DNA of 64,000 nt, taken from contig JAKEHY010000017.1 in assembly GCA_022614805.1 (NCBI GenBank), positions 81,758 to 145,757 on the forward strand. Reading direction: 5' to 3'. A model generated the notes under the pieces. It was not told the DNA's origin. It was given only the letters and a program-made list of their open reading frames with translations, and ran no database searches. Source of the DNA: Candidatus Zixiibacteriota bacterium (GTDB lineage: Bacteria > Zixibacteria > MSB-5A5 > DSPP01). Shown in pieces: positions 1-64,000 of the stretch. The translations under genes and the position numbers were made by a program. Within the stretch, counting starts at the first letter, position 1. Every line of letters starts with the position of its first letter.

Positions 1-2
1 TG

Positions 3-527
3 TACGGTGTCGGGCTTTTGTACACCGGCAAATCCGGGGTGGGGAAAAGCGAAACCGCCCTCGACCTGGTGGAGCGGGGCCATCGGCTGGTGGCGGATGA
101 TATGGTGCGCATCATCAAAAAGGCGCCGGAGGTGATTGTCGGCACCGGCTTTGAGCTTCTGGGCCACCATATGGAGGTGCGCGGCATCGGGATTATCGAC
201 ATCGAAAAACTGTTCGGCATCCGCGCCATCCGGCTGCAAAAGCGCATTGAGGTGGAGGTGCGCCTGACCATCTGGTCGGAGGAGGAGCAGTATGAACGGC
301 TGGGGCTGGAGGAAAAACACACCGCCATCCTGGGGGTGGAAATTCCGGTGGTCACCATCCCCCTTTCCCCGGGCAAAAACATCACGGTCATATCGGAAGT
401 GATAGCGATGAACCATATGCTGAAAGTCTACGGCGAAAACACGGCGGAAGGGTTCGCCCAGCGCCTTTCGGAGGAAATCCACCGCCGCAAAATGACCACC
501 CGCTACCTCGAAAGCGATTACGAGTAA
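3..527 (+). CDS. hprK: HPr kinase/phosphorylase, C-terminal part
   Basis: Only the last ~174 codons lie in the window; the family is usually about 310-320 residues, so the N-terminal domain is upstream of base 1. The reading frame is open from base 3, and the TTG at 18 is internal, not a start. Visible are the P-loop GKSGVGKSE, the ADDMVRI stretch, the HprK signature EVRGIGIID, and the typical C-terminal PLSPGKN...AMNHMLKVYG segment. HprK phosphorylates or dephosphorylates a serine on the carrier HPr. In organisms without a full sugar PTS it is thought to serve regulation. It is followed 30 bp later by an MCE-family gene. Confidence 0.93.
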   Translation, partial: YGVGLLYTGKSGVGKSETALDLVERGHRLVADDMVRIIKKAPEVIVGTGFELLGHHMEVRGIGIIDIEKLFGIRAIRLQKRIEVEVRLTIWSEEEQYERLGLEEKHTAILGVEIPVVTIPLSPGKNITVISEVIAMNHMLKVYGENTAEGFAQRLSEEIHRRKMTTRYLESDYE

Positions 528-557
528 CCCCCTTCCTGTCGATACCAATAAGGGGGT

Positions 558-1454
558 ATGAGTCCAAAAACAGCGGAATGGAAGGTGGGGCTGGTCATTT
601 TGGCCGCCGTCGCCCTTTTGATATACGGGATAATCTGGATACGGGGAGCCCGCTTCGGCCGGCAAACCTATCCGGTGGCGGTGATTTTTCCCAACGTCGG
701 TTCCCTCTCCGCCGGCGACCCGGTTTCCGTTTCCGGCGTGCTGAAGGGAAAAGTAAAAAAAATCGAGCTCTATCAGGGGGATGTGCGGGTTCATTTTACC
801 CTCGAAAAGGACGTGGTTTTGAAGAAAGACGCCCGCTTCACGGTGATGAACATCGGGCTGATGGGGGAGCGGTTCGTGGCGGTGGAAACGGGGAAATCGG
901 ATACCCTGCTTTCTCTGACTCCCTACCCCCGCGGTTACTATGACACGGGAATCCCGGAAGTGATGGGGATGATGGGGCGGATGATGGACGAGGTCAGAAA
1001 ATTGGTGGAAGCCTTGCGCGGCTCCATCGGCTCGCCCGGATATCTGGAAAAACTGGCTTCCATCGCGGAACAGGCGGAAGATATGAGCAAAAGGATAAAC
1101 CGGCTTTTGGCGAAAAATGAGGGCAAGGTGAACACGGCCTTTGACGATTTGTCCCGCGCCGCCAGCCAGCTAAAGAATTCGATTGCTAAAAACGCCGACG
1201 CTTTCGATTCCACGCTTGGCAACTTACACACGGCCTCGCAAAAAGTTGCCCCTTTGGTGGACGGGCTCGATTCGCTTCGGCTCTCTTTCAGGCGGATTAC
1301 CAACCAGATAGAAAAGCAGGAGGGGACCTTGGGCAAACTGGTTTTTGACCGGACGCTCTATGACCAGATGCGCAAAACCACTCGTGATTTGGATTCTTTG
1401 ATTCTGGACGTAAAACGCAACCCCCGCCGCTATTTGACGATTAAAGTGTTTTAA
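558..1454 (+). CDS. MCE/MlaD-family lipid-transport substrate-binding protein
   Basis: 298 residues. One N-terminal membrane anchor (about residues 10-28) is followed by an MCE domain (about 38-115, with VGSLSAGDPVSVSGVLKGKVKKI and GLMGERFVAVE) and a long helical, probably coiled-coil tail. This is the layout of MlaD, the periplasmic ring of phospholipid/hydrophobic-compound ABC importers. The ATG follows AAGGGGGT. Its stop overlaps the ATG of the next gene by one base (TAATG). No permease or ATPase lies beside it; a complete mlaE-F-D set lies at 43.5-46.0 kb, so this is a second MCE protein that may use a distant permease. Confidence 0.85.
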   Translation: MSPKTAEWKVGLVILAAVALLIYGIIWIRGARFGRQTYPVAVIFPNVGSLSAGDPVSVSGVLKGKVKKIELYQGDVRVHFTLEKDVVLKKDARFTVMNIGLMGERFVAVETGKSDTLLSLTPYPRGYYDTGIPEVMGMMGRMMDEVRKLVEALRGSIGSPGYLEKLASIAEQAEDMSKRINRLLAKNEGKVNTAFDDLSRAASQLKNSIAKNADAFDSTLGNLHTASQKVAPLVDGLDSLRLSFRRITNQIEKQEGTLGKLVFDRTLYDQMRKTTRDLDSLILDVKRNPRRYLTIKVF

Positions 1455-3517
1455 TGCCCCATTCGTTTTATTTTGCCCTACACAATCACCAGCCGGTCGG
1501 GAATTTCGATTCGGTCATCGACCTTGCGTTTGAAAAAGCCTATCTCCCCTTCCTTCGGCTGGTAAAAAAGTTTCCGGCGTTCAAATTCGCTTTGCACAAC
1601 TCCGGCATCCTGTACGAGTGGGCCGAAAAACGGAAGCCGGAGTTTTTCAAGCTCATCGAAGACCTGCTCGACCAGAAACAACTGGAACTTTTGGGGGGCG
1701 GCTTTTACGAGCCGATTCTCCCTTCCATCCCGGAGGTTGACCGAATCGGGCAGATTTTGAAAATGTCGGACTATCTCGAAAAACGCTTTGGGGAAAGACC
1801 CACAGGCATCTGGGTGACGGAACGGGTCTGGGAGCCGAGTTTGCCAAAAACCCTCGCCCAAGCGGGGATTACTTACACGATGCTGGATGACACCCTCTTC
1901 AAGTATGCCGGTTATGACGGCCCCTTGACCGCCGGGCCGCTTTTGACGGAAGACGAGGGGCGTTGGGTGTATGTTTTTCCGATTCTAAAGGAGTTGCGTT
2001 ACAAAATCCCTTTCGGCCCTGTCGAGGAGGTCATCCATCAGCTTTTTTCCCAGCCCGAAAATCCCAAAAGCTGGGTCTATGCGGACGACGGCGAGAAATT
2101 CGGGAGTTGGCCGAAAACGTTCGAACACTGTTACACGAACGGCTGGCTGGAGCGGTTTTTGGCGGAAATTACCTCCCATTCCAACTCCCTGGAAATGAAA
2201 TTTTTCAGTGCGGCCGCCGCCCCGCGCCAACCGGCCGACCGCATCTACCTGCCCACGGCCGCTTACGAAGAAATGCTGGAGTGGGCCCTGCCGCCCAGGT
2301 TGCAACTGGAATACGAGGAGGTCAAGGAGCGAATTAAGCAAACGGGCAACTGGGAAAAGGCCGCTCCTTTTTTCCGGGGTGGCTTCTGGCGCAATTTTTT
2401 GGCGAAGTACCCGGAAGTAAACCAGCTGCACAAGAAGATGCTTTTTGTAAGCGGACGGCTGCAGACGCTCAAGAATAAACCCAAAATTGACAGAAAAAGG
2501 TGGAACGAGGCGCAACACTTGCTTTTCAAAGGGCAGTGCAACTGCCCCTTTTGGCACGGGGTTTTTGGCGGGGCCTATTTGACCCATCTGCGGGCCGCCA
2601 ACTACGAGGCCTTAATCGGCGCGCAAAACATCGCTTACGAGCTGGAGAACAGGAAACCGGTCGTCACCCTGGAAGCCATCGATTTTAATGCCGACGGCTG
2701 GGAGGAAACTGTAATTGAAACGCCAACCATCTTCTGCGTCATAGAACCTCGCCAAGGGGGATGTTTTAGCGAACTGGATTTCAAACCGAAGCAATTCAAC
2801 TTGCAGAATACATTTACCCCCTACCCGGAGGCGTATCACAAAAAGCTGGCGGAGCAAACCGCCTCTGTTTCCGGGGCGGCCACCATCCACGCGCGCATGC
2901 AGGCAAAAGACCAGAACCTGGAAAAATATCTTCCCCCCGAAGATGCCGCGGTTTGCCCCAATTGGAGCTTTCGTGAAAATATTGACGGCCACCCTATCCG
3001 CCTTTCTTACGAACCAAGACTCGAAAAACGCGAAACATCCGCCGCCGTTCTGCTGAAAGGAATCTGGGCAGCGGGACTTCTAATGGAAAAACGAATTGCC
3101 ATTAACGCCGGCCGACCTCGATTACGGTTTGAATATCATATAGAGAACACGTCGGCTGAAAAGCGATCCATAAAGCTGGAGAGCGAGTTCAATTTCAATT
3201 TCGAAGCGCCGTATGCCACCGACCGGTATTTCAAAATCAACGGGCAAAAGCCATCCCGGCCGACTTTGGAAGTGGAGGAAAAGGCAGGGAATGTGACCAC
3301 GGTTGAAATGATTGATGAATGGCGGAAGCTGACGGCACTTTTCCGGTTCGAGCAACCGATTAGCTTTGAGCGCCGCCCCATTTTCACTGTTTCACTTTCC
3401 GAGGGGGGCGCGGAGAAAACCTTTCAGGGCACCAAGCTGCTGTTCGGTTTTCCCGTCCACTTAAACCCCGGTCAATCAACCAAATCCAATTTCAGCTTGG
3501 AGCTTCTTTTGCTTTAA
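1454..3517 (+). CDS. Glycoside hydrolase family 57 4-alpha-glucanotransferase / alpha-amylase
   Basis: 687 residues, close to the Thermococcus-type GH57 4-alpha-glucanotransferases (~660). The N-terminal barrel begins FALHNHQPVGNFD (GH57 region 1). WVTERVWEP places a glutamate at residue 123, the position of the catalytic nucleophile in the T. litoralis enzyme, and YADDGEKFG (~residues 209-217) supplies the acid/base aspartate. The central and C-terminal parts resemble the DUF1925/DUF1926 beta domains of this family. No signal peptide is visible, so it is probably cytoplasmic and acts on glycogen or maltodextrins. Amylase versus transferase activity cannot be separated by reading alone. Confidence 0.88.
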   Translation: MPHSFYFALHNHQPVGNFDSVIDLAFEKAYLPFLRLVKKFPAFKFALHNSGILYEWAEKRKPEFFKLIEDLLDQKQLELLGGGFYEPILPSIPEVDRIGQILKMSDYLEKRFGERPTGIWVTERVWEPSLPKTLAQAGITYTMLDDTLFKYAGYDGPLTAGPLLTEDEGRWVYVFPILKELRYKIPFGPVEEVIHQLFSQPENPKSWVYADDGEKFGSWPKTFEHCYTNGWLERFLAEITSHSNSLEMKFFSAAAAPRQPADRIYLPTAAYEEMLEWALPPRLQLEYEEVKERIKQTGNWEKAAPFFRGGFWRNFLAKYPEVNQLHKKMLFVSGRLQTLKNKPKIDRKRWNEAQHLLFKGQCNCPFWHGVFGGAYLTHLRAANYEALIGAQNIAYELENRKPVVTLEAIDFNADGWEETVIETPTIFCVIEPRQGGCFSELDFKPKQFNLQNTFTPYPEAYHKKLAEQTASVSGAATIHARMQAKDQNLEKYLPPEDAAVCPNWSFRENIDGHPIRLSYEPRLEKRETSAAVLLKGIWAAGLLMEKRIAINAGRPRLRFEYHIENTSAEKRSIKLESEFNFNFEAPYATDRYFKINGQKPSRPTLEVEEKAGNVTTVEMIDEWRKLTALFRFEQPISFERRPIFTVSLSEGGAEKTFQGTKLLFGFPVHLNPGQSTKSNFSLELLLL

Positions 3518-3541
3518 CGATTTTTTTCGTTTCTTTCCTCT

Positions 3542-4684
3542 ATGTCAATCGGGCTTTACATCCACTTTCCGTTCTGTTCCAAAATCTGTCCCTACTGCGA
3601 TTTTTACGTTTTGCGGGAATCGAAAGCCAAACGGACAGCTTTCCTGTCCTATTACGAAAAAGAATTGAAGCTGCTCTCCGAGAGGAAACAAGAGCTTTTC
3701 AGTCAAAAACTGGAAACGATTTATTTTGGCGGCGGCACCCCTTCGCTCTTGGAAGCGGGACAATTTGCCATCCTTCTGAAACTGACAAAAAAATATTTTG
3801 CGGTCTTCTCCAATGCGGAAATTTCACTCGAAGCCAATCCCAATGACCTGTTGGGTAACAAATCGGAGGCATTCCATCGCCTCGGCATAAACCGGCTTTC
3901 GATAGGCGTGCAGAGCTTGAACGAGAACGAACTAAAAGCACTTGGAAGAGAACATTCGGCCAGGCAAGCCGCGGAGGCCGCTCAAAATGTCAGGAATTCC
4001 GGCTTTGAGAATTTCAATATTGACTTGATCTTTGGCGTTCCCGGCCAAACGCTCATTTCCTGGGAGCAAACTTTGGAAAAGGCAGTTAAGGGGCGGCCCG
4101 CGCATATTTCGACCTACAGTTTGACTATCGAGGAACGGACTTCTTTTTACAAACTGCAACAAGCAGGCAAGCTGCAACTGCCGCCGGATGAGATTTGTCA
4201 GGAAATGTATTTAAGGGGAGTCGAATTTCTGGAAAAAGAGGGTTATGGGCAGTACGAAATTTCCAATTTTGCCCGCTCCGGTTTCCAGTCTCGGCACAAC
4301 CGGAACTACTGGCAGCGGAAGAGTTATCTAGGTCTTGGCCCTTCGGCCCACTCTTTTTTCAGCAATCAACGCTGGGCCAACGTCCGCAGCCTTCCCATCT
4401 ACCAGCGGAAGCTGGATGCCGGCCAGCCGCCTCGGGAGTTTGAAGAGGACATCGACCAAAGGAAAGCCATCGAAGAAGCGCTGCTTTTGGGCCTGCGGCA
4501 AAAGGAGGGGATTGGTCTGGAGAATCTGAAGGTGGAATTCGGCTATGATGTTGAGAAGGAAAAAGGAGCACTGCTTAATAGGTTGGCCGTCCAAAACTTC
4601 GTTCAGAAGGAAAACGGCCGGTTGCGGCTCACGCCGCTCGGGTTTTATGTCTCCGACAAGATAGTATCCGAACTTTTTCCGTAA
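3542..4684 (+). CDS. hemW: HemW-like radical SAM protein
   Basis: 380 residues, the size of HemW rather than the longer true coproporphyrinogen oxidase HemN (~450). The radical-SAM cluster motif is CSKICPYC (CxxxCxxC, residues 12-19), followed by DFY. IYFGGGTPS, SIGVQSLNENELKALGR and DLIFGVPGQT are the usual radical-SAM/HemW blocks. The C-terminal region (LGLGPSAHSF, then a winged-helix-like part) also fits. HemW is a heme chaperone that inserts heme into respiratory proteins; it is often misnamed coproporphyrinogen III oxidase. It follows the GH57 gene by 24 bp. Confidence 0.9.
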   Translation: MSIGLYIHFPFCSKICPYCDFYVLRESKAKRTAFLSYYEKELKLLSERKQELFSQKLETIYFGGGTPSLLEAGQFAILLKLTKKYFAVFSNAEISLEANPNDLLGNKSEAFHRLGINRLSIGVQSLNENELKALGREHSARQAAEAAQNVRNSGFENFNIDLIFGVPGQTLISWEQTLEKAVKGRPAHISTYSLTIEERTSFYKLQQAGKLQLPPDEICQEMYLRGVEFLEKEGYGQYEISNFARSGFQSRHNRNYWQRKSYLGLGPSAHSFFSNQRWANVRSLPIYQRKLDAGQPPREFEEDIDQRKAIEEALLLGLRQKEGIGLENLKVEFGYDVEKEKGALLNRLAVQNFVQKENGRLRLTPLGFYVSDKIVSELFP

Positions 4685-4799
4685 CCACCCGGCCGTTTTT
4701 TTCCGATACTAATAATAGAAGGGTGAACAAGCGTACGGCCTCTTTTTCACCGAATAATATGGCTTGTCGGAATGCTTTTCAACTCCTTTCTTATTGGGT

Positions 4800-7613
4800 A
4801 TGGAACGGGTGACCGGCGACAGTAAAATAGTCAGGGATTTGGCCAAGCTTGTGGAAGGGGACGTGCTTTTCGACGAGCTTTCCCGTCAGGAGTACGCCAC
4901 TGCTGCCTGCATTTTCAAAATCCGCCCGCTGGGAGCGGTCTGCCCTAAGAGCAAAAAAGACGTCGAGGTGCTGGTTAAATACGCCCGTGCCCATCAAATT
5001 TCACTGACACCAAGAGGCGGCGGCTCCGGTCTTTCCGGTCAGGCGCTCGGGGCCGGAATTGTGGTCGATTTCTCCCGCTATATGAACAAGGTCGTAGGTA
5101 TCAATCCGGAAGAAAAGACTGTCCGCGTTCAGCCGGGATTGATTTACACCAAGTTGAACGAGGCGGCCACCAAATACAACCTTTTTCTGCCGCCCGACCC
5201 TTCCAGCGGCTCCTACTGCACGGTGGGGGGGATGATTGCCAACAACTCCGCCGGCGCCCACACCGTTTTTTACGGCACCACACGGGATTTTGTCGAATCG
5301 CTGGAAACCGTCGTCTCGGACGGTTTCCGGGTCGAAAGCAGCCGGCTGGCGGGCAATTCAAACCTCACGGCTGAACTTGCAAACACCTGCAAGCAAACCG
5401 AAGAGCTTCTCTTGTCAAATCGACAGGCTATTCTGGACTCTACTGTCCAAGTCACAAAAAACTCGGCCGGATACAATCTGGACGGCGCTCTGAAAAGCGG
5501 CGGGGTCGATTTTACCCAACTTTTGGTCGGCTCGGAAGGGACGCTCGGAATTGTGACTGAAGCGACTTTTCGGTTGCTGCCCAGACTGCCCCACCGGGCC
5601 GTTACCCTTTTGTATTTTGATGACTGGGAAAAAGCCTCGCAAGCGGTAGTGGAACTGCTCAAGCTCGCGCCATCGGCCCTGGAGTTGGTGGATGAAACCT
5701 TCGTTTCTTACGTGCGCAAAGGCCGGCAGGAACTGCGCCCCTTTTTGCCGGAAAAATCGACTGCGGTGATATTGCTCGAATTCGAAGGCCAAACGCCGGA
5801 GGAAGTGAAGGAAAAAATCCCCGCCGGCGTGCGTGCGGCTGCTCCCCTTGCCTTCGGCACCCGCGCCGCCTTTGCACCTAAAGAACAAAACGCCCTCTGG
5901 GAAACCCGCCGGGCGGCCCTGCCGATTGTCTATAAAGCCAGCCCGATTAAAAAGCCGATGAATTTTATCGACGATTCCGCCGTCCCACCGCAAAATCTGG
6001 GACGTTACATCAACGGCCTGAAGCAGATTATGGGGAAGCGGGGCATTGAACTGGTCATCTTCGGTCATGCCGGCAACGGCAATGTGCACATTACCCCACT
6101 AATGGACCCGCACGAGCCGGGTTTCGAAAACCGGTTGGTGGAAATTTCGGATGAGGCGTTTGACCTGACCTTAAAGCTGGGTGGCACTATCTCGGCCGAG
6201 CACGGCGATGGGGTGATGCGTTCACCTTATCTCAAAAGACAATACCCCAAGACCTATCCCCTCTTCGAGCGGCTGAAAAAAATCTGGGACCCGGAGAACA
6301 TTCTCAACCCCGGCAAAATCGTTACCGATTACAACCATATCCCGGTCAACATCCTTCGTTTCCCTAAAAAATTCATCCCGACCGGCACCGTTTTCGACCA
6401 GCCCCGCTGGCGAGTCGAGATTGAAAAATGCCACGGCTGCGGCGCCTGCCGCAACTACTGCCCGGTGGCGGCCGAAACCGAAATCGAACCCGCCACCGCC
6501 CGTGCCAAGCCGAATTTGTTGATGGGCGTCATCACCGGCGAACTTCCGGTTGACCTGCTTTTCGACGAGCGTTTCAAAAGCGTGGCTGATTTATGCTTCA
6601 ACTGCCGGCTCTGTCTTTCCGAATGCCCCACCGCCGTGGACGTCCCCGATTTGGCCATTCTGACCCGAACCCTGTACGCCGAAAAGCACGGCCAGACCCT
6701 GCGCAACAAGGTGCTGTCGCACGCCGACACCAGTTCCAAGCTGGCCTCCCTGATGCCGAAGGTGACCAACTGGGCCCTTTCCCTGCGGCTCAATCGCATC
6801 TTTATGGAACGAATCTTAGGCATCCACCGGGACCGGGAGTTTGCTCCGGCGCTAAGACCTTTTCCTTTAAAACAGAAAACAAACTACGCAGGCAAAAGGA
6901 AGGTCGCCTACTTTCCGGGTTGTTTCGCCCGCTTCAACGACGTGAACGGCGAAGCGCAGGCGGCCTTGAAGGTGTTGCAGAAAAACGGCGTTGAAGTCCT
7001 GGTTCCGGAACAAAAATGCTGCGGGATTGCGATGATAACCGTCGGGAGTGAAGAAGATGCCCGAAAGAATGCCCGATTCAATGTCGAGGTCTTGGCCCCG
7101 CTGGTAAAGCAGGGGTATGAGGTCGTCGCCTCCGCCCCCTCCTGTGCTTTGGCGATTTACGAAGATTATCCCCGGCTATTGAATACGGAAGAGGCCCATC
7201 TGGTCAGCCAAGCGACCAAAGAAATTCATCAATACCTGTGGGAACTATACCAGCGCAAGGAACTGAACCGGAGCTTCAAACCGGTCGATTTGCACTTGGT
7301 GTGGCACAACCCCTGCCATTCCAAGGCCCTGGGAGTCGAACGGGAGCCGATTGAGCTTTTGCGGCTGGTTCCCGGGGTGGTCGTGGAAGAGATTGCCGAT
7401 TCCTGTTGCGGAATGGCCGGAACCTTCGGCTTCAAAACCGAAAATTTCGACCTGTCGATGAAAATCGGAAACCGATTATTCGAGGAAATCAAGCGCACCG
7501 GCGTCACCGCCGTGGCGACCTCCTGCGGCACCTGCAACATCCAGATTGCCCAGGGGACCCGCCTGCCCGTCCGCCATACCCTCTCGATTCTGGCCGAGGC
7601 CTACCGGGATTAA
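4800..7613 (+). CDS. FAD-linked oxidase fused to Fe-S subunit (GlcD/GlcF-type D-2-hydroxyacid dehydrogenase)
   Basis: About 937 residues from ATG 4800; an in-frame TTG at 4764 is also possible and neither has a clear ribosome site. Domains in order: FAD-binding type 4 (PRGGGSGLSGQALG, PPDPSS, GGMIANNSAGAH), FAD-oxidase C-terminal domain ending SAEHGDGVMRSPYL, two 4Fe-4S clusters (CHGCGACRNYCP and CFNCRLCLSECP), and two cysteine-rich CCG domains (CCGIAM and CCGMAG). This fuses what GlcD and GlcF do as separate proteins. The likely reaction is oxidation of D-lactate, glycolate or another 2-hydroxyacid with electrons passed to the respiratory chain. The substrate cannot be read from sequence. 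Confidence 0.88.
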   Translation: MERVTGDSKIVRDLAKLVEGDVLFDELSRQEYATAACIFKIRPLGAVCPKSKKDVEVLVKYARAHQISLTPRGGGSGLSGQALGAGIVVDFSRYMNKVVGINPEEKTVRVQPGLIYTKLNEAATKYNLFLPPDPSSGSYCTVGGMIANNSAGAHTVFYGTTRDFVESLETVVSDGFRVESSRLAGNSNLTAELANTCKQTEELLLSNRQAILDSTVQVTKNSAGYNLDGALKSGGVDFTQLLVGSEGTLGIVTEATFRLLPRLPHRAVTLLYFDDWEKASQAVVELLKLAPSALELVDETFVSYVRKGRQELRPFLPEKSTAVILLEFEGQTPEEVKEKIPAGVRAAAPLAFGTRAAFAPKEQNALWETRRAALPIVYKASPIKKPMNFIDDSAVPPQNLGRYINGLKQIMGKRGIELVIFGHAGNGNVHITPLMDPHEPGFENRLVEISDEAFDLTLKLGGTISAEHGDGVMRSPYLKRQYPKTYPLFERLKKIWDPENILNPGKIVTDYNHIPVNILRFPKKFIPTGTVFDQPRWRVEIEKCHGCGACRNYCPVAAETEIEPATARAKPNLLMGVITGELPVDLLFDERFKSVADLCFNCRLCLSECPTAVDVPDLAILTRTLYAEKHGQTLRNKVLSHADTSSKLASLMPKVTNWALSLRLNRIFMERILGIHRDREFAPALRPFPLKQKTNYAGKRKVAYFPGCFARFNDVNGEAQAALKVLQKNGVEVLVPEQKCCGIAMITVGSEEDARKNARFNVEVLAPLVKQGYEVVASAPSCALAIYEDYPRLLNTEEAHLVSQATKEIHQYLWELYQRKELNRSFKPVDLHLVWHNPCHSKALGVEREPIELLRLVPGVVVEEIADSCCGMAGTFGFKTENFDLSMKIGNRLFEEIKRTGVTAVATSCGTCNIQIAQGTRLPVRHTLSILAEAYRD

Positions 7614-7656
7614 CTGGGTTTTCGGCAGACATTTTGCGTATAATTTAAGGGAGAAG

Positions 7657-8913
7657 ATGCTGAAAAAACTGCTGGTAATTTTGCTTTTAAGTCCGGCCGG
7701 AGTGCAGGCCGACAAACTTTTGATTTATATGGACGGCAAACAGACCGACCACCTGAAGGCCTACGGCGTGGCTTACTGGATCTTAAGCCTTGGCCAAAAT
7801 GTGGAGTGGCTTTTGAATTACCGGGGCGGTTCCTTTATGGCCGACCCAGCCCCGGAGCTGGAAAAACTCTGCCGTCTGCGGGGGGTGGGGTTTGAAATCA
7901 TCTCCACCGGCGACGCCAATCAAATTTACCAGACCATCGAAGAAAACAACATGGAAGTGATTTTGCTGGAAAAACCTCCGAAAATAGCCATTTACACCCC
8001 TCCCAATAAAGAACCCTGGGACGATGCCGTGACGCTCGCTTTAACCTATGCTGAAATTCCGTACGGCACCCTGTGGGACGCCGAGGTACTGGCCGGAGAA
8101 CTGGCGAAATATGACTGGATTCACCTGCACCACGAGGACTTCTCCGGCCAGTATGGAAAATTCTACGCAATGTACCGCAATGCCGATTGGTACCGGCAGG
8201 AGGTTGCCGCCAACCAGACGATGGCCCATCAATTGGGATTCGCCAAGGTATCCGTGGCGAAAAAAGCGGTTTCCCGGGCAATCAAGGACTACGTCGCCGC
8301 GGGGGGAATGCTTTTTGCGATGTGCTCCGCCACCGAAACCATCGATATTGCCTTTGCCGTCGATTCGACCGACATTGTTGACGCAGTTTTCGACGGCGAC
8401 CCGCCGGACGCCGACTACAGCCGCCGGCTGAATTACAACCGGACCTGGGCTTTCACCAACTTTCAGGTCTTTCCGGAGCCGTTCGACCACCGCCGCTCGG
8501 ACATCGACGTCACCTACGACCGCAACCGCTGGGTGCCGAACCCGAAGGCCGACTTTTTCACCCTGTTTGAATTTTCCGCCAAGTTGGACCCGGTGCCGAC
8601 GATGCTGGTGCAAAACCACAATGCCGCTGTGGCCGGCTTTATGGGGCTGACCACCGCTTTCCGGCGTTCGCTTCTTAAAAAATACGTCACCATCCTTGGG
8701 GAAATCCCGGAAGCCGACGAGGTGCGCTACATCCACGGCAACTTCGGGCAGGGAACCTGGACTTTTCTGGCCGGCCACGACCCGGAGGATTACGAACACC
8801 AGATTGGCGACCCCCCCACCGATTTGGCCCTGCACAAAAATTCTCCCGGCTACCGGCTGATTTTGAACAACGTCCTCTTCCCGGCGGCCCGGCAGAAAGA
8901 ACGGAAAACTTGA
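7657..8913 (+). CDS. Conserved secreted protein, function unknown
   Basis: 418 residues. ATG 7657 is chosen because GGGAG lies just upstream and the protein then begins with a clean signal peptide (MLKKLLVILLLSPAGVQA, then DKLLIYMD); the longer open frame upstream would bury it. The mature protein has blocks such as HLKAYGVAYW, WLLNYRGGSFM and AGGMLFAMCSATETID that look like a conserved FCB-group family. Some relatives are named asparagine synthetase B in databases, but I see no glutaminase or synthetase motif here. The stop overlaps the TTG start of the next gene by 4 bp, so the two are co-translated. Confidence 0.75.
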   Translation: MLKKLLVILLLSPAGVQADKLLIYMDGKQTDHLKAYGVAYWILSLGQNVEWLLNYRGGSFMADPAPELEKLCRLRGVGFEIISTGDANQIYQTIEENNMEVILLEKPPKIAIYTPPNKEPWDDAVTLALTYAEIPYGTLWDAEVLAGELAKYDWIHLHHEDFSGQYGKFYAMYRNADWYRQEVAANQTMAHQLGFAKVSVAKKAVSRAIKDYVAAGGMLFAMCSATETIDIAFAVDSTDIVDAVFDGDPPDADYSRRLNYNRTWAFTNFQVFPEPFDHRRSDIDVTYDRNRWVPNPKADFFTLFEFSAKLDPVPTMLVQNHNAAVAGFMGLTTAFRRSLLKKYVTILGEIPEADEVRYIHGNFGQGTWTFLAGHDPEDYEHQIGDPPTDLALHKNSPGYRLILNNVLFPAARQKERKT

Positions 8914-9752
8914 AAAATTTGGGTTTTTCTGCCAACCGCCGGAATACTTCCATCGAGGAGGCCGTCGCCAAGGCGGTTGAATGGAAGCTGGAAGCGCTGG
9001 AAATAAACCTGAACCGTCCCGAATATTTTCCGGAGAATTTCGATTCTCCCAGGAAAACCGCGATAAGAAAAACGTCCGAAAAATCGGAAATCCGGCTCCT
9101 GCTGCATGCTCCCGACGACATCAATCTCCTTTCCCGCCACAAAAACATCCGCCTGGCGGGGGTGGAGCGGTTAAAGGAGATGCTCGCTTTCGGAAAGGAG
9201 CTTGGGGCCGTTTATTTCACCTTGCATACCGGCAAAGTCGGCCTAGTGGCTACCGCTTCGGGTCGGGTCAAGATTATGCAGCATCCGACCTTCAAGCCGC
9301 TGGCGGAGAATTTTCGCGACTCGGCCCTCCGGCTTTTGGACGCGGCCGAAGGCCAGCTGGAGATGGGCTTCGAAAACACCAATCATTTCGAGGGATTTTT
9401 CGAGGAAGTCATCGCCGAATTGCTGGAGCAAACCCAGCTCAAACTAACCTGGGATATCGGCCACTCCTTTGCCGAAACCCCGGAAAAAATCAAGCAGACG
9501 CTGCGCTTTTTCTTCACTCATCTTCACCGGGTGCGAACGGTTCATTTGCACGACCGCAACGAGAAAACCGACCACCTGCCGGTCGGCTCCGGAACCATTC
9601 CCTGGAAACGGTTCGGCGAGGTTTTGCAAACGGACGAGATATTCAAGATTGTGGAAGTCAAGGATGCCGAAGCTATCGAGACCTCACTGAACTTTCTGCG
9701 CAAGCTGTCTTTTGGTCAAACTTTTTCAGCCCCCCCCGTCTCTAAAAAGTAG
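8910..9752 (+). CDS. TIM-barrel protein, sugar phosphate isomerase / AP endonuclease family 2
   Basis: 280 residues from a TTG start that overlaps the upstream stop. The fold is indicated by repeated metal-site blocks: LHAPDDINL, YFTLHTGKVG, GFENTNHFEG, LTWDIGHSFAE, VRTVHLHDRN and a late IVEVKDAEAIE, giving the His/Glu/Asp ligands of xylose-isomerase-like TIM barrels. Possible roles are sugar epimerase/isomerase or endonuclease IV-like DNA repair; the short length and coupling to a secreted-protein gene do not decide. A terminator-like hairpin follows at 9787-9810. Confidence 0.75.
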   Translation: MKNLGFSANRRNTSIEEAVAKAVEWKLEALEINLNRPEYFPENFDSPRKTAIRKTSEKSEIRLLLHAPDDINLLSRHKNIRLAGVERLKEMLAFGKELGAVYFTLHTGKVGLVATASGRVKIMQHPTFKPLAENFRDSALRLLDAAEGQLEMGFENTNHFEGFFEEVIAELLEQTQLKLTWDIGHSFAETPEKIKQTLRFFFTHLHRVRTVHLHDRNEKTDHLPVGSGTIPWKRFGEVLQTDEIFKIVEVKDAEAIETSLNFLRKLSFGQTFSAPPVSKK

Positions 9753-9786
9753 CTGACAAAGGTATCGGGTAACTTTTCCCCAATAG

Positions 9787-9810
9787 GGCCTCCAAAGGGA
9801 GACCTTTTTT
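9787..9810 (+). terminator. Rho-independent terminator
   Basis: GGCCTCC pairs with GGAGACC (one mismatch) around a 4-nt loop, followed by six T. It lies 35 bp after the TIM-barrel stop and separates the 0-9.8 kb genes from the cupredoxin operon. Confidence 0.7.
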
Positions 9811-9878
9811 GCTGACTTTAGGCCCCTGCCAGAACGCCGATAAGATTAAGGAGGGATTCGTCTTAAAGGAGGGGAAGT

Positions 9879-10537
9879 ATGCGTCTATTCGGGTTGGTTC
9901 TTGCGGCTTTACTGCTTTCGCTCCCCCGGCTTTCGGCCGGAACGCTGGAGGGCCGGCTGCCGGACTTCCCCCCCCGGTTACCCTTCAAAGTGTGGAGCGT
10001 TATCCCACGGGGGCCAAACCTTCGATGCCGGACACCTTTTACAAGCCGCCCGCTACGGTGGTTTATCTTGTTCCGGTCTCCGCACGAGAGCCACAAAAAT
10101 TCGAGCCTCCTGCCGCCCATCCCCGAGTCGTTCAAGCGAACCGCCGTTTCATTCCGGAAGTTTTACCGGTGGTCGTGGGAACGACCGTCGATTTCCCCAA
10201 CTTCGACCCCTTCTTCCACAACGCTTTTTCCTACTCCAAAACCAAAAAGTTCGATTTGGGCCGCTACCCCACCGGAAAATCCCGTGCCGTAACTTTTGAC
10301 AAGCCCGGGCCGGTCCGGGTTTTCTGCGAGATCCATTCGGATATGAACTGCGTCGTTCTGGTTCTGGAAAATCCCTACTTTACCCATCCCGACGTGGAGG
10401 GGAGCTTCAAAATTGAAAACGTGCCGGAAGGGGAGTATCTTCTGAAAGTTTGGCACAAGACCTCCGAATGGGGCACCCGACCGGTTAAAATTTCGGACGA
10501 AAAGCCTGTCGCCATCGATTTTCAGGAAAGCCGATGA
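9879..10537 (+). CDS. Cupredoxin (plastocyanin/azurin-like) secreted protein, frameshifted at a C8 tract
   Basis: The ATG at 9879 has a strong AAGGAGG site and opens a signal peptide (MRLFGLVLAALLLSLPRLSAG), but that frame soon loses homology. The cupredoxin body continues in another frame to the stop at 10537. The two halves join if one base is added in the run of eight C at 9968-9975, giving about 219 residues. The body has type-I copper ligands: His in FFHNAF, then Cys, His and Met in FCEIHSDMN, and a short beta-sandwich tail (GSFKIENVPEGEYLLKVWH). The gene overlaps the sensor kinase start by 4 bp. The shift may be an assembly error, a real mutation or phase variation. Confidence 0.75.
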
Positions 10538-12333
10538 AGTTTGGTGCCAGCCGCCTGCAGCGGCAGCTTTTCTTCTCGGCCCTTGGGCTTATTCTCATGC
10601 TGGTTCTCTTTTCCCTCTTTACGATTTACCGGGCATCCAGAAAGAAGCTCACCAGCTACCTTCGGGACGAACTGGCGCAAAGTTTGCCCGTGTCCAAAAA
10701 GTTTTTGCAGCAACGCCAACGCTATCTATTGGCCGAGGGTCAAGTCATCGCCAACGACCCCCGCTTCTTCGCCGCCATGGCGGAGGGGGACGGCTCCACG
10801 GCCCAGGCTGAAGCGGAAAGGTTCCAGGCGATTGTGAACGCCGATTTGCTGGCAGTCATCGGCCCAAGGGGGGAGCTGCTCGCCTCGGTTATGGAAAAAC
10901 CCGAAGGGCGAATCAAAGAAACGGATCTCGTCCTCCTAAAGAAATTCAATTACCGCGGCCAGAACGGAATGTTGGCCCTTTCCCAAAGAATTTATCAGTT
11001 GGTGCAAATCCCTCTGCAGGCTCCCGGCCACGGGGAAATCGGGCAGTTGCTGCTCGGCTACGCCATCGATTCGAGTCTGGCTCGGAGCTTGAAAGACATC
11101 ACCCATTCGGAAGTTTGTTTCTTCCTGAATGGAGGGCCAGTCGCGACCACCCTGAACGCGGCCCGCACGGCCGAATTGGAGCGGTTTTCACCCTCCTTAA
11201 ACAGGTCGGAAAAAGTCAACGAGGTTTCCATTGGAGGCGAAGACTTCCTCGTTCTGTGCCGGAGCTTGGAGACCGGTCTGCCCTCCCAAACTCCAATTTG
11301 GTACTGCCTGCTTAAATCCGAAGATAAAGTCATCCTCCCTTTGATGAACCAGATATTCCGTTCCTTTTTCCTGCCCGTTTTGATTGGGACGGTCATAACC
11401 ATTCTCGGTTCCTATTTTCTGTCGATGAAAATCGGCCGGCGGCTTGAAAAGCTGGTGGCCGGCGCGAACCAGATAAGCTCCGGCAACCTGGATTTCACCC
11501 TGCCGCCCTCCGCCAAAGACGAAATAGGGCGTCTTTCGGAGGCTTTCAACCAAATGCGCATCTCGCTCAAAAACCGCCTGGAGGAACTGAAGGAGGCCCA
11601 CGCCCAAGCGCTGCGGGAGGAGCGGCTGGGAATCGTCGGTCGGATGGCGGCCACCATCATTCACGATTTCCGCGGCCCGATGCAGGTCATCCAAGGTTCG
11701 GCCGAGCTTTTGGCCGTGCCGGAGGCCAGCAAGGAAAAAAGGGAGCGCCACAGCGGGGTTATCGTCCAGCAGGTGGAACGGATGGCCAATATGACCCAGG
11801 AGTTGTTGGATTTCGCCAAAGGGGAAAGCCGCGCCCGGCGGGTGGTCCTGGATATTGAAGACCTGCTGACCGAAATCAACTTCCAAGCCGAAGAGCTTTG
11901 CCGCAACACCCCGGTGCGGGTGGACGTCGAACTGAAAAAACCGTTCCAGCTCTGGGCCGACAAGGAAAAGATACTGCGGGTTTTTATGAACCTGATTCGC
12001 AACGCCAAGGAAGCGATGGCGGGGGGCGGGGGAATCAAAATCACCGCCTTTTTGGACCGGGTGGAGGGGGTTATTCAGGTCGTCGATAACGGGCCCGGAA
12101 TTGCCCCGGAGCTGGTCGGTCGTCTGTTCCAGCCGTTCGCCACCTTCGGCAAAGCCGGCGGTACCGGTCTGGGACTGGCATTGAGCAAAAAGATTGTCGA
12201 AGAACATGGGGGGGCCATTCAGTGCGACTCCGGGCCGGGAGAAGGTACCACCTTCACTATCCGGCTGCCGGCCGGCGAAAAGGTGGCTTTGGAAACCATC
12301 GCTCATACGGAAACAAGCAAGATTCTGATTTGA
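10534..12333 (+). CDS. Membrane sensor histidine kinase
   Basis: 599 residues. Membrane segments at about 10-30 and 268-290 enclose a periplasmic sensor region. HAMP follows (to ~345), then a HisKA-like dimerisation segment with the phospho-acceptor in IIHDFRGPM, and an HATPase domain with [10 protein letters not shown] (N box), [11 protein letters not shown] (G1), FQPFATFGK (F) and [19 protein letters not shown] (G2). All kinase motifs look intact. It overlaps the cupredoxin gene by ATGA and precedes a beta-barrel gene by 11 bp, so it probably senses something these two handle. No response regulator is nearby. Confidence 0.92.
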
Positions 12334-12344
12334 GGAGGGCGGAT

Positions 12345-13511
12345 ATGAACAGACAGCTGAAATGGAATTTCCTGGTTGCCGCTTTGATTTTTTCAACTCC
12401 TCTTGCAAAAGCCGAAAACCCCTTGGAAACTCACCTCCTGATTGATGTGGTGGGCCGCAACACCGGCGCCAAGAACATCTCGAATTTCACCTTCTTCGGG
12501 CAATCCAACTTCGACGCCCTCCGAATCCGGCTTTTTCTGGAAAAAAAGGTCTCCGACCGGGTGGAGGTTTTCACCCAATTGCTCTCCAACAATGCCAATT
12601 CCCCCCGGGTCTACGGGGGCTACGTGCGCCTCAAATCCGGCAGCCCCTGGGGCAACCTGGAGGCCGGGCTCGTTCGCAATCCCTTTGGCACGTGGGGACC
12701 CCGGACCTATTCGGACAAAAACCCTTTGGTCGGAATCCCGCTCGGATACGGCTACCACACCGCCTTAATCGTTTACATGGCCGCCTTGCAGAAAAGCCCG
12801 GCGGAGCTCTTCTCCTTCCGCGGCCGCGGCGGCGACCCGGCTCCCAATTACGGCATCAGTTCCGGCCTGCCGGTGGTGTATGACAACTGCTGGAACTCCG
12901 GTTTTCTGATTTTTGGCGGCAACGGAAAGATTGACTATATGCTGGGAGCGCTGGCCGGCTCGTTATCGAATCCAACCATTGAACTGGAACGTTCCCGCCC
13001 CCAGGTTTCCGGCCGCATCGGCTTTGCGCCGATGCTCGGCCTGACGGTTGGAAGTTCCTTGGCCTACGGGCCGTACCTAACCAATGAAAGCAAATCCGAA
13101 CTCCCGGCGGGAGCGGATGTCAGCGACTACTCCCAGCGGATTTTCGGATTAGACCTGAATTTCGAACGGGAAAAATTCATCGGCCATTCCGAAGCGATGG
13201 TCAATCGCTGGATTCATCCCTACATTTCCCAACCGCTGGATGTGTACACCGGATACGTGGAAGGGATGTATAAATTTGCTACTCAATTTTTCTTTGCCGC
13301 CCGCTACGACCGAATGGAATTTTCAAAAATCGCCGACCCGGCCGGCGGCGAGAGCGTATGGGACTATCCTTTGTACCGGATAGAAACGGGGCTGGGGTAT
13401 CGCTTCGACCGCAACGTCACCATCAAACTGGTGGGGCAGCTGACCCGTTTTCCGGGCCAGTCGCAATTCAACGACGGCATCCTCGCGACGCAGATTTCCA
13501 CCAGCTTTTAA
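12345..13511 (+). CDS. Putative outer-membrane beta-barrel (porin-like) protein
   Basis: 388 residues from ATG 12345, which follows GAGGAGGGCGG; the longer open frame would start inside the kinase gene. A signal peptide (to about AKAEN) is followed by alternating amphipathic strands rich in Tyr, Phe and Gly, ending in a terminal Phe (QISTSF), the usual barrel ending. Blocks such as LRIRLFLEKKVSDRVEVFTQLL and GGYVRLKS look porin-like. It is last in the cupredoxin-kinase operon, 11 bp after the kinase. Substrate unknown. Confidence 0.65.
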   Translation: MNRQLKWNFLVAALIFSTPLAKAENPLETHLLIDVVGRNTGAKNISNFTFFGQSNFDALRIRLFLEKKVSDRVEVFTQLLSNNANSPRVYGGYVRLKSGSPWGNLEAGLVRNPFGTWGPRTYSDKNPLVGIPLGYGYHTALIVYMAALQKSPAELFSFRGRGGDPAPNYGISSGLPVVYDNCWNSGFLIFGGNGKIDYMLGALAGSLSNPTIELERSRPQVSGRIGFAPMLGLTVGSSLAYGPYLTNESKSELPAGADVSDYSQRIFGLDLNFEREKFIGHSEAMVNRWIHPYISQPLDVYTGYVEGMYKFATQFFFAARYDRMEFSKIADPAGGESVWDYPLYRIETGLGYRFDRNVTIKLVGQLTRFPGQSQFNDGILATQISTSF

Positions 13512-13515
13512 TCCC

Positions 13516-13556
13516 ACAAAAAAGGGAGTTGCGCTCAAGCGAAACCCCCTTTTTGT
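13516..13556. terminator. Bidirectional terminator between convergent operons
   Basis: ACAAAAAAGGG pairs with CCCTTTTTGT around an inner GTT...AAC stem, giving A-rich and T-rich flanks on both strands. It lies between the convergent barrel gene and argF. Confidence 0.65.
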
Positions 13557-13635
13557 CATTAGGTAGCGGAAACCTTCAGGGTTCCATCTGGAGGTCTAAA
13601 GACCTCCACTACGCCAAAAGCAGTTGGAGGAAAAC

Positions 13636-14556
13636 CTATTTCCTTTTTTTCGAAGACTGGACCAAGTGGGAGATAATCCCCATCTGAATCCAGAGCCGGT
13701 TTTCGGCTTGGTCAAAAACCGCCGACTGCGGCCCGTCCATAACCTCGTCGGTGATTTCCTCCCCCCGTTTGGCGGGGAGGCAGTGCAGGACAATGGCGCC
13801 TGGCGCGGCTTTCCTCAAAAGCGCGGCGTTGACCTGAAAATCGGCCAAAAGCCGCCTTTTCTCGTCCGCGAGATGTTTCTGCCCCATCGAGGCCCACACA
13901 TCCGTGTAGACAACCTCGACGCCGGAGACCGCTTCGGCCGGGTTGGAGGTGAGTTTTACCTGGCTCTTCCCTGCCTTACGGGCCGCTTTGAGAAGATTTC
14001 TGTCCGGCCAGGTGGAATCGGAAGTGCCGATTCGCAGATCGATGGGAACTTGCGTAGCCAGCTCCAGCCAGGAGTTGGTGATATTGTTGCCATCCCCCAG
14101 ATAGGCGATAGAGAACTTCTCCTTTTTCTTAAACTTTTCATAAACCGTCAACAAGTCTCCCAGAATCTGACAGGGGTGGGATAAATCGGTCAGGGCGTTG
14201 ATGACCGGGCAGGAGGCCCGGCGGGCCAGCTCCTCCACGTCGGCCTGTGAATAGGTGCGAATGACAATTAAGCCGACGTAACGGGAAAGCACCCGGGCGA
14301 CATCGGCAATCGATTCCCGCTTCCCCAAATCGATTTCCTCCTGCCGAAGATAGATGGAACTGCCTCCCAATCGGGTGATGCCCACCTCAAAGGAAACCCG
14401 CGTCCGCAGGGAGGGCTTGTGAAAAATTAAGGCAGCCGTTTTGCCTGCCAAGGGCTTGGTCTTAAGCCTTCCCATTTTGAAGGCCAAGGCCATCTGCAAA
14501 ACTTCCTGAATTTCCTTCGCGGAAAAATCGTTGACGGCTAAGAAATCCTTTTTCAC
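13636..14556 (-). CDS. argF: Ornithine carbamoyltransferase
   Basis: 306 residues, normal length. Carbamoyl-phosphate site FHKPSLRTRVSFE (SxRTR), DLSHPCQILGD (HPCQ), YLGDGNNITNSW, the SMG ornithine loop in DVWASMGQ, and HCLPAKRGEE with the catalytic Cys are all present. It makes citrulline from ornithine and carbamoyl phosphate in arginine synthesis. The SMG and HCLP motifs favour ornithine over aspartate or acetylornithine. It is the last gene of the long minus-strand run starting at yicC, 28 bp after hslU; no other arginine genes are close. Confidence 0.93.
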   Translation of the reverse strand: MKKDFLAVNDFSAKEIQEVLQMALAFKMGRLKTKPLAGKTAALIFHKPSLRTRVSFEVGITRLGGSSIYLRQEEIDLGKRESIADVARVLSRYVGLIVIRTYSQADVEELARRASCPVINALTDLSHPCQILGDLLTVYEKFKKKEKFSIAYLGDGNNITNSWLELATQVPIDLRIGTSDSTWPDRNLLKAARKAGKSQVKLTSNPAEAVSGVEVVYTDVWASMGQKHLADEKRRLLADFQVNAALLRKAAPGAIVLHCLPAKRGEEITDEVMDGPQSAVFDQAENRLWIQMGIISHLVQSSKKRK

Positions 14557-14584
14557 AATCGTCTGAAGTCCTCTTTTGTCTGGT

Positions 14585-15922
14585 TTATAGAATGTAGCGG
14601 CTCAAATCTTCGTCTTCCACCACTTGTTTTAGAGTTTTTTCCACAACTTCGGCGGTGATTTTCAGTTTTTTCAGTTTCGGGTCGGGTGCCCGGAACAGGT
14701 ATTCGTCCAGAAGCGCCGTCATTACCGTGTGCAGCCGGCGGGCGCCGATGTTTTCGGTCCGCTCGTTGACCAAGGAGGCTGTTTTGGCAATGGCGAAAAC
14801 GGCGTCCTCGCTGAAGCTTGTCTCAATTCCCTCCGTGGCCAAAAGCTCGGTGTACTGCTTGACCAAAGCATTCTTCGGCTCGGTCAAAATTCGGACAAAA
14901 TCCTCGGTGGTCAGGCTGTCCAGTTCCACCCGGATGGGAAAGCGCCCCTGCAGCTCCGGAATCAAATCGGAGGGCTTGGCGGTGTGAAAGGCCCCGGCGG
15001 CGATGAAAAGGATATGGTCGGTCTTCACCATCCCGTATTTAGTCATCACGTTGGAGCCCTCGACAATAGGGAGCAAATCCCGCTGCACCCCTTCACGGGA
15101 AACGTCGGGGCCGGTTTTCACTTTTTCTCCGGTTATCTTGTCGATTTCGTCCAGAAAAACGATGCCGGAGTTTTCCACCCGGTCAACCGCTTCGCCGATG
15201 ACCTCATCCATATCGACCAGTTTCCCCGACTCTTCTTGCGTCAAAACCCGCTGGGCCTCCTCCACGCTCATTTTCCGCCGTTTGGTTTTTTTGGGCATCA
15301 TCCCGGAAATCATCTCCTGGAAGTTTACCCCCAGTTCCTCCATTCCGGCCGGGGAGAAAACCTCTATCATCGGAAAGGCCTGCACGGGAATTTCCACTTC
15401 CACCGGCCGTTTGGCCAGCTTCCCTTCGCGCAGTTGAACGCGAAGTTTTTCGCGCGTCGAATCCCCGTCCCCCGCTTCCACGGATGTCTCGGGGCCGACC
15501 GCTGGTCGGGCCGGCAGTAGGATGTCTAAAATCCGCTCCTCCGCCTGCCGAGTCGCTTTTTCCTGCACGCGTTGCGACATCTCTTTGCGCACCTGGGCCA
15601 CGGCCAAATCGACCAGGTCCCGCACCATCGATTCCACATCCCGCCCCACGTAGCCGACTTCGGTGAACTTGGAGGCCTCCACTTTGATAAAAGGGGCATT
15701 GGCCAAAAAAGCGAGCCGGCGGGCGATTTCCGTCTTCCCCACGCCGGTGGGGCCAATCATTATGATGTTGTTCGGCATTACTTCTTCCCGCAGTTCCTCC
15801 GAAAGCTGCTGGCGCCGCCAGCGGTTGCGAAGGGAAATCGCCACCGCCCGTTTGGCCCTCTCCTGCCCGACGATGTATTTATCCAGTTCCTTGACGATTT
15901 CTCTGGGTGTTAATTCCTTCAT
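14585..15922 (-). CDS. hslU: ATP-dependent protease ATPase subunit HslU
   Basis: 445 residues, normal size. It begins with [17 protein letters not shown]; Walker A is GPTGVGKTE and Walker B is [11 protein letters not shown]. The I-domain insertion lies in the middle, followed by the sensor region (GARRLHTVM) and the C-terminal tail DEDLSRYIL, which docks into HslV. It unfolds substrates for the HslV peptidase. The start overlaps the hslV stop by 4 bp. Confidence 0.96.
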
Positions 15923-16449
15923 AACTCCTCGATCGTGATTTTGTCATTGGTGTAAATGCAAATCTCGGCGGCAATTTCCAGCGAGCGGCGGACGATTTCT
16001 TTGGCTGAAAGTTTGGAATGCGCCGCCAGGGCCCGCGCCGCCGAGAGGGCGTACGGCCCGCCGGAGCCGATGGAGACGATTTTGTCGTCCGGCTCAATGA
16101 CGTCCCCGTTGCCGGAAATGATTAGAGCCTGCTTGGCATCCAGAACGGCCAACAACGCTTCGAGACGGCGCAGATAGCGGTCGGTTCTCCAATCCTTGGC
16201 CAGCTCCACGGCCGCGCGGGAAAGATTCCCCTTAAATTCATCGATTTTCGCCTCGAACCGCTCAAACAGGGTAAAGGCATCCGCCGAAGAGCCGGCAAAA
16301 CCGGCTAAAATTGAGTCCCCCGCCAGCCGGCGCAGCTTTTTAGCGTTATGCTTGACGATGGTGTCCTCGAAGGTGACCTGACCATCCCCGCCCAAAGCCG
16401 CCTTGCCATCCTTAATGACCCCCACGATGGTTGTGCCGTGAAATATCAT
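15919..16449 (-). CDS. hslV: ATP-dependent protease peptidase subunit HslV
   Basis: 176 residues. The mature N-terminal threonine is expected in HGTTIVGV, after a five-residue leader (MIFHG), as in CodW-type proteins. GGDGQVTF and [17 protein letters not shown] are family blocks. With HslU it forms the bacterial proteasome-like protease. CAGGAGG lies just before the start. A 114-bp gap carrying a palindromic repeat separates it from xerC upstream. Confidence 0.96.
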
Positions 16450-16540
16450 CCAACCTCCTGCTATGCAATATAATTTTTTTCAGGGTAACCGGTAGCCCGA
16501 AAAGGGTGAACCGAAAGGTACATCCCTACGCTTGCTCTTG

Positions 16541-16567
16541 TAGGGGTTTGATTAATCAAACCCCTAC
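16541..16567. repeat. GTAGGGG palindromic repeat (27 bp)
   Basis: Near-perfect palindrome starting GTAGGGGTTTGATTA and ending CCCCTAC. It is one A shorter than the copy at 21640-21667. The TAG stop codon of xerC (minus strand) is the TAG of this element. Confidence 0.85.
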
Positions 16568-17559
16568 CTGCGGGAAAACTTTTTATGCTGTTCTTTGAGC
16601 CACTCCGGGTCGACGGCGGTGTAAATCTGGGTGGTGGAGATTTTGCTGTGGCCCAAAAGCTCCTGCAGGGAGCGCAAATCAATGCCCCGGCGGTAGAGAT
16701 GAGTGGCGAAGGTATGACGCAGGGCGTGAGGGGAAATGTCGGGCCGGCCGTCGACGGTCAGGAGCACCTTTTTGACCATCCGAGCGATGCCCCGCCGGGA
16801 AAAAGCCGTGCCATCTTCCTTGCAAAACAACATTTCGAATCTGCTGTGACGGGAGTTATTTAGGGTGAGCAGAGTCGAACCGCTCCCGACACGGGCGTCA
16901 GGAGTAACTCCGGACACAACCCTTTTTTCGGCAGTTTCGCAAATGTCAAGATAAACCCTCAATGCCTCAACTGCCTTTTCAGTCATAGGCACTCCGCGGG
17001 CTTTCCCCCCCTTGCCCAAAACCTGCACCCAGCAACGCTCCAAGTCAAGGTCGTCCCGTTTCAGAGTTGAAAGTTCCCCCAGCCGCAGGCCGGAGGAGTA
17101 AAAAAGCTCCAAAATGGCCCGATTGCGGGCTTTTTCGAATGCCGTAGCACCCGGGCCCGGGACAACCGGTTCGTCAAAAAGTTTCTCCACCTGCCGCTCA
17201 TTCAAGCTTCTCGGCGGTTTGCGGACAAATTTGGGGGAGGAAATGTAAACGGAAAGGTCTTCCGCGCTCCGCTCCGTGCGGTAAAGGAACTTGAAAAACT
17301 GCCGCAGGGTGGAGGCCCGCCGGGAAAGCGTCCGGCCGGACTGCCCGGCTACGGCGCCCAGGCGGGTGAAATAGGCGCGGAAACTATCCGGGCCGATTTT
17401 GTCCGGCTCAAAGTCCGCCTCGAAATTTTTATACCCGAGCGCGTCAAAGAAAAGAGCCAAATCCTTACGATAGGCATTCAGGGTATTGGGTGAAACGCAT
17501 TTCTTTTTCAGGTGAGTTAAAAATTCCCCCAGAACGGCTTGCACCAATTCGGCGGACAT
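16564..17559 (-). CDS. xerC: Tyrosine recombinase XerC/XerD
   Basis: 331 residues: an N-terminal SAM-like core-binding domain (to ~115), then the catalytic domain. Catalytic residues visible are Arg in SSGLRLGEL, Lys in VLGKGGKAR, HALRH (His, Arg), His in LLGHSKISTTQIY and the nucleophile Tyr in the same block. It resolves chromosome dimers at dif. It lies between topA (1-bp gap) and hslVU, recalling the codV-clpQ-clpY order of Firmicutes. XerC versus XerD cannot be told from this gene alone. A ~45-residue insertion between the Lys and HxxR blocks makes it longer than usual. Confidence 0.87.
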   Translation of the reverse strand: MSAELVQAVLGEFLTHLKKKCVSPNTLNAYRKDLALFFDALGYKNFEADFEPDKIGPDSFRAYFTRLGAVAGQSGRTLSRRASTLRQFFKFLYRTERSAEDLSVYISSPKFVRKPPRSLNERQVEKLFDEPVVPGPGATAFEKARNRAILELFYSSGLRLGELSTLKRDDLDLERCWVQVLGKGGKARGVPMTEKAVEALRVYLDICETAEKRVVSGVTPDARVGSGSTLLTLNNSRHSRFEMLFCKEDGTAFSRRGIARMVKKVLLTVDGRPDISPHALRHTFATHLYRRGIDLRSLQELLGHSKISTTQIYTAVDPEWLKEQHKKFSRR

Positions 17560-17560
17560 T

Positions 17561-19795
17561 CTACGCCACCGGCGAGGCCGCCGGAGCCGGGGTGATTTCG
17601 GTTTTGCAGACCGGGCAGAGAAGGTAGTCCCCTTTAGTCTTGGTGGACTTCATCAACATAAAAGAGGAATCCCCCTTGGGACAGGCGGTCGGCACCGGGC
17701 GGTCCCAGGTTGCAAACTTGCACTTCGGATAGTTGGAGCAGGAATAGAAAATCCGCCGGCTTTTGCTGCGGCGCTCGACAAGCTCCCCGCCGCATTTCTC
17801 AGGGCATTTGACGCCGGTCGATTTTACCAGCGGCTTGGTGTTCTTGCATTCCGGATAAGCCGAACAGGCCAGAAACGCGCCGTAGCGCCCACGCTTCACC
17901 ACCATCGGCGAGCCGCACTTGTCGCAGACTTCGGTAACCGCCTGCGCCTCTTCCGAGCCCTCCAAGGGCTTGGTCGATTTGCACTCCGGATAGCCGGAAC
18001 AGGCCAGAAACTTGCCGTGCCGTCCCCAGCGCACAACCATCGGCCGGCCGCATTTTTCGCACACCTCGTCCGTTTTCTCCTGGGTCGATTTGCGAATTTC
18101 CTTTTCCTTCTTTTTGGCGGCGGCCAGATCCTCTTCGAACGGCTCGTAAAAATCTTTCAAAACCTTAACCCAGTTATCCTTGCCATCCTCGACGGAGTCC
18201 AACTCCTCCTCCATTGTGCGGGTGAACTCGTAGTTGAAAATGTCCGGAAACTCCGCCACCAAAATCCGGTTCACGGTTTTCCCCAAATCGGTGGGGAAAA
18301 GCCGCCGCTCCCCGACCTCGACGTAATGCCGGGTTTTGATGGTGGTGATAATCGAAGCATAGGTGGAGGGCCGCCCGATGCCGCGCGCTTCCAGCTCCCG
18401 CACCAGGGCCGCTTCGGTAAAGCGGGGTGGCGGTTTGGTGAAATGCTGGGCCGGCTCCAGCCTGTTCAAGGATAGCGGCGTGCCGACCGCGAGCACCGGA
18501 ATTTCAAACTCTTCCTCTTCATCCCCGTTTTCATCCTTCAGCTCCTCATAAACCGCCAGGAAACCGGGGAACTTCAGGTTCTGCGACGTGGCCCGGAACA
18601 GATAATCGCCGCCGGTGACCTCGACGGTCAGGACGTCGAAAATCGCCGAGGCCATCTGCGAAGCGACAAACCGGTTCCAGATAAGCTCGTATAACCGGAA
18701 CAAGTCTTTTTCGAGATGTTTTTTTACCGCCTTGGGAGGGTATTCAAAATAGGTCGGGCGAATCGCCTCGTGGGCATCCTGGGCCCCCTTTTTGGACTTG
18801 TAAAAGCGCGGCTCTTCCGGCAGATACTCTCTGCCGTACTGATTTTGAATGAATTGGGAGGCTGCCGCCTGCGCCTCCTTGGCCACCCGCACGGAATCTG
18901 TGCGCATATAGGTGATTAAGCCGACCGTTTCCCCCTCGATGTCCACCCCTTCATACAACCGCTGGGCCAAAGTCATCGTTTTGCTGGTGGAAAAACCGAG
19001 CCGGCGGCTGGCATCCTGCTGCAGCGTGCTGGTGATGTATGGAGGATACGGGTTTTTCTGCCGTTCCTCAATTTTCTGGTGGGAGACGGCATACTTCTGC
19101 TTTTCGATGTCGGCCAAGACGGCATCGGTAGCCGCCTGGCTGCCAAGTTCAAAGTTTTCCCCCTTTATTTTGACCAGCTTGGCGGCGAAAATTTCCTTCT
19201 TTGGCGTTTCGAAGAAGGCTTTGACCGACCAGTACTCTTTGGGGACGAATTTTTCAATTTCCTCTTCCCGCTCGCACACCAACCGCAGGGCAACCGACTG
19301 CACCCGCCCGGCCGAAAGGCCGCGGTGCACGGTCTTCCAGAGAAGCGGGCTGATTTGATACCCGACCAGCCGGTCCAAAATCCGGCGGGCCTGCTGGGCT
19401 TCCACCTTATGGATGTCGATTTTGCCGGCTTCAGAAATCCCCCGCCGGACCGCTTCCTTGGTGATTTCGTTGAAAGAAGCCCGCAGCGGTTTTTTGAGTT
19501 TCAGCTGCCGGGCCACGTGGTGGGCAATCGCCTCCCCTTCCCGATCCGGGTCGGGCGCCAGATAAACTTTATCCGCTTCTTTGGCCGCCCGTTTCAGTTC
19601 GTTGATGGTTTCCCTGCGTTTGGGGACGATTTCGTACTCCGGTTCGAATTTGTTATCCAAATCCACCCCCAGCCGGCTTTTGGGCAAATCCATAATGTGC
19701 CCCTTGGTCGCCAAAACGTTGTAGTCACGCCCTAAAATCTTTTTTAAGGTTTTGGTCTTGGTGGGTGACTCGACGATGACTAAATTTTTCGCCAT
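17561..19795 (-). CDS. topA: DNA topoisomerase I
   Basis: 744 residues. The Toprim domain starts VIVESPTKTKTL and holds DPDREGEA; the active-site Tyr is in LITYMRTDS. The core runs to about residue 580, followed by four C-terminal zinc-ribbon units (CEKCGRPM..., CDKCGSPM..., CPEKCGGEL..., and a last one with CPKG...CPVC). It relaxes negative supercoils. It lies 27 bp after rpoZ and 1 bp before xerC. Confidence 0.97.
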   Translation of the reverse strand: MAKNLVIVESPTKTKTLKKILGRDYNVLATKGHIMDLPKSRLGVDLDNKFEPEYEIVPKRRETINELKRAAKEADKVYLAPDPDREGEAIAHHVARQLKLKKPLRASFNEITKEAVRRGISEAGKIDIHKVEAQQARRILDRLVGYQISPLLWKTVHRGLSAGRVQSVALRLVCEREEEIEKFVPKEYWSVKAFFETPKKEIFAAKLVKIKGENFELGSQAATDAVLADIEKQKYAVSHQKIEERQKNPYPPYITSTLQQDASRRLGFSTSKTMTLAQRLYEGVDIEGETVGLITYMRTDSVRVAKEAQAAASQFIQNQYGREYLPEEPRFYKSKKGAQDAHEAIRPTYFEYPPKAVKKHLEKDLFRLYELIWNRFVASQMASAIFDVLTVEVTGGDYLFRATSQNLKFPGFLAVYEELKDENGDEEEEFEIPVLAVGTPLSLNRLEPAQHFTKPPPRFTEAALVRELEARGIGRPSTYASIITTIKTRHYVEVGERRLFPTDLGKTVNRILVAEFPDIFNYEFTRTMEEELDSVEDGKDNWVKVLKDFYEPFEEDLAAAKKKEKEIRKSTQEKTDEVCEKCGRPMVVRWGRHGKFLACSGYPECKSTKPLEGSEEAQAVTEVCDKCGSPMVVKRGRYGAFLACSAYPECKNTKPLVKSTGVKCPEKCGGELVERRSKSRRIFYSCSNYPKCKFATWDRPVPTACPKGDSSFMLMKSTKTKGDYLLCPVCKTEITPAPAASPVA

Positions 19796-19822
19796 ATGGG
19801 AAACTCAACCCCCCGAAAAAAG

Positions 19823-20038
19823 TTACAGCCGCTCAAATTCCACGTGGCCGGAAACGAGCTCTTCCAAAGCCGCCTCCGTCACCCGATGAGAGGGCAATTC
19901 CTCCTTCATCGGCGCGCCTCCTTCCTCATATTTTTTGCGGGCGCGGTTCAGCCAGCGGGCCGCCTTCGCCGCCCGGATGACCGCCTCGTAGCGCGTGCCG
20001 GCGGATTGAACCGCTTTTTCCAAATTGTTGAAGTTCAT
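19823..20038 (-). CDS. rpoZ: RNA polymerase omega subunit
   Basis: 71 residues. It begins MNFNNLEKAVQSAGTRYEAVIRAAKAARWLN, the omega N-terminal helix pattern, and has the EELPSHRVTEAALEEL segment. GGAG precedes the start. Its place between gmk and topA, downstream of yicC, matches the common yicC-gmk-rpoZ cluster. Confidence 0.85.
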   Translation of the reverse strand: MNFNNLEKAVQSAGTRYEAVIRAAKAARWLNRARKKYEEGGAPMKEELPSHRVTEAALEELVSGHVEFERL

Positions 20039-20109
20039 TTACGCTCCTTTGTTTTAATCGACCAAAGTCGGGCAAACTCCAGTTCTGATGGCGGTACAAC
20101 CGAAAACTT

Positions 20110-20700
20110 TCACGTTTTGTTCCCGGTCACCACCCGCGCCGGACGGGAAAGTTCCGCGGCGATAATCGCTTCCAACCGTTTTACGCTGGCTTTCACCGTT
20201 TGGTTCACAATCCAATAATCGTATTGCCGGGCGGCCGCCAGTTCCCGCTTGGCGTCGGTCAGGCGCCGCCGCAATTCCGATTTCGATTCGGTTCCCCGGC
20301 CGGACAGCCGGGACTTAAGCGTTTTCCAGCCGGGGGGGAATATAAAAATCAGAACGGCGTTCGGGGAAATTCTTTTTATGGCCCGCGCCCCCTGGCGGTT
20401 GACGTCGAACAAAATTACGTGCGGTTCTCTTTTTGATTGCGTAGGCCCGGCCGGCGTGCCGTAGTAAAATCCGTGAATTTTGGCCCATTCCAAAAGCCGG
20501 CCTTTCTTCCGCAGGCGCAGAAATTCCTTTTCCGAAATGAAACTATAATCCCGGCCGTTTTTCTCCCCTTTGCGCGGTGGCCGCGTGGTCACCGACGTGG
20601 AAAAACCGAAGGCCGGATGTTTTTTTAAAATGGTTTTAACCAACGTCGTTTTTCCGGCTCCGGAGGGAGCGGAAACGACCACCCACAGCGGATTGGACAA
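20110..20700 (-). CDS. gmk: Guanylate kinase
   Basis: 196 residues. P-loop SAPSGAGKTT, then STSVTTRPPRKGEKNGRDY for GMP binding, and ILFDVNRQGARAI, where the usual DIDxQG is DVNRQG. Converts GMP to GDP with ATP. Two bp separate it from yicC upstream. Confidence 0.95.
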   Translation of the reverse strand: MSNPLWVVVSAPSGAGKTTLVKTILKKHPAFGFSTSVTTRPPRKGEKNGRDYSFISEKEFLRLRKKGRLLEWAKIHGFYYGTPAGPTQSKREPHVILFDVNRQGARAIKRISPNAVLIFIFPPGWKTLKSRLSGRGTESKSELRRRLTDAKRELAAARQYDYWIVNQTVKASVKRLEAIIAAELSRPARVVTGNKT

Positions 20701-20702
20701 AT

Positions 20703-21569
20703 CTACTCCACGTTCTGAACCTGTTCGCGCAGCTTTTCCAGTTCCTCTTTTACGGAAATCACCCGCCGGGCCACGGATGCGGCCAGCGCCTTGGAGCCGA
20801 GCGTGTTCACCTCCCGCCCCATTTCCTGAAGGAAAAACCCCAGGCGCTTGCCGACCGGCCCGTCGGCGGACAGCGCCGTGCCAAACCCTTCAATGTGGCT
20901 TTTTAAACGAACGAGCTCTTCGGTCACGTCCGACCGTTCGGCCGTCAGGGCCGTTTCCTGCTCCACCCGAACCGGGTCATACTTTCCCTCCCCCAAAAGT
21001 TCCTTGACGCGCGCCTCTAACTTTTGGCGGTAGGCCTCCTTGTGGGCCGGGATTTCCTTTTCAATCTCCACCACCTCACCGGTTATCAGACTCAATCGGT
21101 TTTGAAAATCTCCCGCCAGTCTCCGTCCCTCTTCCTGGCGGGAGCGGTTCAACTCGTTCAAGGCATTCGTCAGCACCTCCTGCACCAGTTCCAAAGCCCC
21201 TTGGGGCGCTTCCTCCAACTCCTCCTTGACCCACCAGGGCAGGTAGAGCAAATCCTCCAGTTTCGGTTCCCCCTTGAGTTTGAACTTCCTTTTTGCGGTT
21301 CTCAGCCAGTCCAAAAAGGCCTTCACCTGGGCCGGGTCGAAGGCCCAAGCCGGTCGGTCTTTTTCTTCCCAGCGGATGCTGACATTCACTTTTCCCCGCT
21401 CCATCCGTTTGCTTAAAAACTCCCGCAGGGTAAATTCCAACCCGTAAAGAAATCGGGGTAAACGGAACGAAAACTCCAGAAAACGGCTGTTCAAAGAGGC
21501 GATTTCCGCCGAAAGGCGGTGCCCCCCCTTTTCCAATTCGGCCCGGCCGAAACCGGTCATACTCTGCAT
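20703..21569 (-). CDS. yicC: YicC-family endoribonuclease
   Basis: 288 residues. The N-terminus MQSMTGFGRAE and the block SLNSRFLEFSFRLPR are diagnostic; the C-terminal domain ends with the ERSDVTEELVRLKSHIEGF and LGFFLQEMGREVNTLGSKA blocks. Members are RNases acting on structured RNAs. It is the first gene of the minus-strand run yicC-gmk-rpoZ-topA-xerC-hslV-hslU-argF. Confidence 0.93.
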   Translation of the reverse strand: MQSMTGFGRAELEKGGHRLSAEIASLNSRFLEFSFRLPRFLYGLEFTLREFLSKRMERGKVNVSIRWEEKDRPAWAFDPAQVKAFLDWLRTAKRKFKLKGEPKLEDLLYLPWWVKEELEEAPQGALELVQEVLTNALNELNRSRQEEGRRLAGDFQNRLSLITGEVVEIEKEIPAHKEAYRQKLEARVKELLGEGKYDPVRVEQETALTAERSDVTEELVRLKSHIEGFGTALSADGPVGKRLGFFLQEMGREVNTLGSKALAASVARRVISVKEELEKLREQVQNVE

Positions 21570-21639
21570 AGAAAAAAGAAGTTATAAATCCAAACGGCTT
21601 TGTCAAAAGAAAAACTTTACGGCCTGTGTTTTGACCTTG

Positions 21640-21667
21640 GTAGGGGTTTGATTAATCAAACCCCTAC
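21640..21667. repeat. GTAGGGG palindromic repeat (28 bp, perfect)
   Basis: Perfect 28-bp palindrome with ends GTAGGGG/CCCCTAC and centre GATTAATC, in the gap between the divergent yicC and NFACT genes. It matches 16541-16567 except for one base. Confidence 0.9.
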
Positions 21668-21711
21668 ATTACGGGATTTGACCCCTTTTCAGGTAGAGAA
21701 TAAATTCCGGT

Positions 21712-23394
21712 ATGCTTCTGTATCCGCTTTTGACTAGCTGGGTGGCGCGCGAGTTGGAACAAAAAAACAAAGGGATGCGGCTGGAATCTGCCCGCACTTC
21801 CGAGGCCCGCAAGGCGGTCTGGTTGACCCTCTTCGACGCCCGCCAAACCGCCGAAAAGAAAAAACTTCATCTCTTTTTTTCCCTCCGGCCCGGTCAACAG
21901 CTTTTCTTTTTCGCCCCGGTAGGGGAAGCAAAAAACCATCCCGGGTGGGAGAATTTTGATTCCGGTCTCGGCGGGGCATTCGTAAAAACGGTTCGGCAGA
22001 AGGGAAACGACTCGGTGATTGAGATGGCTTTCACCCATCGTGAACCTTCTTATGGTGGAGATTTTTCTCTCCGCTTCGTTCTATTCGGCAACGAAGCCCG
22101 GTTGGAGCTCCTTAAGCCGCCCGATTCCGAAAAATCGGAAAGAATCTGGCCAAAGGAAATCTCTGGAGATTCCCCAAAAACCGTCGACGAATTCGTCCTA
22201 ACCTTTTCCGGTGCCGAAAATTATCTGAACCGGCATTCGGAAATCCCCTTGAATGAATCCCTGCGCAAGGCCTTGCGAATTCCGGCTTTCCTGTCTTTGG
22301 AGTTTCTCCACCTCGCCCAAATCGATCCGGAGGCAAGCTTTAATGCAGTCTCCCCCGAACAGAAAAAATCTCTGCAGGAAACCATCCGGCCCCTGTTCGA
22401 GCAAAAAGATTTCACCCCGACCCTGATTTTTGAAAAAAGACAGCCCAAAGGAATTTCTCCGCTCCTGCTGCAATCAACCAAAACGGAAAAGCAGAAACAG
22501 TTCGACTTATTCCTCGATGCCTTCTCGTATGCCGCCGTCTGGAATGAGTTGAAAAAATATGAGAAAAAGCTTGAAGTTGAAAAGAAAGATTTACAGGAGC
22601 GCAAGGGGAAAATCGAAACCGAGTTAAAAAGCTTTGAGAACCCCGAACGGTTGAGACAAATGGGAGATTTGATTCTGGCCGCAAAGGATAAAACCGCCCC
22701 GCGCTCTACCAAGTTGGTAACCGAAAACTGGTATGAAAACCCGCCGGCAGAAATTCGAATTCCTCTCGACCCGGCCAAGACCGCCAGGCAAAACGCCGAG
22801 GCCTACTTTTCCAAATTTAGAAAATCCGAAAGAGCCTTGGAGCTTTTACCGAAACGCATTAAAGAAACCGAAAATGAACTGAAAAAAGTGGAGGGCCTTC
22901 TTAACCGAATCGATGCCGAAGAAACGGTCGAGGAAAAATGGCGATTGGTTCAGGAATTGGAAACCCTCTACCCTTCCCCGACCACTATAAAAAAGGTCAA
23001 AGCCAAAGAAAAACCGCAAATCGGCTGGACGTTTTGGACGAAGGACGGCTTTCAATTTCGGGTGGGTCGGAGCTCGGAGGAAAACGACCGGCTAACCCTT
23101 TATGAAGCCAAGAAAAACGACCTGTTTTTGCACGCCTCCCAGTCTCCCGGCTCGCACGTGATTTTGGTGGCCGAAAAACGGCCATTCCCAAAGGAAGCGA
23201 TACTCGAGGCCGCCGCCGCGGCGGCCTATTTTTCCAAGGCCCGCCATTCCACCAAGGTCAATGTGGATTATACCGAGGCGCGCTACGTGCAAAAGCCGCG
23301 CAAGGCCAAACCTGGGCTGGTGGTTTTAATGCGCTCGAAGTCGGTGATGGTGTATCCTAAAAAGCCGGAACGGCAGAATAACGCGGAAACGTAA
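21712..23394 (+). CDS. NFACT-family ribosome quality-control protein (RqcH/FbpA-like)
   Basis: 560 residues. An N-terminal NFACT-N-like part (starting LLYPLLTSWVARELEQ) is followed by long coiled coils (about 275-315 and 370-415) and a C-terminal NFACT-R domain (GWTFWTKDGFQFRVGRSSEENDRL, then LFLHASQSPGSHVILV). RqcH-type proteins bind stalled 50S subunits and add C-terminal alanine tails. The N-terminal glycosylase-like motifs are weakly conserved by eye, so the exact subgroup is uncertain. Confidence 0.85.
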   Translation: MLLYPLLTSWVARELEQKNKGMRLESARTSEARKAVWLTLFDARQTAEKKKLHLFFSLRPGQQLFFFAPVGEAKNHPGWENFDSGLGGAFVKTVRQKGNDSVIEMAFTHREPSYGGDFSLRFVLFGNEARLELLKPPDSEKSERIWPKEISGDSPKTVDEFVLTFSGAENYLNRHSEIPLNESLRKALRIPAFLSLEFLHLAQIDPEASFNAVSPEQKKSLQETIRPLFEQKDFTPTLIFEKRQPKGISPLLLQSTKTEKQKQFDLFLDAFSYAAVWNELKKYEKKLEVEKKDLQERKGKIETELKSFENPERLRQMGDLILAAKDKTAPRSTKLVTENWYENPPAEIRIPLDPAKTARQNAEAYFSKFRKSERALELLPKRIKETENELKKVEGLLNRIDAEETVEEKWRLVQELETLYPSPTTIKKVKAKEKPQIGWTFWTKDGFQFRVGRSSEENDRLTLYEAKKNDLFLHASQSPGSHVILVAEKRPFPKEAILEAAAAAAYFSKARHSTKVNVDYTEARYVQKPRKAKPGLVVLMRSKSVMVYPKKPERQNNAET

Positions 23395-23418
23395 TAGTGC
23401 ACCCTACCCTGCGCTCTG

Positions 23419-23450
23419 CAAAAAAAGTGCAGCCGAATTTCGCCGGCTTA
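23419..23450 (-). terminator. Rho-independent terminator of the DUF6176-like gene
   Basis: On the minus strand AGCCG pairs with CGGCT, followed four bases later by seven T; the hairpin begins at the gene's stop codon. Confidence 0.55.
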
Positions 23451-23792
23451 TTTCATTAAAGTTCGAATGCGGGCTGGAATCATAACCACCTGTGGGCGTA
23501 AATCCGTTTTCCCGCGTCTGATATCGATGCATTCTTTCGAAAATTTGATATGCTCCCGGTCAATCTTGAAAGGGGAAGTCGTAACGTGTTCACCACTTTC
23601 CCCCTGAATGGAAAACCAGTACAAAAACTCATCCTTTCCGGCCTTCTCTCTAAAAATGACCTCAACATACATTTTTTCCCGCTTTAAAGTCCGCATAACC
23701 TCCGGCAGCCGGCTCCTTAACATTTTCATCCAGCGGTCTACGCGCTTCGATTTTCTTCTTTTAACGTAAAAACGGCTGAGTTCTATTATCAT
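23448..23792 (-). CDS. DUF6176-like small protein
   Basis: 114 residues, cytoplasmic, rich in Arg and Lys. Blocks RVDRWMKMLRSRLPEVMRTLKREKMYVEVIF, EFLYWFSIQG and QVVMIPARIR resemble a small family I know as DUF6176, which looks like an alpha/beta dimeric barrel. Function unknown. It stands alone between the NFACT gene and the kinase/phosphatase cluster and has its own terminator, so it is likely a single-gene unit. Confidence 0.7.
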   Translation of the reverse strand: MIIELSRFYVKRRKSKRVDRWMKMLRSRLPEVMRTLKREKMYVEVIFREKAGKDEFLYWFSIQGESGEHVTTSPFKIDREHIKFSKECIDIRRGKTDLRPQVVMIPARIRTLMK

Positions 23793-23817
23793 ATATGGCC
23801 TCCAACCGTTAACGGGT

Positions 23818-23848
23818 TAAAAAAAGGCAGCCGCCGCGGACTGCCTGT
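23818..23848 (-). terminator. Rho-independent terminator of the PknB-FHA-PP2C operon
   Basis: On the minus strand AGGCAGTCC pairs with GGCTGCCT around a short GC-rich loop, followed by seven T. It lies 18 bp after the phosphatase stop. Confidence 0.85.
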
Positions 23849-23865
23849 GTGAATTCGAAAAGACC

Positions 23866-24807
23866 TTAAAAAATCAGCCACTTCTTTTTCTTTTTGTCCT
23901 TCATCTCCCGGGTCGGTTCCTTGTCGTCCAAAATGAGGTCATCCTTGCCGAACATTTTCAAAAGCAGCTGGTCGGTGGCCACCGCTTCCGCTTCACTTTC
24001 CTCCGGGACGGTGACAAAAACCGGCGGGCGCGCATTCGTCTGTCCATCGGCTTCGACTACCCGCACCAAGACGACCGTGACGTTGTCGTCTCCGCCGTTG
24101 GCGTTGGCCCTTGCAATCAAACCGGCCGCCGCTTTTTCCAGGCCGGGGTTGGCCAACAAAATCTCCAAAATCTCATCGTCCGAAATCATCCCTGAAAGTC
24201 CGTCCGAGCAGAACAGGTACACATCCCCCGCTTTGACCGGTTCCAGACCCACATCCACTTTAACGGCCGGGCGTATACCCAAAGCGCGGGTGATGAAGTT
24301 GCGGTCGGGAAAGCTGGCGGCCTCCTCGGCTTTGAGTTCGCCGGAGGCAACCAGCTCCTCTATCCAGGAATGGTCGACGGTTAGGCGGCGGATGACCGAG
24401 TCGCGCAAAAGATAGCAGCGGGAATCCCCAACGTGGCAAATGGCAAACCGGCCCGGAGTGAAAATCCCCGCCACCACCGTGGTTCCCATCCCCCGCATCC
24501 GCACGGCCTGGGCCGAGGCCCGGAAAATCCGCCGGTTGGCCAGGCGGATGCCGCGTATCAGATTGCGGGTGGAAGGGGAGAGTTCTTCGCCGATTCCTTC
24601 CGGCAGGTAATCCGTCCCCGGCGGCTCGACGGCCATCATTTTTTCGAGTGCATCCACGGCCGCCCGGCTGGCGACTTCCCCCGCCTTGTGCCCCCCCATC
24701 CCGTCACAGACCGCCACCACTCCCCGTTCCGGAAGGGTTAAAAAGCTGTCCTCGTTTTGTTCCCTTTTGCGCCCTACGTCGGAGAGGGCGTACACATCCA
24801 ATTTCAA
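23866..24807 (-). CDS. PP2C-family protein serine/threonine phosphatase
   Basis: 313 residues. PP2C motifs in order: SDVGRKREQNEDSF, VAVCDGMGGHKAGEVAS, AICHVGDSRCYLLRD, LFCSDGLSGM and ANGGDDNVTVVLV, which provide the metal-binding aspartates. A ~60-residue Lys-rich tail follows. It should reverse phosphorylation by the adjacent PEGA-domain kinase. Third gene of the kinase-FHA-phosphatase operon. Confidence 0.92.
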   Translation of the reverse strand: MKLDVYALSDVGRKREQNEDSFLTLPERGVVAVCDGMGGHKAGEVASRAAVDALEKMMAVEPPGTDYLPEGIGEELSPSTRNLIRGIRLANRRIFRASAQAVRMRGMGTTVVAGIFTPGRFAICHVGDSRCYLLRDSVIRRLTVDHSWIEELVASGELKAEEAASFPDRNFITRALGIRPAVKVDVGLEPVKAGDVYLFCSDGLSGMISDDEILEILLANPGLEKAAAGLIARANANGGDDNVTVVLVRVVEADGQTNARPPVFVTVPEESEAEAVATDQLLLKMFGKDDLILDDKEPTREMKDKKKKKWLIF

Positions 24808-24825
24808 ACGAACTCCTCGTTGTCC

Positions 24826-25848
24826 CTACTTAAGTATGATCCAACCCAGAACTGACAATAAAATTATAATTCCGCCAATAATCCAGAAGATTTTTTGGGC
24901 GAAAAACAGATTTTTTTTGGGCTCCTTCCCCGTCCGGGGAGGGGCGAAATCGAGCCGGTCGCCGGAGGCGAGCCGGAAGATGGTGGGGACTTTCTCGCTC
25001 AAAATGCCGATTTCATCCCCGATTTTGAGAGGCAACCCCTTCTCCGGCTTGATTTTTTTTCCGTTGACCATCACCCCCAACTTGGAACCGACATCAAGGA
25101 TGGAAAAATCAACGCCCCCGCCGCCGGGGGTAAAAATGTTCGACCAGAAAAAGGAGGCGTGGCGGCGGGAGATGGAGGTATCCAGCTCCCCCTGTTCATC
25201 CTCCCGCACGACGATTTCGTTCGCCTCCTTATCCCGCCCGATTTTGGTCTCTCCCGGCTTAACCCGAAACCGCCGGCCGGCCAGAGGCCCCCAGACGGCC
25301 AAAAAATAGTATTCGTCCGCATGGGCGGGAGCTTCAAAAACGTCGCTAATCTTTGTCCGCTCCGGCCGTGCGGCTATCATCGTTTTCTCCGCCGCCGCAT
25401 CGCGGGCTGCCGGACGGGAGGCCGCCGGTTCTTTTGGTTTAGGAGAAGTCGGCGACGATTGCTGAATTTGGGGAATTTTACCGGTGGGGGCTTCGGGTTC
25501 CGGCCCGGTCGAAAGAGAGGGAGGCGGCGACTCGACGGCCAATCCCTCCGCCTCCTCCGGCAGACGGCTGAAAACCAGAATATATGGACCGATTTTTATT
25601 TCGTCCCCGTCCGAAAGCGGCCGTTCGCCGGAAATTTCCGCCCCGTTGACGATGAGTTGCGGAAAAGCTCCGGCCGGCTTGATGAAAAAACCATGCCCTT
25701 TTGGCCAGATGACGGCTTCTTCCTTCCCCACCGTCCAGTCATCGATTTTAACGTCCGCCAGCCGGTCGGAGCCGACCCGCAAGCTTTTGGCCTCGAGGCG
25801 GAATATTTGAACGATTTCGGAATCTTTTTTTAAGACAATTTTGGGCAT
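24826..25848 (-). CDS. Tail-anchored double-FHA-domain protein
   Basis: 340 residues. Two FHA domains: one near 20-75 (LRVGSDRLADVKI ... VNGAEISGERPLSDGDEIKIG) and one near 190-270 (TKIGRDKEANEIVV ... SISRRHASFFW ... VNGKKI). A Pro/Ala-rich linker joins them. The C-terminal ~20 residues form a single membrane helix, so the protein is tail-anchored. FHA domains bind phosphothreonine; it is the expected reader for the neighbouring kinase, 6 bp upstream. The first domain lacks the SxxH pattern, so the second is the likelier phosphopeptide binder. Confidence 0.85.
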   Translation of the reverse strand: MPKIVLKKDSEIVQIFRLEAKSLRVGSDRLADVKIDDWTVGKEEAVIWPKGHGFFIKPAGAFPQLIVNGAEISGERPLSDGDEIKIGPYILVFSRLPEEAEGLAVESPPPSLSTGPEPEAPTGKIPQIQQSSPTSPKPKEPAASRPAARDAAAEKTMIAARPERTKISDVFEAPAHADEYYFLAVWGPLAGRRFRVKPGETKIGRDKEANEIVVREDEQGELDTSISRRHASFFWSNIFTPGGGGVDFSILDVGSKLGVMVNGKKIKPEKGLPLKIGDEIGILSEKVPTIFRLASGDRLDFAPPRTGKEPKKNLFFAQKIFWIIGGIIILLSVLGWIILK

Positions 25849-25854
25849 ACGCCC

Positions 25855-28197
25855 CTACCGGCTGGAACTGGAAGACCGGCGCAACGTGCAGGGGAGCATT
25901 TTCCCCTGTCCTGCCACCACGGCAAACTCTTCCGAGAACGGCTCGAACCCCGGCGGGGATACGGTCACCCTGTACATCCCGCCGGACAACTCGGCGTAAA
26001 AGACGCCGCTGCCGTCGGTTTTTCCCTGGGCCACAATCTCGCGCGTCCTTCGACTGCGGATGGTCACCGGAGCCCCGGAAAGATTGTTTTCCCGCTCGTC
26101 TTTGACCACGATTCGGGTGCGGGAATCAGCCGGCTTTTTATCCGGAGAAGCAATGGAACGGGTTGAGCCGCCCGGGGCCGGTCTTTTTTCCGTAACCGCC
26201 ACCGTCGATGAGCCCAAGGGCTTCAATTCTGCCGTATAAACCGGCTCGGTGGCTGCCTCCACGTCCAGGGTTACCTGCTTCGGCTCATAGCCGGAAAGCG
26301 CAAAGCGGAGCTTTTGTTTGCCGTAATCCAAGAGCAGGCGCGGGTTTTGGGCCGTGTTGCCGGATGGGGCAGTGTCCTTCCCCAAAAAGACGGAAGCGCC
26401 GGAGGGGTTGCTGCGAAACTCGATTTCTTTTTTAAAGTACCCGGTGACGTTAAAATTCAAAGAGGGTGTTTTGCCGGCCGCAAAACGCCACAGCCGGGCA
26501 TCGGCCATATCGGCTGCCTCCCGCAGGGGGTCGAGCCGGAAGCCGGTAAGCTCCCACCCAGCCGGCCCCCGCAACTTCAACTCGAACGGCTCGTTCAACT
26601 TCCAGCGAATGGATAGGGGTGTTTTCCCCAGCTCGGCGCCGTTGACCAAAACCGCCGCCCCAGCCGGGACGGAGACCAACTGCACCGGCGCTTCAAAAAC
26701 ATAGGTCAGCTCTTTTCTTTGCTCCTTGGGATAAGAAAGATGCACCATCAAATCCGGCAAACCCGGTTTGCGGAAAACGAGGTCATGCTCCCCTTCCGGA
26801 AGGTCTTTCAACTCAATGGGGGTGGCCCCCTCTTCTTTTTCGCCGTTGATGAAAACCATCGCCCCGGAGGGAACGGTGCTTAAAGTAACCGTTTTTTTGG
26901 CGAACAGCACAAACCAAAGCGCCGCCCCTACGATGAGAATTCCAGCGGCGATGCCGATAGGCCAAACTATGCTTTTCTTTTTTCCCGTAACCTCCGGAGG
27001 TCTTTTCACCGGCCTTGGCGGTGGAGTTGCCTTGAGCATCGTAGGTGCTTCGGCGCTGGCCGATTTTTTGGGTGGAGGCGCTTTGGGCGTCCCGACAGCC
27101 GAGGGAGCCGCATCGGCGCCGGCGGCCGCCTGAACGACGTCTTTCACCGGCACCTCCTCATCATCCCTTACCCCGCGGTACTGCACTTCTCGGGTGGCGA
27201 TAATCTGTTTGGACTTGTCGGCAATCCGTCTCAACGTATCGGTCGTGTCTTCCTTGGGCGGCCGCTCGTCCGGCCGCAGCATCAAAAGAGAGTTGACGAA
27301 GCGGGATAATTCCGCCTGGGGGGACTCCAAGGGGGAGGTGCGTTGGTAGTTGTACAAATCTACGTACATCTCCCCGGCCGCCTGATAGCGCTCCAAGGGG
27401 TCTTTTTTGAGCGCTTTCAAAACGATGCGCTGAAGGGGAACCGGCACGTTTTTTTCCAGAAGCGGCTCGGTATCCACCCGGGCGGTGACGATGTTTTTCA
27501 TCACGGAATAGTCCGACTCCCCGGAGAAAAGCTGCCGGGTGGTCAAAACTTCGTAAAGTGCAATGCCCAAGCTGAACAAATCGGAGCGGGCGTCGATTTT
27601 CTTCCCTTCCAACTGTTCCGGGGACATATAGTTGACTTTGCCTTTCAAAATGCCGGTGCGGGTTTCCTTGGCGACCCGCTGGCGGGCCTTGGCGATGCCG
27701 AAGTCAATCAATTTCACGTCGCCGGAGACCGACATCATTATGTTGGAAGGGGAAATGTCCCGGTGGATGATGTTTAAGGGATGTCCCGTGCGGCGGTCTT
27801 TGGCATGGTGGGCATAGTCCAAGGCCTTGCAGACCTCAGCGACAATGTGCACCCCCAAATCCCGCGGGAAGAAAACCTGGTCCCGCTCGCAACGTTCCAG
27901 AGCGGAGCGGAGGTCGATGCCTTCGATGTATTCCATTATAAGGAAGACTCGGCCTTCATCGGTTTTGCGCAGGTCGAGGACTTGGATGATGTTGGAATGG
28001 GCCAGCTTGGCGGTGTTCATCGCCTCGTCTGTGAACATATCCATATATTGCTGGTCGCCGACGAGTGAAGGGGCGATTTCCTTGATGGCCACCGGCTTGT
28101 CCAAAGTCTGATCCCAGCCGTAATAGACGAGGCCGAAGCCCCCTTCCTTCAGCTTGCGGATAAGCTCGTATTTCCCGTCTATCAATACCCTTGTCAT
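25855..28197 (-). CDS. Membrane Ser/Thr protein kinase with PEGA domains
   Basis: 780 residues. Kinase domain at about 10-275: GGFGLVYYGWD (nucleotide loop), VAIKEIAP (Lys), IIHRDISPSNIM (catalytic loop) and LIDFGIAKA (DFG). A disordered linker leads to a membrane helix near 415-437 (IVWPIGIAAGILIVGAALWFVLF). Outside lie PEGA-like repeats (STVPSGAMVFINGE, SVPAGAAVLVNGAELGKTPL, SNPSGASVFLG) and a C-terminal regulatory-like sandwich. The lack of PASTA repeats and the HRDIS loop resemble kinases of myxobacteria and FCB groups. It heads the kinase-FHA-phosphatase operon. Confidence 0.93.
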   Translation of the reverse strand: MTRVLIDGKYELIRKLKEGGFGLVYYGWDQTLDKPVAIKEIAPSLVGDQQYMDMFTDEAMNTAKLAHSNIIQVLDLRKTDEGRVFLIMEYIEGIDLRSALERCERDQVFFPRDLGVHIVAEVCKALDYAHHAKDRRTGHPLNIIHRDISPSNIMMSVSGDVKLIDFGIAKARQRVAKETRTGILKGKVNYMSPEQLEGKKIDARSDLFSLGIALYEVLTTRQLFSGESDYSVMKNIVTARVDTEPLLEKNVPVPLQRIVLKALKKDPLERYQAAGEMYVDLYNYQRTSPLESPQAELSRFVNSLLMLRPDERPPKEDTTDTLRRIADKSKQIIATREVQYRGVRDDEEVPVKDVVQAAAGADAAPSAVGTPKAPPPKKSASAEAPTMLKATPPPRPVKRPPEVTGKKKSIVWPIGIAAGILIVGAALWFVLFAKKTVTLSTVPSGAMVFINGEKEEGATPIELKDLPEGEHDLVFRKPGLPDLMVHLSYPKEQRKELTYVFEAPVQLVSVPAGAAVLVNGAELGKTPLSIRWKLNEPFELKLRGPAGWELTGFRLDPLREAADMADARLWRFAAGKTPSLNFNVTGYFKKEIEFRSNPSGASVFLGKDTAPSGNTAQNPRLLLDYGKQKLRFALSGYEPKQVTLDVEAATEPVYTAELKPLGSSTVAVTEKRPAPGGSTRSIASPDKKPADSRTRIVVKDERENNLSGAPVTIRSRRTREIVAQGKTDGSGVFYAELSGGMYRVTVSPPGFEPFSEEFAVVAGQGKMLPCTLRRSSSSSR

Positions 28198-28206
28198 TTA
28201 TCCCTC

Positions 28207-28235
28207 AAGGTAGTTTATCGGCCAAAGGTTGTCAA
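28207..28235 (-). promoter_or_regulatory. Candidate promoter of the PknB operon
   Basis: TTGACA, 17-bp spacer, TACCTT on the minus strand, ending 10 bp before the ATG at 28197. A start this close would give an almost leaderless message, so the placement is tentative. Confidence 0.4.
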
Positions 28236-28664
28236 TTATTGCTAAAATCGCCTCCCTCTTTAATCCTTACGGATTATGGGCAAAAAAGTTGTGGGGCGCA
28301 TGTTGGAAAACTCCCGTTTCGCAGACTACAGATGCAGTGGGCAGCACCCTTCGCCATCACTTCTATGTACGGATAGCCCCTGTATTGGGTGGCCCCGGAG
28401 CCCCTGCTCCGGAGAAAAAAGGCGCCAACAAAAGCCGGCATCCTCCCTCCACCAGGCAGACACTCGAGCTTGGAGAACTGCCTGGCCGCGCTGGAATGCG
28501 CCAAATGGTGATGCCGGCGGGGAACCACCCGTTTACTGCACTACTTTTTATACGAAACGACCCCGGTCAAGGATGCAGAAATCGGTTGGGGGGTCACACT
28601 CGAAGCTGCCGCGCTTGATGTGGATAGGAAGTAACGGCAAAACCAGTTTAATGGCAGAACAATA
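28236..28664. other. Intergenic region, no gene recognised
   Basis: About 430 bp between the porin gene and the kinase promoter. Short frames exist (for example 28274-28528, minus) but have no recognisable composition or start site. One GC hairpin (CCGGAG-N6-CTCCGG, 28395-28412) is visible, without a T-tract in a useful position. Confidence 0.5.
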
Positions 28665-29834
28665 TCAAAAATAAGTCGCAATCCCGAACTGCAAGGCCGC
28701 CGAGCGGGTTTCGTTGTTGATGCGGTCGAACTCCCAGTTGTGCAGGTAATCGAGCTTTAGAACCGTCTCCGGCACGGGGCGCAGGTTGACGCCGAAACTA
28801 AACCGTTGCAAATCAGCCCCCTCGATATCGGCATCCAAGTCGACGTAGTCGTAGCGGGTTACAATGGCCAGAACCGATTGCGGGAACATCGGCAAAAAGC
28901 GGTCAAATAGATTGTAAAGCGCTTGGCCGTAAAATCCCCACTGCTTTTCGGCAAAAAGCCCGACCAGCGATGGCGGAATTTCAATCGAAGCCCGAGCTAT
29001 TTCCCCTTGCAGAGTCAATCGTTTGATTTCGTATTCGGCATCAAGGGCCAAAAGGGTGGCCGTGCGGGGCTCGTCCACTTCCTGCGCTTCGACTTTATAG
29101 GTGTTGTACCGGCCGGTGTGAATCGAAAGCCCTAGTTCGCCGCCGAACTCCGGACTGAATGCCAGTCGTCCCGAAAAAGCCGGGCTGCCGTTGTTGTCTT
29201 CTTCAAAAGCTTCGGGACGGCCGTCCGGCAGGGAAGTGCCGTCTCCTGCAAGAACCACGCCGTCCGTCAACCCGTTGACCAGATAGGTCTCGTAAGTAAG
29301 CCGATTCTCTCCGGCTGGATAAAACGAGCCGTAAAATCCCAGACCGGCCTCGGACAGGGTGGCCGGAATGATGCGAGTGGAAACCAAAGGACGGTCCACA
29401 AATTCATTCTTCGGGCTGTCGTGGGCCAGGTTGAACTTGCCGACCGGGGAAAGCAGGATGCCGCCCCGCAGGTTGAATTCCTCCCGGAACTGCAAATCGA
29501 CCAGGGCCATTTCAAGCTTGATTTCCTCTGTGCCGTGTTCGAACTCCAGCTCGGAGGTGAGCTTTATCAAATCAGAAATGGAGGAGAAAAGAAAGATGTT
29601 GAACCGCCGGGCCTCGAAGGAATACCCTTCGTGAATCCCAGCTTCGTAATCCGAGCGTAAAAGCATTTCGGCATAGCCGCCGATGGCCAGCCGCCCGCTC
29701 GGGCGAATGAGATATGGCTTGTCGTAAATCCCGCCTTTGACGAACGGCTTTTGGGCCGTATCCGGTTCACCTTGGGGGAAGCCGAACGAGCAGGAAGTGA
29801 AGGCAATCGCGAAAGTCAGAGCGAGAATTCTCAT
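28665..29834 (-). CDS. Outer-membrane porin of the di-heme/Rieske operon
   Basis: 389 residues from ATG 29834, which overlaps the Rieske stop (TGATG); the longer open frame runs back through that gene and is spurious. A signal peptide (to about FGFPQ) is followed by barrel strands, ending in ATYF. Blocks LTSELEFEHGTEEIKLEMA, LLSPVGKFNLAHDSP and STRIIPATLSEAGLGFYG match the porin at 46991 (LDFEHAFNEPEFEYGY, LMPVGPLNEFHEPP, ASLIPTTWQENGAGLVG), so the two look paralogous. Likely role: passage of a metal or small solute across the outer membrane. Confidence 0.82.
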   Translation of the reverse strand: MRILALTFAIAFTSCSFGFPQGEPDTAQKPFVKGGIYDKPYLIRPSGRLAIGGYAEMLLRSDYEAGIHEGYSFEARRFNIFLFSSISDLIKLTSELEFEHGTEEIKLEMALVDLQFREEFNLRGGILLSPVGKFNLAHDSPKNEFVDRPLVSTRIIPATLSEAGLGFYGSFYPAGENRLTYETYLVNGLTDGVVLAGDGTSLPDGRPEAFEEDNNGSPAFSGRLAFSPEFGGELGLSIHTGRYNTYKVEAQEVDEPRTATLLALDAEYEIKRLTLQGEIARASIEIPPSLVGLFAEKQWGFYGQALYNLFDRFLPMFPQSVLAIVTRYDYVDLDADIEGADLQRFSFGVNLRPVPETVLKLDYLHNWEFDRINNETRSAALQFGIATYF

Positions 29835-30277
29835 CACCCTTCCTTCAAGACGATTTCCAGAAATTCCCCCTCTTTTTTCACTGGAAAACGGGCCAAGTTT
29901 GCCGGCGCCGGGCCGCGAGTCACTTTTCCGGTCAAATCGTACTGCGAACCGTGGCAGGGGCACTCGAATTTCGATTTCGTTTTGCGAACTTCGCACCCGG
30001 CGTGGGTGCAGGTAGTGGAAATGGCAAAAATCTCTCCGGAAGAGTGCTGAAAAACAACTATAGGATGGGCAAACCCGAAGGGATAAACTTTGACGTATCC
30101 TTCCGGCTCGGAAAGCTTGGGCAGTTCCGCAAGCCAAAGCCGGACCCGGTTCTCCTTGGCGGAAACCCGCAGCGTTTGCGAACGAACGGCGCATCCTTCG
30201 AGCAGAGCGGCAACGGGAACAAAACTGGCGGCCGCCACAGCCGTTGCGGCGCTCTGCAAAAACTCCTTGCGGGTCAT
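29834..30277 (-). CDS. Rieske [2Fe-2S] protein, exported
   Basis: 147 residues from ATG 30277, sharing one base with the stop of the upstream gene. The N-terminus has a hydrophobic export segment (MTRKEFLQSAATAVAAASFVPVAALLEGC), perhaps Tat-like or a lipoprotein (LLEGC). Rieske cluster motifs are CTHAGC (CxHxGC) and CPCHGSQYD (CxxHGS type), followed by GPAPANLARFPV. It is likely a periplasmic or membrane-tethered electron carrier. It sits between a di-heme oxidoreductase and a porin, not with cytochrome b, so it is not part of a bc1 complex here. Confidence 0.9.
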   Translation of the reverse strand: MTRKEFLQSAATAVAAASFVPVAALLEGCAVRSQTLRVSAKENRVRLWLAELPKLSEPEGYVKVYPFGFAHPIVVFQHSSGEIFAISTTCTHAGCEVRKTKSKFECPCHGSQYDLTGKVTRGPAPANLARFPVKKEGEFLEIVLKEG

Positions 30278-31542
30278 CACAGCGATTTCAAAAATTTCAA
30301 AAGCGCTTCCTGGTCGGCGGGAGAAAGCTGAAAGAAAAGCCTCCGGCTGGAATCCGCCTCCCCTTTGTGAAATTGGATTACTTCCCGCAAATCGGACGTG
30401 CGCCCGTCGTGCAGGAAAAAGGGCTTTCCTCCCAAAACGGTTTCGATGATGCCGAGCCCCCACAAGGGGGTGGTGCGCCACTCCGTGCCGGAGGCTTCTC
30501 CTTCGACGAAGTTATCCGCCAAATCCGGTCCCATATCGTGCAAAAGCAGGTCGGAATAGAGATTGGCGGTTTTGTTGCTCAAGGCGGCAATTGGGTGCGG
30601 CCCGGTGTTCAACGCGGGGACGTGGCAGCGGGCGCAGAGAATGGCGGAAAAAAGTGAATCCCCCCGTTTTACTTGTGGGTCACCAATATTCCGGCGTAAG
30701 GGCGGCCGCAAGGTTTGCAGGTAGAAAACGACATCGTTGACCGTTCCCGCCGAAAGCTCCGGGTCCGGCACCGGGTCGCCGCCCGCCCCGCCCACCAGAG
30801 GATTGAAATTTTCTACCGGCCGGAAATCGGTAGTGATGCCGATATCCTGATGATAGGCATTAACTGTCTGTTGCAACAGGCTGATGGCACCAGCCTTGCG
30901 CCCGAAGCGCCCCAGATATTTGCCGCCGTACGGTCCCGAAGGCAGGTTCAAAAACTCCGGCGGGTCGATAAATTGAGGCCGCCCGGAAATGCCGTTGCTA
31001 TCAGCATCCAAAGAATCAACGTTTGCCAAAATCGTGGCATCCGTAATCGCTTCGATAAGCCCTAATCCCACCACCAAAGGCCCACCCCGTTCAGAAATGG
31101 CGTTGGCCTCTGCGGGAATAACTTCTGCCGGATAGCCGGGCATACTGCGCTCCTGCAGCTGCGGACCGCCGTATTGTTCCAGATTGTCGAACGGGACACC
31201 AACCGAATTTCTGCCGAACCGTTTCAAATTGACGGAGGGATGCCCGCGCCCATCCCCTACGTGGCAGCGCTCGCAAGCGGTGTTGTTGAAGAGCGGCCCC
31301 AACCCCGTTTCGAAAGTGAATACCTCGCTGAACGCTTCGTCCCCCCGGGCAAAAATCCCCAGCTGTTCCGGCGTCAGGCCGTCAATGGGGGCATCCAAGC
31401 TTTCCTCCGGCTGGGGGGCCTCGGTCAAAAGCTTCTGGCACCCCGAAAGCCCGCCCAAAAGGGTGGCGACCGCGCAAAACACAACAAACGCCAAAAGTAA
31501 GCTCGATCCCAACGAAGTTTTTCTCAAAAAAGCGGCCATCAC
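30277..31542 (-). CDS. Di-heme oxidoreductase (DUF1111/DHOR family), exported
   Basis: 421 residues with an N-terminal signal or lipoprotein segment (LLGGLSGC). Two heme sites are visible: ACERCH (~residues 87-92) and LCARCH (~300-305). Blocks SMPGYPAEVIPAEANAISERGGP and GISGRPQFI and the C-terminal TPLWGLGIIETVLGG / FLHDGRTSDLREVI are typical of DHOR proteins, which resemble MauG and cytochrome c peroxidases. In proteobacteria such genes often sit with imelysin genes under Fur control, hinting at iron handling; imelysin is absent here. First gene of the operon with Rieske and porin. Confidence 0.88.
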   Translation of the reverse strand: MMAAFLRKTSLGSSLLLAFVVFCAVATLLGGLSGCQKLLTEAPQPEESLDAPIDGLTPEQLGIFARGDEAFSEVFTFETGLGPLFNNTACERCHVGDGRGHPSVNLKRFGRNSVGVPFDNLEQYGGPQLQERSMPGYPAEVIPAEANAISERGGPLVVGLGLIEAITDATILANVDSLDADSNGISGRPQFIDPPEFLNLPSGPYGGKYLGRFGRKAGAISLLQQTVNAYHQDIGITTDFRPVENFNPLVGGAGGDPVPDPELSAGTVNDVVFYLQTLRPPLRRNIGDPQVKRGDSLFSAILCARCHVPALNTGPHPIAALSNKTANLYSDLLLHDMGPDLADNFVEGEASGTEWRTTPLWGLGIIETVLGGKPFFLHDGRTSDLREVIQFHKGEADSSRRLFFQLSPADQEALLKFLKSL

Positions 31543-31548
31543 TCCTTC

Positions 31549-31563
31549 TTTAGTTTAACTAAA
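31549..31563. promoter_or_regulatory. Palindromic operator before the di-heme operon
   Basis: TTTAGTT-T-AACTAAA, perfect 7-bp arms, placed just downstream of the predicted transcription start and upstream of the ATG, where a repressor would block transcription. The shape recalls DtxR/MntR-type metal boxes, but the regulator is unknown. Confidence 0.55.
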
Positions 31564-31575
31564 CTTAACTCGAAT

Positions 31576-31604
31576 AATTAATCTATGTTAATTGAACTTG
31601 TCAA
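31576..31604 (-). promoter_or_regulatory. Promoter of the di-heme/Rieske/porin operon
   Basis: TTGACA, 17-bp spacer, TTAATT on the minus strand; about 34 bp from the -10 box to the start codon. Confidence 0.65.
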
Positions 31605-31608
31605 GCCC

Positions 31609-31690
31609 AAAAAAAGCTCCCCCGGGGACTGGCACGCTTTCGGCCTTGCGGCCGAATCGACGCCTCCTTCGAAGGTCCGCCGGGGGAGTC
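31609..31690 (-). ncRNA. Branched terminator-like structured RNA element
   Basis: On the minus strand a 9-bp GC stem (CTCCCCCGG with CCGGGGGAG) encloses 54 nt and is followed by C then seven T. Inside are a CCTTCGAAGG self-complementary stretch and a perfect TTCGGCC-GCAA-GGCCGAA hairpin with a GNRA loop. It lies after ahcY and immediately before the di-heme promoter. It can act as a terminator of metK-ahcY, but the internal branching is unusual for one. A small RNA 3' end or a leader element is possible. Confidence 0.5.
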
Positions 31691-31776
31691 TTACAAAAAT
31701 CGGATGGGCTGCAATAAACTTTAGATTTTCAAACGGTATTCAACCCCTGCGGGAAGAAAAAAGTTCCGGTTTGTCA

Positions 31777-31815
31777 ATGTCAAAAAGCTGACAGCAAGTG
31801 TCAACTTTTTGACAC
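31777..31815. repeat. Long inverted repeat downstream of ahcY
   Basis: GTCAAAAAGCTGACA pairs with TGTCAACTTTTTGAC (one mismatch) around a 5-nt loop. There is no T-tract directly after it, so it may be an operator or an mRNA 3'-end hairpin. Confidence 0.6.
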
Positions 31816-31867
31816 TCCGTATAGAACAGGGAGCGGTGGCCGGGATTTAGGGATGGGTAAAGAAAAA

Positions 31868-33130
31868 CTACGTACCCAGTTCCCAAGAGGCCAAATACTT
31901 TTTCTGCTCGGGGGTCAATTCGTCTATCCGCAGACCCATCGACTTAAGCTTCAGCCGGGCAATCTCCCGGTCAATCGCCTCCGGAACGGGATATACCTGC
32001 TTTTCGAGGTTCCCGCCGGAGGTAACCAGATACTCCACTCCCAGAGCCTGGTTGGCAAAGGACATATCCATCACCATTGCGGGATGCCCTTCGGCGGCGG
32101 CCAAATTGATGAGCCGCCCTTCACCAAGCAAGTGGATTTTTTTCCCACGCGGGAGGGTGAATTCCTCCACGAAGGGGCGCACCTCCCGCCTTTTTTTTGC
32201 CAGCTTTTGCAAAGCGGGCAGGTCGATTTCGGCGTTGAAGTGCCCGGAGTTGGCCAAAATCGCCCCATCCTTCATCGACAGGTAATGTTCCCGCCGCAAA
32301 ACGTTCAAATTTCCGGTGACGGTCACGAAAACGTCGCCGATTTTAGCCCCCTCCCGGGAGGAAACCACCTCGTATCCTTCCATCGCCGCCTCGAGGGCCC
32401 GCAGCGGGTCCACCTCGCAGACGTAAACAACCGCCCCCATTCCCCGGAAGCGCATCGCCACCCCCCGCCCGCAAAAGCCGTAACCAAAAACCACCACTTT
32501 TGAGCCAGCTACCAGGTGGTTGGTGGCCCGCAGCACTCCGTCCACGGTCGATTGCCCGGTGCCGTAGCGGTTGTCAAAAAGATGCTTGGTTTTGGAGTCG
32601 TTGACCGAAATGACCGGGAATAACAGAACCCCCTTCTCCTCCATTTGACGCAGGCGCATAACGCCGGTGGTCGTCTCCTCCGTCCCGCCGATTACCCGGG
32701 CGGCATCCTTTTTACGCGAGGAATGCAAAAGCGAGACCAAATCGGCCCCGTCATCCATCGTCACCAAGGGCTTGATATCCAGGGCCGCTTCGATATGGTC
32801 GTAGTACCTTTTCTTATTCTCCCCTTTGATGGCAAAAGTCGGGATGCTGGAGTCGAAAACCAAGGAGGCCGCCACGTCATCCTGGGTGGAAAGGGGATTG
32901 GAGGCGCACAGGCGCACCTGTGCGCCGCCCGCTTTCAAGGCCAGCATCAAATTGGCCGTTTCCGTGGTGACGTGAAGGCAGGCGGCGATGCGCACTCCCG
33001 CTAAGGGTCTTTCCTTGGCGAAGCGTTTTTGAATGCCGGCCAAAACCGGCATATGGCGGGCCGCCCAATCGATGCGCTTCCGGCCCAAGGCGGCCAGTTT
33101 TTTATCTTTTACGTCATATTCTTTTGCCAT
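31868..33130 (-). CDS. ahcY: S-adenosylhomocysteine hydrolase
   Basis: 420 residues, the shorter prokaryotic form. Blocks [52 protein letters not shown] and the NAD-binding [14 protein letters not shown] are present. It splits SAH to adenosine and homocysteine, completing the methyl cycle begun by metK just upstream (25-bp gap). The C-terminus ends ASWELGT. Confidence 0.95.
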
Positions 33131-33155
33131 TTATTCCCCGAAATAGCTGCCAAAA

Positions 33156-34328
33156 TTATGCCAGCCGGGCCAGCTCGGCGGCCCGGTTCGTTTTTTCCCA
33201 GGTAAATTCCGGCTCGTCCCGGCCGAAATGGCCGTAGGCGGCCGTTTTCAGATAAATCGGCCGCAGGAGCTTAAGATAATCGATAATCCCTCTCGGCGTA
33301 AGCGGGAAGAGCTTGCGCACCAGCTGGGTCAAGCGGGAATCTGGCACCCGCCCGGTTCCGTTGGTCTCAATCATCACGGAAACCGGTTCGGCCACGCCAA
33401 TGGCATAGGCCAGCTGCACTGTGCATTCTTCCGCCAGGCCGGAAGCGACGATGTTTTTGGCGATGTGCCGGGCCTGGTAGCAGGCGGAGCGGTCCACTTT
33501 CGTCGGGTCCTTGCCGGAAAAGGCGCCCCCTCCGTGCGCCGCCCAGCCGCCGTAGGTGTCCACGATAAGTTTCCGCCCCGTCATTCCCGTGTCCGACTGC
33601 GGCCCCCCCACCACAAACTTGCCGGTGGGGTTGACCAGATAGCGCGTTTTCGCATCGAGGTATCGCTTTGGAATGACCGCCAAAGCCACTTTCTCCACGA
33701 TTTCATCCACGGCACGGGCGGTGATTTTTTTCCCCGTCCGGTCTAAAATCTCGTCTGTATGCTGAGAGGAAACTACGACGGTATCGACCCGATACGGCGC
33801 TCCGTCACGATACTCGACGGTGACCTGTGATTTGCCATCCGGCCCCAGATAGGGCAAAATTTTCTTCTTGCGGACAACCGAAAGCCGGCGCGCCAATTCG
33901 TGCGCAAGCTGGATGGGTAAAGGCATCAACTCCCGGGTATCCCGGCAGGCGTAGCCGATCATCATCCCCTGGTCGCCCGCGCCGCCGACCGAGACCCCCT
34001 GCGCGATATCCGGCGACTGCCGCCCGATAGCATTCAGGATGGCGCAGGTTTCGTAGTTGAAGCCGTACTTGGAATGGGTGTAGCCGATGTCCCGAATCAG
34101 ATTCCGCACCAACCCGGGAATATCGACGTAGGTGTGGGTGGTGATTTCCCCGCCGACGATGACCAGACCGACGGAGATAAACGTCTCGCAGGCCACACGC
34201 GCCCGCTTGTCCCGCTTTAAAACTTCGTCCAAAACCGCGTCCGAAATCTGGTCGCAAACCTTGTCCGGGTGCCCTTCCGTGACCGATTCCGAAGTGAAAA
34301 AGAAATTTTTACCGTTTTCCCTGCGCAT
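33156..34328 (-). CDS. metK: S-adenosylmethionine synthetase
   Basis: 390 residues. [19 protein letters not shown] at the start, [12 protein letters not shown] (signature 1) and [17 protein letters not shown] (signature 2, phosphate loop) are intact. It makes SAM from methionine and ATP. GGAG precedes the ATG. The upstream gap is too short for a SAM riboswitch, so control by one is unlikely. It forms a two-gene operon with ahcY. Confidence 0.97.
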
Positions 34329-34362
34329 TAAGCTCCTTCAATAATCCCGATACGAATGGGCT

Positions 34363-34390
34363 AACTTATCGAAAAGAAAATTTTTGTCAA
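34363..34390 (-). promoter_or_regulatory. Candidate promoter of metK-ahcY
   Basis: TTGACA, 16-bp spacer, TAAGTT on the minus strand, 35 bp before the metK start. Confidence 0.5.
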
Positions 34391-34403
34391 GGAAAGTGAC
34401 ATA

Positions 34404-34436
34404 AAAAAGCCGCCCTCTTTCGAGAGCGGCTTTTGT
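34404..34436. terminator. Rho-independent terminator of the type IX secreted protein gene
   Basis: AAAAGCCGC pairs with GCGGCTTTT with a further short inner stem, with A- and T-rich flanks on both sides. It lies 17 bp past the stop at 34453 (minus). Confidence 0.8.
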
Positions 34437-34452
34437 TGAATGGCAGAAAGGG

Positions 34453-36558
34453 TTACTTCACAAACATCATCCTCTTGGTCGCAACCGATGCCGGCGTTGT
34501 CAATTTGTAGAAGTAGATGCCGGAAGAAACGCCGTTGCCCGAAGCATCGGTCCCGTCCCAAACCACCCGATGGTCTCCCGCCGCCTGCTCGTGGTTCACC
34601 AAGGTTTTCACTTCCTGACCTAACAGGTTATAGACCTTCAACTCCACCGGCACCGCTTCCGGCAGGGCGTAGTCGATTTGAGTCGAAGGGTTGAAGGGGT
34701 TCGGGAAGTTCTGGCCCAAAACAAAGTTTTTGGGCACACTGGCGACGACCTTGGGGGCACCTTCGATTATGGTGATATCCACCGAGCCGTAGGCCCCGCT
34801 CGGCACCGGCCGCAAATCCGTTATGTCCGGGTTTGGATTGATGTCGACCTGGTCGCGCCCATCATGCCAAGTGGCATAGACGCGCACGGTGTTGGGTCCA
34901 ATCTCCCGGCTGGTGGCGTCGATGTAGTCGCCATAGTTGGGCCGAATGTTGGAAACGGTGCGCGACCAGTTGGAGGTAAAGTTGGTAATCCGCACCGGGG
35001 CTCCGAAGCTCGCCCCACCGTCGATGGAAATGGCCACATAGGTATCCACCAGCGTGCTCCGGGTGGAAAAGCGCGTCCCCCCATCTATTCCCCGAACGGT
35101 CTCGAAGTTATTCGGATCGGGTGTAAGGTTAGCTTCGACGTCTTCCTGGTAAACCACGCTCACTACTCCTCCATCGGTGGTGCTCACGACCGGCCAGAAC
35201 TGGACTTTGCCATCGCCGATGGCGCCATTCACATTGACGGGCGCGCTCCAGGTGTTCCCCCCGTCATCCGAGTATTTGATGAACGCATCCGCATCGGCCA
35301 CTGCGGAAGGAAACAGCGGGCCGCCTGGGGGATTGGGGTCGAGAAGAACCGTACCCGGCAGGTCTGGGTTGCTGCCCGCATCGTGGTAGGCGACGTAAAT
35401 CCGGCCTTTATAAGGCCCGGTGTGGGCCACAGCAATGCGCGGAAAGTCGTTGTACCGGGAACGGTTGTAGCCGGCCGGAGGTTTCTGGGCGGCAGGGATG
35501 ATTGAAGCGACATCGACTTGCGTCCCAAAAGTGGCACCTTTGTTGGTAGAACGGGCAAACTGTATCTTAGCCGGGTTGGGAAAGTTGAATCGACCCCGTT
35601 CCCAGACCACGTACACATCCCCGTTCGTGCCGACCGCCGGCATAGAGCCCTGCACGCCATCTGCACCAACTCCCTGCACCAAAGTCGCGCCGCTGAAGGT
35701 GGCTCCCCCATCAAGGGAACTGAAAGCCACAATACCCCCTATAGAGCTGCCACCGACGTCAAAATTGGTGGCTGTAACGTATACTTCCTGCACGTTGCCG
35801 TTCGGATTTACGGTAATGGCCTCTTTGTCCAGGCCGAACGTGCCCACGGCCGAAGGAGAAGGAATTAAACTCGGCGTGGCCCAAGAAAGAGCACCGCCGG
35901 AAACCGTACCCCGGTGAACCGTGAGCCCGGCTACGCTACGTCCATTGCCTGGGCCGTTGCCTGGTACGTTGGCGCGCACGCCCAAGTTGGCGTACAGGAA
36001 GGTTCCGTTCCCCAGATTATCCCGCAACAGGGCCAGCCAAGGATCGCCGGAAGTGCTAATAATGGTAGGGGGAGAAGTGGGAATAGTAGTTGTAGGGAGC
36101 CCTCCCCCGTCCACAAAGCTGGCACCGGAATTGGAGGAAAAAGCCCAGCCGGAAAGACCAGCGAGGGCGAATTGGGGCAAAAAGCCATCGGCATCGTTCC
36201 AGCCGATGACGATGTTCTCGCCGGGCAATCCGTCATCCCCATCCACGGCAATGCTCATTTCGCTTCGGCCTATCAGACCAGCGGGGGAAATGCTCTGGGG
36301 AGCGCTGACGATTTGGTTGGGTCCGACCGTGGTTTCAAATACATCGTCCCTCCCGGGCACTGGCGGGCGCAGATAGTTGACTCCGACCGCAGTGGCCGAA
36401 GCCGGAGCAGCTCCCTCTTCCGATCCTATGTCATAGCCGTCCAGAATGGCAGTGGGAGCAAGCGGTTCTTCCACGTCGGTCGCCAAGCCGACCACCCACC
36501 ATCCGGCCAGGAAACCGAAGCTAAACCCTAAAACAATCCAAAACTTGCGAAAGCTCAT
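34453..36558 (-). CDS. Secreted BNR/sialidase-fold-like protein with type IX sorting domain
   Basis: 701 residues. A signal peptide (to about residue 26) is followed by a long region of Asp-box/BNR-like repeats (YSDDGGNTWSAPV, SRSTNKGATFG, ISIDGGASFGAPV, FSSLDGGATF), suggesting a beta-propeller. The last ~90 residues are a Por-secretion-type sorting tail (GQNFPNPFNPSTQIDYALPE ... LKVYNLLGQEVKTLV ... SGIYFYKL ... KRMMFVK). It is predicted to cross the outer membrane by a type IX system and be surface-attached or released. No hydrolase active site was identified, so calling it a sialidase would be too strong. Confidence 0.85.
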   Translation of the reverse strand: MSFRKFWIVLGFSFGFLAGWWVVGLATDVEEPLAPTAILDGYDIGSEEGAAPASATAVGVNYLRPPVPGRDDVFETTVGPNQIVSAPQSISPAGLIGRSEMSIAVDGDDGLPGENIVIGWNDADGFLPQFALAGLSGWAFSSNSGASFVDGGGLPTTTIPTSPPTIISTSGDPWLALLRDNLGNGTFLYANLGVRANVPGNGPGNGRSVAGLTVHRGTVSGGALSWATPSLIPSPSAVGTFGLDKEAITVNPNGNVQEVYVTATNFDVGGSSIGGIVAFSSLDGGATFSGATLVQGVGADGVQGSMPAVGTNGDVYVVWERGRFNFPNPAKIQFARSTNKGATFGTQVDVASIIPAAQKPPAGYNRSRYNDFPRIAVAHTGPYKGRIYVAYHDAGSNPDLPGTVLLDPNPPGGPLFPSAVADADAFIKYSDDGGNTWSAPVNVNGAIGDGKVQFWPVVSTTDGGVVSVVYQEDVEANLTPDPNNFETVRGIDGGTRFSTRSTLVDTYVAISIDGGASFGAPVRITNFTSNWSRTVSNIRPNYGDYIDATSREIGPNTVRVYATWHDGRDQVDINPNPDITDLRPVPSGAYGSVDITIIEGAPKVVASVPKNFVLGQNFPNPFNPSTQIDYALPEAVPVELKVYNLLGQEVKTLVNHEQAAGDHRVVWDGTDASGNGVSSGIYFYKLTTPASVATKRMMFVK

Positions 36559-36797
36559 AAACCCTCCTTAAAGGAGAAGAAGTTTTTTGTTATACGACTC
36601 CAGTCTTGAAAGACCTCCTCGTTCTTTCAATTAAGGACAAGCCTTTTTGCGGGCCACCTCCTTTGCTCACCGGTTCAAAAAGTACTGAAAAAGGTACCTT
36701 TCACCCTAATCGGGCGAGCGCAACCGAAAGTTAAACCTTCGACTTTCGGTGTCGCCAAAAGCTGACGGCTGCTACTAAAACTGTTAAACTGGGAGTA
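36559..36797 (-). promoter_or_regulatory. Long structured 5' leader of the type IX secreted protein mRNA
   Basis: About 230 nt between promoter and ATG, read on the minus strand. Stems visible are: GGCGA...TCGCC enclosing CCGAAAGT...ACTTTCGG (36711-36755), an AAAGGTACCTTT palindrome, TTGAAAGA...TCTTTCAA with AGGAGG in the loop (36606-36630), and a final CTCCTT-T-AAGGAG in which the second arm is the gene's own ribosome site. The last stem could hide the ribosome site, as in a translational switch. I could not match it to GEMM-I, SAM, TPP or cobalamin riboswitch consensus. Confidence 0.5.
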
Positions 36798-36827
36798 AGG
36801 ATAAACCCCGCCCCCGCTTCTTGTCAA
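36798..36827 (-). promoter_or_regulatory. Promoter of the type IX secreted protein gene
   Basis: TTGACA with TTATCC at 17 bp (or TATCCT at 18 bp) on the minus strand; it places the transcription start near 36791. Confidence 0.6.
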
Positions 36828-36864
36828 GTCCCTTTTTAAGCCTGGGGAATCGGTTTCCTCTAAC

Positions 36865-37614
36865 TTAGGTTCGCAAAACCTCTTTTTCAAAAACCATCTT
36901 GGCCAGCAGGCGGCTTTCATCCACGGGTGTTTTCACGCATAGCCGATATCCCCAAAAGATAAGTAAAATGCCAACAAACTCGGTCACGTAGAGCACCTCG
37001 GTGTGCCCCATCCGGGAAAAACTGCCGCCGATGCCGGGCAAAATCGCCCCTACGGCGATGAAGAGGTTGCCGTAAAAGCGATGCCGGGTTCGGGGATTTT
37101 TGCTGTAGCGGTAGGCGGACAAAAAGGCGCCGCCGATGAGGAAAATTACCGCGTAGGTGTTAATAAATGGGCTCAAAAACCGCACCCAGGTCCAGCTCCC
37201 GTCCGGAGAGCCCAGAACCCGGCCGGAAAGAATTTTTGCGCCAAAAGGATATTCCTTAAGCGGCGCCAGAAGAACGGATGCGGCGGCAAAAATCAAAAAC
37301 GGAACAAGGATGGAGGATAGGGTGTTTGCCGTTTTCCGCTTGAAGAGCAGATAAACCGTCCCTTGCGCCAGAGGCACCCCGCCCAAAAGCGCCCCGGAGA
37401 TGTACCACATCCGAAACAAAATCGGATTCCAACCGAAGAGTGTGACCAAACTTTCAAAAAGCGTTCCCAGACCGTAGATGGCGACGCCGAAGCCCCACCA
37501 CAAAAGATGCGGCCCGCTTTTACTTTCTCGATAATGCTCGAAAATTCGGTGCGAAAAAAAAGCCGAAAAAAGGGTGGTCAAAATCGGCAGGTGCAAAACA
37601 AAATCCATCAACAC
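36865..37614 (-). CDS. Conserved polytopic membrane protein, function unknown
   Basis: 249 residues with about seven predicted membrane helices spread along the whole chain (for example LLWWGFGVAIYGLGTLFESLV, ILVPFLIFAAASVLL, VIFLIGGAFLSAY, VTEFVGILLIFWGYRL). No catalytic motif was recognised. It lies 10 bp after the TonB-receptor gene, so the two are probably co-transcribed and functionally related, but no substrate can be inferred. Confidence 0.7.
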   Translation of the reverse strand: MLMDFVLHLPILTTLFSAFFSHRIFEHYRESKSGPHLLWWGFGVAIYGLGTLFESLVTLFGWNPILFRMWYISGALLGGVPLAQGTVYLLFKRKTANTLSSILVPFLIFAAASVLLAPLKEYPFGAKILSGRVLGSPDGSWTWVRFLSPFINTYAVIFLIGGAFLSAYRYSKNPRTRHRFYGNLFIAVGAILPGIGGSFSRMGHTEVLYVTEFVGILLIFWGYRLCVKTPVDESRLLAKMVFEKEVLRT

Positions 37615-37624
37615 AGCCTCTTCC

Positions 37625-39826
37625 CTAAAACCGGGTGGACAGCCCGATTATAAAGTTCCGCCCCGGTTCCAGAATCGGATTGAACGGGGAGGCGGCGTTC
37701 AACGGCTCACGGTAGGTCTGGTTGGTCAGGTTGTTGACGCTTGCCGTAAGCGTCCAGACCCGCCAGCTGTAGCCGGTGCGAAAACTTACGATGTTGAAGC
37801 TGGGAGTTGGCAACTGTAAAAGGGCGGAAGGGTCCGGATCCACCCGGTTCTGCCCGAAAACGTACCGGTTGGAGAGTTCGGTCTCAAACCGTCCGCGCGG
37901 TCCCTTCCAGCCCAAACCGACCACGATTTTGGCCGGAGCCACGTAGATGGCCCGGTGGGCGGAAAGGTTGTCCCCGCTTTGATAGGAAGCGTTCAAAAAG
38001 CTGGAAAACCCCTTCGGCAGTTGCGTTTCAAACTCCCCTTCTATACCCTGAAAGCGCACCTTGCTCACGTTTTCGTAGCTCCAGACCGCCTGCCGCCGGC
38101 CGCTGACGGTGACTGAATCGCCGGTAGCGCGCAGTTCGATGTAGTCGCGCAGTTGGTTTAGAAAAGCGGTGACCGAACCAGAAAAACGGAGGAAGCGGAA
38201 CTTCACCCCGGCATCCACGGAAACGTTTTTCTCCGCTTCCAAGTCCAAGTTGGGGGTGATGATTTGCTGGTCCTGGGTGCCGGAGAAGAATTTTTCAACC
38301 AGATTGGGAACCCGAAAGCCGCTGCCCACATTGCTCCCCACGCGGATGCCTTTGACCACCTCATATTGCGCTCCAACCGAGCCGGAAAAGGAAGTCAAAA
38401 CGTCGGTCTTCGGGTCCAAGGGCTGCCCCGTGCGAACATCGTTGTACCCTTCTGTTTTTTCCGCCGCCTGCCGGTACCAGTCAAAACGGGTGCCCAGCTT
38501 AAACGACAACGGCTGCGCCGGGCGAATGTCGTTTTGGGCGTAGAGACCCAAGGCGTCCATATGATTCTCCGGCACGGCCGCCGACTGTTTGACCTTGTGG
38601 GAGTTGATAAACGGGATGTGCGAAAATTCGCGGGTGAACCCGTCAATCATCTCCCGATAGTAGTCCAGCCCATACGTAAGGGTTTGATTCCCGGCCAAGC
38701 TCAAAATTTGCTGCAGATTGGTTCCGACTGTCAAGACGTTTGTATAGGTGTGGGTGGTGTCATAAAGCGTGGCGCCCGGAAAAGGAACGCCGGGCAGTGT
38801 AATATCTGTGCGTAACTCCTTTTTGTTTTTCTGGCCGTACACGCTCGCTTTGAAACCGGCCAGCTTGGACGTCAACTGTTTCCCTTCATAGGTCAAGGAA
38901 ACTTTTGAACGGTCGTGATAGGGGAAAAAGATGCCTACCGGAAAAGTCGGGTTGGGAGTTTCTGGAAAGCCGATCCCGGAGTTAAGCGAGCTTTGGGCGG
39001 AAAGCGAAAGCGAATGCTTTTCAGCCAGTTGGTAGTCTCCGATAAAGTCCAGCCCTACGGCGCGTTTCAAATTGGAGTTGGCAATCTGCCGACCCCATTC
39101 GAAAAGTCCGCTGCCGGGAGCATGGTAGTGATTGGCGCGGCGGAACTCCGCTCCCCCCTTTAGGCGCCAGCGGTGGTTGACTAAATTCAGTCCCAAACGG
39201 CCGAAGCGTTGCTCGTCATTGGTGCTGTAGCGGCTGGAAAAATCGCCGGAAAGCTTCCACTGGCCGGCCGGAAGGGGCGGTTTCTTGGTCAGAATGTTGA
39301 CCACGCCCCCCATCGCGTTGGAACCAAAGAGCACCGAGTTGGAGCCGCGCAGAATTTCCACTTGTTGCACCAGGCCGGGGGAAACCAGCGAAAGCTCGGC
39401 GCCGGAAAAGGTGTTTTCACGGGTGTCGTTCAAACGCTGGCCGTCCACCAAAACCAAAATCCGGCTGCCGGACAATCCGCGCACGTTGGGACGGGTGCGG
39501 AACGGCCCGGCGTCGGAGATATCCACCCCCGAAACGCGGTTCAGCAAGCCGCTGATGGTGAAAGCGCCGGAACTCTGAAGTTTCTGCTCCGAGAATACCG
39601 AAACGGCGTAGGGGACTTCAAACGCCGCCCGCTCGTAGCGGTTGGCCGTGACGACCAGCTCGTCCATTTGATAAACCGGCAATTTCTCTGTTTCGCTCGT
39701 ATCCTTCTCCGCACCGCTTGTTCCGAGCCGAGTCGAGGAAGCGGAGGCCGGCTCCTGTGCCCCAGCCAAAGCAAATGTCAAAAGCAAAGTTGAAACAACG
39801 CTAAAAACCGTTCTATCTGATTTCAT
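37625..39826 (-). CDS. TonB-dependent outer-membrane receptor
   Basis: 733 residues. Signal peptide, then a TonB-box-like MDELVVTANRYE, a plug domain (GAFTISGLLNRVSGVDISDAG, VRGLSGSRILVLVDGQRLND, VEILRGSNSVLFGSNAMGGVVNIL) and a barrel ending in a terminal Phe (IIGLSTRF). The plug resembles BtuB/siderophore-type receptors. The ligand cannot be read. Two palindromes lie in the upstream region (39929-39960) and a membrane-protein gene follows. Confidence 0.93.
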   Translation of the reverse strand: MKSDRTVFSVVSTLLLTFALAGAQEPASASSTRLGTSGAEKDTSETEKLPVYQMDELVVTANRYERAAFEVPYAVSVFSEQKLQSSGAFTISGLLNRVSGVDISDAGPFRTRPNVRGLSGSRILVLVDGQRLNDTRENTFSGAELSLVSPGLVQQVEILRGSNSVLFGSNAMGGVVNILTKKPPLPAGQWKLSGDFSSRYSTNDEQRFGRLGLNLVNHRWRLKGGAEFRRANHYHAPGSGLFEWGRQIANSNLKRAVGLDFIGDYQLAEKHSLSLSAQSSLNSGIGFPETPNPTFPVGIFFPYHDRSKVSLTYEGKQLTSKLAGFKASVYGQKNKKELRTDITLPGVPFPGATLYDTTHTYTNVLTVGTNLQQILSLAGNQTLTYGLDYYREMIDGFTREFSHIPFINSHKVKQSAAVPENHMDALGLYAQNDIRPAQPLSFKLGTRFDWYRQAAEKTEGYNDVRTGQPLDPKTDVLTSFSGSVGAQYEVVKGIRVGSNVGSGFRVPNLVEKFFSGTQDQQIITPNLDLEAEKNVSVDAGVKFRFLRFSGSVTAFLNQLRDYIELRATGDSVTVSGRRQAVWSYENVSKVRFQGIEGEFETQLPKGFSSFLNASYQSGDNLSAHRAIYVAPAKIVVGLGWKGPRGRFETELSNRYVFGQNRVDPDPSALLQLPTPSFNIVSFRTGYSWRVWTLTASVNNLTNQTYREPLNAASPFNPILEPGRNFIIGLSTRF

Positions 39827-39928
39827 AACAACCTATCCACCGTCCTTCCTTATGGTTTGCGCTAAACAGTTCGCCATTTTTCAAGCTGCTTCCAAGCAAG
39901 CCATATAGAAATTTGAGAGGCTCAACGC

Positions 39929-39960
39929 AATGACTTCCGTCATTATGATGCGGGTCATAA
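39929..39960. promoter_or_regulatory. Tandem palindromic sites upstream of the TonB receptor gene
   Basis: Two adjoining dyads: AATGAC-TTCC-GTCATT (39929-39944) and TTATGA-TGCGGG-TCATAA (39943-39960), each with perfect 6-bp arms. The N4 and N6 spacers recall FNR-like and CRP-like sites respectively. They lie 100-135 bp before the start codon. Confidence 0.5.
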
Positions 39961-39983
39961 AGTATCGGCGGAAAGTGAGGCGA

Positions 39984-40010
39984 CAAAAAAGCCGCCCGGT
40001 AGGCGGCTTT
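39984..40010 (-). terminator. Rho-independent terminator, probably originally of tdh-kbl
   Basis: On the minus strand AAAGCCGCC pairs with GGCGGCTTT (5-nt loop) followed by more T. The only minus-strand gene upstream is kbl, 1 kb away beyond the HEPN-like gene. Attenuation in the TonB-receptor leader is an alternative. Confidence 0.7.
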
Positions 40011-40112
40011 CACATCTTATAGCAACGACTTGCTGGTTAATGTTTAGATTATATTTTAGTAGCCTATCGGCTCCTTGTAATTTGTTCTTTTTTTTGGGTA
40101 TCTTAAGTTGCA

Positions 40113-41006
40113 ATGAATTCGTTCAAAACCATTACCGTTAAAGAACCCGACATCAGGAGGCTAATTTTAGCTAAACAGCTTTACGTGCACGGTTGCACCT
40201 ACTCTGCCCATAAAGATGAAATAAGTAGGATGCTCGCTATTCTAAACTTCGACTATTCTGTAGAAATGATTTTGAAGTGCGTGGCTACTACGCACAACAT
40301 TATTTCTTCTGCCAGAGGAGATTATAAATTCAAGGACTTGTGGGACGAAATTGTCAAAAAGGGACTAATTCTTCCATTAAAAGGCCAGATTTTCGCACTG
40401 CATGAACTTAGAAATATTGTCCAGCATCAAGGGAGTATTCCTTCCATAGAAGATGTAAGCAAAAACAAAACTTATACTCAAGATTTTATCGGTTCTGTTT
40501 GCAGTGAAATAATGAATTTGCCTTTTGAAAAACTATACCTTTCTGTACTTATTAAGAATGAAAAATTGAGAACTAAAATACTCGACGCCGAAAAAGCTTT
40601 AGATAAACAAGAACTTAAAAAATGTATTAAATTATGTGAAGAAGCTCTAAAGTTAGCCTTCTTTGAGGAATCAGACGTTTTTGAATTAGCGGGAGAATTA
40701 ACTGGATATTTAGGCGCTTCTAAAGAACTTAAGAAAGTCATATCCAACAACTATCCAGAACAGTACAAGGAAAAGGATTACTATCTACCTACAAGAGATT
40801 TAAGTAGAGCTTTGTTACAGCTGGGGCAAGGTGTTGCCAGCATGCAATTTTTAGACGAATACCGGATAGATTTTCTTAAACATCGCAGAGCCTTTGAAAC
40901 TCTCAATAACTTATCTGATAAGGAACTTCAAAGTTTTGCAGAATCTTCATTAAGCTTTATAACGAACCTTTTTCTAAAATGGCAGGAAGATGAAATACTT
41001 AAATAA
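40113..41006 (+). CDS. HEPN-like AT-rich protein, possible defence or toxin function
   Basis: 297 residues, clearly more AT-rich than its neighbours and with a different codon habit. No ribosome site is obvious. ELRNIVQHQG contains R-x4-H, the signature of HEPN RNase/toxin domains, in a helical context typical of HEPN. The rest is all-helical with no recognised domain. It is convergent with kbl and overlaps its stop by 8 bp. The position beyond a terminator and the composition suggest it was acquired. The HEPN assignment rests on one motif and helix content, so it is a suggestion only. Confidence 0.55.
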   Translation: MNSFKTITVKEPDIRRLILAKQLYVHGCTYSAHKDEISRMLAILNFDYSVEMILKCVATTHNIISSARGDYKFKDLWDEIVKKGLILPLKGQIFALHELRNIVQHQGSIPSIEDVSKNKTYTQDFIGSVCSEIMNLPFEKLYLSVLIKNEKLRTKILDAEKALDKQELKKCIKLCEEALKLAFFEESDVFELAGELTGYLGASKELKKVISNNYPEQYKEKDYYLPTRDLSRALLQLGQGVASMQFLDEYRIDFLKHRRAFETLNNLSDKELQSFAESSLSFITNLFLKWQEDEILK

Positions 41007-42216
41007 TTTTCAATTTCTCCCCCATTTTCTTAAACGCCTCCAGCGCTTCGTTTAAGTCACGGTGTTCGAGGGCGGCGGAGACTTGAACGCGAAGACGGGC
41101 TTCCCCTTTCGGCACGACCGGATACCAAAGCCCCTTGACATAGACCCCTTCTTTCAAAAGCTCGGCAGAGGCATCCTGCGCCAGAGCCGCATCTCCCAGC
41201 ATAACCGGCACGATGGGATGGGAACCATGCAAAATCTTGAAACCCAGATTGACTATTTCTTTCCGGAAGTAGGCGGTATTGGAATGCAACTTTTCCACCA
41301 GCGAATAGTCACTATCAAGAATATTGAACGCCTCCAGAGAAGCCGCCAAAATTGGTGGCGGCAGGGAATTGGAAAAAATGTAGGGCCGGGAGTTCTGCCG
41401 CAGGTATTCTATCAAAGCTTTCTTGGAGGCGATAAATCCACCCGCTGCCCCGCCCAGAGCTTTGCCCAAAGTTCCGGTTAGAACATCCACTTTTCCCCAA
41501 ACCCCCAACCCCTCCGCCGTCCCCTTGCCGGTATTCCCCACCACTCCCATCCCGTGAGAATCATCCACCATCAAGATGGCCTGATATTTGTTGCAAAGCT
41601 CCACCAGCCGCGGCAGGGGGGCCAAATCCCCCTCCATACTGAAAACGCCGTCCGTGGCGACGACGCGAAAACGGTAGAGCTGGTTTTTATCCCCCTCCAG
41701 CTGCCGGGCCAAATCCTCGGCCTCCCCGTGGGCGTAAATTTTTCTATCGGTCGTTTCCGCTTTGGTCAGCCGGTTGCCGTCGATGATGGAGGCATGGTTC
41801 AGCCGGTCAGAATAAATGACGTCTTTGTACGAGTCGTAGCCGAGTTTGTCGGCAAAAAGCCCGGCAAAAAATCCCTCGTTGGCCGAAAAGCAGGACAAAT
41901 AAAGTATGGCATCCTCGGTTCCGCAAAAAGCGGCTATTTTTTCCTCCAATTTCCGATGCAAAACCTGCGTCCCGCAGATAAAGCGGACGGAGGACATCCC
42001 GAAGCCGTATTCTTTTATTCCCCGAATGGCCGCTTCCCGGATTTTTGGATGAGAAGCCAGTCCGAGATAGTTGTTGGAGGCAAGCATTATGATTTCTTTC
42101 CCGCCCACTTTGACTCTTGCTCCTTGCGCGCTTTCCAGCATGGTTTCGTATTTGAAGGTCTTGGCCGCCTGCAGTTCAGACAGCACCTTTGTGATTTTGT
42201 CTAATTGGGGAATCAT
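40999..42216 (-). CDS. kbl: 2-amino-3-ketobutyrate CoA ligase (glycine C-acetyltransferase)
   Basis: 405 residues. Blocks NNYLGLASHPKIREA, GFGMSSVRFICGTQ, MVDDSHGMGVVG and the PLP lysine in GTLGKALGGAAGGF define the alpha-oxoamine synthase family; pairing with a threonine dehydrogenase points to Kbl rather than BioF. It splits aminoketobutyrate plus CoA to glycine and acetyl-CoA. It follows tdh by 47 bp, a gap holding a palindromic repeat. Confidence 0.9.
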   Translation of the reverse strand: MIPQLDKITKVLSELQAAKTFKYETMLESAQGARVKVGGKEIIMLASNNYLGLASHPKIREAAIRGIKEYGFGMSSVRFICGTQVLHRKLEEKIAAFCGTEDAILYLSCFSANEGFFAGLFADKLGYDSYKDVIYSDRLNHASIIDGNRLTKAETTDRKIYAHGEAEDLARQLEGDKNQLYRFRVVATDGVFSMEGDLAPLPRLVELCNKYQAILMVDDSHGMGVVGNTGKGTAEGLGVWGKVDVLTGTLGKALGGAAGGFIASKKALIEYLRQNSRPYIFSNSLPPPILAASLEAFNILDSDYSLVEKLHSNTAYFRKEIVNLGFKILHGSHPIVPVMLGDAALAQDASAELLKEGVYVKGLWYPVVPKGEARLRVQVSAALEHRDLNEALEAFKKMGEKLKII

Positions 42217-42228
42217 CCTATTTTTTCT

Positions 42229-42253
42229 GTAGGGGCGGGTTTAAAACCCGCCC
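42229..42253. repeat. GTAGGGG-type palindromic repeat inside the tdh-kbl gap
   Basis: GTAGGGGCGGG-TTTAAAA-CCCGCCC, the same frame as the copies at 16541 and 21640 but with a different centre. It would be transcribed as a hairpin between two genes of one operon. Confidence 0.75.
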
Positions 42254-42263
42254 TTTGTGGAAT

Positions 42264-43448
42264 TTATTTTTCCGGCAACAGCAAAACCTTGAACGCCTCG
42301 CCGGAGCGCATTGCCGCAAACCCTTCCTCGAAGCGGGAAAGCGGCAGCTGGTGGGAAACGAACCCGGAGGAGGCAAACAATTCCGAAAGCCCGGACTTGA
42401 GCAAATCCTTCATCGTTTCCCAAGACTCGAACATGCGCCGGCCGATGATTCCCTTGACGGAAACCCCCCGGAAAATCACCCGGTCGGAAAAATTCAGATT
42501 GGTCTCTCCTTCGGGAATTCCCAAAAGCAAAACCGTACCGCCGGCGCGGACCAAATCGAAGGCGTCCGCATACGCCTTGTAGCTGCCGGACATTTCAAAA
42601 ACCAAATCGACCCCGTCCCCCCCCGTTTCATGCAGGATCGTATCGAGCATCTCCCTGCGCCCGTCCTTTAGTCCCAAATCAAAGGTGAAATTGGCGCCGA
42701 ATTTGCGCGCCATCCCAAATCGTTTTTTCTCCACCTTTTCGGGAGTCAGCCCTTTCCCCGGATTGGAAACGTCGGTGACAAAAATGGTCGACGCTCCCGA
42801 ATGCCGGACCACCGCCGTCGCCATCAGCCCTTGCACCCCGCAGCCGAGAACGGCCACACTCTTCCCCATCAAGGGCTCTTCCTGGGCCGTATGCACGGCG
42901 TTTCCCAATGCATCCATAAAAGCGATGATTTCAATTGGAATCTCCTTTTTGGAAAAAAGCTGCAGATTCGCCACCGGCACGGTCAAAAAACGGGTGAACG
43001 CCCCGTTTTCGTGAATTCCTTTGATGATGGTGTTGGGGCAGGCATGTTTTTGCCCCATCCGGCAGGCCCGGCAGCGGTTGCAGGGGATGTGCATCTCCGC
43101 CGAAGCGAAGTAGTCGTTGGTTAGTTTGGAAAGAATTTCGGCAGGCTGGAAATTTCGAAACTCGGGAAAGGCCTGCAAAAACCCGAGGGCCTTTGGCCCG
43201 GCACCGACCACCCGCCCGGCGAACTCGTGGCCGATGATAACCGGGTCCACAAAGGCCCGCCGCATCTCCGCCCGGATGGAATCCTTGTTGTTGTAAATCC
43301 CCACGTCCGTGCCGCAGATGCCCGCCGCGAGGACCTCGATTTTTACTTCATCGGGCTCCAGGGAATTCGGCGAAGGCCGCTCCTCCAGCCGCAGTCCTTT
43401 CGGCCAGGGAGTCGACCCGTTTGGCCGCGTTTTAACCAGTCCCAGCAT
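42264..43448 (-). CDS. tdh: Zinc alcohol dehydrogenase, L-threonine 3-dehydrogenase-like
   Basis: 394 residues, longer than typical Tdh (~340). Medium-chain dehydrogenase: catalytic-zinc Cys in AAGICGTDVG and GHEFAGRVV, structural-zinc cluster CNRCRACRMGQKHAC, NAD fold AVLGCGVQGLMA. The extra length lies around residues 85-120, between the GHE block and the structural zinc. Pairing with kbl supports threonine oxidation to 2-amino-3-oxobutyrate, but substrate is inferred from context. Confidence 0.8.
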   Translation of the reverse strand: MLGLVKTRPNGSTPWPKGLRLEERPSPNSLEPDEVKIEVLAAGICGTDVGIYNNKDSIRAEMRRAFVDPVIIGHEFAGRVVGAGPKALGFLQAFPEFRNFQPAEILSKLTNDYFASAEMHIPCNRCRACRMGQKHACPNTIIKGIHENGAFTRFLTVPVANLQLFSKKEIPIEIIAFMDALGNAVHTAQEEPLMGKSVAVLGCGVQGLMATAVVRHSGASTIFVTDVSNPGKGLTPEKVEKKRFGMARKFGANFTFDLGLKDGRREMLDTILHETGGDGVDLVFEMSGSYKAYADAFDLVRAGGTVLLLGIPEGETNLNFSDRVIFRGVSVKGIIGRRMFESWETMKDLLKSGLSELFASSGFVSHQLPLSRFEEGFAAMRSGEAFKVLLLPEK

Positions 43449-43455
43449 AAGCCGG

Positions 43456-44331
43456 TCAGAATATACTTAGTTTGACGTATTTTTTCGGATTTTTTTGGAT
43501 GTCGGCCAAAAGCCGTTTCAGTTCATTCAAAGTCTGATGGGCTTCACTGTAAAGCTTCTCGTCTTTGGCGAGAAGCCCCAAACTTCCCTCCCCCTTCTCT
43601 ACGCGGGTAAAAAAGCTGTCCATTTTGGCCGTTGTACTGTTCATGGCCGAAGCCAGACTGTCCAAATTGGCCGCCAGGGAGACCAGCCGATCTCCCACTT
43701 TTTTCTGGGTTTCATTCAAGTTGCCGGAAAGCTCTTTTATCCGCGCTATGGCATCCCGGCTTTCAACGTAAAACCGGTCGTCCCGGAAAAGTTTTCCAAT
43801 GCTGCCGCGTCCGGCATCGATTTGCTCGGCTATGGATGATAACCGGGCCAAAAGCTCATTGGCGTTTTTCAAAAGCTCCGGCGTGGAAGACAACGTGGAG
43901 GCCAAATCGACCGGCCGCTCCCCCAATATGAAATCCCCCGATTTCAGCTCCGGCGAAGCGGACGTGCCGGCGATAATTTCCACGTATTTGTCCCCCAACA
44001 AGCCGACCGTCCCCAGCCGCGCTTTGCTGTCCTGCCGCAAGAGATTCCAGTATTTCCGATTGATACCCATTGAAACGATGATTTTCCCTTCGGCCACCAG
44101 ACGGTCGAGCGCAATATCGGATACCTGACCCACTTCCACCCCGTTTATCCAGACCGGCGAGCCGACCACCAGGCCGGCCAGGGCCGGAAACCAGGTCCTG
44201 ACCGTATTTTTCGGCCTCAAAACCGAGCTTCCTCCACCCATCAAAGAAGCCCACAGCAGAAGCCCGATGGCGATGAGGGCCACGATGCCTAATTTCAACC
44301 CCCCCCAGCGGATGTCCCCCGTCCGTTTCAT
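43456..44331 (-). CDS. mlaD: MCE/MlaD-family component of a lipid ABC transporter
   Basis: 291 residues: membrane helix near 13-30, MCE domain (RTWFPALAGLVVGSPVWINGVEVGQV ... LGTVGLLGDKYVEII), then a long helical tail. It overlaps mlaF by 4 bp. The C-terminal end (NELKRLLADIQKNPKKYVKLSIF) resembles the tail of the MCE protein at 558-1454, so the two are paralogues. Confidence 0.88.
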   Translation of the reverse strand: MKRTGDIRWGGLKLGIVALIAIGLLLWASLMGGGSSVLRPKNTVRTWFPALAGLVVGSPVWINGVEVGQVSDIALDRLVAEGKIIVSMGINRKYWNLLRQDSKARLGTVGLLGDKYVEIIAGTSASPELKSGDFILGERPVDLASTLSSTPELLKNANELLARLSSIAEQIDAGRGSIGKLFRDDRFYVESRDAIARIKELSGNLNETQKKVGDRLVSLAANLDSLASAMNSTTAKMDSFFTRVEKGEGSLGLLAKDEKLYSEAHQTLNELKRLLADIQKNPKKYVKLSIF

Positions 44332-45104
44332 CCCTTCTCCTCGCCAAAGGAGGCAAAGGCGTGCGCCAGCGTGCTTTTAAACGGTCCCAGAAAGCGAAAA
44401 ACGAAAGGGTGGTTCGACCCCCGCAGCTCTTCCGAATTCCCGTCGAAAATCACTTCTCCCTCCGCAATCATTATAAAGCGGTTGGAAACTTTCAAAGCAT
44501 CCGAGATGTCGTGGGTTACCACCAACGAGGTGACCTCCTTCCTCTTCTGCAGGGAGGTAATCTGGTCGATGATGGTTTCCACTGCGAGGGGGTCCAAACC
44601 GGTTGTTGGTTCGTCATAGAGCATAATTTTAGGCTCCAGCGAGGCAAGCGCCCGGGCGATGGCCACCCTCCGCCGCATCCCGCCAGAGAGTTCGTCCGGC
44701 ATCCGGTCCAATATCTCCGGGTCCAAGCCGACTTCCACTAAAGCCCGCCCAACCCGCACTTCAATTTCCTCCTCCGACATCTTGGTATGCTCAAAAAGCC
44801 AGTAGCCGATATTCTCTCCCACCGTCAGCGAATCGAAAAGTGCCCCCTCCTGAAAAATCATCCCGATGTGGTAGCGGGCGCGGTCCCATTCCTCGTTGGA
44901 AGCGCCGGTCATATCCCGCCCGTCGATAATCACCCGTCCGGAATCCGGCCGCCAGAGCCCCAGGATGATTTTCAAAATCGAGGACTTTCCCGAACCGGAA
45001 GGGCCCAAAATAACCTTCGTTTCCCCTCTCGGCACGGCGAAATTTATGTTCTTCAGTATGGGCCTTCCTCCCAGCGAAAGGTAAATATTTTCCAATTGTA
45101 TCAT
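44328..45104 (-). CDS. mlaF: ABC transporter ATP-binding protein (MlaF-like)
   Basis: 258 residues. Walker A GPSGSGKSS, Q-loop (GMIFQEGALFDSLTV), signature LSGGMRRRVAIARAL and Walker B IMLYDEPTTGLDP are intact, and the His-switch is VVTHD. The EGALFDSLTVGENI and DELSGGMRRRVAI wording is characteristic of MlaF/Ttg2A. It powers the mlaE-D lipid transporter. A 152-bp gap without a recognised gene separates it from mlaE. Confidence 0.93.
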   Translation of the reverse strand: MIQLENIYLSLGGRPILKNINFAVPRGETKVILGPSGSGKSSILKIILGLWRPDSGRVIIDGRDMTGASNEEWDRARYHIGMIFQEGALFDSLTVGENIGYWLFEHTKMSEEEIEVRVGRALVEVGLDPEILDRMPDELSGGMRRRVAIARALASLEPKIMLYDEPTTGLDPLAVETIIDQITSLQKRKEVTSLVVTHDISDALKVSNRFIMIAEGEVIFDGNSEELRGSNHPFVFRFLGPFKSTLAHAFASFGEEKG

Positions 45105-45256
45105 TTTTTTTGCGCCCCGCCTTCCTCACGCATTATCCCAATAACCGGTATGCGCCCGCTTCCGTTCCCAAAAACGTCGGCAACCGGAACTGCGCATCTG
45201 CTTTATATGTATCGTCTTTTCCCGACCTCGTCCCTATGAGTCACCGGCCGCACCGC

Positions 45257-46042
45257 TCACCAGCCCAAAATGGCAAAAAGACCCTTGGTCATCATAAACT
45301 CCGCCACTAAAATGGAAATGGAGGAAACCACCACCGCCTCTCGGGTGGCCTGCCCCACCCCCCGCGTCCCTCCTTCGGAGCTAAATCCCTTGTAACAGCC
45401 CACGATGGCGATGATGATGCCGAAAAAAAACGGCTTGGTCATTCCCACCAAAAGATTGCCGTAGGTCAGCTTTTGCTTCACGTTGGTCCAGTATAAAGCG
45501 TCGGAAACGTGCACGATAAAATGGGAAACAATCCAGCCGCCGATGATGGCTATCGTATCCGTCAGAATGGTCAGAATCGGCATCATCAGAAAAAGGGCCA
45601 GAAGTCGCGGCACGGCCAGTTTTTTTATCGGGTCGGTGCCGAAGGATATCAATGCGTCGATTTGATTGGAGGCTTTCATCGAGCCGATTTCGGCCGCGAT
45701 GCCGGAGGAAACCCGCGCCGCCACCATCAGCCCGGTCAGAACCGGCCCCAAAGCCCGCACGTTGGCCAGGGTGATGATGCGCCCCATATAATCCTTGGCC
45801 CCGAACTCCGCCATCTCCTTGGAAAACTGCAAGGCCATTGCCTGGCCGGCAAAAATGCCCGTGAATACGCACAAATAAACCGAGCCGATGCCCAAAAAGT
45901 GAATCTGCTCGTACAGGTCCCGCCAGTAAAAAGGAGGGGCGAACACTTTTGCAAACACTTTTCCGGCAAAGGCGGTAATCCCCTGCGCTTCGAAGACCAT
46001 CTTTTTCAGCCGCTCGTTGACGGCCAAAGCCACGGAAGCCAT
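45257..46042 (-). CDS. mlaE: MlaE-family ABC transporter permease
   Basis: 261 residues, ~5-6 membrane helices. Blocks GPVLTGLMVAARVSSGIAAEIGSMKASNQIDAL and PRLLALFLMMPILT are hallmarks of MlaE permeases. First gene of the mlaE-F-D-tdh-kbl run. Confidence 0.93.
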   Translation of the reverse strand: MASVALAVNERLKKMVFEAQGITAFAGKVFAKVFAPPFYWRDLYEQIHFLGIGSVYLCVFTGIFAGQAMALQFSKEMAEFGAKDYMGRIITLANVRALGPVLTGLMVAARVSSGIAAEIGSMKASNQIDALISFGTDPIKKLAVPRLLALFLMMPILTILTDTIAIIGGWIVSHFIVHVSDALYWTNVKQKLTYGNLLVGMTKPFFFGIIIAIVGCYKGFSSEGGTRGVGQATREAVVVSSISILVAEFMMTKGLFAILGW

Positions 46043-46151
46043 CGGCGGTCAAGTTATAGGCTGGCTTACCGGCTGGCAATAAGAAAAGGAAGGCGCATCG
46101 ACACGGCCGGCTCTTGCCTCCTTTCTTACTTTACCCCTAATTGGAATACAA

Positions 46152-46751
46152 ATGCGAAAAAAAGCCAAAAGCAAAAGTTCCAAGTTGGTATTTCTAAAAG
46201 GCAAGAAGACCATCCTTCGCCCCCTGCGCAAAGCGACCGATTTCGAGCTTTGCCTGCGCTGGATTAACGACCCGGAAGTGAACCAGTATCTTTTGGTGCA
46301 TTTCCCGGTTACGGAAAAGAAAGAGGAAGAATGGTTTGATAAGGTGGCTAACAATCCTAAGGAAGTCATCTTGGGTATTGAAACTTTGGACGGTAAGCTG
46401 ATTGGCACGATGGCGCTGCACAACATCAACGGCAAGGACCGAACGGCTGCGACCGGGGCGTTAATTGGGGAAAAAAAGTATTGGGGAAAAGGATATGGCA
46501 CGGATGCCAAAATGACCCTGTTGGACTACGCCTTCAACACCCTTAATCTGCGAAAAATCAACTCCTCGGTGTATGCCTTCAACAAACGCAGCTTGAAGTA
46601 CAACCTGAAATGCGGCTACAAAATCGAAGGCGTGCGCAAAAAGCAGATTTTCCGGAACGGCAAATACAACGACGAAATAATAATCGCCGTTTTTAAGGAG
46701 GACTGGCTCCCCTTCTGGAAAAAATACCGAAAGACCGGCAAGGTTCGCTAA
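46152..46751 (+). CDS. GNAT-family N-acetyltransferase (RimJ/RimL-like)
   Basis: 199 residues. Lys-rich start, then LRPLRKATDFELCLRWINDPEVNQYL; acetyl-CoA loop region in GALIGEKKYWGKGYGTDAKMTLLDYAF, then NLRKINSSVYAFNKRSLKYNLKCGYKIEGVRKKQIF. It likely acetylates a protein N-terminus, an amino-sugar or a small molecule; the acceptor cannot be inferred. Monocistronic by position. Confidence 0.85.
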   Translation: MRKKAKSKSSKLVFLKGKKTILRPLRKATDFELCLRWINDPEVNQYLLVHFPVTEKKEEEWFDKVANNPKEVILGIETLDGKLIGTMALHNINGKDRTAATGALIGEKKYWGKGYGTDAKMTLLDYAFNTLNLRKINSSVYAFNKRSLKYNLKCGYKIEGVRKKQIFRNGKYNDEIIIAVFKEDWLPFWKKYRKTGKVR

Positions 46752-46794
46752 TTTTTTTCCCAGTTTGTCACAAAAGAATAATTAATAAATTCCC

Positions 46795-46843
46795 GACTAA
46801 AATAGTCGCATCCCCACACAAAAATGCCGACCATTTCAGTCGC
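46795..46843. promoter_or_regulatory. Two 15-bp palindromes upstream of the iron operon
   Basis: CGACTA-AAA-TAGTCG (46795-46809) and CGAC-N7-GTCG (46829-46843) have the same outer ends and length, spaced 34 bp apart. They lie 72-120 bp before the -35 box of the porin-feoAB promoter. Candidate sites for a metal-responsive regulator; its identity is unknown. Confidence 0.5.
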
Positions 46844-46914
46844 CAACTAAAAATTATTTTCTAATATCGACTTAACTCTTTCATTTACAACAGGTTGGCA
46901 TTTGTAAAACTTCC

Positions 46915-46941
46915 TTGACAGATGGAGCCTTCCATTATTAT
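46915..46941 (+). promoter_or_regulatory. Promoter of the porin-feoAB operon
   Basis: TTGACA with TATTAT at 15 bp (or ATTATT at 16). Its position means an open frame starting at 46922 cannot be the real start, supporting the GTG at 46991. Confidence 0.6.
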
Positions 46942-46990
46942 TTCCCGCCCCGATGGATGTTTTGTGAAAAAATTAACAAAGGAGAATTGG

Positions 46991-48109
46991 GTGTCAAAAT
47001 ATACATTTTTCAGCTTGCTCGGGCTTTACTTCTATTGTTTGCCAGCCGTAGGAATGGCCCAGGATGAACCGGAAAAAGAAGTTCCCTGGCGCCTGCACGG
47101 CTATGGCGAACTGCACTTCAATCATCCCAAATCCGGGGCGATGTCCCAAGCCGCCGGGGATGAAATCGACATCCACCGCTGGGTCATCGGGCTGGCCTAC
47201 GAGTTCTCCGACCGCATCCGGATGGATATGGAACTGGACTTCGAACACGCCTTCAACGAGCCGGAATTCGAATACGGCTATCTTGAATTTGACCTGACCC
47301 CAACCCTTTCCGCCCGGGTCGGCTCGGTTCTGATGCCGGTTGGCCCGCTAAACGAATTCCACGAACCACCCCTTTTCTATTCCGTCGAACGCCCCTATAC
47401 CGAAGCGAGCCTGATTCCCACCACCTGGCAGGAAAACGGCGCCGGTTTGGTGGGACGTTTTATGCAGGGAAAGGTCGCCTTCCGCGCCTATGCCACCGCC
47501 GGACTGGATGCCTACAAATTCACGACCCTGGATGGCCTGCGCAAAGGCCGCAGCAAAAGCGTAAAGTCCAAAATCGAGGATTGGGCCGGGGTGGGACGAG
47601 TCGAGGTTTCTCCCAATAAATATGTGACTCTCGCCACTTCCGGCTATGTGGGCGGCGCAGACCAATCCGATTCTTCTTTGGGTTACGCGTTGGTCAAAAT
47701 TTGGGAAGGAGACCTGAAATTTAAATATGAGGGCTTCGAACTTTCCGGCACTTTTCTACGCACGGAAATAAACGGAGCCGAGAGGGTAAGTGCAGTGACG
47801 GGTGACACCATCGGCAGCGCGATGCAGGGGGGATATGTCGAAGCTGCCTACCGGTTCAAGAAACTGTTTTTTCCGGAAGGCAGTCGGGCTGATTTGGCTC
47901 TCTTCGCCCGCTACGAGCGCTTCAACACCAATCACGAAGTGCCGGCCGGTTACACGGCTGACAAACGGGCCCTGCGCCGGATTTTCACTACCGGTTTGGC
48001 CTTTTATCCATTATCTTCCGTGGTCTTGAAAGCCGACGGGGAATTCTGGAAGGATGGAACGGACGATAAAGTCGAGCGGCTGAACCTCGGCGCTGGCTTT
48101 ATGTTTTAA
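46991..48109 (+). CDS. Outer-membrane porin of the iron operon
   Basis: 372 residues from GTG 46991, which has AAGGAG six bases upstream and gives a clean signal peptide (MSKYTFFSLLGLYFYCLPAVG, then MAQDE). Barrel strands end in GAGFMF. Blocks LDFEHAFNEPEFEYGYLEFDL, LMPVGPLNEFHEPP and LIPTTWQENGAGLVG are shared with the porin at 28665-29834. The following genes are a CxxCxxC protein, feoA and feoB, so it most likely lets iron through the outer membrane. Confidence 0.82.
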   Translation: MSKYTFFSLLGLYFYCLPAVGMAQDEPEKEVPWRLHGYGELHFNHPKSGAMSQAAGDEIDIHRWVIGLAYEFSDRIRMDMELDFEHAFNEPEFEYGYLEFDLTPTLSARVGSVLMPVGPLNEFHEPPLFYSVERPYTEASLIPTTWQENGAGLVGRFMQGKVAFRAYATAGLDAYKFTTLDGLRKGRSKSVKSKIEDWAGVGRVEVSPNKYVTLATSGYVGGADQSDSSLGYALVKIWEGDLKFKYEGFELSGTFLRTEINGAERVSAVTGDTIGSAMQGGYVEAAYRFKKLFFPEGSRADLALFARYERFNTNHEVPAGYTADKRALRRIFTTGLAFYPLSSVVLKADGEFWKDGTDDKVERLNLGAGFMF

Positions 48110-48115
48110 GCGGGA

Positions 48116-48637
48116 ATGAAAATGAAAAAAACCATACTTGCCGCTCTTTTAACAGCCGGACTGGCCATCCAAGCCGATGGAGAAATCAAAAAGCACGAGA
48201 CCGCGCCATTCGCTCTTCTGTCGTTGAAGCTGGAAGGCTGCGCCTCCTGTGAGGGATGCCGGACGGCGATGCGCCAGGTGGTGCAGGGGGAAGCCAAGGC
48301 CTCCCGCATTAAACTGAACGGGATGACTTTGACGGCTGCCTTCGACCAGGCCGCCCAACTTCCGATTGGTCGGATTGCAAAAAGCTTGGAGGCCTCCGCC
48401 TCCCACCGTTTCTCGGTCGAAAAAATCCAGCTTTCGGTGAGCGGCACCAAAGTTACCGAAAACAATCATTCCTATTTGAAAATACCCCAAACCGGCCAGT
48501 TGTTCGAGCTTTCGGGTAACGATGTGGGAAGTTACGAGGATGGCAGTTCGCTCACCGTAAGCGGCATGGTGAGAAACTGGCAGGCCTCCTCCCCGCTTTT
48601 GGAAGTGACAAAAATCAAGAAAGCAGGCATCAACTAA
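48116..48637 (+). CDS. Exported CxxCxxC metal-binding protein with possible OB-like C-terminus
   Basis: 173 residues, 6 bp after the porin. Signal peptide (MKMKKTILAALLTAGLAIQADG), then a heavy-metal-associated-like half (SLKLEGCASCEGCRTAMRQVVQG) whose CASCEGC gives three clustered cysteines. The second half (TGQLFELSGNDVGSYEDGSSLTVSGMV) may be a small beta barrel of OB type. A periplasmic metal or electron carrier acting between the porin and FeoB is a reasonable idea, but I recognise no named family. ATG 48122 is an alternative start. Confidence 0.68.
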   Translation: MKMKKTILAALLTAGLAIQADGEIKKHETAPFALLSLKLEGCASCEGCRTAMRQVVQGEAKASRIKLNGMTLTAAFDQAAQLPIGRIAKSLEASASHRFSVEKIQLSVSGTKVTENNHSYLKIPQTGQLFELSGNDVGSYEDGSSLTVSGMVRNWQASSPLLEVTKIKKAGIN

Positions 48638-48640
48638 AAT

Positions 48641-48916
48641 ATGTTCGCCTTCCTTTTTCCTGCAGCTAAATCGGAAACGCCTCTGCAAATAAAATCGCTG
48701 GCGGAGCTGGAGGTCGGCCAAACCGGGCGGGTGATAAAAATCGCTGCCAAAGAGCCGCTCGCCCTGCACATCCTGGAAATCGGGCTGGTAACCGGCGCCC
48801 AGGTTCGCTACCTCCGCGCCGCCCCGTTGGGCGATCCGATTCAGGTGGAAGTGGACGGCTTTTTGCTTTCCCTCCGCAAAAAAGAGGCGGAGGCGGTTTT
48901 GATAGAAACAGAATGA
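48641..48916 (+). CDS. feoA: Ferrous iron transport protein A (FeoA)
   Basis: 91 residues, SH3-like: LAELEVGQTGRVIKIAAKEPLALHILEIGLVTGAQVRYLRAAPLGDPIQVEVDGF follows the FeoA pattern of a Leu/Met-E-x-G-L turn and GDP block. It binds or modulates FeoB. Three bases separate it from the CxxCxxC gene; feoB follows after 22 bp. Confidence 0.9.
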   Translation: MFAFLFPAAKSETPLQIKSLAELEVGQTGRVIKIAAKEPLALHILEIGLVTGAQVRYLRAAPLGDPIQVEVDGFLLSLRKKEAEAVLIETE

Positions 48917-48938
48917 TTTCGTAAGGGCGTATTGAATT

Positions 48939-51107
48939 ATGCCCAACGTACAAATGGCAATCGAGTCCCCCATTCAAAAGAAAACCTTCCGCATTGCCCT
49001 GGCCGGCAATCCCAACTGCGGCAAGACCACCCTTTTTAATGCCCTGACCGGCCTGCGGCAGAAGGTCGCCAATTACCCGGGCGTCACCGTCGAGAAAAAA
49101 ACCGGCCTGTGGGAAACCGAATCGTCCGTTTTGGAAGTCATCGACCTCCCCGGCTCTTATTCTCTGATTTCCCGCTCCCCCGACGAGGCGATGGTGCGCG
49201 ACCTGCTTTCCGGGTTCAGCGACAGCCCGCCCGATGCAACCATCTGCGTCGTGGACATCACCAACCTTTCCCGCCACCTGTACCTCGTCGGCCAGGTTAT
49301 CGAACTGGGCCGCCCGGTGGTGGTGGCGTTGACGATGGTGGACGAGGCCGAACGGCTCGGCCTGTCGGTAAACATCCCAAAACTCTCCGCCCATCTCGGT
49401 GTGCCTGTGGTGGAAGTTCTGGCAGCCAAGGGAATCGGCCTGAAAAAGCTGGGGGAAATGATGGAACGGGCGCTGGCCCAAAGCTGGGCGATTCCTCCCC
49501 GCAAATATCAACTGCCACCCGCCTTGGAAGGACGGCTGAAGCAATATTCCCCGCAGGCCGGCGCCACCGAGCTGCAAACCCTCTTGTGCGTCGCCGGCCA
49601 GCATACGCCGGTCTGTACGGAGAAACTGGAAAAAGTCGCCGCCAAAGTCCGGGGCGAATTGGGAGTGAACGAAGAGATTGTCCGGCGCTTCGTGGCCGAA
49701 GCCCGCTTCAAATGGCAGCAGGAGATAACCCGCGAAGTGGTGGAAAAAAACAAGAACCCGAAGGCCGATTGGACCCGTAAAATAGATAAATTTCTGCTGC
49801 ATCCCGCGCTCGGCCCCCTCATTCTGCTGGCCACCCTGACTTTGGTCTTCCAATCCATCTTCAAGTGGGCCCAGCCGCCGATGGATGCCATCGGATACGT
49901 GACAGGAAATCTTCTCCCTTCTTTAGCCAAACAGGTTTTGACCCCCGGCCCCTTGTTGAGCTTGATAAACGACGGCATCTTCGCCGGCGTCGGCGCGGTG
50001 ATAATTTTTCTCCCCCAGATTTTGCTCCTCTTTTTCTTTTTGACGGTGCTGGAAGACTCCGGCTATATGGCCCGGGCCGCCTTTCTGCTCGACCGCTTGA
50101 TGTCCAAAGTCGGCCTCTCCGGCAAAAGCTTCATCCCCCTGCTTTCTTCCTTCGCCTGTGCTATTCCGGGGATAATGGCGACGCGCACGATTCCCAACCG
50201 CCGCGACCGCCTGGCCACGATTTTGGTGGCCCCGCTGATGACCTGCTCCGCCCGGCTGGTGGTCTACACCCTTTTGATTGCCGCCTTCGCCCCCAACGTA
50301 AAGGTTTGGGGGCCCTTTGGCCTGCAGGGGATTTCGCTGCTCGGGCTCTACCTGCTCGGCATTCTTGCCGCTGCCGGCGTCGCCTTTTTGTTCCGCAAAA
50401 CGATTTTGCGCGGCCCGACCCCGCCGCTTTTGCTCGAATTGCCCCCCTACCGGTTGCCGCGGCTGAAGAATTTGGCGCTGACGCTTCTGGAGCGCGCCCA
50501 GCTCTTTTTGGTGTCGGCTGGAACGATAATCTTCGCCGTCTCCATTTTGCTCTGGGGCCTCTCCAGCTACCCCCGTTGGAGCAAAATTGAAAACCAGTTC
50601 AATCGGGAACGCGCGGTTATTGTAAATCGGCCCGAAGCCCCCCAGCGTGCGGCCGCCATGGATAAGTTGGAGCAAAAACTTTCGGCCGAGCGCCTGCGCC
50701 ACTCTTTCGCCGGTATATTGGGCCGGGCGTTCGAACCGGTTCTGGAACCGTTGGGCTTCGATTGGAAAATTGGCGTCGGCATTCTGGGCTCCTTCGCCGC
50801 CCGGGAAGTCTTCGTCTCCACAATGGGGGTGGTCTATGGCGTCGGTTCGGCGGCGGACGATAAAAATTTGACCGAAGAGTTGAAGGCCGATGTCAACCCT
50901 CAAACCGGCGCCCCCGTCTGGACTCCTTTGGTGGCGATAACCCTTCTGGTCTTTTATGCGTTCGCTTTGCAGTGTATGTCGACGATTGCCATTATGAAAC
51001 GAGAAACCAACGGCTGGCGCTGGCCCGCCTTCGCCTTTGTCTATATGACCGTCTTGGCCTACGGCGGCGCACTATTGACCCGCTGGCTGGGCCAGGCCTT
51101 CTTTTAA
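48939..51107 (+). CDS. feoB: Ferrous iron transporter FeoB
   Basis: 722 residues. G domain: GNPNCGKTTLFNAL (G1) and DLPGSYSL (G3); the G4 position reads LTMVDEAE, so the usual Asn of NxxD is Thr. The transmembrane part has GKSFIPLLSSFACAIPGIMATR, whose Cys lies in the transport region. It imports ferrous iron across the inner membrane. Fourth gene of the porin/CxxCxxC/feoA/feoB operon. Confidence 0.95.
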   Translation: MPNVQMAIESPIQKKTFRIALAGNPNCGKTTLFNALTGLRQKVANYPGVTVEKKTGLWETESSVLEVIDLPGSYSLISRSPDEAMVRDLLSGFSDSPPDATICVVDITNLSRHLYLVGQVIELGRPVVVALTMVDEAERLGLSVNIPKLSAHLGVPVVEVLAAKGIGLKKLGEMMERALAQSWAIPPRKYQLPPALEGRLKQYSPQAGATELQTLLCVAGQHTPVCTEKLEKVAAKVRGELGVNEEIVRRFVAEARFKWQQEITREVVEKNKNPKADWTRKIDKFLLHPALGPLILLATLTLVFQSIFKWAQPPMDAIGYVTGNLLPSLAKQVLTPGPLLSLINDGIFAGVGAVIIFLPQILLLFFFLTVLEDSGYMARAAFLLDRLMSKVGLSGKSFIPLLSSFACAIPGIMATRTIPNRRDRLATILVAPLMTCSARLVVYTLLIAAFAPNVKVWGPFGLQGISLLGLYLLGILAAAGVAFLFRKTILRGPTPPLLLELPPYRLPRLKNLALTLLERAQLFLVSAGTIIFAVSILLWGLSSYPRWSKIENQFNRERAVIVNRPEAPQRAAAMDKLEQKLSAERLRHSFAGILGRAFEPVLEPLGFDWKIGVGILGSFAAREVFVSTMGVVYGVGSAADDKNLTEELKADVNPQTGAPVWTPLVAITLLVFYAFALQCMSTIAIMKRETNGWRWPAFAFVYMTVLAYGGALLTRWLGQAFF

Positions 51108-51116
51108 GGAGATTCG

Positions 51117-51299
51117 ATGTTTCCGCTCGACATACCCATTGTGCTGCAGGACGGAATCGTCGCCGCCCTCTTTGTCTTTGCGGCGGGCTTTCTGCTTTAC
51201 AAAAAACTGCGCAAAAAATCCAAATCCTGCCCCGCCTGCAAAGGGAGCTGCACCCCGGCATCCAATCTTCCAGCCGCCCCCGGTTCCACACGACCATAA
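51117..51299 (+). CDS. FeoB-associated Cys-rich small membrane protein
   Basis: 60 residues, 9 bp after feoB, preceded by AAGGAG. One membrane helix (about residues 10-29, IVAALFVFAAGFLLYKKLRKK), then CPACKGSC. Small proteins of this type often follow feoB and are thought to assist or gate it. Confidence 0.8.
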   Translation: MFPLDIPIVLQDGIVAALFVFAAGFLLYKKLRKKSKSCPACKGSCTPASNLPAAPGSTRP

Positions 51300-51409
51300 T
51301 TCCGGAGCATTACTTAGCTCTAACCTTCAGTCTCTAATCGCCGTTTTTGTTGCGGGGATTCGACGTACCCAATTCCGGCCTGAACAAAATCGCGGCAGCA
51401 GGGTAGATT

Positions 51410-52720
51410 TTATATTTTAAGGCTTTTTCGTTCCTGCTTAAAAATTTGCCAGGCCAAAAGTCCGCCCGCCAAGGCCAAAGCGAGCGCCGCAAAAAAGAGG
51501 ACGAAATACGACAGATTCTCGAGAATCAACCCCCCCAGGCCGGGGAAAAACAGGATGGGAAACAAAAGGGTGTGCAAAAGCCCGATGTAGAGGGTGCGCG
51601 AAGCCTCCGAAGCGATTTTCAACAGATGATTCAAGTAGCCGACCGCCAGCCCCGAATTGGTGGCCCCGAGGGCGAAAAAAATGAAGGCGTAAAGAAAGGG
51701 GGAAAAACCGAAAAAGCCGGAACAGAGGGCCCAGATGGGGGCAAACAAAGCGCAAGCCGCCGAACCGACCAAAACCAGTCCGTCCCGGCCCCGGTTGGAA
51801 AAGGCGCTCCACCACAAGTTGGAGACCGCCAGCCCCAGAACCTCGGCCGAAACGAAAAGCCCGGCGGCGGCAACCGGAAAACCCAACTCCTGCCGGGCAA
51901 AGAGGACGTAAAACGGCGCCGCGACGGTATAGGTGCCGACCAGAAGCCGGGTGATGTACAGCCGCAAAAAATGCGGATCGGTCTTAAGAAGCCGGAAAGC
52001 CTCCCGCAGCCGCTGGAAGTAGGGAACTTTCGGGAGCCGGTTCGGCAACTCCGGCTCCTTCACCCAGGCGAACGAAAAAAGCCCGGCAAAGATGAAAAAA
52101 AAGGCGAACAAAAATAAAAGCTCGAAATTCCGGGGGAAGGGATTATAGTCCAGAATTTCGGCCACCAGGCGCCCGAAGGCGGCGGCCAAAAGCCCCCCCA
52201 CCGACATCCGCAGCCCCCAAAAACTGCCGCGCCGTTCCGGCGGCACGGTTTTGGAAACGATTTCCATAAACGCCACGCCGGCGAACCCGCCGCCGATGGA
52301 ATAAAGACCGTAAAAAAGAAAAAAGAAAAACAAAACCTCCCCCGGTTGCCGGTAAGAAGAAAAGAAAAAGGAAATCAAGAGGGCCGAAAAGACGGCCAAG
52401 CGAAAAAAAGCGGCGCCGACGTAAAAGGGCTTTTGCCGGGTGCGGTGGGCGGTCGCCGCCGCCACGAAAAGTTGAGGCATAAACCAGCCCACCTCGTGCA
52501 AGGCCGCCGCCGTGCCGACCAGAAAATGGGACTCGGTCAGCCGCGAAACGAAAAGGGGAAGGATGGTGTTGGCGTTCAGAAAGGCGGCGGAAGCGTTGAA
52601 GATGATTCCGTTGGTCACCCCCAGCCAGAAGTTCCGCCTTCGGAAGTCCGGCCCGGTTCCGGGCCGGTGCTCCGGCGGCCCGGCGGCGGTTTCAGCGGAA
52701 GAAGAACCCTCCTTTTCCAT
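51410..52720 (-). CDS. MFS transporter
   Basis: 436 residues with about 12 membrane helices and a charged N-terminus. Typical major-facilitator features: a first pair of helices with TNGIIFNASAAFLNANTILPLFVSRLTES, the cytoplasmic Arg-rich loop RTRQKPFYVGAAFFR and PERRGSFWGLRMSVGGLL. No substrate motif was recognised. It is convergent with the Feo operon and stands alone. Confidence 0.82.
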   Translation of the reverse strand: MEKEGSSSAETAAGPPEHRPGTGPDFRRRNFWLGVTNGIIFNASAAFLNANTILPLFVSRLTESHFLVGTAAALHEVGWFMPQLFVAAATAHRTRQKPFYVGAAFFRLAVFSALLISFFFSSYRQPGEVLFFFFLFYGLYSIGGGFAGVAFMEIVSKTVPPERRGSFWGLRMSVGGLLAAAFGRLVAEILDYNPFPRNFELLFLFAFFFIFAGLFSFAWVKEPELPNRLPKVPYFQRLREAFRLLKTDPHFLRLYITRLLVGTYTVAAPFYVLFARQELGFPVAAAGLFVSAEVLGLAVSNLWWSAFSNRGRDGLVLVGSAACALFAPIWALCSGFFGFSPFLYAFIFFALGATNSGLAVGYLNHLLKIASEASRTLYIGLLHTLLFPILFFPGLGGLILENLSYFVLFFAALALALAGGLLAWQIFKQERKSLKI

Positions 52721-52843
52721 TTTTTCATACTAAATAAAACGGAGGTTGCGGTCAAGGCGGCAACGCTCCGTCGAGATGCCCGCAAGTAGTGAATCAAAAA
52801 AAAGAAACGGCTCGTCGAAATGCACTATCGGCTTGATTATTTT

Positions 52844-52861
52844 CCTCCCCTGTAGGGGAGG
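52844..52861. repeat. Short inverted repeat CCTCCCC-N4-GGGGAGG
   Basis: CCTCCCCTGTAGGGGAGG, followed by ATTAAGGTGGGG, in the 230-bp gap between the MFS and TPR genes. It belongs with the GC-rich repeats seen at 62.6-63.6 kb. Confidence 0.6.
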
Positions 52862-52950
52862 ATTAAGGTGGGGTTAAATCAATGGAGCGGGTCTGCCCGA
52901 CCCATGCTTCTGAGGCGATAGAGCTTTCCGACCTATGAATCCGCCTTTTG

Positions 52951-55167
52951 CTACCGTATCTGCTGCAGGGCGTTGGGGTCCGAAACCGGCGGCCTTACCA
53001 AAAGTTTGTAGATAAAAAAGGTGTTGACCTGCGAAGGGGGAACGCGCACCATATCAAACTCGGTCTGCTCCACGGCTCGTACGGCTTCCCGGTTTACGGC
53101 ATCGCTTTCCGTGGGGTTTTGAAGCTCGATGCGGCGCACTTTCCCTTCAAAATCCAGAAGAATCTTGAAGACCAGCCGGGTTCTGATATTCTTGTCGATT
53201 TCCGAAGCCGGATAAACAAAATTTCCATCCTTTATCACGGGCGGCGCCAGGGGAAAACTTAGAAACCCCATTTTCAAGGAATCCTCGGGGGAAAAAGTAT
53301 CCAGCGTGTCGGCCGGGCGGGTCGTATCCTGCCTTGCCGCCGTGTCGGCCTGTGCCAAAAAGGGTGCTGCCGACGTCGTATCCGGCTTTCGGGTCTCCGG
53401 GAGAGCCAGCCCCACTTTTTCCTTGGCTCGCTGCGCATAAGGGGTGTCGGGATATTTTTTCAGCACCTCCTGATAGGCCAAAACCGCCGCTGAATCATTG
53501 GTGGAATCCCGGTAGGCCTCGGAAAGCATCCCCAAACTCAAAAGCGCTTTGGGGGCGTATTCCGATTGCGGAAAACGCTCCGGTATGGAACCAAAAATCT
53601 GCCGGGCGCTGTCGATTTGCCCCCCTTCCCAGAACCGCTCCGCCTGGCGGTACACCGCTTCGGGATACCCGCTGTCCGCCGGCGTTCCCAAAAGCCCCAA
53701 CCGCGAAAGGGCCTCTTTGGCGTAGTCCGAATGCGAATAATCCGACAAAAGTTTGCGATACGCGGAGTTAGCGGAAACCGAATCGCCAAAATTTTCCTGT
53801 TTCAAAACCCCATATGCCAAAAGCGCTTTGGGGGCGGTCGCCGTTTGGGGAAACTTTTCAAAAGCGGTCTGGTAGGCCCACAAAGCCGAGTCCGGCTTTT
53901 TCAAGGAAAGACGGTACACCTCCGCCAGCAAATACCAGGAGTTGGCCAGCCTGGTCGAATCCGTAACGGCGGGACGGTAGGCGGGTTGGGCAGAATCGGA
54001 CAAAGCCGCGTACCGTTTGGTGGAATCCGGCTGGGTGGAATCAAACGAAGAATCCGGAACCAAAGCCAACTCTTTTTGGAAGCTTTCAAAACGGCTGATT
54101 TCCTGCGAACGGGCCAAAGCCTCCTGCAGGACGTTCGGAGGGGGGCTTTCTTTGGAAACCTGCTCGAGGTTTTCCTTGGCCTGCCTCAAATCCCCCAGTT
54201 TTTCCTGAAAGATTTTCCCCATTTCCAGGTAGGCCCGGGCCGAAACCGGCTGGCCTTTGAAATAGCCGGTCATCCCGCGCAAAATTTCCATGGCCTTGGG
54301 AACGGAATCCAAAACCACGTACCCCTGGGCCACCTTCAGCTTCAAGTCCCCGAGATTGGATAAATAGCGGGAATCTTTGGCGAGCCGCTCGACCAGAAGA
54401 ATCCCGTCTTTCGCCCGTCCGATTTTATAGGCGCAGTCGGCCGCCGCCAGAGCGGAGTTGTACGCCCGCTCCACCGAGGGGGAATGCTCCAAAACCCGGG
54501 TGTAGGCCCCGTAGGCCTCCGGGTATTTTTCCTGCTGGAAAAAGACCGCCCCCAGCCGGAAATACAGATAGGCCTTGCTCTCTTTTTTGACGGGATAGGC
54601 CAAAACCTTTTGGTAGGCGGCGGCGGCGGAAGGATAATCCCCCAACGCAAAGTAGCTTTCGGCCGCCACCAAAGCCAGCTCCCCCTTGATTTCCTTGGAT
54701 TTGACTTCGTCAAGGGCGCGGTTGGCAAAGTCGCGCGCCCCCTCCGGCCGCCCGCTTTTAAGAATCGAGCGGGCCAAATAAAGCTTCGATTCCGGGGCCA
54801 GTTTGGAATTCGGAAAACCGTTCAACAGTTCTTCGAATTTCCCCTGCGCTTTGAAATGCTCCCCCATATTGTAATAGGAGCGGCCGATGAGAAACAGGGC
54901 GTCGTCCGCCCAGCTCGATTTGGGATGGAAGGTCAGAACTTTGGAGGCCCATTTGATGGCGGTTTGGTACTCGGAAGCGGCCGTCCCGTCCGCCGCCTCC
55001 CGCCCCGATTTTTTCTGGGCTTTTTCCGCCTTGGAGTAGCTTTTTTGGGCCAGATAGAAGGTGTTGAAATAAACGCAGCCGGAAAAAACGAAAAGGCCCA
55101 CACACGCCATCGCCGCGGCACTTCCAAACAGGCCTTTCTTTGTCAATCCCTTGTTTTTCCTAACCAT
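52951..55167 (-). CDS. TPR lipoprotein with C-terminal TonB domain
   Basis: 738 residues from ATG 55167; the open frame extends 18 codons further, but this start gives a lipoprotein signal with cysteine in VFSGCVYFNTFY. About ten TPR/YbgF-like helical repeats follow (for example WADDALFLIGRSYYNMGEHFKAQ, ALLAYGVLKQENFGDSVSANSAYRKLL). The last ~95 residues are a TonB C-terminal domain (EIDKNIRTRLVFKILLDFEGKVRRIELQNPTESDAVNREAVRAVEQTEFD). Likely an envelope organiser; fusion of a TPR lipoprotein with a TonB_C domain is unusual. Confidence 0.8.
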   Translation of the reverse strand: MVRKNKGLTKKGLFGSAAAMACVGLFVFSGCVYFNTFYLAQKSYSKAEKAQKKSGREAADGTAASEYQTAIKWASKVLTFHPKSSWADDALFLIGRSYYNMGEHFKAQGKFEELLNGFPNSKLAPESKLYLARSILKSGRPEGARDFANRALDEVKSKEIKGELALVAAESYFALGDYPSAAAAYQKVLAYPVKKESKAYLYFRLGAVFFQQEKYPEAYGAYTRVLEHSPSVERAYNSALAAADCAYKIGRAKDGILLVERLAKDSRYLSNLGDLKLKVAQGYVVLDSVPKAMEILRGMTGYFKGQPVSARAYLEMGKIFQEKLGDLRQAKENLEQVSKESPPPNVLQEALARSQEISRFESFQKELALVPDSSFDSTQPDSTKRYAALSDSAQPAYRPAVTDSTRLANSWYLLAEVYRLSLKKPDSALWAYQTAFEKFPQTATAPKALLAYGVLKQENFGDSVSANSAYRKLLSDYSHSDYAKEALSRLGLLGTPADSGYPEAVYRQAERFWEGGQIDSARQIFGSIPERFPQSEYAPKALLSLGMLSEAYRDSTNDSAAVLAYQEVLKKYPDTPYAQRAKEKVGLALPETRKPDTTSAAPFLAQADTAARQDTTRPADTLDTFSPEDSLKMGFLSFPLAPPVIKDGNFVYPASEIDKNIRTRLVFKILLDFEGKVRRIELQNPTESDAVNREAVRAVEQTEFDMVRVPPSQVNTFFIYKLLVRPPVSDPNALQQIR

Positions 55168-55284
55168 GCCTTCGCAATCTTTTCCCGGTTTTTCCTCCTT
55201 TCGTTTGAGGCCAAGCCGCAAGCCCGAAGTCGGGTTTTCTCTGTTGAATAATATACACCCGAAACCGCTCTTTCCAACCGCTTT

Positions 55285-56043
55285 TTATATCCGATCCACC
55301 TTTTCGGCCATCCGGGCCAGCTCCCCCAGATACCCGAAAAAGAGTTTTTCCATTTCGGTTTTGGTAACTTTAATCTCTCCCGCCCGCGCCCGGCCTATTT
55401 CCAAAAGCACGGCGGTGTCCAGCCCGAAGTGCTCGGAGACCCGTTCCACCAGTTCGCGCACGTCCCGCACCACCCGTTTTTCACGGAGGTAAACGATTCC
55501 GAAAAAGATGACCCGCAGCGAGTTAAAGGAGCGGGACAAAATGGACAGAAGTCGCGCTTCATCTCCGTCTGATTCCAGATAGGCTTGGCGGGCCAAAAGC
55601 AGCTTTCCCTTGATTTCCCGTTCCAACTCCAAGCGCAAGAGCTTGGGGTCGATGTTTATTCCCTCCAGCACGTTTTGACCCAAAAGCAAAACGTGAAAGG
55701 AGCGGATGTCCAGAAACTCCAGCGGGAAGGTGTCGGTCGAGTGGCGGATGTAGGTGGGGTCAAGAATTAGGGGCGTGGCAATCGGCGGTTTCTCCACTGC
55801 GGCTCGAAGACTGCGGTATTCCGAAAGTTCCTCCGGACTCACCCGGTCCAGCGCGACCAGCAGGTTTATGTTCGAACGTTTGGGAACGTAGGCCCCCCGG
55901 GCCGTCGAGCCGAATAAGAGAACGCCCAAAAGCCTTTCGGCGTAGGCGGCTTTGAGCTTTTCGACAAAGCGGCCCAGTTTTTCGGGAACGTCCGCCTCCA
56001 CGTTCGGGAGCTGCACGCCTTCCAAAATCGTCGGTTTGTTCAT
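55285..56043 (-). CDS. Nucleotidyltransferase-fold protein with altered catalytic residues
   Basis: 252 residues from ATG 56043, preceded by AGGAGG and overlapping the sirtuin stop by 4 bp. LLGVLLFGSTARGAYVPKRSNINLLVAL is the pol-beta-like nucleotidyltransferase pattern GSxxRG, but the DxD that binds catalytic metal (usually SDIDLLV) reads NIN. The rest is helical. It may therefore bind nucleotides or act as a non-catalytic partner. The tight link to the sirtuin gene suggests they work together. Confidence 0.7.
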   Translation of the reverse strand: MNKPTILEGVQLPNVEADVPEKLGRFVEKLKAAYAERLLGVLLFGSTARGAYVPKRSNINLLVALDRVSPEELSEYRSLRAAVEKPPIATPLILDPTYIRHSTDTFPLEFLDIRSFHVLLLGQNVLEGINIDPKLLRLELEREIKGKLLLARQAYLESDGDEARLLSILSRSFNSLRVIFFGIVYLREKRVVRDVRELVERVSEHFGLDTAVLLEIGRARAGEIKVTKTEMEKLFFGYLGELARMAEKVDRI

Positions 56044-56783
56044 TGCAATTCCTCCTTTATCAGGCCGAGCCACTCCGAAGCTTTTCCTTCCAGAAAGAAA
56101 TCGGCGGCAAAAGAAAGCGGCGTCGGTTCGAGGTTGATTTCGACCAGCAAGGCTCCGTTTCGTTTGGCCGCCAGGGGGAGCGAGGCGGCCGGCTGCACTA
56201 AAGCGGAGGTGCCGACTGAAAAGAAAACTTCGGCCTGCGAGGCGGCCCGCCAGGCGGCGTCCAGAATGGAAGGGGCAAGCGGTTCTCCAAACCAGACCAC
56301 GTCCGGCCGCAGCATTCCCCCGCAGCCGCAGCGGGGCGGCTTCCGACCTTCATCCGGCACCTTTTCCGGATACAACTGGCCGCAGGAATGACAGCGGTTG
56401 CGGCGCAGGCTGCCGTGCAGTTCGAGAATATTTTCGCTTCCGGCGGCAAAATGCAACCCGTCCGTATTCTGGGTGACCAGCGTGAATTCCGGATAGAACT
56501 TTTCCAGTTCCGCTAAAGCCCGATGTCCAAGATTCGGTTGGGCGTTGGCGTATATCGAACGGCGGTACTCATACCATTCCCAGACGATGTCCGGCTTTTG
56601 CAAAAAACCGTCGACGGAGGCTAAATCCTCCGCTTTATACTTTTTCCACAGCCCTTCGTCTCCACGAAAGGTAGGCAGGCCCGACTCGGCGGAGACTCCG
56701 GCGCCGGTCAAAGCGGCCGCCCGCCGGGCCGATTTCAGGCGGACCACGAGTTCAGCCGGCAAACTTTTCACAAGCATGTCCAT
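56040..56783 (-). CDS. cobB: Sir2-family NAD-dependent protein deacylase
   Basis: 247 residues. GAGVSAESGLPTFRG (NAD site), TQNTDGLH, catalytic His in ELHGSLRRN, and a zinc site CHSCGQLY...CGCG. WYEYRR resembles the YxxR motif of SIRT5-type deacylases, which prefer succinyl or malonyl lysine. Removes lysine acyl groups using NAD. Confidence 0.93.
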   Translation of the reverse strand: MDMLVKSLPAELVVRLKSARRAAALTGAGVSAESGLPTFRGDEGLWKKYKAEDLASVDGFLQKPDIVWEWYEYRRSIYANAQPNLGHRALAELEKFYPEFTLVTQNTDGLHFAAGSENILELHGSLRRNRCHSCGQLYPEKVPDEGRKPPRCGCGGMLRPDVVWFGEPLAPSILDAAWRAASQAEVFFSVGTSALVQPAASLPLAAKRNGALLVEINLEPTPLSFAADFFLEGKASEWLGLIKEELQ

Positions 56784-56788
56784 TTTAA

Positions 56789-57850
56789 TTATCGCTTTCC
56801 AGAAAACAGGTCCAATTTTTCAACCGGTTGCGCCCCCGGCCTGGTTTTTTTATCGGCGGCGGGGGGATAAAAAAGATGGGCAATCGGAAAAAGGCCGTAA
56901 ATCCCGCCGGTGTGCAAGAACAGAACTTTTTCTTTGGGGCCGATGGTCCCTTTGCGGGTTTCTTCGACGAGACCCAGCATCGCCTTGCCGGTGTAAACCG
57001 GGTCCAGGATGATGCCGGAGCTTCGGGCCACGCCTGCAATCAAATCCCGCTCGATGGGGCGGGAACGGGCATAGCCGTCACCGACGTAGCCGTCGACAAT
57101 ATCCACTTCATTCCAATCGACCTTCAGCCTCCAGCGATATTTCTGCAAAAAGGAAGTAATCAAATTGCCAATGCGGTTTTTGAAATAATCGGCCGTATAG
57201 CAGACGTTAAAGCCGGTAATTCTAACTTTCCAGCCGAAAACTTTTGAGCCCAGAAAAAGCCCGGCGTAAGTGCCGCCGGAACCGATGGCGCAGACCACCC
57301 GGTCAACTTTGATTTTGGATTTTTTCAACTGGGATAAAATTTCCACCGTGGCTTTGATGTAGCCCCAAACGCCCAACTCGCTGGACGCTCCTTCGGGGAT
57401 GATATACGGCCGGCGGCCGAGCTGACGTAATTTTTCCGTCTCTTCCTCCATTATGCGGTCGACATATTCGTATTCCGCCGGCGTAATATGTTTGATTTCG
57501 GCCCCCACCAGCCGGTCCAAAAAAAGATTCCCCTGCGCCTCCGTGTCCGGCTTGCCGCGTAAAACGAGAAGCGATTTCAGTCCCATTTGGGTGGCCAGAA
57601 TCGCCGTGGCGCGGGCATGGTTGGACTGAATGCCGCCGCAGGTGATGAGTGTGTCGGCCTTTTTCTTTATGATGTCGGTGGCGATGAATTCCAGCTTGCG
57701 GGCCTTGTTGCCGGAAAGCAAAAGGGAAGTCAAATCATCCCGCTTCAAGAAAATCTTCAGACCGGAAGGCCAATCGGGCAGCGACTGGAATACCTCGATG
57801 GGCGTGGGGCCGGTAACGAGCGACGCTTTTTTGGGGTAGGCGACTTTCAC
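56789..57850 (-). CDS. ACC deaminase / D-cysteine desulfhydrase-family PLP enzyme
   Basis: 353 residues if the GTG at 57850 is used (protein begins MKVAYPKKASL); an in-frame GTG at 57898 would add 16 residues. IFLKRDDLTSLLLSGNKARKLEF contains the PLP lysine (SGNK), and AIGSGGTYAGLFLGSK is the phosphate-binding loop. The family includes 1-aminocyclopropane-1-carboxylate deaminase and D-cysteine desulfhydrase; substrate cannot be told here. Six bp upstream of the sirtuin gene. Confidence 0.82.
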   Translation of the reverse strand: MKVAYPKKASLVTGPTPIEVFQSLPDWPSGLKIFLKRDDLTSLLLSGNKARKLEFIATDIIKKKADTLITCGGIQSNHARATAILATQMGLKSLLVLRGKPDTEAQGNLFLDRLVGAEIKHITPAEYEYVDRIMEEETEKLRQLGRRPYIIPEGASSELGVWGYIKATVEILSQLKKSKIKVDRVVCAIGSGGTYAGLFLGSKVFGWKVRITGFNVCYTADYFKNRIGNLITSFLQKYRWRLKVDWNEVDIVDGYVGDGYARSRPIERDLIAGVARSSGIILDPVYTGKAMLGLVEETRKGTIGPKEKVLFLHTGGIYGLFPIAHLFYPPAADKKTRPGAQPVEKLDLFSGKR

Positions 57851-57950
57851 AAGGATAATATACAAACGGAACAGGTTAGCAGAAAGATATCCCTCCACAC
57901 CCTCCCAGATTCTTCGCTTCGCTCAGAATGACTTGCTCTGCCGCAGAAAT

Positions 57951-58499
57951 CTATTCTTTACTCCAGTAATCTTCCAGTTCCACGCCCAGGCCGTCGGCCA
58001 GGCGGTTGACGAAATTATAGTAGCCGACGATTTGACAGATGTCCAAAATGGCGGTGTCGTCAAAACCGACCAGGCGCAGTGCATCGATGTCCTCTTTTTT
58101 TATTTCCCAAGGTCTTTGGGTCAGCTTTACAGCATAGTCCAGCATCGTCCGGTCGGCTTCGGAAATCGGCGCCGTCTGATAATCGGCAATTAGAGCTTTC
58201 ACCAACTTTTCGTCTTTCGTAAGGCGACGGAGGCCCGCTCCGTGATGCCGTATTCAATAATGGCAGCGATTGGCGACGGAAACAACCACCGCAATCATTT
58301 CCCGCTGGACAAAAGAAAGCGGCGAAGGGCCACGCATTAAGTGGCGGTACAGCTCGTTATGCTTTTCCATTGAAGGTGGATTGGGGCCGTGAATACGGAT
58401 AATGTTGTCCACTCCGCCCCAGGCGGCGCGATAGCGGTCGTAGAGCTTTTTCAGCTCTTCAGAGGCCCGGTCTTCGGGGATGTAGTCAATGAAGGCCAT
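57951..58499 (-). CDS. AhpD-like peroxidase, candidate selenoprotein (CxxU)
   Basis: 182 residues if the UGA at 58254-58256 is read as selenocysteine (U82). Before and after the UGA the frame is continuous and both halves match peroxidase-related AhpD/carboxymuconolactone-decarboxylase proteins: VANRCHY-U-IRHHGAGLRRLT corresponds to the usual NRCxYCxxHH. U82 replaces the second Cys of CxxC, the peroxidatic Cys133 of M. tuberculosis AhpD. Glu67, Cys79 and His86 match Glu118, Cys130 and His137 in spacing. A SECIS-like hairpin follows the UGA. Alternative: a nonsense mutation in a Cys codon, but the conserved flanks argue against decay. Confidence 0.82.
58227..58256 (-). promoter_or_regulatory. 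Bacterial SECIS-like element with UGA (Sec) codon
   Basis: Read on the minus strand: UGA, 10 nt, then ACGGAG-CGGGC-CUCCGU, a perfect 6-bp stem and 5-nt loop of 17 nt. The E. coli fdhF minimal SECIS is also a 17-nt hairpin, 11 nt after UGA, with a GG in the loop, as here. An outer GGC/GCC pair can extend the stem. Confidence 0.75.
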
Positions 58500-58542
58500 G
58501 CTACGCTACAACTTTTTCGGATAGAAATATCCTATCTCTACC

Positions 58543-58974
58543 TTAGTAGACATAATCAAATCTGTGTTTATTACCTAGACTATCTAAACACTTAATTTTG
58601 AACGGCAACTCCAATTCTCCATCAATATTTTTTCCTTCAATAGTTAACAATGTTTGATCTTTAGGTCCCAAGTAATCAATTTGGTCAATTTTTATTAAAA
58701 ATCCGTTCGAGCATTCAATCCCTACAAAAAAAGCGGGACCCCCTCGGTTTGTCATTATCATCCTTACCCAAGTTGCAGAATAAGAATTAGGCTGTAGTTG
58801 GAAAAATGGTTTAGAAATTCCCAGTTGTATGTTAAGTTGCTCTCGCAGAATAACTGTTTGTTCATTAGTTGCAACTCTAAGCTTTCTTGTCTCTATTGTG
58901 TAATAAAGAAGTATGCCTGCAGTTATCAACAATATTATGGCCTGAATAATTCCTACCCAATCCGAAATTGTCAT
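58543..58974 (-). CDS. AT-rich single-helix membrane protein, function unknown
   Basis: 143 residues. N-terminal membrane helix (DWVGIIQAIILLITAGILLYYTIETRKLR), then a short coil and a beta-rich domain (FFQLQPNSYSATWVRMIMTNRGGPAFFVGI). No family recognised. The base composition is much more AT-rich than the flanking aspA and selenoprotein genes, so it is probably a recent arrival. Confidence 0.6.
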   Translation of the reverse strand: MTISDWVGIIQAIILLITAGILLYYTIETRKLRVATNEQTVILREQLNIQLGISKPFFQLQPNSYSATWVRMIMTNRGGPAFFVGIECSNGFLIKIDQIDYLGPKDQTLLTIEGKNIDGELELPFKIKCLDSLGNKHRFDYVY

Positions 58975-58979
58975 TGGTT

Positions 58980-60422
58980 TTATTTTCTCGATTTTAGCCG
59001 TTTCTGAATCTTATTCTGCAACCCTTTATCAATCGGCACCGGTTCTGTGAGGGCGGCAGGGCGCAGGATTTTATCCAATTCTGATTTTTCCAAAAGCCCT
59101 TTTTCCACCGCCAGAACTTTTAAGGGTTTGTCGGTGGTCAGCGACTCTTTAACCAATAGAGCGGTGGTCAGATATCCGATGTAAGGAGTCAAAGCAGTGG
59201 CCGTAACCAAGGAATTGTCCAATAGCTCGGCGATGCGCTTTTTGTTGGCCTTGATGCCGGAAACGCACAAGGTGCGGAACATTTTAGTGCCGTTGGTGAA
59301 AAGGGTTATGGCCTTGAAAGAATCGTAGGCAATCAGGGGCGTCCAGACGTTGAGTTGGAAGTTTCCCTCTGAAAGGGTGGACAAAACCACGTCGGAGAGG
59401 CCGGAAACCTGCAGGCAGACCATTTTGTACGGCTCGACGATGGAGGGGTTGATTTTCCCCGGCATAATCGAGCTCCCCGGCTCGACGTCAATCAAATCGA
59501 TTTCCTTCAGCCCGGCCTTCGGCCCGCCGGACATATACATCAAATCATTGGAGATTTTTATCATTTCCAAAGCATAAATTTTCAAGGCCGCCGCCAGGGC
59601 GCCAAAGGCGGCCACCGACTGGCACATATAAACGAGATTGGGGGAAGCGTAAAACTTGAAGCCGGTGATGCGGGCGATGTTACGGGCGGCCAAATCGGGA
59701 TAGCGTTTGTCGGAGTTGATGCCGGTGCCGATGGCGGTGCCCCCCAGACCGAGTTCGAGCAATTCATCCGCCGCCGCCTCGATACGCAGCCGTCCGCGGC
59801 GCACCGCTTCGGCGAACGCCCCGAACTCCTGCCCCAGTCGGATGGGAACGGCATCCTGGAGATGCGTGCGGCCGACTTTGACGATGTTGGCAAATTGCTT
59901 CGCCTTGACGGCGAAAGCATCCTCCAACAGTTTCAATTCCTTGATAAAATCGACCAGCATAAACCGGCAGGCGATGCGCACGGCCGTGGGTGTAACGTCG
60001 TTGGAGGATTGGCCCAGGTTGACGTGGTCGTTGGGATTGACGATGGAATAATCCCCTTTTTTTCCGCCCAGAATTTCGATGGCGCGGTTGGCGATGACCT
60101 CGTTGGTATTCATATGGTGGGGAGTACCTGCGCCGGCCTGAATCATATCGATTAAAAACTGGTCGTTGAAGCGTCCGGTCTGCACTTCCTTTGCGGCTTG
60201 AATGATGGCCCGGGCAACTTTGGGCTGCAGTCGCCCCAGTTTCAAATTCGCCTCCGCCGCCGCCTGTTTGATGATGGCGTACGACTTTATCAAAACCGGA
60301 TGGGTGGTCCGGCCGGTCAGCTTGAAATTTTTCCTTGCCCGCTCGGTGAAGATGCCGTAGTAAGCGTTGGCTGGGACTTTCAATTCTCCGAGCGAATCTT
60401 TTTCCATCCTAAATTTTGGCAT
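58980..60422 (-). CDS. aspA: Aspartate ammonia-lyase
   Basis: 480 residues. The MEKDSLGELKVPANAYYGIFTERA start, QSSNDVTPTAVRIA and the signature GSSIMPGKINP define the fumarase/aspartase superfamily; length and N-terminus favour aspartase over fumarase. Converts aspartate to fumarate and ammonia. It lies next to aconitase (36-bp gap), linking amino acid breakdown to the TCA cycle. Confidence 0.88.
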   Translation of the reverse strand: MPKFRMEKDSLGELKVPANAYYGIFTERARKNFKLTGRTTHPVLIKSYAIIKQAAAEANLKLGRLQPKVARAIIQAAKEVQTGRFNDQFLIDMIQAGAGTPHHMNTNEVIANRAIEILGGKKGDYSIVNPNDHVNLGQSSNDVTPTAVRIACRFMLVDFIKELKLLEDAFAVKAKQFANIVKVGRTHLQDAVPIRLGQEFGAFAEAVRRGRLRIEAAADELLELGLGGTAIGTGINSDKRYPDLAARNIARITGFKFYASPNLVYMCQSVAAFGALAAALKIYALEMIKISNDLMYMSGGPKAGLKEIDLIDVEPGSSIMPGKINPSIVEPYKMVCLQVSGLSDVVLSTLSEGNFQLNVWTPLIAYDSFKAITLFTNGTKMFRTLCVSGIKANKKRIAELLDNSLVTATALTPYIGYLTTALLVKESLTTDKPLKVLAVEKGLLEKSELDKILRPAALTEPVPIDKGLQNKIQKRLKSRK

Positions 60423-60458
60423 CGGTTTCTTTCTACCGGAAATTAGAGTCCGAAAATA

Positions 60459-62378
60459 TTATTTCTTCAGGTACTGCACCAGTCCTCCGGCACGCAAAAT
60501 TTTGATCTGCCGGTCGGTCAGGTCATAGGTGAGATCTATCTCCTTGTTTTTGCTCAAGTTGCGCAGCTTTATCGGCTTTCTCTCCTTCAGACTGGAGCGG
60601 ATGGCAACCAGCTCAATCTGGTCATCGGGAAAAAAGAGGTCGTAATCTTCGGGCCGGGTAAAACAAAGGGGTAATAGTCCGAAGTTGATGAGATTGTCGT
60701 GATGAATGCGGGCAAAGGAGCGGGCGACCACGGCGCGGACGCCCAGATACATCGGGGCGATGGCGGCATGCTCGCGGGAAGAACCCTGCCCGTAGTTTTC
60801 CCCGGCGACGATGATGCCCGGGCCAACTTCCTTGGCTCTTTTCGGAAAAGTGGGGTCAACATAGTGGAAAACATATTCGGCAATGGCCGGAATGTTGGAG
60901 CGCAGGGGCAAAATTTTAGCCCCCGCCGGCATAATTTCATCCGTGGAAACGTTGTTTTTCAGTTTGATTAAAACCACGCCCGAGATGGTTTCCGCCACCG
61001 GTTGGGAAATAGGCAGTCTTTGGATGTTCGGCCCGCGGACGATTTCGACTTTGTCCGCTTCCTTGGCGGGAGGCAAAAAGCCGGAATCGTCGATGATGAG
61101 CTCTTTGGGAATTTCAATTTTCGGCGGCGCGCCCAAACTTCGCGGGTCGGTGATGACGCCGTTGATGGCGGTGGCCGCCGCCACTTCGGGGCTGCAGAGA
61201 TAGACCCGGTCGTCCGCCGTGCCGGAGCGGCCGGGAAAGTTTCGGTTGAAGGTGCGGATGGAATTGCCGAAGGAGGGGGGCGCCATTCCCATCCCTATGC
61301 AGGGGCCGCAGGCGACCTCCAACCCCCGCGCCCCGGCGGCGATGACGGAAGCCAGCCCCCCCGCAAGGGTGAACAAGAGCAGAACCTGGCGCGAGCCGGG
61401 GGAAACGGTCATATGCAGGCTGGGGTGGACTTTTTTCCCCTTCATAATTTCCGCCACCGTCATCAAATCGAAAAAAGAGGAGTTGACCGAGCTGCCGACG
61501 GCCACTTGAACCGCGGGTGTGCCGGCAATTTCCCGCACGGGAACGACGTTGTCCGGGGAGTGGGGCTGGGCAATCAAAGGTTCCAGCTTGGACATATCCA
61601 GTTCGATTTCATCATCGTACTTTGCCCCCTCATCGGCAACCAGAGGTTTGAAATCCTTTTCCCGCTTCTGCCATTTCATAAAGGCCAGCGTTTGCTCATC
61701 GGCCGGAAAAACCGAAGCAGTCAATCCCAACTCCGCCCCCATATTGGCGATGGTAGAGCGTTCCGGCACCGTCAGGTTTGCGAGCCCCGGTCCGGCATAT
61801 TCGTAAATTTTGTTCAGCCCCCCCTTCACGGTATGGCGGCGCAAAAGTTCGAGAATGACATCCTTGGCCGAAACCCAGGAGGGCAGTTCCCCTTTCAAGG
61901 TGACGCGGACGACCCCCGGCATCCGCAGCCGGTACGGCTCCCCCGCCATCGTGGCGGCGACTTCAAAGCCTCCGGCGCCGATCGCGAGCATCCCCATCGC
62001 CCCCCCCTGGCAGGTGTGGCTGTCGGCCCCCAAAAGCGTTTCGCCGGGAACGTCGAAGCGCTCCAGGTGGGCGTGGTGGGAAATTCCGTTGCCGGGGCGG
62101 GAAAACAGGGCCCCGTATTTGGCCGACATTGACTGCAAAAATAGATGGTCGTCAGGGTTTTCAAAACCGGTCTGGAGCATATTGTGGTCCACGTAGGAAA
62201 CGCACAGGCGGGACTTTACCCGCGGAACGCCCAAGGCCTCAAACTCCAGCCAGGCCATTGTGCCGGTGGCATCCTGCAAAAGATTCTGGTCGATTTTTAT
62301 GGCGATTTCCTCCCCCGGCTTCATCTGGCCGGAGGCGAGATGGGAGGCGATTATTTTCTGAGCGGCGTTTTGGGCCAT
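60459..62378 (-). CDS. acn: Aconitate hydratase with one altered Fe-S ligand position
   Basis: 639 residues from ATG 62378; the open frame extends to 62417, but that codon is the TTG of the promoter -35 box. Blocks GADSHTCQGGAMGMLAIGAGG and CGPCIGMGMAPPS (two Fe-S cysteines) identify aconitase. The block that usually reads GSCTNSS reads GSSVNSS, so the third cluster ligand is Ser. Another Cys occurs in VYLCSPEVAAA, where Val is more usual. Whether it has a normal cluster is uncertain. A promoter lies directly upstream. Confidence 0.88.
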   Translation of the reverse strand: MAQNAAQKIIASHLASGQMKPGEEIAIKIDQNLLQDATGTMAWLEFEALGVPRVKSRLCVSYVDHNMLQTGFENPDDHLFLQSMSAKYGALFSRPGNGISHHAHLERFDVPGETLLGADSHTCQGGAMGMLAIGAGGFEVAATMAGEPYRLRMPGVVRVTLKGELPSWVSAKDVILELLRRHTVKGGLNKIYEYAGPGLANLTVPERSTIANMGAELGLTASVFPADEQTLAFMKWQKREKDFKPLVADEGAKYDDEIELDMSKLEPLIAQPHSPDNVVPVREIAGTPAVQVAVGSSVNSSFFDLMTVAEIMKGKKVHPSLHMTVSPGSRQVLLLFTLAGGLASVIAAGARGLEVACGPCIGMGMAPPSFGNSIRTFNRNFPGRSGTADDRVYLCSPEVAAATAINGVITDPRSLGAPPKIEIPKELIIDDSGFLPPAKEADKVEIVRGPNIQRLPISQPVAETISGVVLIKLKNNVSTDEIMPAGAKILPLRSNIPAIAEYVFHYVDPTFPKRAKEVGPGIIVAGENYGQGSSREHAAIAPMYLGVRAVVARSFARIHHDNLINFGLLPLCFTRPEDYDLFFPDDQIELVAIRSSLKERKPIKLRNLSKNKEIDLTYDLTDRQIKILRAGGLVQYLKK

Positions 62379-62388
62379 TGCGGAATCG

Positions 62389-62417
62389 AATATAGAGGCG
62401 CGCTCCGCCCCTGTCAA
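62389..62417 (-). promoter_or_regulatory. Promoter of acn (short leader)
   Basis: TTGACA (62417-62412), 17-bp spacer, TATATT (62394-62389) on the minus strand. The ATG follows the -10 box by 10 bp, so the message is leaderless or nearly so. Confidence 0.75.
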
Positions 62418-62429
62418 AGCGGCTCGCAG

Positions 62430-62457
62430 GGGCGAACCCCCGGTTCGCCCTTTTTTT
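62430..62457 (+). terminator. Terminator-like hairpin, repeat-derived
   Basis: GGGCGAACC-CCC-GGTTCGCCC, perfect 9-bp stem, followed by seven T. No plus-strand gene precedes it; the AGGGGCG core suggests it is a member of the GTAGGGG repeat family next to the acn promoter. Confidence 0.6.
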
Positions 62458-62730
62458 GCGCGGAAATTGGCAAAAACGAAAGGAGAAGAATTGGATCATT
62501 GAAAAACAAGACAAAAACGTCAGGGAAATAGAGCAGAAGTTGACAAAAAAGGTGGGAATTTAGAAGTGAATTTGGAAATTTTGGGCGGATTTATAGCGGG
62601 AAATTGAGGAGGGCTGCAAAATCAAAACAGTTTTGCAGGTGTTTTTGATACGACCTAACCCCTAACCCCCTTCCCCTCGACAAGCTTCGGGACAAGCCCG
62701 ATGCAGGAAGTGGGAAAAGGGAGAGAGGGA

Positions 62731-62777
62731 GGGCGGGTTGCCCCTTCGCAAAAGCGAAGGGTTAAACCCGCCCCTAC
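62731..62777. repeat. GTAGGGG-family inverted repeat (47 bp)
   Basis: GGGCGGGTT...AAACCCGCCC with a second inner stem CCTTCGC-N4-GCGAAGG and CCCCTAC at one end. Same ends as the element at 42229. Confidence 0.75.
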
Positions 62778-63119
62778 AATTTCCTCTCTTGTTTCTTTTT
62801 AGAGGGGGTGTGTGCGGGATTAAAGACAGCATTAAGGGACGGGCGAATGCCACTGCCCACCCGCCAACGGCTTACCTCTCTTTGGTAAAACGTGGAGGTT
62901 GTTCCGGACTACCCAAAGGAGTCCGGCAACCCCCTTTAGGGAGGGTGGACGGCCCCTCGACTATGCTCGGGGTCTACGACAAAGACCTTTCGGCAAGTCC
63001 AAGGTTTTCAACCTTATCCCCCTGGCCCGAGTTCCATAAATGGGCCGGGTGCAATTGCGAAAAAGAAAGTATGGGTTTTTGGTCCCACACGATTCAAGAC
63101 AGAGCGACCTCACCCCTGA

Positions 63120-63143
63120 CCCCTCTCCATTTATGGAGAGGGG
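63120..63143. repeat. Inverted repeat CCCCTCTCCAT/ATGGAGAGGGG
   Basis: Perfect 11-bp arms separated by TT, preceded by a CCTCACCCCTGA stretch. Similar to 63505-63531. Confidence 0.75.
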
Positions 63144-63504
63144 AAAAGAAGGTGAGACCTACCCGGTTGGGCTTGGTTTAGCCCAAGTCGGCATCGTTTT
63201 GCAAGAACGAAGGTCACTCTCCGCCCTTTGTTCCCTTCGCCAAAACGAAGGAGAATCGTTGGAACCCACCCGACTACCCCGCTGTCCTTGTTATTTCAGC
63301 GGGGTGGAACATGCTGCTTGTAACCCTGGGAGGGTGAAGAAAGCCGTGGCCACGACTTTTTTCATCCCCTTTGGGCTAACCCTGCACACACGTCCCTCTA
63401 TTAAATAGCGCCCTTCCGGACAACTCGCTCGAAAGTTGTAGTGAATTTGCGTGCAAAAAAACCTAACCCCCTGACCCCCCTTTCAAAAACACCTCACCCC
63501 CTTA

Positions 63505-63531
63505 CCCCCTCTCCGCAAAGCAGAGAGGGGG
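63505..63531. repeat. Inverted repeat CCCCCTCTC/GAGAGGGGG
   Basis: 9-bp arms around a 9-nt loop, preceded by CCTCACCCCCTTA. Second copy of the CCTCACCCC family. Confidence 0.7.
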
Positions 63532-63534
63532 AAT

Positions 63535-63558
63535 GGGCGCATCGCAATGCGCCCCTAC
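63535..63558. repeat. GTAGGGG-family inverted repeat
   Basis: GGGCGCAT-CGCA-ATGCGCCC followed by CTAC, directly after the preceding repeat, so two families abut. Confidence 0.65.
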
Positions 63559-63668
63559 AACCACCACCTCCGGCACTATGCGCCTCGTCCCCCTTAAATA
63601 CAGGGGGACAGAAGGATGGATGAATTTCGACTTGACTGAAGTTGTTGATTAAAGGTTATTTGCACTTT

Positions 63669-63901
63669 ATGGAAATAGAATTAACCGTCAAGAATTATCG
63701 TTGTTTTCCAGATTCACATCCAGCACGCATTATTCTAAGAAAAGGTTTTACTTCATTTGTTGGTTTAAACAATTCGGGAAAGTCTACGCTACTTAAATTC
63801 TTTTTTGAATTTCGGAATCTTTTTGGATTATTAAATCCAACATCGGGCAATTTTCAAAATGCTTTGCTTGGTCGCACTGCAGGGTTTAGTCCATCAGTAT
63901 T
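63669..63901 (+). pseudogene. AAA-type ATPase gene cut by IS insertion
   Basis: About 78 original codons: MEIELTVKNYRCF, then the P-loop GLNNSGKSTLL. This is the N-terminus of an AAA/ABC-like ATPase similar to those in OLD/Abi and other defence proteins. The AT-rich frame is broken at 63901/63902 by the end of an insertion sequence; the remaining open frame (to 63947) is IS-derived. The rest of the gene may lie beyond the IS. Confidence 0.75.
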
Positions 63902-64000
63902 TGTACTGCCCCACCTAATTTTGGACAGGCATTCTCTTGATTTTTGACAACCAATCGGCATAGAACTGCGTGGGAGACTTCATCCCCAGCGCGCTGTGCG
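63902..64000. mobile_element. IS3-family-like insertion sequence, one end
   Basis: Starts TGTACTGCCCCACC, typical of an IS3-family terminal repeat (TG...), with the transposase 3' end reading inward. The element runs off the window, so its other end and target duplication are not visible. Confidence 0.75.
63915..64000 (-). CDS. IS3-family transposase, C-terminal end
   Basis: The minus-strand frame reads ...HSALGMKSPTQFYADWLSK and ends IKRMPVQN, the C-terminus of an IS3-type OrfB integrase (PHSAL.. family). Only 27 codons are in the window; stop at 63915-63917. Confidence 0.7.
   Translation of the reverse strand, partial: HSALGMKSPTQFYADWLSKIKRMPVQN

Follow-up and report, generated by a model that had tools for sequence, protein, structure and literature searches.

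Gene structure and reading frame

The window, i.e. the whole stretch of 64,000 nucleotides of a Candidatus Zixiibacteriota genome that was analysed, carries on its minus strand a gene for a predicted selenoprotein of the AhpD/CMD fold (Table 1). When TGA is read as selenocysteine (Sec), the gene forms one frame of 182 amino acids, which ends with TAG and contains UGA solely at codon 82, within a CHYU motif at the place where the family has CxxC. An earlier note on this DNA had proposed that the UGA replaces a Cys of CxxC and that Glu67, Cys79, Sec82 and His86 keep the spacing of AhpD. In the joined frame all four residues lie at these positions, and the UGA pairs with Sec or Cys in the homologues. 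The 17-nt hairpin described there, starting 10 nt past the UGA, is likewise present and covers bases 14–30 counted from the U of UGA.

As had been expected of annotation pipelines, standard gene calling splits the gene: 58254-58499 is called as an ORF of 81 aa and 57951-58205 as one of 84 aa. By cutting such genes in two, standard annotation loses the catalytic residue; the joined frame corrects the genome at this locus. Across the window, frames interrupted by a single TGA and otherwise uncovered were scanned, and the AhpD-like gene was the only convincing case. A strong Shine-Dalgarno sequence is not apparent upstream of its ATG. On the same strand, upstream genes encode an unassigned protein of 143 aa, a protein of the aspartate ammonia-lyase type and aconitase, and downstream genes an enzyme of the D-cysteine desulfhydrase family and a Sir2-type deacylase. 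No specific substrate is suggested by these flanking genes.

Table 1. Features of the AhpD-like gene in the window and selenocysteine machinery in the host genome
Feature	Position	Strand	Basis
AhpD/CMD-fold selenoprotein gene (predicted), TIGR01926 peroxidase-related family, 182 codons	57951..58499	minus	Joined frame, family matches and relatives
In-frame UGA, predicted Sec82, CHYU motif	58254..58256	minus	Joined frame; 26/32 relatives share the TGA, 6/32 have Cys
Cys79, proposed resolving partner of Sec82	58263..58265	minus	Joined frame; nearly all relatives keep Cys79
SECIS-like hairpin ACGGAG-CGGGC-CUCCGU	58227..58243	minus	6 bp, 5-nt loop; 41/42 pairing cells in its register group
SelA	C12:50982-52058		425.9 bits
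SelB	C12:49081-50925		357.2 bits
tRNA-Sec (UCA)	C12:52293-52383		65.4 bits, over cut-off
SelD	C32:18832-19761 (= L017:1501-2430)		351.4 bits; in-frame TGA

Protein family and active site

The joined protein belongs by score to the NCBIfam family TIGR01926 'peroxidase-related enzyme' (148.4 bits over residues 4–174; cut-off 81.8) and also matches the Pfam family CMD (41.7 bits; cut-off 23). Profile search further revealed a weaker similarity to the sestrin family. Solved relatives align over nearly the full length (2pfx, 3c1l, 6k40 and 2oyo; E values from 1.7e-33 to 5.8e-27). The alignment with 2pfx (E 1.7e-33) runs through the UGA position, where a Cys of 2pfx pairs with the UGA. 2pfx and 3c1l are homologues over nearly the full length that differ from the protein described here in being Cys forms in the alignments shown. 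Two families of related AhpD-type (seleno)proteins, NF041238 (AhpD_rel_CFYUT; 43.5 bits, cut-off 175) and NF053654 (YciW-related; 31.5 bits, cut-off 310), do not include the gene as a member, because its scores are far under their cut-offs.

The catalytic residues of AhpD comprise a Cys-x-x-Cys pair and a His four residues after the second Cys, and the same spacing is found in the Sec protein. AhpD has a His between its two Cys, and Tyr occupies this place in CHYU. This exchange, and the fact that the weaker solved matches of the AhpD/CMD fold include sestrin and the debrominase Bmp8, would suit a selenoprotein of the same fold whose main reaction is of the thiol-disulfide or dehalogenation type. 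Such a reading disputes the function only and not the Sec, and we consider it unlikely, though still to be taken seriously, because both the family model and the nearest solved relatives bear the name peroxidase-related and because Glu67, Cys79, Sec82 and His86 keep the AhpD spacing. Judged from its family, the protein would be a peroxidase with a peroxide as substrate.

Selenocysteine machinery in the host genome

The draft genome of the host comprises 2.56 Mb in 38 contigs and is about 93% complete. A search for selA, selB, selC and selD, named in the earlier note as a check, found all four (Table 1). SelA, SelB and tRNA-Sec lie adjacent on one strand in a cluster (C12:49081-52383), and ARAGORN independently reported a tRNA-SeC with the anticodon tca. 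The SelD frame has a TGA of its own in the context GGUAGK; therefore, SelD itself is likely a second selenoprotein of this genome. A separate SelB/EF-Tu-like match was seen near a contig end at locus L007 (C30:53091-53702 of the host genome); it contains two in-frame TAG codons and is perhaps a degraded or fragmentary gene.

Selenocysteine and cysteine forms among relatives

For comparison, 98 genomes were searched, and matches were obtained in 27 of them, the window's own genome counted. A search of named genomes, which with its single-protein query reaches close relatives only, added three further loci. The resulting alignment comprised 32 relatives and the window gene, with proteins of the AhpD family aligning across the UGA. 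At the column of Sec82, 26 of the 32 relatives have TGA and six a Cys codon, while any other residue is absent (0/32). Since the TGA carriers include records named Calditrichaeota and Aquisalibacillus elongatus, the Sec form spans phyla. The gene of the latter, a named bacillus genome (L052), combines the UGA form with a hairpin of register group A described below, which suggests a transfer of the gene between phyla.

The frame is conserved on both sides of the UGA, as had been claimed. Before and after the UGA, L050, for example, is 56 and 60% identical to the window protein, and L021 56 and 50%; because values are similar on both sides, the downstream part is not decaying. This bears on a pseudogene or sequencing error, in which a Cys codon (TGC or TGT) would have been mutated or misread to TGA. 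A single substitution from either codon would be enough, and Cys forms do occur among the relatives, but the presence of this very TGA in 26 relatives refutes the explanation in substance; with the protein conserved downstream of the UGA and a complete Sec machinery in the genome, it has next to no probability.

SelA is present in each of the six genomes with the Cys form (L036, L037, L039, L040, L042 and L045); the two forms thus occur side by side among organisms that use selenocysteine. The search covered one further genome of the same genus as the host, which has SelA and no copy of the AhpD-like gene. Two more distant AhpD-type paralogues, L048 and L049, also carry TGA at the Sec82 column and apparently represent further selenoprotein families; in L048 the motif reads GAPU, i.e. 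the cysteine of CxxU is absent.

SECIS-like hairpin

Bacterial SECIS elements have been described by a stem of 4–16 bp, a loop of 3–9 nt with G in the first two loop positions, a distance of 16–37 nt from the UGA and a minimum free energy (MFE) of ≤ −7.5 kcal/mol (PMC13188914). Applying this published model (a SECIS prediction had likewise been named as a check), we found that the hairpin of the window gene fits with 6 bp, a 5-nt loop (CGGGC) bearing GG at positions 2–3 and thus G at position 2, and a loop start 16 nt past the UGA, with a borderline energy. The latter was −6.9 kcal/mol for the bare 17 nt, −7.5 kcal/mol with flanks and −11.1 kcal/mol once a three-pair lower stem is included; only this last version takes it clearly past the threshold. 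Compared with shuffled sequences, the MFE of the window hairpin was unremarkable (z −0.6), synonymous recoding of this hairpin alone was not significant (p 0.32), and an Rfam scan of the window gave nothing over the gathering scores. Because folding of the single gene yields no significant signal, the SECIS assignment rests on comparison.

In most Sec relatives the hairpin is kept with compensatory changes, in two registers, and it is absent from all six Cys relatives. Synonymous recoding that left the peptides unchanged gave a mean z of −1.9 for 27 Sec genes (15 at p ≤ 0.05) and of 0.05 for six Cys genes (0 at p ≤ 0.05); these tests are not independent because the genes share kinship. Group A, consisting of the window gene and five relatives, showed pairing in 41 of 42 cells compared with 14–22 when the register was slid by 1–3 nt, and group B (15 genes) in 104 of 105 cells compared with 45–60, whereby the slid controls favour both groups since these were picked after the hairpins had been seen. 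In group B, AT/CG and TA/CG exchanges occur at the neighbouring pairs 20-30 and 21-29. Judged from these sequence comparisons, conservation across relatives lifts the hairpin above chance.

Counted from the U of UGA, the loop centre lies at base 22 in group A and at base 25 in group B, so that the registers are 3 nt apart. A few Sec genes, e.g. L021, L024, L028, L046, L048 and L049, fit neither register. That the two registers reflect repeated conversion between Cys and Sec, or a SECIS that arose more than once in this gene family, is rather doubtful. With Sec and Cys forms in one bacterial class and the hairpin only beside a UGA, the genes provide a small data set on gain and loss of Sec. A reading of the UGA other than as Sec, either by a code in which it specifies another amino acid or by plain read-through, is barely conceivable in view of the long neighbouring ORFs free of internal UGA, the pairing of UGA with Cys and not with Trp or Gly in relatives, the tRNA-Sec with a UCA anticodon and the restriction of the hairpin to TGA genes.

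Proposed mechanism and known selenoproteins of this kind

Because the frame, the Sec/Cys column, the machinery and the hairpin agree, the joined gene is computationally assigned as a selenoprotein, in line with the true CxxU selenoprotein postulated in the earlier note. Absence of the sel genes, or decay of the gene with Cys relatives devoid of the hairpin, had been named there as grounds against it; the sel genes are present, the gene is without decay, and the lack of the hairpin in Cys relatives is as expected. With a probability of about 96%, we regard the locus as encoding a single selenoprotein with a SelB-decoded UGA, an AhpD-like thiol oxidoreductase with Sec82/Cys79 chemistry. The comparisons strongly support that UGA 82 is read as Sec with the aid of SelB; the actual insertion of Sec, the reduction of peroxide and the reductant are inferred.

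According to this proposal, SelB with Sec-tRNA would bind the hairpin just past the UGA, and codon 82 would be decoded as selenocysteine, yielding a probable all-alpha thiol oxidoreductase of the AhpD type. The peroxidatic attack would fall to Sec82, which a selenenylsulfide would link to Cys79, the putative resolving residue as judged from the AhpD family, while Glu67 and His86 may serve as proton relay as in AhpD.

AhpD-like CxxU selenoproteins were reported in 2005 in the Sargasso Sea selenoproteome with 27 sequences (PMC1088965) and again in GOS data (PMC2398784), and a 2026 review has the entry 'AhpD-like protein, TIGR01926, CxxU' (PMC13188914). The window gene adds a member to these catalogued selenoproteins and opens no new mechanism. 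With the AhpD-like TIGR01926 CxxU proteins it has in common the family above cut-off, the CxxU motif and a SECIS-type hairpin past the UGA (PMC1088965, PMC13188914); from the review entry, to which it is likened by description, the host lineage is the only known difference. Similarly, by description, it shares the CMD domain and CxxU with AhpD-like 2 (pfam02627) of the GOS data (PMC2398784).
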